A stretch of DNA of 16,619 nt, taken from positions 1-16,619 of the forward strand of contig CAJMNU010000023.1 in NCBI GenBank assembly GCA_905214855.1, given 5' to 3'. The DNA comes from an uncultured bacterium. Its GTDB lineage: Bacteria; Bacillota; Clostridia; Lachnospirales; Lachnospiraceae. Each line of letters begins with the position of its first letter. Position 1 is the stretch's first letter. The notes beneath the pieces are model-generated. The model saw only the letters and a list, made by a program, of their open reading frames with translations, was not told where the DNA came from and ran no database searches. Made by a program: the position numbers and the translations under genes. Below are positions 1 through 16,619 of the stretch, one piece after another.

Positions 1-520
1 TCCGCATCAGTTTTCAGGTGGTATGAAACAGCGAGTTGTCATTACTATGGCACTGATCTGTAATCCGGATCTTTTGATCGCAGATGAGCCAACGACTGCT
101 CTGGATGTAACCATTCAGGCACAGGTATTGGATATCATGATGCAGCTGCGTGAAAAATACAAAATGGCAATGATCCTGATCACACATGATCTGGGTGTTG
201 TTGCTGAGACATGTGACAGAGTTGCGATCGTATATGCTGGTGAGATTGTAGAGATCGGAACGGTTGAGGAAGTATATTTACATCCAAAGCATCCATATAC
301 AAAGGGACTGTTTGATTCTATCCCTAAGATTGATGAAGATACTGAAAAATTGGTACCAATCGATGGAATGATGCCAAATATGGCAGAGCTTCCTACAGGA
401 TGTTATTTCCATCCACGCTGTCCATATTCTAAGGATATCTGTAAAAAAGAATCTCCACAGCTTTTAGGAAAAGAACATCAGTGTAAATGTCATTTTCCAC
501 TGAAGGAGGATAGAGTATGA
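1..520 (+). CDS. dppD: Peptide/dipeptide ABC transporter ATP-binding protein, DppD/OppD type (5' part outside window)
   Basis: Partial gene: the frame is already open at base 2, where the residues read PHQFSGGMKQRV, the ABC signature motif, so the Walker A half lies upstream of the window. An ATG at 23 is internal, not the start. Visible next are Walker B with catalytic Glu (LLIADEPTTALD) and the switch His (LITHDLGVV). The C-terminal oligopeptide-transporter extension follows, with GCYFHPRCPYSKDIC and a later CKC. In this family those cysteines can hold a [4Fe-4S] cluster, as known for a thermophilic DppD structure. The protein would energise uptake of di- or oligopeptides, paired with the next gene's ATPase at the inner face of the membrane. 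Its stop overlaps the next start (ATGA). Permease genes are presumably further upstream. Dpp versus Opp cannot be decided from the sequence. Confidence 0.93.
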   Translation, partial: PHQFSGGMKQRVVITMALICNPDLLIADEPTTALDVTIQAQVLDIMMQLREKYKMAMILITHDLGVVAETCDRVAIVYAGEIVEIGTVEEVYLHPKHPYTKGLFDSIPKIDEDTEKLVPIDGMMPNMAELPTGCYFHPRCPYSKDICKKESPQLLGKEHQCKCHFPLKEDRV

Positions 521-1497
521 GTAACGCATTGTTAGAGGTACAGAATCTCAAAAAATACTTTAATGTCGCAAATGGTGGCGTACTTCATGCGGTAGATGAT
601 ATCACATTTAAGATTGAAGAGGGAAAGACACTTGGAATTGTAGGTGAATCTGGATGTGGTAAAAGTACACTGGGACGTGCCATCTTGAGACTGCATGAGC
701 CGACAGCGGGTAAAGTTATCTATAAAGGAATGGATATAACTTCCTTTAGTAAAGAAGAAATGCGTAAAATGCGTCAGCATATGCAGATTATTTTCCAAGA
801 TCCGTATGCTTCTTTGAACCCACGTTTTACTATTTCCCAGATTATTGAAGAACCATTGGTGCTTCATAAGGTTTATAAGAGTGAGGCAGAGAGAAAGGCA
901 AGAGTTGCAGAATTGATGGAACTGGTTGGTCTGAGTCCTAGAATGGCAAACCTGTATCCGCATGAATTCGATGGCGGTCGCCGTCAGCGTGTGGTTATTG
1001 CGAGAGCAATGTCTATTAATCCGAAGTTTGTAGTCTGTGATGAGCCGGTATCTGCATTGGATGTTTCCGTACAGGCACAGATCTTGAACCTTATGATGGA
1101 ATTGCAGGAGAAGATGGGACTGACTTATATTTTTATCTCCCATGACCTTTCTGTTATCAAGCATATTTCAGATGATATTGGTGTTATGTATTTGGGACAG
1201 ATGATCGAGAAGACAAGTAAAAAAGCGATTTTCTCCCGTCCTCTGCATCCATATACAGTTGCCTTGCTGTCTGCGATCCCTTCCACCAATGTGCGTGAGA
1301 AGAAAAAGAAGATCATCTTAAAGGGTGAGATCTCTTCTCCGATCAATCCAAAACCGGGATGTCGTTTTGCACCTAGATGTCCGTTTGCTACTGAGGCATG
1401 TTTTAAGAAGAATCCACAGCTTATAGAGGTGGAAAAAGATCATTTTGTAGCTTGTCACAGAAGCGCAGAGATGATGGAAGGAAAACTGCATTATTAA
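517..1497 (+). CDS. dppF: Peptide/dipeptide ABC transporter ATP-binding protein, DppF/OppF type
   Basis: Full-length second nucleotide-binding subunit (326 residues, normal for the family). Walker A is GESGCGKST near residue 43, the Q-loop is in IIFQDPYASLNP, Walker B is VVCDEPVSALD and the switch His is in FISHDLSV. The C-terminal oligopeptide domain has CRFAPRCPFATEAC and a later Cys. The signature motif reads HEFDGGRRQR: the usual Ser is Asp and the Gln is Arg, while the partner ATPase keeps FSGGM. If they form a heterodimer, one composite ATP site would be canonical and the other altered. ATG at 517 is preceded by AAGGAGG and overlaps the upstream stop, so translation is probably coupled. 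Substrate is likely peptide; dpp or opp naming is a guess. Confidence 0.94.
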   Translation: MSNALLEVQNLKKYFNVANGGVLHAVDDITFKIEEGKTLGIVGESGCGKSTLGRAILRLHEPTAGKVIYKGMDITSFSKEEMRKMRQHMQIIFQDPYASLNPRFTISQIIEEPLVLHKVYKSEAERKARVAELMELVGLSPRMANLYPHEFDGGRRQRVVIARAMSINPKFVVCDEPVSALDVSVQAQILNLMMELQEKMGLTYIFISHDLSVIKHISDDIGVMYLGQMIEKTSKKAIFSRPLHPYTVALLSAIPSTNVREKKKKIILKGEISSPINPKPGCRFAPRCPFATEACFKKNPQLIEVEKDHFVACHRSAEMMEGKLHY

Positions 1498-1517
1498 TGC
1501 AAAAAAACTGCAATTTG

Positions 1518-1565
1518 CCCTGCCTTGTGGCAGGGTGAAAGCAGCATTACCTAAAAGGAATGCTG
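1518..1565 (+). promoter_or_regulatory. Two tandem hairpins between dppF and the binding-protein gene
   Basis: CCCTGCC (1518-1524) pairs perfectly with GGCAGGG (1529-1535) around a TTGT loop. CAGCATT plus CCT (1542-1552) pairs with AGG plus AATGCTG (1556-1565) with one bulged A. Neither is followed by a T run, so they do not look like intrinsic terminators. In ABC operons such intercistronic stems often protect the binding-protein mRNA and raise its level above that of the ATPases; that role is inferred here. Confidence 0.5.
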
Positions 1566-1574
1566 TAATATAAT
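1547..1574 (+). promoter_or_regulatory. Possible internal promoter before the binding-protein gene
   Basis: A perfect TATAAT lies at 1569-1574, 35 bases before the start codon. The only candidate -35, TTACCT at 1547-1552 (16 bp spacer), is weak and lies inside the second hairpin. It could give the binding protein its own transcript, but AT-rich sequence alone could explain the match. Confidence 0.3.
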
Positions 1575-1609
1575 ATCATATCGCAAAAGCGGTATATAAG
1601 GAGGATACT

Positions 1610-3487
1610 ATGAAAAAGAGAGCATTAGCACTGACTTTGTGTGCGTCCATGCTGGCTGCATCCCTCGCTGGTTGCGGCGGTGTGAAGACCAGAGACGAAG
1701 TAAAGGGAACAACCCCAGCAGCTGCAGGCGGACAGGAAGCAAACCAGTCCCAAGGAGGCGCAGCAGCACCAGCACAGGCAATTGATCTTCAGTTACTGTT
1801 CTCATCATCTGATGAGCAGCTTGCAAACGTCCTGAGAGATCAGCTGACAAAAGCAGGTTTTAATGTAAAACTGAACATGCAGCCAGATTATTCCAGCTAT
1901 AAGACACAGCTGGCAGCTAAAAACTATGATATGGATATTTCTGGATGGACAACCGTTACAGGTAACCCAGACTATGCAGTACGCTCCCTGTTTAAAACAG
2001 GTGGTGACTACAATGTAAGCCCGATCGCTGACCCGAAGATAGATGAACTGATCGAGAAAGCAGGAACAGAGACACCAGAGCAGTATGTAGAAACATACTC
2101 TGAGTTAGAGAAGTATATGATCGATGAGATGGCATATATTGTTCCTCTGACAAGCCTTATAAAGACACAGGCTGTTAATACAAAGAGACTGAAACAGGAT
2201 ACTGTAAGACTTTCCAAGTCCCGTTCTATGTGCTGGGAAGCAATTGAATTTGCTGACAGCAGTTTAGATCCTGCTACAGAGCCTTTGAGATTGTCTCAGA
2301 CAAACTCTACATTGACATCCCTTGACCCGATCAAAGGAAATGATGGTTCTATCAATATGCTGAATACAAATATGTATGTAAGACTGGTAAACCTGACAGA
2401 TGATGATAAAGTAGTTTCTGATGGTTCTTTATCTTATAACTATGCGATCGCAGATGGAAACAAGGATTATTACTTCCTGTTAAGAGATGATATCAACTTT
2501 GCAAGAGTACAGGATGGACATGCTGTTGACTCTGGTGTTCTGGTAGGTGGTGAGGATGTAATCTATTCCTTAGAGAGAGCAAAGAACAAAGATTCTGTAC
2601 CGAACCATAAAACATATTCCCTTCACGAGAATATCGATACTGTTTCTTTAGTAACAGATCTGTCTGAGCTGGAGAATGCAAAAGTTTCAGGTTCTGATGA
2701 GACTGTAAAGGCAGCTTTGGAGAAAGATACTCCAGCAGCGATCGCTTCTTTAGCAGATACAAAAGATAAAGTAGATAATGCAGCAGGTGCTTATCAGGTT
2801 ATCAAAGTAACAACTGTAAATCCATTCCCACAGGTATTGAATTATCTGGCACACCAGTCTGCAGGTATCGTAGACCAGACTGTAATTGAAGCAGTAAATA
2901 CTTATGATATTAAGAATTTTGATATCAAGAAAGATATCTGCTATGGCGATCAGTCTACTGTAACAGAGGGTGCAACATATAACAACACTCTGTCTTGTAG
3001 TGGTCCGTACATTATGATCAAGAAAAACGACTATGAAGTAACATTTGAGGCAAATCCAGCTTACAGAGTAGGCAGTGAGTATGAGCCACACATCAAAAAT
3101 GTTAATGTTAAGTTCTACAAAGACCTTGATAGCTCTCTGTCTGGTCTGAGAAGTGGTGAGATCGATGTACTTTACAGTATCCCAGAAAACAGCCATGATC
3201 TGGTTCGCAATGCTGAGGGTCTGGCTCTTCAGGAGATCAAATCCAACAGTGCATCTTATTGTACATTTAATCTGTCTGGAAGCAGCATTTACAGTGATCC
3301 AACATTAAGAAAAGCTGTTCTTGCCGCAATCAATCAGGAAGAACTTCTGGCTGTATTTAACGGTTCCAGAACTGCTATTTACTCTACTGTAAGCCCATTG
3401 GTAGATACTGGAAACAAGATGACATTTGTACCAGGAAAATCTCAGGAGCTTCAGGCTGAATACTTAAAGAGTAAGAGCGCTCAGTAG
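1610..3487 (+). CDS. Family 5 extracellular solute-binding lipoprotein with circularly permuted motif order
   Basis: Surface lipoprotein of 625 residues. Signal peptide with lipobox LAGC (Cys22) is followed by an Ala/Gln/Gly-rich linker to about residue 57. Residues 58-215 match what is normally the C-terminal lobe of SBP_bac_5 proteins: LFSSSDEQLANVLRDQLTKAG, NYDMDISGW, then ADPKIDELIEKA, the Tyr-Ser-Glu-Leu helix and IVPL. Only after that come the usual N-terminal elements: LRLSQTNSTLTSLDP (227-240), GGEDVIYSLERAK (313-325), SGPYIMIKKN (464-473), LRSGEIDVL (513-521) and DPTLRKAVLAAINQEEL (563-579). The protein ends where the family normally enters its C-terminal lobe. This order is a circular permutation. 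It presumably delivers peptide to the adjacent ATPases' permease. AAGGAGG at 1598-1604 supports ATG 1610. cyuA follows after 27 bp without a terminator. No frameshift is seen. Confidence 0.92.
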   Translation: MKKRALALTLCASMLAASLAGCGGVKTRDEVKGTTPAAAGGQEANQSQGGAAAPAQAIDLQLLFSSSDEQLANVLRDQLTKAGFNVKLNMQPDYSSYKTQLAAKNYDMDISGWTTVTGNPDYAVRSLFKTGGDYNVSPIADPKIDELIEKAGTETPEQYVETYSELEKYMIDEMAYIVPLTSLIKTQAVNTKRLKQDTVRLSKSRSMCWEAIEFADSSLDPATEPLRLSQTNSTLTSLDPIKGNDGSINMLNTNMYVRLVNLTDDDKVVSDGSLSYNYAIADGNKDYYFLLRDDINFARVQDGHAVDSGVLVGGEDVIYSLERAKNKDSVPNHKTYSLHENIDTVSLVTDLSELENAKVSGSDETVKAALEKDTPAAIASLADTKDKVDNAAGAYQVIKVTTVNPFPQVLNYLAHQSAGIVDQTVIEAVNTYDIKNFDIKKDICYGDQSTVTEGATYNNTLSCSGPYIMIKKNDYEVTFEANPAYRVGSEYEPHIKNVNVKFYKDLDSSLSGLRSGEIDVLYSIPENSHDLVRNAEGLALQEIKSNSASYCTFNLSGSSIYSDPTLRKAVLAAINQEELLAVFNGSRTAIYSTVSPLVDTGNKMTFVPGKSQELQAEYLKSKSAQ

Positions 3488-3514
3488 TAGATTGTTGATT
3501 AGGAGAAATGTAAT

Positions 3515-4789
3515 ATGTTAAGCAAGGAACTGCAAGACAATTATATTAGAATACTGGAGGAAGAGCTGATCCCGGCAATGGGATGTACCGAGCCGATCGC
3601 GCTTGCATATGCAGGCGCGAAAGCGCGGGAAGTTCTTGGAAAACTTCCAGAACGTGTTGTTGCAAAATGCAGTGGCAACATGATCAAAAATGTGCGTTGT
3701 GTAGTGATCCCTAACACAGGCGGTATGGTAGGTATTGAGTCTGGAGTTATGGCTGGTATCGTTGGCGGTGATGCATCAAAATGTATGGAAGTGCTTCTTT
3801 CCATGACACCAGAGACCATTGCACAAACAAGGAATATGATACAGGATGGCGTATGTACAGTTGAATTCCTTGATACTCCAATTCCGCTGCATATTATTCT
3901 GGAACTGTATGCAGGAGAGGAATCTTCTTCTATAGAGATCAAACATGCCCATACAAATATCACCAAATTGACAAAAAATGGAGAAATTTTGTTTGAGAAG
4001 GCAGAGGAAGACAGTTCTAAGTATAGTTATGCAGACCGTAGTATGCTCAATATCAAAGGGATCAAAGAGTTTGCAGATGAAGTAGACGTGGAACTGATCC
4101 GTGATCTTTTAGATAAGCAGATCCGCTGTAATATGGATATTGCTTATGAAGGAATGGCAAGAGATTATGGTCTGGGAATTGGACGTGTCATCAAGGAATC
4201 TTATCCTGAGAATGTGGTCACACGTATGAAATATTACACAGCAGCAGCATCCGAAGCGAGAATGGGTGGCTGTGATATGCCTGTTGTGATCAATTCCGGA
4301 AGTGGAAATCAGGGAATCACTTCTTCTGTGCCGGTTATCGTATATGCAAGAGAAAAAGATATTTGTCAGGAAAAATTATATCGTGCTTTGGCATTTTCTA
4401 ATCTTTTGACAATTTATCAGAAGGAGTTTATCGGTAAATTGTCTGCTTTCTGTGGTGCGGTTTCTGCATCCTGTTCCAGTGGTGCTGCAGTGACCTATCT
4501 GGCAGGCGGAGATTTGAATGCGATCAAAGATACGATCGAGAATACTCTGGCAGATATTCCGGGAATCATCTGTGATGGTGCAAAGATTTCCTGTGCAGCA
4601 AAGATCGCGACCAGTTTGGATGCCGCTTTGATGGCACACCATTTGGCAATGCATGGAAAGGCATATGAAGGTTCTACCGGGATCTTGAAAGATGAGATCG
4701 GTCAGACGATCAGCAGTGTAGGATATATCGGAAGAGAAGGCATGAGACAGACAGATAAAGAGATCATCCGTATTATGCTGGATAAATAA
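3515..4789 (+). CDS. cyuA: L-cysteine desulfidase, iron-sulfur serine dehydratase alpha-like family (CyuA/UPF0597)
   Basis: The 424-residue protein matches the CyuA (YhaM)/archaeal cysteine desulfidase family, related to the alpha part of [4Fe-4S] L-serine dehydratases. These enzymes split L-cysteine to pyruvate, ammonia and sulfide in the cytoplasm. Visible hallmarks are AMGCTEPIALAYA with Cys24, SGNMIKNV, NTGG, SGSGNQGITSSVPV, AFCGAVSASCSSG with Cys313 and Cys320, and GIICDGAKISCAAK with Cys353 and Cys360. Cluster ligands are expected among these cysteines, but I cannot assign them. AGGAG at 3501-3505 supports ATG 3515. It lies 27 bp after the binding-protein stop and ends at a strong terminator, so it is likely the last gene of the transporter operon. 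Serine dehydratase activity is the main alternative. Confidence 0.88.
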   Translation: MLSKELQDNYIRILEEELIPAMGCTEPIALAYAGAKAREVLGKLPERVVAKCSGNMIKNVRCVVIPNTGGMVGIESGVMAGIVGGDASKCMEVLLSMTPETIAQTRNMIQDGVCTVEFLDTPIPLHIILELYAGEESSSIEIKHAHTNITKLTKNGEILFEKAEEDSSKYSYADRSMLNIKGIKEFADEVDVELIRDLLDKQIRCNMDIAYEGMARDYGLGIGRVIKESYPENVVTRMKYYTAAASEARMGGCDMPVVINSGSGNQGITSSVPVIVYAREKDICQEKLYRALAFSNLLTIYQKEFIGKLSAFCGAVSASCSSGAAVTYLAGGDLNAIKDTIENTLADIPGIICDGAKISCAAKIATSLDAALMAHHLAMHGKAYEGSTGILKDEIGQTISSVGYIGREGMRQTDKEIIRIMLDK

Positions 4790-4807
4790 GATATAGAATA
4801 GAGAGAA

Positions 4808-4858
4808 GAAAGTAAGAAATCCAGAAATGAAACTGGTCTTTCTTACTTTCTTTTTTTA
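4808..4858 (+). terminator. Intrinsic terminator after cyuA
   Basis: GAAAGTAAGAAA (4808-4819) pairs perfectly over 12 bp with TTTCTTACTTTC (4839-4850). An inner CCAG/CTGG stem (4821-4824 with 4833-4836) caps it. A run of seven or more T follows from 4851. It lies 18 bp after the cyuA stop, and is among the clearest terminators in the window. Confidence 0.92.
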
Positions 4859-4909
4859 TAAGATTTCAACCAGATTGAGGTGAGAAAATTCACAAAAAAT
4901 CAGATTGCA

Positions 4910-4938
4910 TTGACAGAAGAGAATAGTTCGTATAGACT
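4910..4938 (+). promoter_or_regulatory. Promoter of the DUF2264-GH88 unit
   Basis: A perfect -35 TTGACA (4910-4915) is followed after 17 bp by TAGACT (4933-4938), a 4/6 match to TATAAT. It lies just after the cyuA terminator and about 40 bases before the GTG start of the DUF2264 gene. The predicted transcript start is near 4945. Confidence 0.6.
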
Positions 4939-4944
4939 AGGAGA

Positions 4945-4961
4945 TGTGTAGAAATTATACA
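4945..4961. promoter_or_regulatory. Possible operator dyad at the predicted transcript start
   Basis: TGTGTA (4945-4950) and TATACA (4956-4961) form a dyad with one mismatch and a 5-base spacer. It sits on the predicted +1 and just ahead of the ribosome site at 4965-4968, a position suited to a repressor of sugar-acid genes. No regulator gene is in the window, so the assignment is speculative. Confidence 0.3.
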
Positions 4962-4978
4962 AAAGGAGATGTAAAATC

Positions 4979-6127
4979 GTGAGCGGGGTAGTACAAAGAA
5001 GACAATGGGTGAATGCAATGTGTAAGATTGCAGAGCCGGTATTGGAAAATTTGGCAAAGGGTAAGTTGAAAGAGAATCTTCCATTGGATTTTCATAGTGA
5101 GAGGAAAAATTTTGCACCCTTGGAGGCATTTGGAAGAACTGCTCTTGGGATCGCGCCATGGCTGGAATTGGAGGATGTACGGGGAGAGGAGAAAGTTCTT
5201 CAGGAACATTTCAGAGAGTTGATGCTGCAATGTATGGATCGTGCAACCAATCCAGATTCCCCAGATTATATGGATTTTGGTGATACAGGAATGCAGTCAT
5301 TGGTAGATGCAGCTTTTTTAAGTCATGCAATTGTCAGAGCACCGAAACATCTGGGAGAGGCAATGGATGGAATTCTTAAAAAACAAGTGGCAGCAGCTTT
5401 AAAGAAGACAAGAAGAGTAGCTCCTCATGCATGCAACTGGCTTTTGTTCAGTGGTATGGTAGAAACTGCATTGTATCTTCTTGGGGAAAATGATTGGGAC
5501 AAGATGAGGATCGATTATGGATGTCGTATCTTTGAGGATTGGTATAAAGGAGACGGCGCATATGGAGATGGGGCAGCATTTCATTGGGATTATTATAACA
5601 GTTTTGTGATCCAGCCAATGTATGTGGATATCTGTCGTATTTTTGCTCCATTGTATCCAGAATATGCCGAGCGTTTTCCGAAGGTGGAGAAGCGTATGGC
5701 AAGGTATGCTTCTGTACTGGAAAGGATGATAGGACCAGATGGCACATATCCGATAGTGGGACGTTCTATTGCCTATCGTTTTGGTGCATTTCAGGCGCTT
5801 GCACAGACTGCGCTGATGCATAAGTTAGAGTCACATCTAAAACCAGCAGGCGTACGCTGTGCTTTAAGTGCAGTTATCAGTAAGGTAATGGAAAATACAG
5901 ATATGTTTGATGAAAAGGGATGGTTAAGACCTGGGGTGTATGGTTATCAGCCGGAACTTGCAGAAGAATATATCAATATCGGAAGTCTGTATTTGTGCAG
6001 TGCTGTATTTCTGCCATTAGGTTTGGGAGAAGATGATCCATTCTGGACAGATGAGGATGCCTCTTGGAGCAATAAAATGGTTTGGGAGGGCGGTCATATC
6101 ACGATCGATCATGCATTGGCAGATTGA
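4979..6127 (+). CDS. DUF2264 domain-containing protein
   Basis: The 382-residue protein matches DUF2264: WLEL near the start, a central GDGAAFHWDYYNSFVIQPM stretch (about residues 193-213), and later GRSIAYRFGAFQAL. No signal peptide or membrane segment is seen, so it should act in the cytoplasm. The family is predicted to have an alpha/alpha-barrel-like fold and is often found in polysaccharide loci, but I know of no firm biochemical role. The next gene encodes an unsaturated glucuronyl hydrolase, so a step in uronate-containing glycan breakdown is the best guess. The start is GTG at 4979, supported by GGAG at 4965-4968; the first internal Met is residue 14. The gene opens a unit with its own promoter. 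Confidence 0.85.
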   Translation: MSGVVQRRQWVNAMCKIAEPVLENLAKGKLKENLPLDFHSERKNFAPLEAFGRTALGIAPWLELEDVRGEEKVLQEHFRELMLQCMDRATNPDSPDYMDFGDTGMQSLVDAAFLSHAIVRAPKHLGEAMDGILKKQVAAALKKTRRVAPHACNWLLFSGMVETALYLLGENDWDKMRIDYGCRIFEDWYKGDGAYGDGAAFHWDYYNSFVIQPMYVDICRIFAPLYPEYAERFPKVEKRMARYASVLERMIGPDGTYPIVGRSIAYRFGAFQALAQTALMHKLESHLKPAGVRCALSAVISKVMENTDMFDEKGWLRPGVYGYQPELAEEYINIGSLYLCSAVFLPLGLGEDDPFWTDEDASWSNKMVWEGGHITIDHALAD

Positions 6128-6197
6128 GGGGATTTTATAGAGTGATAGACCAGACCCAAAAAATAAATGAATAACAGGGAAAAGGAAGGAAAAGCAT

Positions 6198-7355
6198 ATG
6201 TTAGAACTCACACAAAAAGATCAGGCTTGGGTAAAAGAAACAATGGAAAAGATTGTGGAAAAAATGTCTTGGGTAAGTGAAAAATCTCAGGATAAGATTC
6301 CATATACCACGATCAATGGAGTACATTCTGATGAGAGTGGAAAAGAGGCAGCGACAAGTCGTGGTGCAAGCTGGTGGACCAATGGTTTTTGGGGCGGTAT
6401 GTTATGGCAGATGTACAAAGAAACCGGGGATGAAAAGTATGCCAACATCGCAAGAAAATCAGAGATTGTACTGGATTCCTGTATGGAAGAATATTATGAG
6501 CTGCATCATGATGTTGGATTTATGTGGCTGCCAACCGCAGTAGCAGATTATAGACTGACAGGAAATGAAGATGGAAGAAGAAGAGGGCTTCACGCAGCCA
6601 ATCTTTTAGCTGGACGTTTTAATCCAGTTGGACGTTTTATCCGTGCATGGAACCACAAATGGGGCGGTCATGATACAACAGGTTGGGCTATCATTGATTG
6701 TCTGATGAACATCCCGCTGCTGTACTGGGCAACTGAGGAGACAAAAGATCCACGCTTTAAACAGATTGCAATGATGCATGCAGATACTGTGATGGAGAAT
6801 TTTATCCGTCCGGATGGATCTTCCAACCATATCGTAGAGTTCGACCCAGAATTGGGCGGTGTGACAGCTACATATGGCGGTCAGGGATATGAAAACGGTT
6901 CTTCTTGGACAAGAGGACAGGGATGGGCATTATATGGATTTACATTAAGCTATATCCATACTGGAAAACAAGAATATTTAGATACAGCTAAGAGAGTAGC
7001 TCATTATTTTATTTCTAATATTCCTGAAAATGGTAAAATTCCGGTAGATTTCCGTTCTCCTAAAGAACCATTCTGGGAAGATGCGACAGCGGCAGCAATT
7101 GCAGCCTGTGGTTTGATCGAGATTGCGAAACATGTTGCTGAACATGAAAAAGACATGTATTTGAATGCAGCACTGAAACTGCTTCATCAGCTGACAGAAA
7201 ATGATTGTGACTGGACAAAGGAAAATGATAATATCATTAAAAATTGTTCTGCTTCTTATCATGATACACAGCATGAATTTTCTATTATTTATGGTGACTA
7301 TTATTGCATTGAGGCGATGATGAAGTTAGAGGGAAGCGATTTCCTGATCTGGTAA
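6198..7355 (+). CDS. Glycoside hydrolase family 88, unsaturated glucuronyl hydrolase
   Basis: The 385-residue cytoplasmic enzyme (no signal peptide) matches family 88. This family hydrates the 4,5-double bond of unsaturated uronic acid at the non-reducing end of disaccharides released by polysaccharide lyases, often from chondroitin, hyaluronan or heparin. The two catalytic Asp of the family are visible: Asp105 in HHDVGFMW and Asp167 in AIIDCLMNIPLLYW. ASWWTNGFWGGMLW (residues 57-70) and WTRGQGWALYGF are also typical. The start is preceded by AGGAAGGA. It lies 70 bp after the DUF2264 gene on the same strand, with no terminator between. No lyase, transporter or regulator accompanies the pair here, so upstream steps must be encoded elsewhere. 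The exact glycan is not known. Confidence 0.9.
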   Translation: MLELTQKDQAWVKETMEKIVEKMSWVSEKSQDKIPYTTINGVHSDESGKEAATSRGASWWTNGFWGGMLWQMYKETGDEKYANIARKSEIVLDSCMEEYYELHHDVGFMWLPTAVADYRLTGNEDGRRRGLHAANLLAGRFNPVGRFIRAWNHKWGGHDTTGWAIIDCLMNIPLLYWATEETKDPRFKQIAMMHADTVMENFIRPDGSSNHIVEFDPELGGVTATYGGQGYENGSSWTRGQGWALYGFTLSYIHTGKQEYLDTAKRVAHYFISNIPENGKIPVDFRSPKEPFWEDATAAAIAACGLIEIAKHVAEHEKDMYLNAALKLLHQLTENDCDWTKENDNIIKNCSASYHDTQHEFSIIYGDYYCIEAMMKLEGSDFLIW

Positions 7356-7370
7356 GGAATAAAAAAAGAA

Positions 7371-7430
7371 TCATTCTTCCAAAATAGAGATAGAGCAAGT
7401 AAACAGCATATAGATATGGAGGAAGAATGA
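7371..7430 (+). promoter_or_regulatory. Inverted repeat that could mask the enolase start
   Basis: TCATTCTTCC (7371-7380) is the exact reverse complement of GGAAGAATGA (7421-7430). The right arm covers the end of the ribosome site and the whole ATG (7427-7429) of the enolase gene. If paired in mRNA across a 40-base loop, it would hide the start. It could also be chance. Confidence 0.35.
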
Positions 7431-8698
7431 AACGTTTAGCAATAAAAGAGGTATGTGCAAGAGAAATTTTAGATTCTAGGGGAAACCCTACCATAGAAGC
7501 GGAGGTAACACTGGAGTGCGGTGCAAAAGGACGTGCAGCTGCGCCCAGTGGAGCCTCCACTGGTATGTATGAGGCTTTGGAACTGAGAGATCGGGAAAAC
7601 AAACGATATGGCGGAAAAGGTGTCTTACATGCGGTTAACTTTGTCAATAAGGAGATCAGCAGAGTATTGAACGGCATGGATTGTCATAGATTGTATGAGA
7701 TCGATCATGCGATGATCGATCTGGATGGTACAGCCGGAAAAAAGAGGCTTGGTGCGAATGCGATTTTGGCTGTATCTATTGCATGTGCAAGAGCAGCAGC
7801 AACAGCGTATGAGATGCCTCTTTGGCAGTTTTTAGGAGGAATACAGGGAGTCAGGATGCCAGTTCCTATGATGAATATTTTAAACGGGGGTGCTCATGCC
7901 GCAAATACTGTGGATGTACAGGAATTTATGATCATGCCTGTAGGAGCAGCGAATTTTAAGGAAGGGCTTCAATGGGGAACAGAGATTTTTCATGCACTGG
8001 CAGAAATATTAAAAAAACATGGATTTTCCACTTCTGTTGGGGACGAAGGTGGATTTGCACCTGATGTAAAAACGGATGAGGAAGCAATCTGTCTGATCTT
8101 GCAGGCAATTGAAAAGGCAGGGTATCAGTCAGAAAAAGACGTTGTTTTGGCTTTGGATGCGGCATCCAGTGAGTGGAAATCTGAGATGCCCGGTATGTAT
8201 CGTCTGCCAAAAGCAGGAACCGTATTTTCTTCAGACGATCTGATCGAACATTGGGAGTCTCTTTGTGTGAAATATCCGATTCGTTCCATTGAGGATGCGT
8301 TGGATGAAGAGGACTGGGAAGGCTGGAAAAAGATCACCCGAAAATTAGGGAACAAGGTGCAGCTTGTGGGTGATGATCTTTTTGTAACCAATACAACCCG
8401 TCTTTCCAAGGGCATCCAAGAAGGCTGTGCCAATGCGATTTTAATCAAACCCAATCAAATTGGGACATTGTCTGAGACAATGGATGCAATACGGATGGCG
8501 CAGAGAGCAGGATATGCACCCATCATATCCCATCGATCAGGAGAAACAGAGGATACCACGATTGCCGACCTTGCAGTTGCTATGAATGCGGGACAGATTA
8601 AAACCGGAGCACCGAGCAGAAGTGAAAGAGTGGCAAAGTACAATCAACTTCTCCGCATAGAAGAATCTCTTGGGGAGGTTTCCTGTTATTCTGATTGA
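7427..8698 (+). CDS. eno: Enolase (phosphopyruvate hydratase)
   Basis: Cytoplasmic glycolytic enzyme converting 2-phosphoglycerate to phosphoenolpyruvate. At 423 residues it is close to the normal length. Seen are the N-terminal [11 protein letters not shown] and SGASTG loop, catalytic Glu207 in GDEGG, Mg ligands Asp244 (ALDAASSE), Glu289 (SIEDALDE) and Asp316 (VGDDLFVTN), base Lys341 (LIKPNQIG), SHRSGETED and Lys392. His157 lies in NGGAHAAN, where most bacterial enolases have HADN, so an Asp is Ala159 here; IEDAL replaces the common IEDGL. Activity is still likely because the catalytic set is complete. GGAGG precedes ATG 7427. It lies 71 bp after GH88 with no terminator, so it may be cotranscribed with it. 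Its last 13 bases overlap the convergent carboxypeptidase gene. Whether the genome has a second enolase is unknown. Confidence 0.96.
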
Positions 8699-10050
8699 TG
8701 TTGAGGTTTTTCTATATTTTCAGGAATGACATCTGTTGAGGGAGTAAGCGAGAGAAACTGTTGCCATACTTGATTGAGATAATCCAGATATCGGGCTTTT
8801 CGGATGTCTTCGGCTGCCTTTAGAGGAAGTGTCCCCAGAGTTTTGCCATCCAAACTGTAAGTGATAGAGCCAATGAGGTCATTTTGAGCAATAGGGGCAT
8901 TCAGAGAATCAGAAAATGTGATCGTTTTTTGAATCTTGGAGAAGTCTTCACCATGAGTAAACAGATAAGAGAAGGTATCTTCTGTTTTTGCAATGACGGT
9001 ATCTTTGATCCCGCCTGTCAGGGGAACTTCACCGATTGGATTTTGAGGTGCATCTGTATAGAGACGGCAATTGGCAAAACCATAGTTGAGAAGGGATACA
9101 GCATCAGAAAAACGTGCTTTATAGTCAGGGGCTGCCATGATCGCAGCGATCAAATGGACACCATCTTTTCGGGCGGTAGCACTCAGACAGTACTTTGCAA
9201 GAGAGGTAGAGCCGGTTTTTAGACCAGTGACTTCAAAATTGGTAGCCATTTTGAGGAGTTTGTTGGTGTTTGACAGACCAAATTCTTTCCTTCCCTGATT
9301 CGTGACATGAGTTATATTTTCCATCCAAATGGTAGAATAATTGTGAATCTGCGGATATTTTGTGATTAGCTCCCGTGACATTAGAGCAATATCTCGTGCT
9401 GTCGTCTGATGGGTTGCAGAATCAGTCAGTCCGCAGCAATCTTCAAAATGGGTGTTTTTCATTCCAAGACCAGCAGCACGTTCATTCATCATCTGGACAA
9501 ATGCCTCCTCGCTCCCGGCGATGTATTCAGCCATAGCGACGGAGGCATCATTTCCAGAAGCGATCACAATGCATTTGATCAGAGTTTCAACGCTCTGTAC
9601 TTCACCTTCTTCCAAGAAAACTTGAGAACCTCCCATAGATTTGGCATGGCTGCTGGTTGTGACTTCATCTGAGAGTTTCATCTGCCCTGATTCCAAAGCA
9701 TCAAAAATTAGGATCAATGTCATGATCTTGGTAATACTGGCAGGGCTGCGAACCGTATCTGCATCTTTTTCATAGATCACCTGACCAGTTGAGGCTTCCA
9801 TTAAACAGACGGAAGGTGCTTGAACAGAAGGCTTGGGAGATTCTTGTGAGATAGTTGGATAGGAATCTTCCAAAGTGGCAGATACTGTGACAGTTGCATT
9901 TGGAATGGCAGAAACAGGGAGTTGTGATGTGTCAGGAGCGAAGGCATGACTTTTGAGTGTAGAGATCTCTAAAAGAGTATTTTCAAAAGGAAAGAAGAAT
10001 CCATGTATACTGAGGGAGAACGTCAGTAAGAAAGATAGGAGTCGTTTCAT
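8686..10050 (-). CDS. D-alanyl-D-alanine carboxypeptidase, low-molecular-weight PBP (DacA/DacF type)
   Basis: Serine DD-peptidase that trims the terminal D-Ala from peptidoglycan stem peptides outside the membrane. All three active-site motifs are present: SxxK as Ser105-Ile-Thr-Lys108, SxN as Ser165-Gly-Asn167, and Lys278-Thr-Gly280. An N-terminal signal sequence (basic MKRLL then a hydrophobic stretch) is followed by a Ser/Pro/Thr-rich stretch to about residue 77, longer than in many relatives. The C-terminal beta domain of PBP5-like enzymes fits residues 330-420. The final residues are polar and I see no clear amphipathic anchor. AAAGGA precedes the ATG, and a strong promoter lies about 110 bases upstream. 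Its stop is inside the 3' end of enolase on the other strand. B. subtilis DacF or DacB could be the closest relative; I cannot say. Confidence 0.94.
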
Positions 10051-10140
10051 AAAAAAATCCTTTAAACGATGATATTAGTAGGAGTATATGATAAAAGAAG
10101 GGCATTCATGAGTAAAATAGAGGATGTTATATGTAGTTGT

Positions 10141-10193
10141 GGGCTTGCTCATATAATCTGTTCTATTATATTCAAGCCCCTGACATTGTCAGG
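10141..10193 (-). promoter_or_regulatory. Promoter of the carboxypeptidase gene, embedded in nested inverted repeats
   Basis: On the minus strand, CTGACA (10192-10187) and TATAAT (10170-10165) are separated by 16 bp, a near-consensus sigma-A promoter. The region is also a nested dyad: GGGCTTG (10141-10147) with CAAGCCC (10173-10179), and ATATAAT (10151-10157) with ATTATAT (10165-10171). CCTGAC/GTCAGG (10179-10193) is a short stem over the -35. The dyads could bind a regulator or form a leader hairpin; which is not decidable here. The remaining bases between the carboxypeptidase and acetyltransferase starts show nothing else clear. Confidence 0.55.
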
Positions 10194-10263
10194 AGTTGGT
10201 TGATTATAAAAAAGGGTGGATAGTTGTTCATTTGTAATAAAAAAGAGAGGAAGGATACATAGG

Positions 10264-10806
10264 ATGATGTCTGAGAAGGTTAGTGAAAAGTGTAATGGGA
10301 TTCGGATCAGAAGGATGAATGAGTCTGATCCTGCTATATTTTGCAGAGAGGAGAGAAAACAGGGGGGGGATGCGTCAGAGGAGAAGTTCTGGAGACGCAT
10401 CAAACATCAGGAAGCTGGAGAAGCGGTTGCATTAGTGGCAGAATTTGAGGGAGAACCAGCAGGATACATCAATGTCTATTGGAATCCAAAAACAGGTGCT
10501 TTTGCAGGTCAGGGAATTCCAGAATTAGTCGATTTTGCAGTTTTGGAGAAATTTAGAAGACATGGGATTGGAGCTATGTTGATGGATGCAGCAGAAAACA
10601 TTGCAGCAGAGAAAAGCGATAGAGTATGGCTGGGCGTAGGGCTTCACAGTGGTTATGGAAGCGCACAGCGCATGTACATAAAAAGGGGATACATACCAGA
10701 TGGTTCTGGGGTCTGGTTTAGGGATCAGGTATGTGAGCCATACACAGACTGCTGCAATGATGATGATCTTGTATTCTATTTGATTAAGGAATTATCACAT
10801 TCATGA
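10264..10806 (+). CDS. GNAT family N-acetyltransferase
   Basis: Acyl-CoA-dependent acetyltransferase of about 180 residues. The GNAT core is clear: AVALVAEFEGEPAGYINVYW (beta strands), then motif A ELVDFAVLEKFRRHGIGAML with the RxxGxG pyrophosphate loop, then GSAQRMYIKRGYIPDGSGVWF. The substrate cannot be told. I prefer ATG 10264 because GAGGAAGGA lies 10-18 bases before it; a GTG at 10216 would add 16 residues but has poor ribosome-site context. A run of eight G (10362-10369) falls in codons 33-36, ahead of the conserved core. One base gained or lost there would truncate the protein. The gene ends 4 bp before the convergent aroE stop. Confidence 0.87.
   Translation: MMSEKVSEKCNGIRIRRMNESDPAIFCREERKQGGDASEEKFWRRIKHQEAGEAVALVAEFEGEPAGYINVYWNPKTGAFAGQGIPELVDFAVLEKFRRHGIGAMLMDAAENIAAEKSDRVWLGVGLHSGYGSAQRMYIKRGYIPDGSGVWFRDQVCEPYTDCCNDDDLVFYLIKELSHS
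10362..10369 (+). repeat. Poly-G tract (G8) inside the acetyltransferase gene
   Basis: Eight consecutive G lie in the early coding region, the only G run of this length I noticed in the window. Such tracts are slippage-prone and are used as on/off switches in some bacteria; they are also frequent sites of sequencing error. In the given sequence the frame is intact. Confidence 0.9.
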
Positions 10807-10810
10807 CTTC

Positions 10811-11689
10811 TCAGCGAAGTGGATGTGAAAAATATTTTTCTTTGATAGGCTGAACGGGCATGTCAACACCAGTCCAGAGGCGAAAGGCTTCAGCACCTTG
10901 ATATAAAAGCATATAAAGACCATTGAAGGTAGGACAGCCTGCGCTTTCTGCAATCTGCATCAATCGAGTTTTAAAGGGATGATAGATGATATCTGATACA
11001 ACCAGTTCGGGATGGAACATGGATGGATCTGTGATCAGGCTGTCTGTCTCATTTGGTGTCATGCCTACACTGGTAGCATTCGTCAGGATAGCACTGTCAG
11101 AAAGTTCTCTTTTTAAAAGAGAATCATCATAGTGGAAAAGACGTACCCGACAAGCTGTTTGTTCATTTAGATCGGAAATGATTTTTTTTGTACGCTCTAA
11201 AAAACGACTTTCCGGGCGGCAGAATACGGAAATCTCAGAAAGACCGTCAAGAGCAGCCTGAACCATGATGGAGGTGGCTGCTCCTCCTGCTCCAAGAAGT
11301 GTCATTTTCTTTCCGATAATATCAAAACCGGCATCTTTGACCGACATCATGTATCCAGTACCATCGGTAGTATGTCCGGTCAGGATACCATTGTCATCTA
11401 CTACTGTGTTGACAGCTCCAATGATCCGAGCGGCAGGTGAGAGATGATCACATAGATTGCACATAAGATTTTTGTTTGGCATAGTCAGATTATATCCGCG
11501 TGCATGGAGAGTCTTTAAGGCTTCCACAGCGGCAGGAAGCGTGTTCGTGTCAATGTCAAATGCAAGATAAGCATAATCAAGATTTAAGATACGAAAGGCT
11601 TCATTGTGCATTTGTGGGGAAATGCTGTGTTGGATAGGGCTGCCCAAAACGGCAGTCAAACGGGTAGTTCCTGTAATTGTTGATGTCAT
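10811..11689 (-). CDS. aroE: Shikimate/quinate dehydrogenase (AroE family, YdiB-like)
   Basis: Cytoplasmic enzyme reducing 3-dehydroshikimate to shikimate in aromatic amino acid synthesis; 292 residues, normal size. Seen are the shikimate-binding SISPQMHN (residues 22-29), catalytic Lys73 in NLTMPNK, Asn94 in GAVNTV, Asp109 in TTDGTG, the nucleotide-binding GAGGAA (133-138), TNATSVGM, and the C-terminal NGLYMLLYQGAEAFRLWTG. The MPNK and VDDNGILTG wording is closer to E. coli YdiB than to AroE. YdiB accepts quinate as well and uses NAD or NADP, so cofactor and substrate range may be wider here. The start is preceded by AGAGGG. A shikimate kinase gene lies divergently 304 bp away, supporting the biosynthetic role. 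Its stop lies 4 bp from the convergent acetyltransferase end. Confidence 0.93.
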   Translation of the reverse strand: MTSTITGTTRLTAVLGSPIQHSISPQMHNEAFRILNLDYAYLAFDIDTNTLPAAVEALKTLHARGYNLTMPNKNLMCNLCDHLSPAARIIGAVNTVVDDNGILTGHTTDGTGYMMSVKDAGFDIIGKKMTLLGAGGAATSIMVQAALDGLSEISVFCRPESRFLERTKKIISDLNEQTACRVRLFHYDDSLLKRELSDSAILTNATSVGMTPNETDSLITDPSMFHPELVVSDIIYHPFKTRLMQIAESAGCPTFNGLYMLLYQGAEAFRLWTGVDMPVQPIKEKYFSHPLR

Positions 11690-11993
11690 ATGTGCCCTCT
11701 TTTCTGTTGTAAGATAGTATCGTGTGTGGATATACCTTGGTATCTATTGTGTATGACATATTTTAGGTGATTTATGAAAAGGTATATCCCAAAAGAATTC
11801 CCTTGATGGGGAATATATTCTGTTTAGTGTAGCATATATAGACAGAAAATACAATTGTGGGGCTGATTAAAGGTTGTACTCCTATAGTCAGTGTGCTAAA
11901 ATAAGAGCAGTTTTTTATCAGAATGTGCCATAATGCTTCTTGTTTTAGCAATGGAGATATAAGGCAGTTAAGTGACTAGAAGGATGTGATCAT
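11690..11993. promoter_or_regulatory. Divergent regulatory region between aroE and aroK
   Basis: This 304 bp AT-rich stretch has no gene. It holds an 11-bp perfect inverted repeat, GGATATACCTT (11728-11738) with AAGGTATATCC (11779-11789), a stem ATTCCC/GGGAAT (11797-11802 with 11809-11814), and the palindrome GAATATATTC (11811-11820). A candidate aroK promoter is TTGTAC (11874-11879), 17 bp, TAAAAT (11897-11902). I found no convincing aroE promoter. The repeats could be operators for joint control of the two divergent genes. I see no T-box signature. Confidence 0.45.
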
Positions 11994-12554
11994 GTGAAAA
12001 AAAACAGGGAGAAAAAACATATTTTTTTAATTGGTTTCATGGGTGTTGGAAAAAGTACTATAGCTAAGACATTACATGAAATGACACAGAGGACAGTGAT
12101 TGAGATGGATTCCAGAATCGAGATGGAGGAAGGAAGGACAATTGCTGATATTTTTGCTCAGTCTGGAGAAGAATATTTCCGAAATATAGAAACAGATCTT
12201 TTGTATACTATTCTGGGAGAACCAGCAGCAGTGGTATCCTGCGGAGGTGGCGTGCCAGTAAGGGAAGAAAACAGAAAATGGATGCGTCAAGGGGGATATA
12301 CTATACTCCTAACAGCAGAGCCAGAAACGATTTTTGAGAGAGTGAGATATAGCAAAGAACGTCCGATCTTAAATCAAAATATGTCAGTGGAGTTTATCCG
12401 TGAATTGATGGAGCGTCGCAGAGCTTTGTATGAGGATGCTGCTGATCTGGTCATCTGGACAGATGGAAAAGACAGTGAGACGATCGCAAAAGAGATACTG
12501 GAGCGCATCTGTATAATAGAAGAGACAACAGAAAGAGAGGAGACTGAAATATGA
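11994..12554 (+). CDS. aroK: Shikimate kinase
   Basis: P-loop kinase that phosphorylates shikimate at the 3-hydroxyl using ATP, in the cytoplasm. Walker A is GFMGVGKST (residues 14-22). The shikimate-binding residues are in place: Asp39 in EMDSRIE, Arg63 in EEYFRNIE, and the Gly84-86 triplet in SCGGGVP. The lid has Arg123 in KERPILN, and RRRALYEDAAD (141-151) carries the adenine-side Arg. The 186-residue length is usual, with an acidic C-terminal tail rich in Glu and Thr. The start is GTG at 11994, with AAGGA at 11980-11984. Its stop overlaps the next start by ATGA, so it is translationally coupled to the aminotransferase. Confidence 0.95.
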   Translation: MKKNREKKHIFLIGFMGVGKSTIAKTLHEMTQRTVIEMDSRIEMEEGRTIADIFAQSGEEYFRNIETDLLYTILGEPAAVVSCGGGVPVREENRKWMRQGGYTILLTAEPETIFERVRYSKERPILNQNMSVEFIRELMERRRALYEDAADLVIWTDGKDSETIAKEILERICIIEETTEREETEI

Positions 12555-13744
12555 TAGCAGAGCAGTATAAAAATATGCTTCAAGCAAAATCGGTGATCCG
12601 TGAGCTGTTTCAATATGCAACAGATCGAGGAAAAGAGATCGGATATGAGAATGTGTTTGATTACAGTTTGGGAAATCCTTCTGTTCCAGTTCCGCAGAAA
12701 TTTACGGATGTGATGATAGAACTTTTAAAGACAGAAGAACCAGTAGCTTTACATGGTTATAGCCCGACTCTTGGCATTCCGCAAGTGCGGGAGAAAATTG
12801 CAAAATCACTGGAAAAGAGATTTGGTATTCCCTATACAATGGATGATATTTTTATGACTTCTGGTGCGGCTGGTGCAATTGCACATGCATTGCGTGCAGT
12901 GAGTGTGCCAGGTGATGAGATCCTTACTTTTGCACCTTTTTTTCCGGAGTATGGTCCATATGTTAATCTGACTGGTGCAATATTAAAGGTAGTGCCAGCA
13001 CATGTAGAAGATTTTCAGATCAATTTTGAGGCTTTTGAGCAGATGATAACCGAAAAAACGGCAGCAGTCTTGATCAACACACCAAATAACCCCAGTGGTA
13101 TCGTCTACTCTGAGGAGACGATACAGCAGCTGGTTCAGATTTTAAGGAAAAAATCTGTGGAGTATGGTCATGATATTTATCTGATTTCAGATGAGCCATA
13201 TCGTGAAATTGTTTTTCAGGGCGTGGATGCTCCTTGTGTATCCTGTTATTATGAGAATTCGATCATGTGCTATTCTTTCTCAAAATCTTTGTCGATCCCA
13301 GGAGAGAGAATTGGGTATGTTGCAGTAAATCCGGCATGTAAAGATGCTGAGACAATTATTACTATGTGTGGTCAGATTTCACGGGGTATTGGTCATAATT
13401 GTCCATCCTCTATCATTCAGCTTGCAGTAGCAGAGGTGTTAGATGAGACGGCAGATCTGTCTGTCTATGAGACAAATATGAACCTGCTTTATAATGAACT
13501 GATAGCTCTTGGCTTTACCTGTGTAAAACCAGATGGAACATTTTATATCTTTCCCAAAGCCTTGGAAGAGGATGCAAAAGTATTCTCAGAGAAGGCAAAG
13601 AAATATGATCTGATGCTGGTTCCGGGAGATAGTTTCGGATGTCCGGGATATTTTCGGATGTCCTATTGTATTGATACAGATAAAGTAAAGCGTTCTCTGG
13701 CTGCTCTTAGAAAATTTGTGGAGACAGAGTATCCAAATCGGTAA
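12551..13744 (+). CDS. PLP-dependent aminotransferase, class I/II (aspartate/aromatic type)
   Basis: Fold-type I aminotransferase of 397 residues, cytoplasmic. Conserved parts: DYSLGNPSVP near residue 37, LHGYSPTLGIPQVR, the cofactor-side TSGAAGAI, NTPNNPSG with Asn180, DEPY (214-217), PLP Lys245 in SFSKSLSIPGERIGY with Arg253 for the phosphate, and carboxylate-binding Arg369 in FRMSYC. Family members move amino groups among aspartate, glutamate, aromatic or alanine keto acids. Coupling to shikimate kinase by the ATGA overlap suggests a role in phenylalanine/tyrosine synthesis, for example on prephenate or phenylpyruvate, but the sequence alone does not settle substrate. It is the last gene of this + unit. 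Confidence 0.92.
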   Translation: MIAEQYKNMLQAKSVIRELFQYATDRGKEIGYENVFDYSLGNPSVPVPQKFTDVMIELLKTEEPVALHGYSPTLGIPQVREKIAKSLEKRFGIPYTMDDIFMTSGAAGAIAHALRAVSVPGDEILTFAPFFPEYGPYVNLTGAILKVVPAHVEDFQINFEAFEQMITEKTAAVLINTPNNPSGIVYSEETIQQLVQILRKKSVEYGHDIYLISDEPYREIVFQGVDAPCVSCYYENSIMCYSFSKSLSIPGERIGYVAVNPACKDAETIITMCGQISRGIGHNCPSSIIQLAVAEVLDETADLSVYETNMNLLYNELIALGFTCVKPDGTFYIFPKALEEDAKVFSEKAKKYDLMLVPGDSFGCPGYFRMSYCIDTDKVKRSLAALRKFVETEYPNR

Positions 13745-13784
13745 ATCATAGCATAATGTAAGTGTTATAAAATCATGGCGAAAA

Positions 13785-13889
13785 CCTACAGGCTTGCCCG
13801 TGGGAGTAGTCAGAAATAATAGAAATAGAATATGCAAAGCAGATAACCCTAGGATAGAATATTTTGATATTCTTTTCTAGGGTTATCTG
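13785..13889. terminator. Two hairpins between convergent genes, probable bidirectional terminator
   Basis: CAGATAACCCTAG (13840-13852) pairs perfectly over 13 bp with CTAGGGTTATCTG (13877-13889), with an inner GAATAT/ATATTC stem (13857-13862 with 13867-13872). A smaller stem, CCTAC-GGC with GCC-GTGGG (13785-13804), lies before it and is followed by TTTT on the minus strand. The T runs are short for the large stem on both strands, so efficiency is unsure. Position between the aminotransferase (+) and the acetyltransferase (-) fits a shared terminator. Confidence 0.5.
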
Positions 13890-13917
13890 TTTAAAAATGT
13901 GTCTTTTTGTCTTACAT

Positions 13918-14340
13918 TTATATTTTTTTGTACATCCAGATGTGAGGACAGTCTTCTTCAAAAAATTCGTTTCCCATAACAGAAAAACCTGATTTTTCAT
14001 AAAATCCTTTCGCTCTTACTTGTGCAGCTAAACGGATTTCAGAGGCATTATTTTCTTTGATTTGCCGTTCTGCTTCCTGCAACATCATTTCTCCATAGTT
14101 TTTTTTACGGAATTCTTTTAAAACAGCAATTCGACCAATAAAATATATAGGATTTTCTTTATCTGGAAAATATCGGCAGGTTGCCATTGACTGATCTTTG
14201 TCATTGTAAAAGACAATATGTTTTGCAATGGCGTCTGTATCATCAAATTCTTCTGTAAATCCTTGTTCTTTCATAAATACCAGTTCACGGATCAACTTTG
14301 CATCCTCAGGCAATGTACAATACGTTTTAAAATAACACAT
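13918..14340 (-). CDS. GNAT family N-acetyltransferase, ElaA-like
   Basis: Small acetyltransferase of 140 residues. The core is ATCRYF, GRIAVLKEFRKKNYGEMML (motif A, with R-K-K-N-Y-G in place of the common RxxGxG/A), the following helix, then IRLAAQVRAKGFYEKSGF and the HIWMYK ending. This layout resembles the ElaA/YjcF group, whose substrates are mostly unknown. The start has AGGAGG 8 bases upstream. What stands out is its leader: a strong promoter drives it through about 129 nt of structured 5' sequence with a U-rich end, so expression is probably controlled after initiation. Confidence 0.87.
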   Translation of the reverse strand: MCYFKTYCTLPEDAKLIRELVFMKEQGFTEEFDDTDAIAKHIVFYNDKDQSMATCRYFPDKENPIYFIGRIAVLKEFRKKNYGEMMLQEAERQIKENNASEIRLAAQVRAKGFYEKSGFSVMGNEFFEEDCPHIWMYKKI

Positions 14341-14354
14341 ATAGAAACCTCCTC

Positions 14355-14469
14355 AAAAAGAAAAACATTCTAAAGATGACCTTATAGCACATTATGTGCC
14401 GTACCTACGGTTACCTTTGGAATGTCTTAAAGCACACTCTATCCGGTGATAGCGTGCCAACAAGTATTT
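14355..14469 (-). promoter_or_regulatory. Structured 5' leader of the ElaA-like gene (candidate riboswitch or attenuator)
   Basis: In plus coordinates: ACATTCTAAAG (14365-14375) pairs over 11 positions, one a wobble, with CTTTGGAATGT (14415-14425). Inside are GCACA-TTA-TGTGC (14387-14399) and a GTACC/GGTTAC hairpin (14401-14414), giving a three-way junction. Upstream in the transcript is a further stem, GCAC/GTGC with CTATC/GATAG (14432-14457). The 3' arm of the closing stem runs straight into UUUUUCUUUUU and then AGGAGG. The four GCAC/GUGC segments can also pair in other combinations, allowing alternative folds. I do not recognise it as a known riboswitch class. Confidence 0.55.
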
Positions 14470-14475
14470 TTATTT

Positions 14476-14504
14476 ATTATACTGGAGAGTAAAGGAGAAG
14501 TCAA
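14476..14504 (-). promoter_or_regulatory. Strong promoter of the ElaA-like gene
   Basis: On the minus strand TTGACT (14504-14499), 17 bp spacer, TATAAT (14481-14476). This is 11 of 12 consensus positions and predicts transcription from about 14469. Confidence 0.8.
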
Positions 14505-14505
14505 A

Positions 14506-14534
14506 TTGTTGTTTGAAATGGAGTGTAATATATT
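14506..14534 (+). promoter_or_regulatory. Possible promoter of the NMT1-like lipoprotein gene
   Basis: TTGTTG (14506-14511), 17 bp, TATATT (14529-14534), facing right and back-to-back with the promoter of the ElaA-like gene. It is about 70 bases before the start codon. The -35 is weak (3 of 6). Confidence 0.4.
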
Positions 14535-14603
14535 GACCATGCACATTTTCTTCTTTTTTTCATAAAATAAAATTGGAATGAAAAAGAAAGGATAAAAAGG
14601 TGT

Positions 14604-15647
14604 ATGAAACAAAAAAATTGGAGAAAAGGGGAACATATTAAATATATACGATGCTTGTTAGCGATCTTTGCTCTCTTATCTCTTTCTCTTTTAACAGGAT
14701 GCCAGAAACATACCTCAAAGACAGATTCTGCATTAACTTCTATCACCTTAAATGAGGTGGCTCACTCTATTTTTTATGCCCCTCAATATGCTGCATTGGA
14801 ATTGGGGTATTTTGAAGAAGAGGGTCTTGATGTTACACTTGTCACAGGTTTTGGTGCTGACAAAACTATGACTGCACTTATCTCAGGGGAGGCTGATATT
14901 GGTTTCATGGGATCAGAAGCGAGCATCTATACTTATTTGAATGGAGCTACAGATTATGCGGTCAATTTTGCCCAACTTACACAGCGTGCCGGAAACTTCC
15001 TTGTAGCAAGAGAACCTGATCCAGATTTTTCATGGAATAAATTAATCGGTAAAAAAGTTCTTGGAGGGCGGGAAGGTGGAATGCCGGAAATGGTTTTTGA
15101 ATATATCTTAAATGCCAATGGTATCACCCCTCAATCTGACCTTACTATTGATCAAAGCATTGATTTTGGATTAACAGCGGCTGCCTTTACCAATAGTGAC
15201 GCTGACTATACTGTAGAATTCGAACCTCATGCTACTGCATTAGAACGGGAAGGCAATGGATATGTTGTTGCTTCCCTTGGTGTAGACTCTGGATATGTAC
15301 CATACACAGCATATTCTGCGAAAAAAAGTTATATCGAAGAACATCCAAACATTATCCAATCATTCACCAATGCCATACAAAAAGGTCTGGAATATGTCAA
15401 CACGCACTCTGCTGAGGAGATTGCCAAGAGCATTCAGCCACAGTTTAAAGAAACAGATTTAGATATGATCACTGCGATCATTGAGCGTTATCAAAAACAA
15501 GATACTTGGAAAACAGATACTGTTTTTGAAGAAAGCAGTTTCCTTCTTCTGCAAAATATTTTGGAAGAAGCCGGAGAATTATCAGATCGTGTGCCTTATG
15601 ATACACTTGTTACTGTTGCTTTTTCCGAAAAAGCAAAAATCCAATGA
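14604..15647 (+). CDS. NMT1/THI5-like ABC transporter substrate-binding lipoprotein
   Basis: Lipoprotein of 347 residues: basic N-terminus, hydrophobic stretch, lipobox LTGC with Cys33. The mature part follows the SsuA/TauA/ThiY pattern: HSIFYAPQYAALELGYFEEEGLDV, then MTALISGEADIGFMGSEASIY, then the IGKKVLGGREGGMPEMVFEYIL domain, and SYIEEHPNIIQSFTNAIQKGL near the end. Members bind thiamine precursors, sulfonates, nitrate, taurine or riboflavin-like ligands on the cell surface for an ABC importer. Ligand is undetermined; no TPP riboswitch is visible upstream. No permease or ATPase gene sits in this window, and the next genes run the other way, so it is an orphan here. Ends at a hairpin terminator about 45 bases downstream. 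AAAAAGG just upstream of ATG 14604 is a modest ribosome site. Confidence 0.9.
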   Translation: MKQKNWRKGEHIKYIRCLLAIFALLSLSLLTGCQKHTSKTDSALTSITLNEVAHSIFYAPQYAALELGYFEEEGLDVTLVTGFGADKTMTALISGEADIGFMGSEASIYTYLNGATDYAVNFAQLTQRAGNFLVAREPDPDFSWNKLIGKKVLGGREGGMPEMVFEYILNANGITPQSDLTIDQSIDFGLTAAAFTNSDADYTVEFEPHATALEREGNGYVVASLGVDSGYVPYTAYSAKKSYIEEHPNIIQSFTNAIQKGLEYVNTHSAEEIAKSIQPQFKETDLDMITAIIERYQKQDTWKTDTVFEESSFLLLQNILEEAGELSDRVPYDTLVTVAFSEKAKIQ

Positions 15648-15675
15648 TAACTTCAAGGAATCAAAATGGTTGATT

Positions 15676-16206
15676 TTAACTGCCATACAAAAAGATTGGA
15701 CAGAAGGGAAATTCCCCTCTATCCAATCTCTTTTCCTTTTTCAATTTTTTGTGGATATCTTCTATCACATAGGAAAAATCGCCCATTTTTTCTTCCTGTT
15801 CTTCCATGATTTTCAGATACTGGTCTGCTCGTTCTATCTGTCCGTCTTGTCTGCATGCAATTTCATAAGAAGCTGCCTCAAAATACCGTGCCACTGCATA
15901 GCATTCTTCCATTGTTTTTGTCGGTTTTACTCCAAATGATTCATTCGTATACATTTTCTCTAACATCCGGTCATATTGCCCATATTCCACATCATAAAGA
16001 AAGGTACTTTCTTTGTATGTATATCCACGCACTTCTCGCCATAGCAAACGGACTAATACTACAGTTTGTAATAAAACGGCAACGATCAAGACAAGAATCA
16101 CCCCGTTTAAAATCGTGGCAAAAAGTTCTCTTTTTTCTTTTGTCTGCTTTATCTGCTCTTGTTTTCCTTTCGTTTTATCTTGCTTATTCTGCATGTTGTC
16201 TTTCAC
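15676..16206 (-). CDS. Unrecognised protein with one membrane segment; 3' codons overlap a terminator
   Basis: No family recognised. The 176-residue product has a charged Lys/Gln/Glu-rich N-terminus (1-26), one strong membrane helix (about 28-54), and then a helical domain (about 70-155) rich in Tyr, Glu and Met that could be TPR-like. Start is GTG 16206, with GGAGGAGGG at 16223-16215; the next in-frame ATG is residue 5. It overlaps the upstream gene by 23 bp, so the two are probably coupled. The last 17 residues (about 160-176, from RLDRGEFPF on) are encoded by the terminator hairpin at 15693-15729 and beyond, and look unlike the charged helix before them. They may be read-through after loss of an older stop, or a deliberate non-stop arrangement. 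Confidence 0.75.
   Translation of the reverse strand: MKDNMQNKQDKTKGKQEQIKQTKEKRELFATILNGVILVLIVAVLLQTVVLVRLLWREVRGYTYKESTFLYDVEYGQYDRMLEKMYTNESFGVKPTKTMEECYAVARYFEAASYEIACRQDGQIERADQYLKIMEEQEEKMGDFSYVIEDIHKKLKKEKRLDRGEFPFCPIFLYGS
15693..15741. terminator. Bidirectional intrinsic terminator, inside the 3' end of a minus-strand gene
   Basis: AGATTGGA (15693-15700) pairs with TCCAATCT (15722-15729), continued by AGA/TCT and GGGA/TCCC with single mismatches. To the right follow CTCTTTTCCTTTTT, ending the NMT1-like gene transcript. To the left, five U follow on the minus strand (15693-15689), before the stop codon of the minus-strand gene at 15678-15676. Confidence 0.8.
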
Positions 16207-16619
16207 GCTCTAATCCCTCCTCCAAAATCAACTGTCTTCTGGCATTTGAAAGTTCTGGAAATTGTTTCAGATCCTCTTCGCTGATATTCCAATATGTTTT
16301 TAGCAGAAGATGGATATTTTCTATCACAATTTCCATGGCAGACACATGTTGATCTTTCCAGTGTTCTGGCTCCCATTCTCTGTCATCTTCATAAAGAGTG
16401 CGATACACATACCCTAACTGTTCACTCACATTTTCTGCTAAATATTCCCGATTATTGTATTCTCCCTTGTCTTCTGTCCAGATCCCTCGCATAATATTCA
16501 TATATAAATATCCATAATTATTTGCCACATACTGAAATTTTCTATATTCATCAAATTCCGAGATCTTATAGAGACTATTTGCCTCATAAAAATGTGCAAA
16601 TTCCCAGAATTTACGTTCT
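16184..16619 (-). CDS. Unrecognised helical protein (5' part outside window)
   Basis: The frame is open to the right edge, so about 145 C-terminal residues are visible and the true start is outside. A GTG at 16528 is in frame, but the codons above it are coding-like (WEFAHFYEAN, then SEFDEYRKFQYV). No family recognised. The sequence is rich in Glu, Tyr, Trp and Asn and predicted mostly helical, with no membrane segment or metal motif seen, ending in a charged LEEGLERERQHAE. Its stop lies 23 bp inside the following gene, which encodes a membrane-anchored helical protein, so the two likely work together. Confidence 0.7.
   Translation of the reverse strand, partial: ERKFWEFAHFYEANSLYKISEFDEYRKFQYVANNYGYLYMNIMRGIWTEDKGEYNNREYLAENVSEQLGYVYRTLYEDDREWEPEHWKDQHVSAMEIVIENIHLLLKTYWNISEEDLKQFPELSNARRQLILEEGLERERQHAE

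Follow-up and report, generated by a model that had tools for sequence, protein, structure and literature searches.

The lipoprotein encoded downstream of oppF in the window, i.e. the whole 16,619-nt contig stretch analysed here, is by its sequence a descendant of the SBP_bac_5 family in which the order of the chain has been circularly permuted. Profile matches and a predicted structure place the former C-terminal third ahead of the former N-terminal two thirds, with the old ends joined and new ends at about residue 373 of DppA. We consider it probable (roughly 0.8) that this family 5 (cluster C) protein of 625 aa is the binding lipoprotein of a peptide/nickel-type (Dpp/Opp-like) ABC importer, and that it has kept its flytrap fold, has been re-anchored and has co-evolved with its permeases. 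The window begins inside oppD, and the permease genes lie outside it. Coordinates are collected in Table 1.

Table 1. Features of the permuted binding protein, its neighbours in the window and the gene of a second permuted family (window positions unless a locus is named)
Feature	Position	Strand	Basis
oppD-like ATPase gene, cut by window start	2..520	+	
oppF/dppF-like ATPase gene	517..1497	+	
Permuted SBP_bac_5 lipoprotein, 625 aa	1610..3487	+	Pfam profile, rotated-order score, home-built profile
Lipoprotein signal peptide, lipobox Cys22 at its end	1610..1675	+	Cys22 invariant in 90 aligned sequences
Flexible linker, residues 23-57	1676..1780	+	pLDDT <50 for residues 1-54
Former C-terminal third, residues 58-210, now front	1781..2239	+	profile 300-367 at residues 67-134
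Val116, at the position of DppA Asp436	1955..1957	+	alignment; Asp436 role from PMC12136057
Join of old C-terminus and old N-terminus, residues ~205-226	2222..2287	+	alignment with canonical proteins
Former N-terminal two thirds, residues 227-625, now end	2288..3484	+	profile 11-256 at residues 279-603; OppA 1-358
SDH_alpha-domain gene (cysteine desulfidase/serine dehydratase-like), after the binding protein	3515..4789	+	PF03313
Family 2 permuted binding protein	L051:8936-10711	-	

Scanned as a whole, the protein scored 132.7 bits against SBP_bac_5 (PF00496; curated cut-off 32.4), and no other Pfam family exceeded its own cut-off. The match fell into two stretches in rotated rather than canonical order, so that the start of the 368-position profile lies at the end of the chain. 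Scanned alone, the front part still reached 35.4 bits. When the chain was rearranged artificially to residues 218-625 followed by 58-217, a rotation test suggested by the first-pass annotation, a single continuous match to profile positions 11-367 was obtained and the score rose to 139.7 bits. A profile built from 11 canonical proteins found P0001 and P0121 inverted and 45 of 45 comparison proteins canonical; the latter were what remained of 56 matches among 131 ORFs of at least 450 aa once 10 permuted proteins and L043 (675 aa) had been set aside.

The predicted structure (mean pLDDT 87.6, pTM 0.84) is in line with the profile matches. Its alignment to OppA and DppA starts only at residue 211 and covers their first two thirds; residues 211-625 align with positions 1-358 of OppA only, and the chain ends at about residue 373 of DppA, a position that we take to lie in the C-lobe. 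Residues 58-210 match the C-terminal parts of solved family 5 proteins. Thus, profile, rotated score, model and homologues all bear out the circular permutant that the first-pass annotation had proposed, including its placement of the join and of a new signal peptide and linker ahead of the old C-terminal part. The large two-lobed flytrap fold has apparently been kept, residues 58-210 being placed in it by homology and by the overall confidence of the model.

The shortness of the front part and its place behind a new signal peptide might suggest an unrelated domain fused to a complete binding protein, or an artefact of gene model or assembly. We regard this as very improbable. The closing segment of the SBP_bac_5 profile is what the front part matches above the Pfam cut-off, and the back part lacks this segment; a separate front domain ahead of a complete binding protein was rejected on the profile matches, the OppA alignment and the rotated score. 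An assembly or gene-model artefact was rejected on the occurrence of the protein on 55 contigs, the longest of 5.1 Mb, and on its homologues. A homologue search scored 7996 candidates, 1505 of them with E ≤0.001. Among the best 120 of these 1505, all 119 other proteins (55-84% identity) aligned to the query without a change of order, in a single segment covering at least 88% of it, and so the permutation is not a chance event.

All 120 of these members of what we call family 1 carry a lipobox-like pattern. By alignment with DppA, the native end and start of family 1, and likewise of a second permuted family described below, fall at residues 372-374, and the cut lies between the helix KALLKEAG and the strand IDLWAMPV. 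A tandem duplication with loss of both outer ends, the origin proposed in the first-pass annotation, would fit this arrangement.

Family 1 reaches both Clostridia and Bacilli, its best homologues bearing source names such as Paenibacillus, Cytobacillus, Bacillus, Brevibacillus, Tissierella, Proteiniborus and Saccharibacillus. At E ≤1e-60, 26 of 104 whole genomes from the family of genome G005 contained it, as did 4 of 398 genomes belonging to the phylum of Brevibacillus reuszeri (G003); in a sample of 299 genomes overlapping the latter set, two were positive. Six genomes chosen because they hold the family were searched with a family model, and each had a single family 1 protein among 4-69 match rows, in which a split protein counts as two. 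An unpermuted close sister, which the first-pass annotation had proposed to look for, did not turn up in eight genomes searched with the rotated family 1 sequence: canonical matches there did not exceed 61 bits and were 21-33% identical. In G005, short N-terminal SBP_bac_5 pieces of 180 and 120 aa (L053:6259-6801 and L054:5678-6040) appear to be gene remnants.

Twenty loci from species genomes were compared with the window, giving 21 in total. Their gene set is that of a Dpp/Opp-type importer, with OppD- and OppF-like ATPases encoded either by separate genes, as in the window, or as one fused protein of 575-589 aa. The fused form was found in 11 loci (L006, L008, L010, L011, L013, L014 and L016-L020), on the strand opposite to the permeases and the binding protein, and the one fused ATPase scanned gave two ABC_tran matches. 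A DppB-like permease 1 of 467-517 aa (starts uncorrected) was called in 18 of 21 loci and a DppC-like permease 2 of 502-511 aa in 16 of 21. The missing calls are explained by truncation upstream (L001, L009 and the window), a permease 2 split over two frames (L005) and a permease 2 gene that the simple gene caller left unlisted (L003). All six permeases scanned contained BPD_transp_1 domains.

These permeases are unusually long. Permeases of this type usually measure about 300-340 aa, for instance 339 aa for DppB and 300 aa for DppC of E. coli, and the additional ~180-230 residues are N-terminal: in L007, PDB matches set in at residue 193 of permease 1 and Pfam matches at residue 234 of permease 2. 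The extensions of six permeases gave no Pfam match at E 0.001, and that of permease 2 no PDB sequence match at E 1. The best 120 homologues of permease 1 were all long (458-496 aa). Hydropathy plots from four loci revealed two additional hydrophobic segments in permease 1, separated by 91-98 residues, and six or seven in permease 2. In a model of permease 1 that is weak as a whole (mean pLDDT 67.7, pTM 0.53), residues 21-200 are helical with pLDDT values of 79-89. Helix 1 of DppB starts inside, from which the loop of the permease 1 extension should face outside; its helical part would presumably be extracytoplasmic. The permease 2 extension (L007:4326-5015 and other permease 2 genes) shows a seeming internal repeat of two segments around TGNxF and is perhaps a doubled three-helix unit.

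Genomes with the permease 1 extension numbered 26 of 104 in one sample and 4 of 398 in the other, in each case exactly those that hold the family 1 protein (Fisher's p 4e-25 and 1e-9, for genomes that are related and genes that are linked). Because of this relatedness and linkage, the co-occurrence shows joint travel and not contact. We propose that the permuted protein is still one two-lobed flytrap that would close on its ligand and dock on the permease. Capture, closure and delivery would proceed as in other importers, and the novelty would reside in the position of the anchor. With the new N-terminus placed in the former C-lobe, this lobe would bear the lipid anchor and its tether of about 35 residues, whereas ordinary relatives are anchored through the opposite one. 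The helical portion added to permease 1, like the additional helices of permease 2, may have co-evolved with the re-anchored protein, perhaps holding or orienting it.

The permutation might instead have been neutral, i.e. a loop that tolerates new ends was opened by duplication and truncation and the new order was kept by descent, the enlarged permeases being an unrelated feature of the operon. We take this seriously, at somewhat short of even odds. Linked genes travel together without any need to interact, and in the one locus examined, another permuted family with its cut in this loop has permeases of ordinary length. Against neutrality, protein and extension coincide strictly in both genome samples (26 of 104 and 4 of 398) in a family that spans Clostridia and Bacilli, and no exchange with a canonical binding protein was seen in either sample. 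Co-evolution of the re-anchored protein with its permeases is the reading that we prefer.

What the importer carries can be approached through binding-site residues. In the E. coli system, R383 and D436 of DppA bind the dipeptide at its ends, D436 at the amine, and are also the residues contacted by E41 and R42 of the DppB scoop (PMC12136057). Family 1 lacks these DppA-type dipeptide-binding residues (E. coli numbering): in all 14 rows, Val stands at the position of Asp436 and a gap at that of Arg383. On the permease side, the scoop Arg42 is missing in 62 of 62 rows, and thus the R42-D436 pair has been lost on both sides. A loss of both scoop-loop charges, also considered, proved wrong, as Glu is retained at the E41 position in 46 of 62 rows and only the Arg is gone. 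By these residues, the ligand is likely, at the weaker end of that word, to be something other than a free dipeptide held as in DppA. Canonical proteins themselves seldom keep Asp436 (11 of 45) or Arg383 (4 of 45), so that their lack says little about the ligand.

Gene context adds little more. The SDH_alpha-domain gene, which we take to be CyuA-like (presumably the family named UPF0597), is the next neighbour of the binding protein gene in the window, L001 and L002, i.e. in 3 of 21 loci. It is a weak hint at cysteine- or serine-yielding peptides in this clade only. An M20 peptidase in L006 and a cluster mate in L020 are likewise weak contextual hints at the substrate. Other features of these loci are recorded here in their own right. 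Between oppF and the binding protein gene, the window holds a perfect 7-bp inverted repeat with a 4-base loop and no T run (1518-1535, CCCTGCC ttgt GGCAGGG), perhaps an mRNA-processing or attenuation hairpin. Further downstream, a DUF2264 gene and, after it, one that weakly matches glycosyl hydrolase family 88 (4979-7355) form a pair likely involved in sugar-acid degradation, and a lone NMT1/THI5-like binding lipoprotein gene lies at 14604-15647. L001 and L002, the gut-type loci closest to the window, have a second SBP-permease-permease set and a two-component system downstream of the SDH_alpha gene (L002:6892-7872; ORF starts only).

The first-pass interpretation can be extended in two ways: the permuted protein is one member of a widespread family with enlarged permeases, and there is a second permuted family. 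In B. reuszeri, another swapped protein, encoded at L051:8936-10711, presents profile positions 286-366 ahead of 2-286, and rotation of P0121, a close relative, raised the score from 231.4 to 243.4 bits and merged the match into one stretch. A homologue search with this family 2 scored 7999 candidates, 1985 of them with E ≤0.001. Among the 119 others listed, 117 shared the order over at least 85%, the exceptions being P0140 and P0206 (377 and 415 aa). Their source names include Bacillus, Neobacillus, Virgibacillus, Halanaerobiales and Neoaquamicrobium, the last a proteobacterium. Of 299 genomes, 7 contained family 2; the members in three of these are divergent (28-32% identity) and keep the order. 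A lipobox-like pattern was found in 41 of 120 members only. The L051 permeases, called at 357 and 314 aa, have ordinary lengths, showing that the permutation does not require the extensions, and M28 and M20 peptidase genes lie near the permuted binding protein. Across L051:1472-17838, the family 2 gene is surrounded by an M20 peptidase and by several ORFs that resemble each other at the N-terminus, of which the one scanned was a Peptidase_M28.

Canonical proteins are at least as close to family 1 as family 2 is. Each family formed one group (100, starred) in both the 71-row and the 77-row tree, and the two were not joined; two changes of order are forced by the starred branches of the smaller tree, only one by those of the larger. 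We favour separate origins, as a preference rather than an established result. That both families go back to a single permutation event seems less likely than not. In its favour are the shared cut site, AU tests in which the union of the two as one clade was not rejected (p 0.27 and 0.21), the very long stem of family 1 (1.94 changes per column in the 71-row tree, 2.11 in the 77-row tree) and weak matches, at 22-27 bits, of rotated family 2 to two of nine family 1 proteins. Yet the best trees place the families apart, rotated family 1 misses the family 2 protein of B. reuszeri at E 1e-6 while finding canonical proteins, and rotated family 2 misses family 1 at 1e-10 while also finding canonical ones. 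Moreover, the permease bodies of family 1 are closer to E. coli DppB (35-39% identity) than to the family 2 permease (29-31%). On the favoured assumption of separate origins, we tentatively suggest, rating it below even odds, that the cluster C flytrap was permuted at least twice in the same loop and that one lineage built a distinct importer architecture from it. Such an importer would be anchored through the former C-lobe, and its permeases would carry added extracytoplasmic helical and six-helix membrane domains that hold or gate the binding protein.

The swap goes unnoticed under generic database labels such as 'ABC transporter substrate-binding protein'. A conserved natural permutant together with enlarged permeases is a ready-made experiment on the lobe that must carry the anchor, on docking and on which loop of the fold tolerates opening. 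This last point also matters for biosensors, whose design makes use of engineered permuted binding proteins. Should families 1 and 2 have arisen independently, one and the same loop would have been opened on two occasions and would be a privileged site.

Permuted binding proteins as such are already known, and it is family 1, family 2 and the tie to enlarged permeases that seem new; a search of the open-licence PMC literature, a scope that leaves aside subscription papers and preprints, found no report of a permuted cluster C binding protein. TpMglB-2 (Tp0684) of Treponema pallidum, assigned to 'Cluster Bc', is a natural circular permutant as well and is also lipid-anchored; a link to membrane anchoring has been suggested, and homologues occur in treponemes and Gram-positive bacteria (PMC4990184). 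In contrast to family 1, it has the sugar-binding Type I / cluster B fold, belongs to another family and is cut elsewhere, and the passages of PMC4990184 at hand mention no tie to enlarged permeases. The 625-aa protein, with SBP_bac_5 as its only match above cut-off, does not belong to that sugar-binding group. With the canonical DppA, OppA and NikA it shares the Pfam family, the predicted fold region by region and the adjoining OppD/OppF ATPases, but the family 1 chain is rotated by about one third, its new ends lie in the former C-lobe and Asp436 of DppA is replaced. Compared with E. coli DppBCDF (PMC12136057), the family 1 importer has OppD/OppF-type ATPases and permease bodies 35-41% identical to DppB and DppC, and differs in the N-terminal permease extensions and the loss of the scoop Arg42. 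Family 2, finally, resembles family 1 in its Pfam family, in the loop that was cut and in being large and widespread, and departs from it in the ordinary permeases and peptidase neighbours of L051 and in its sparser lipobox-like pattern.
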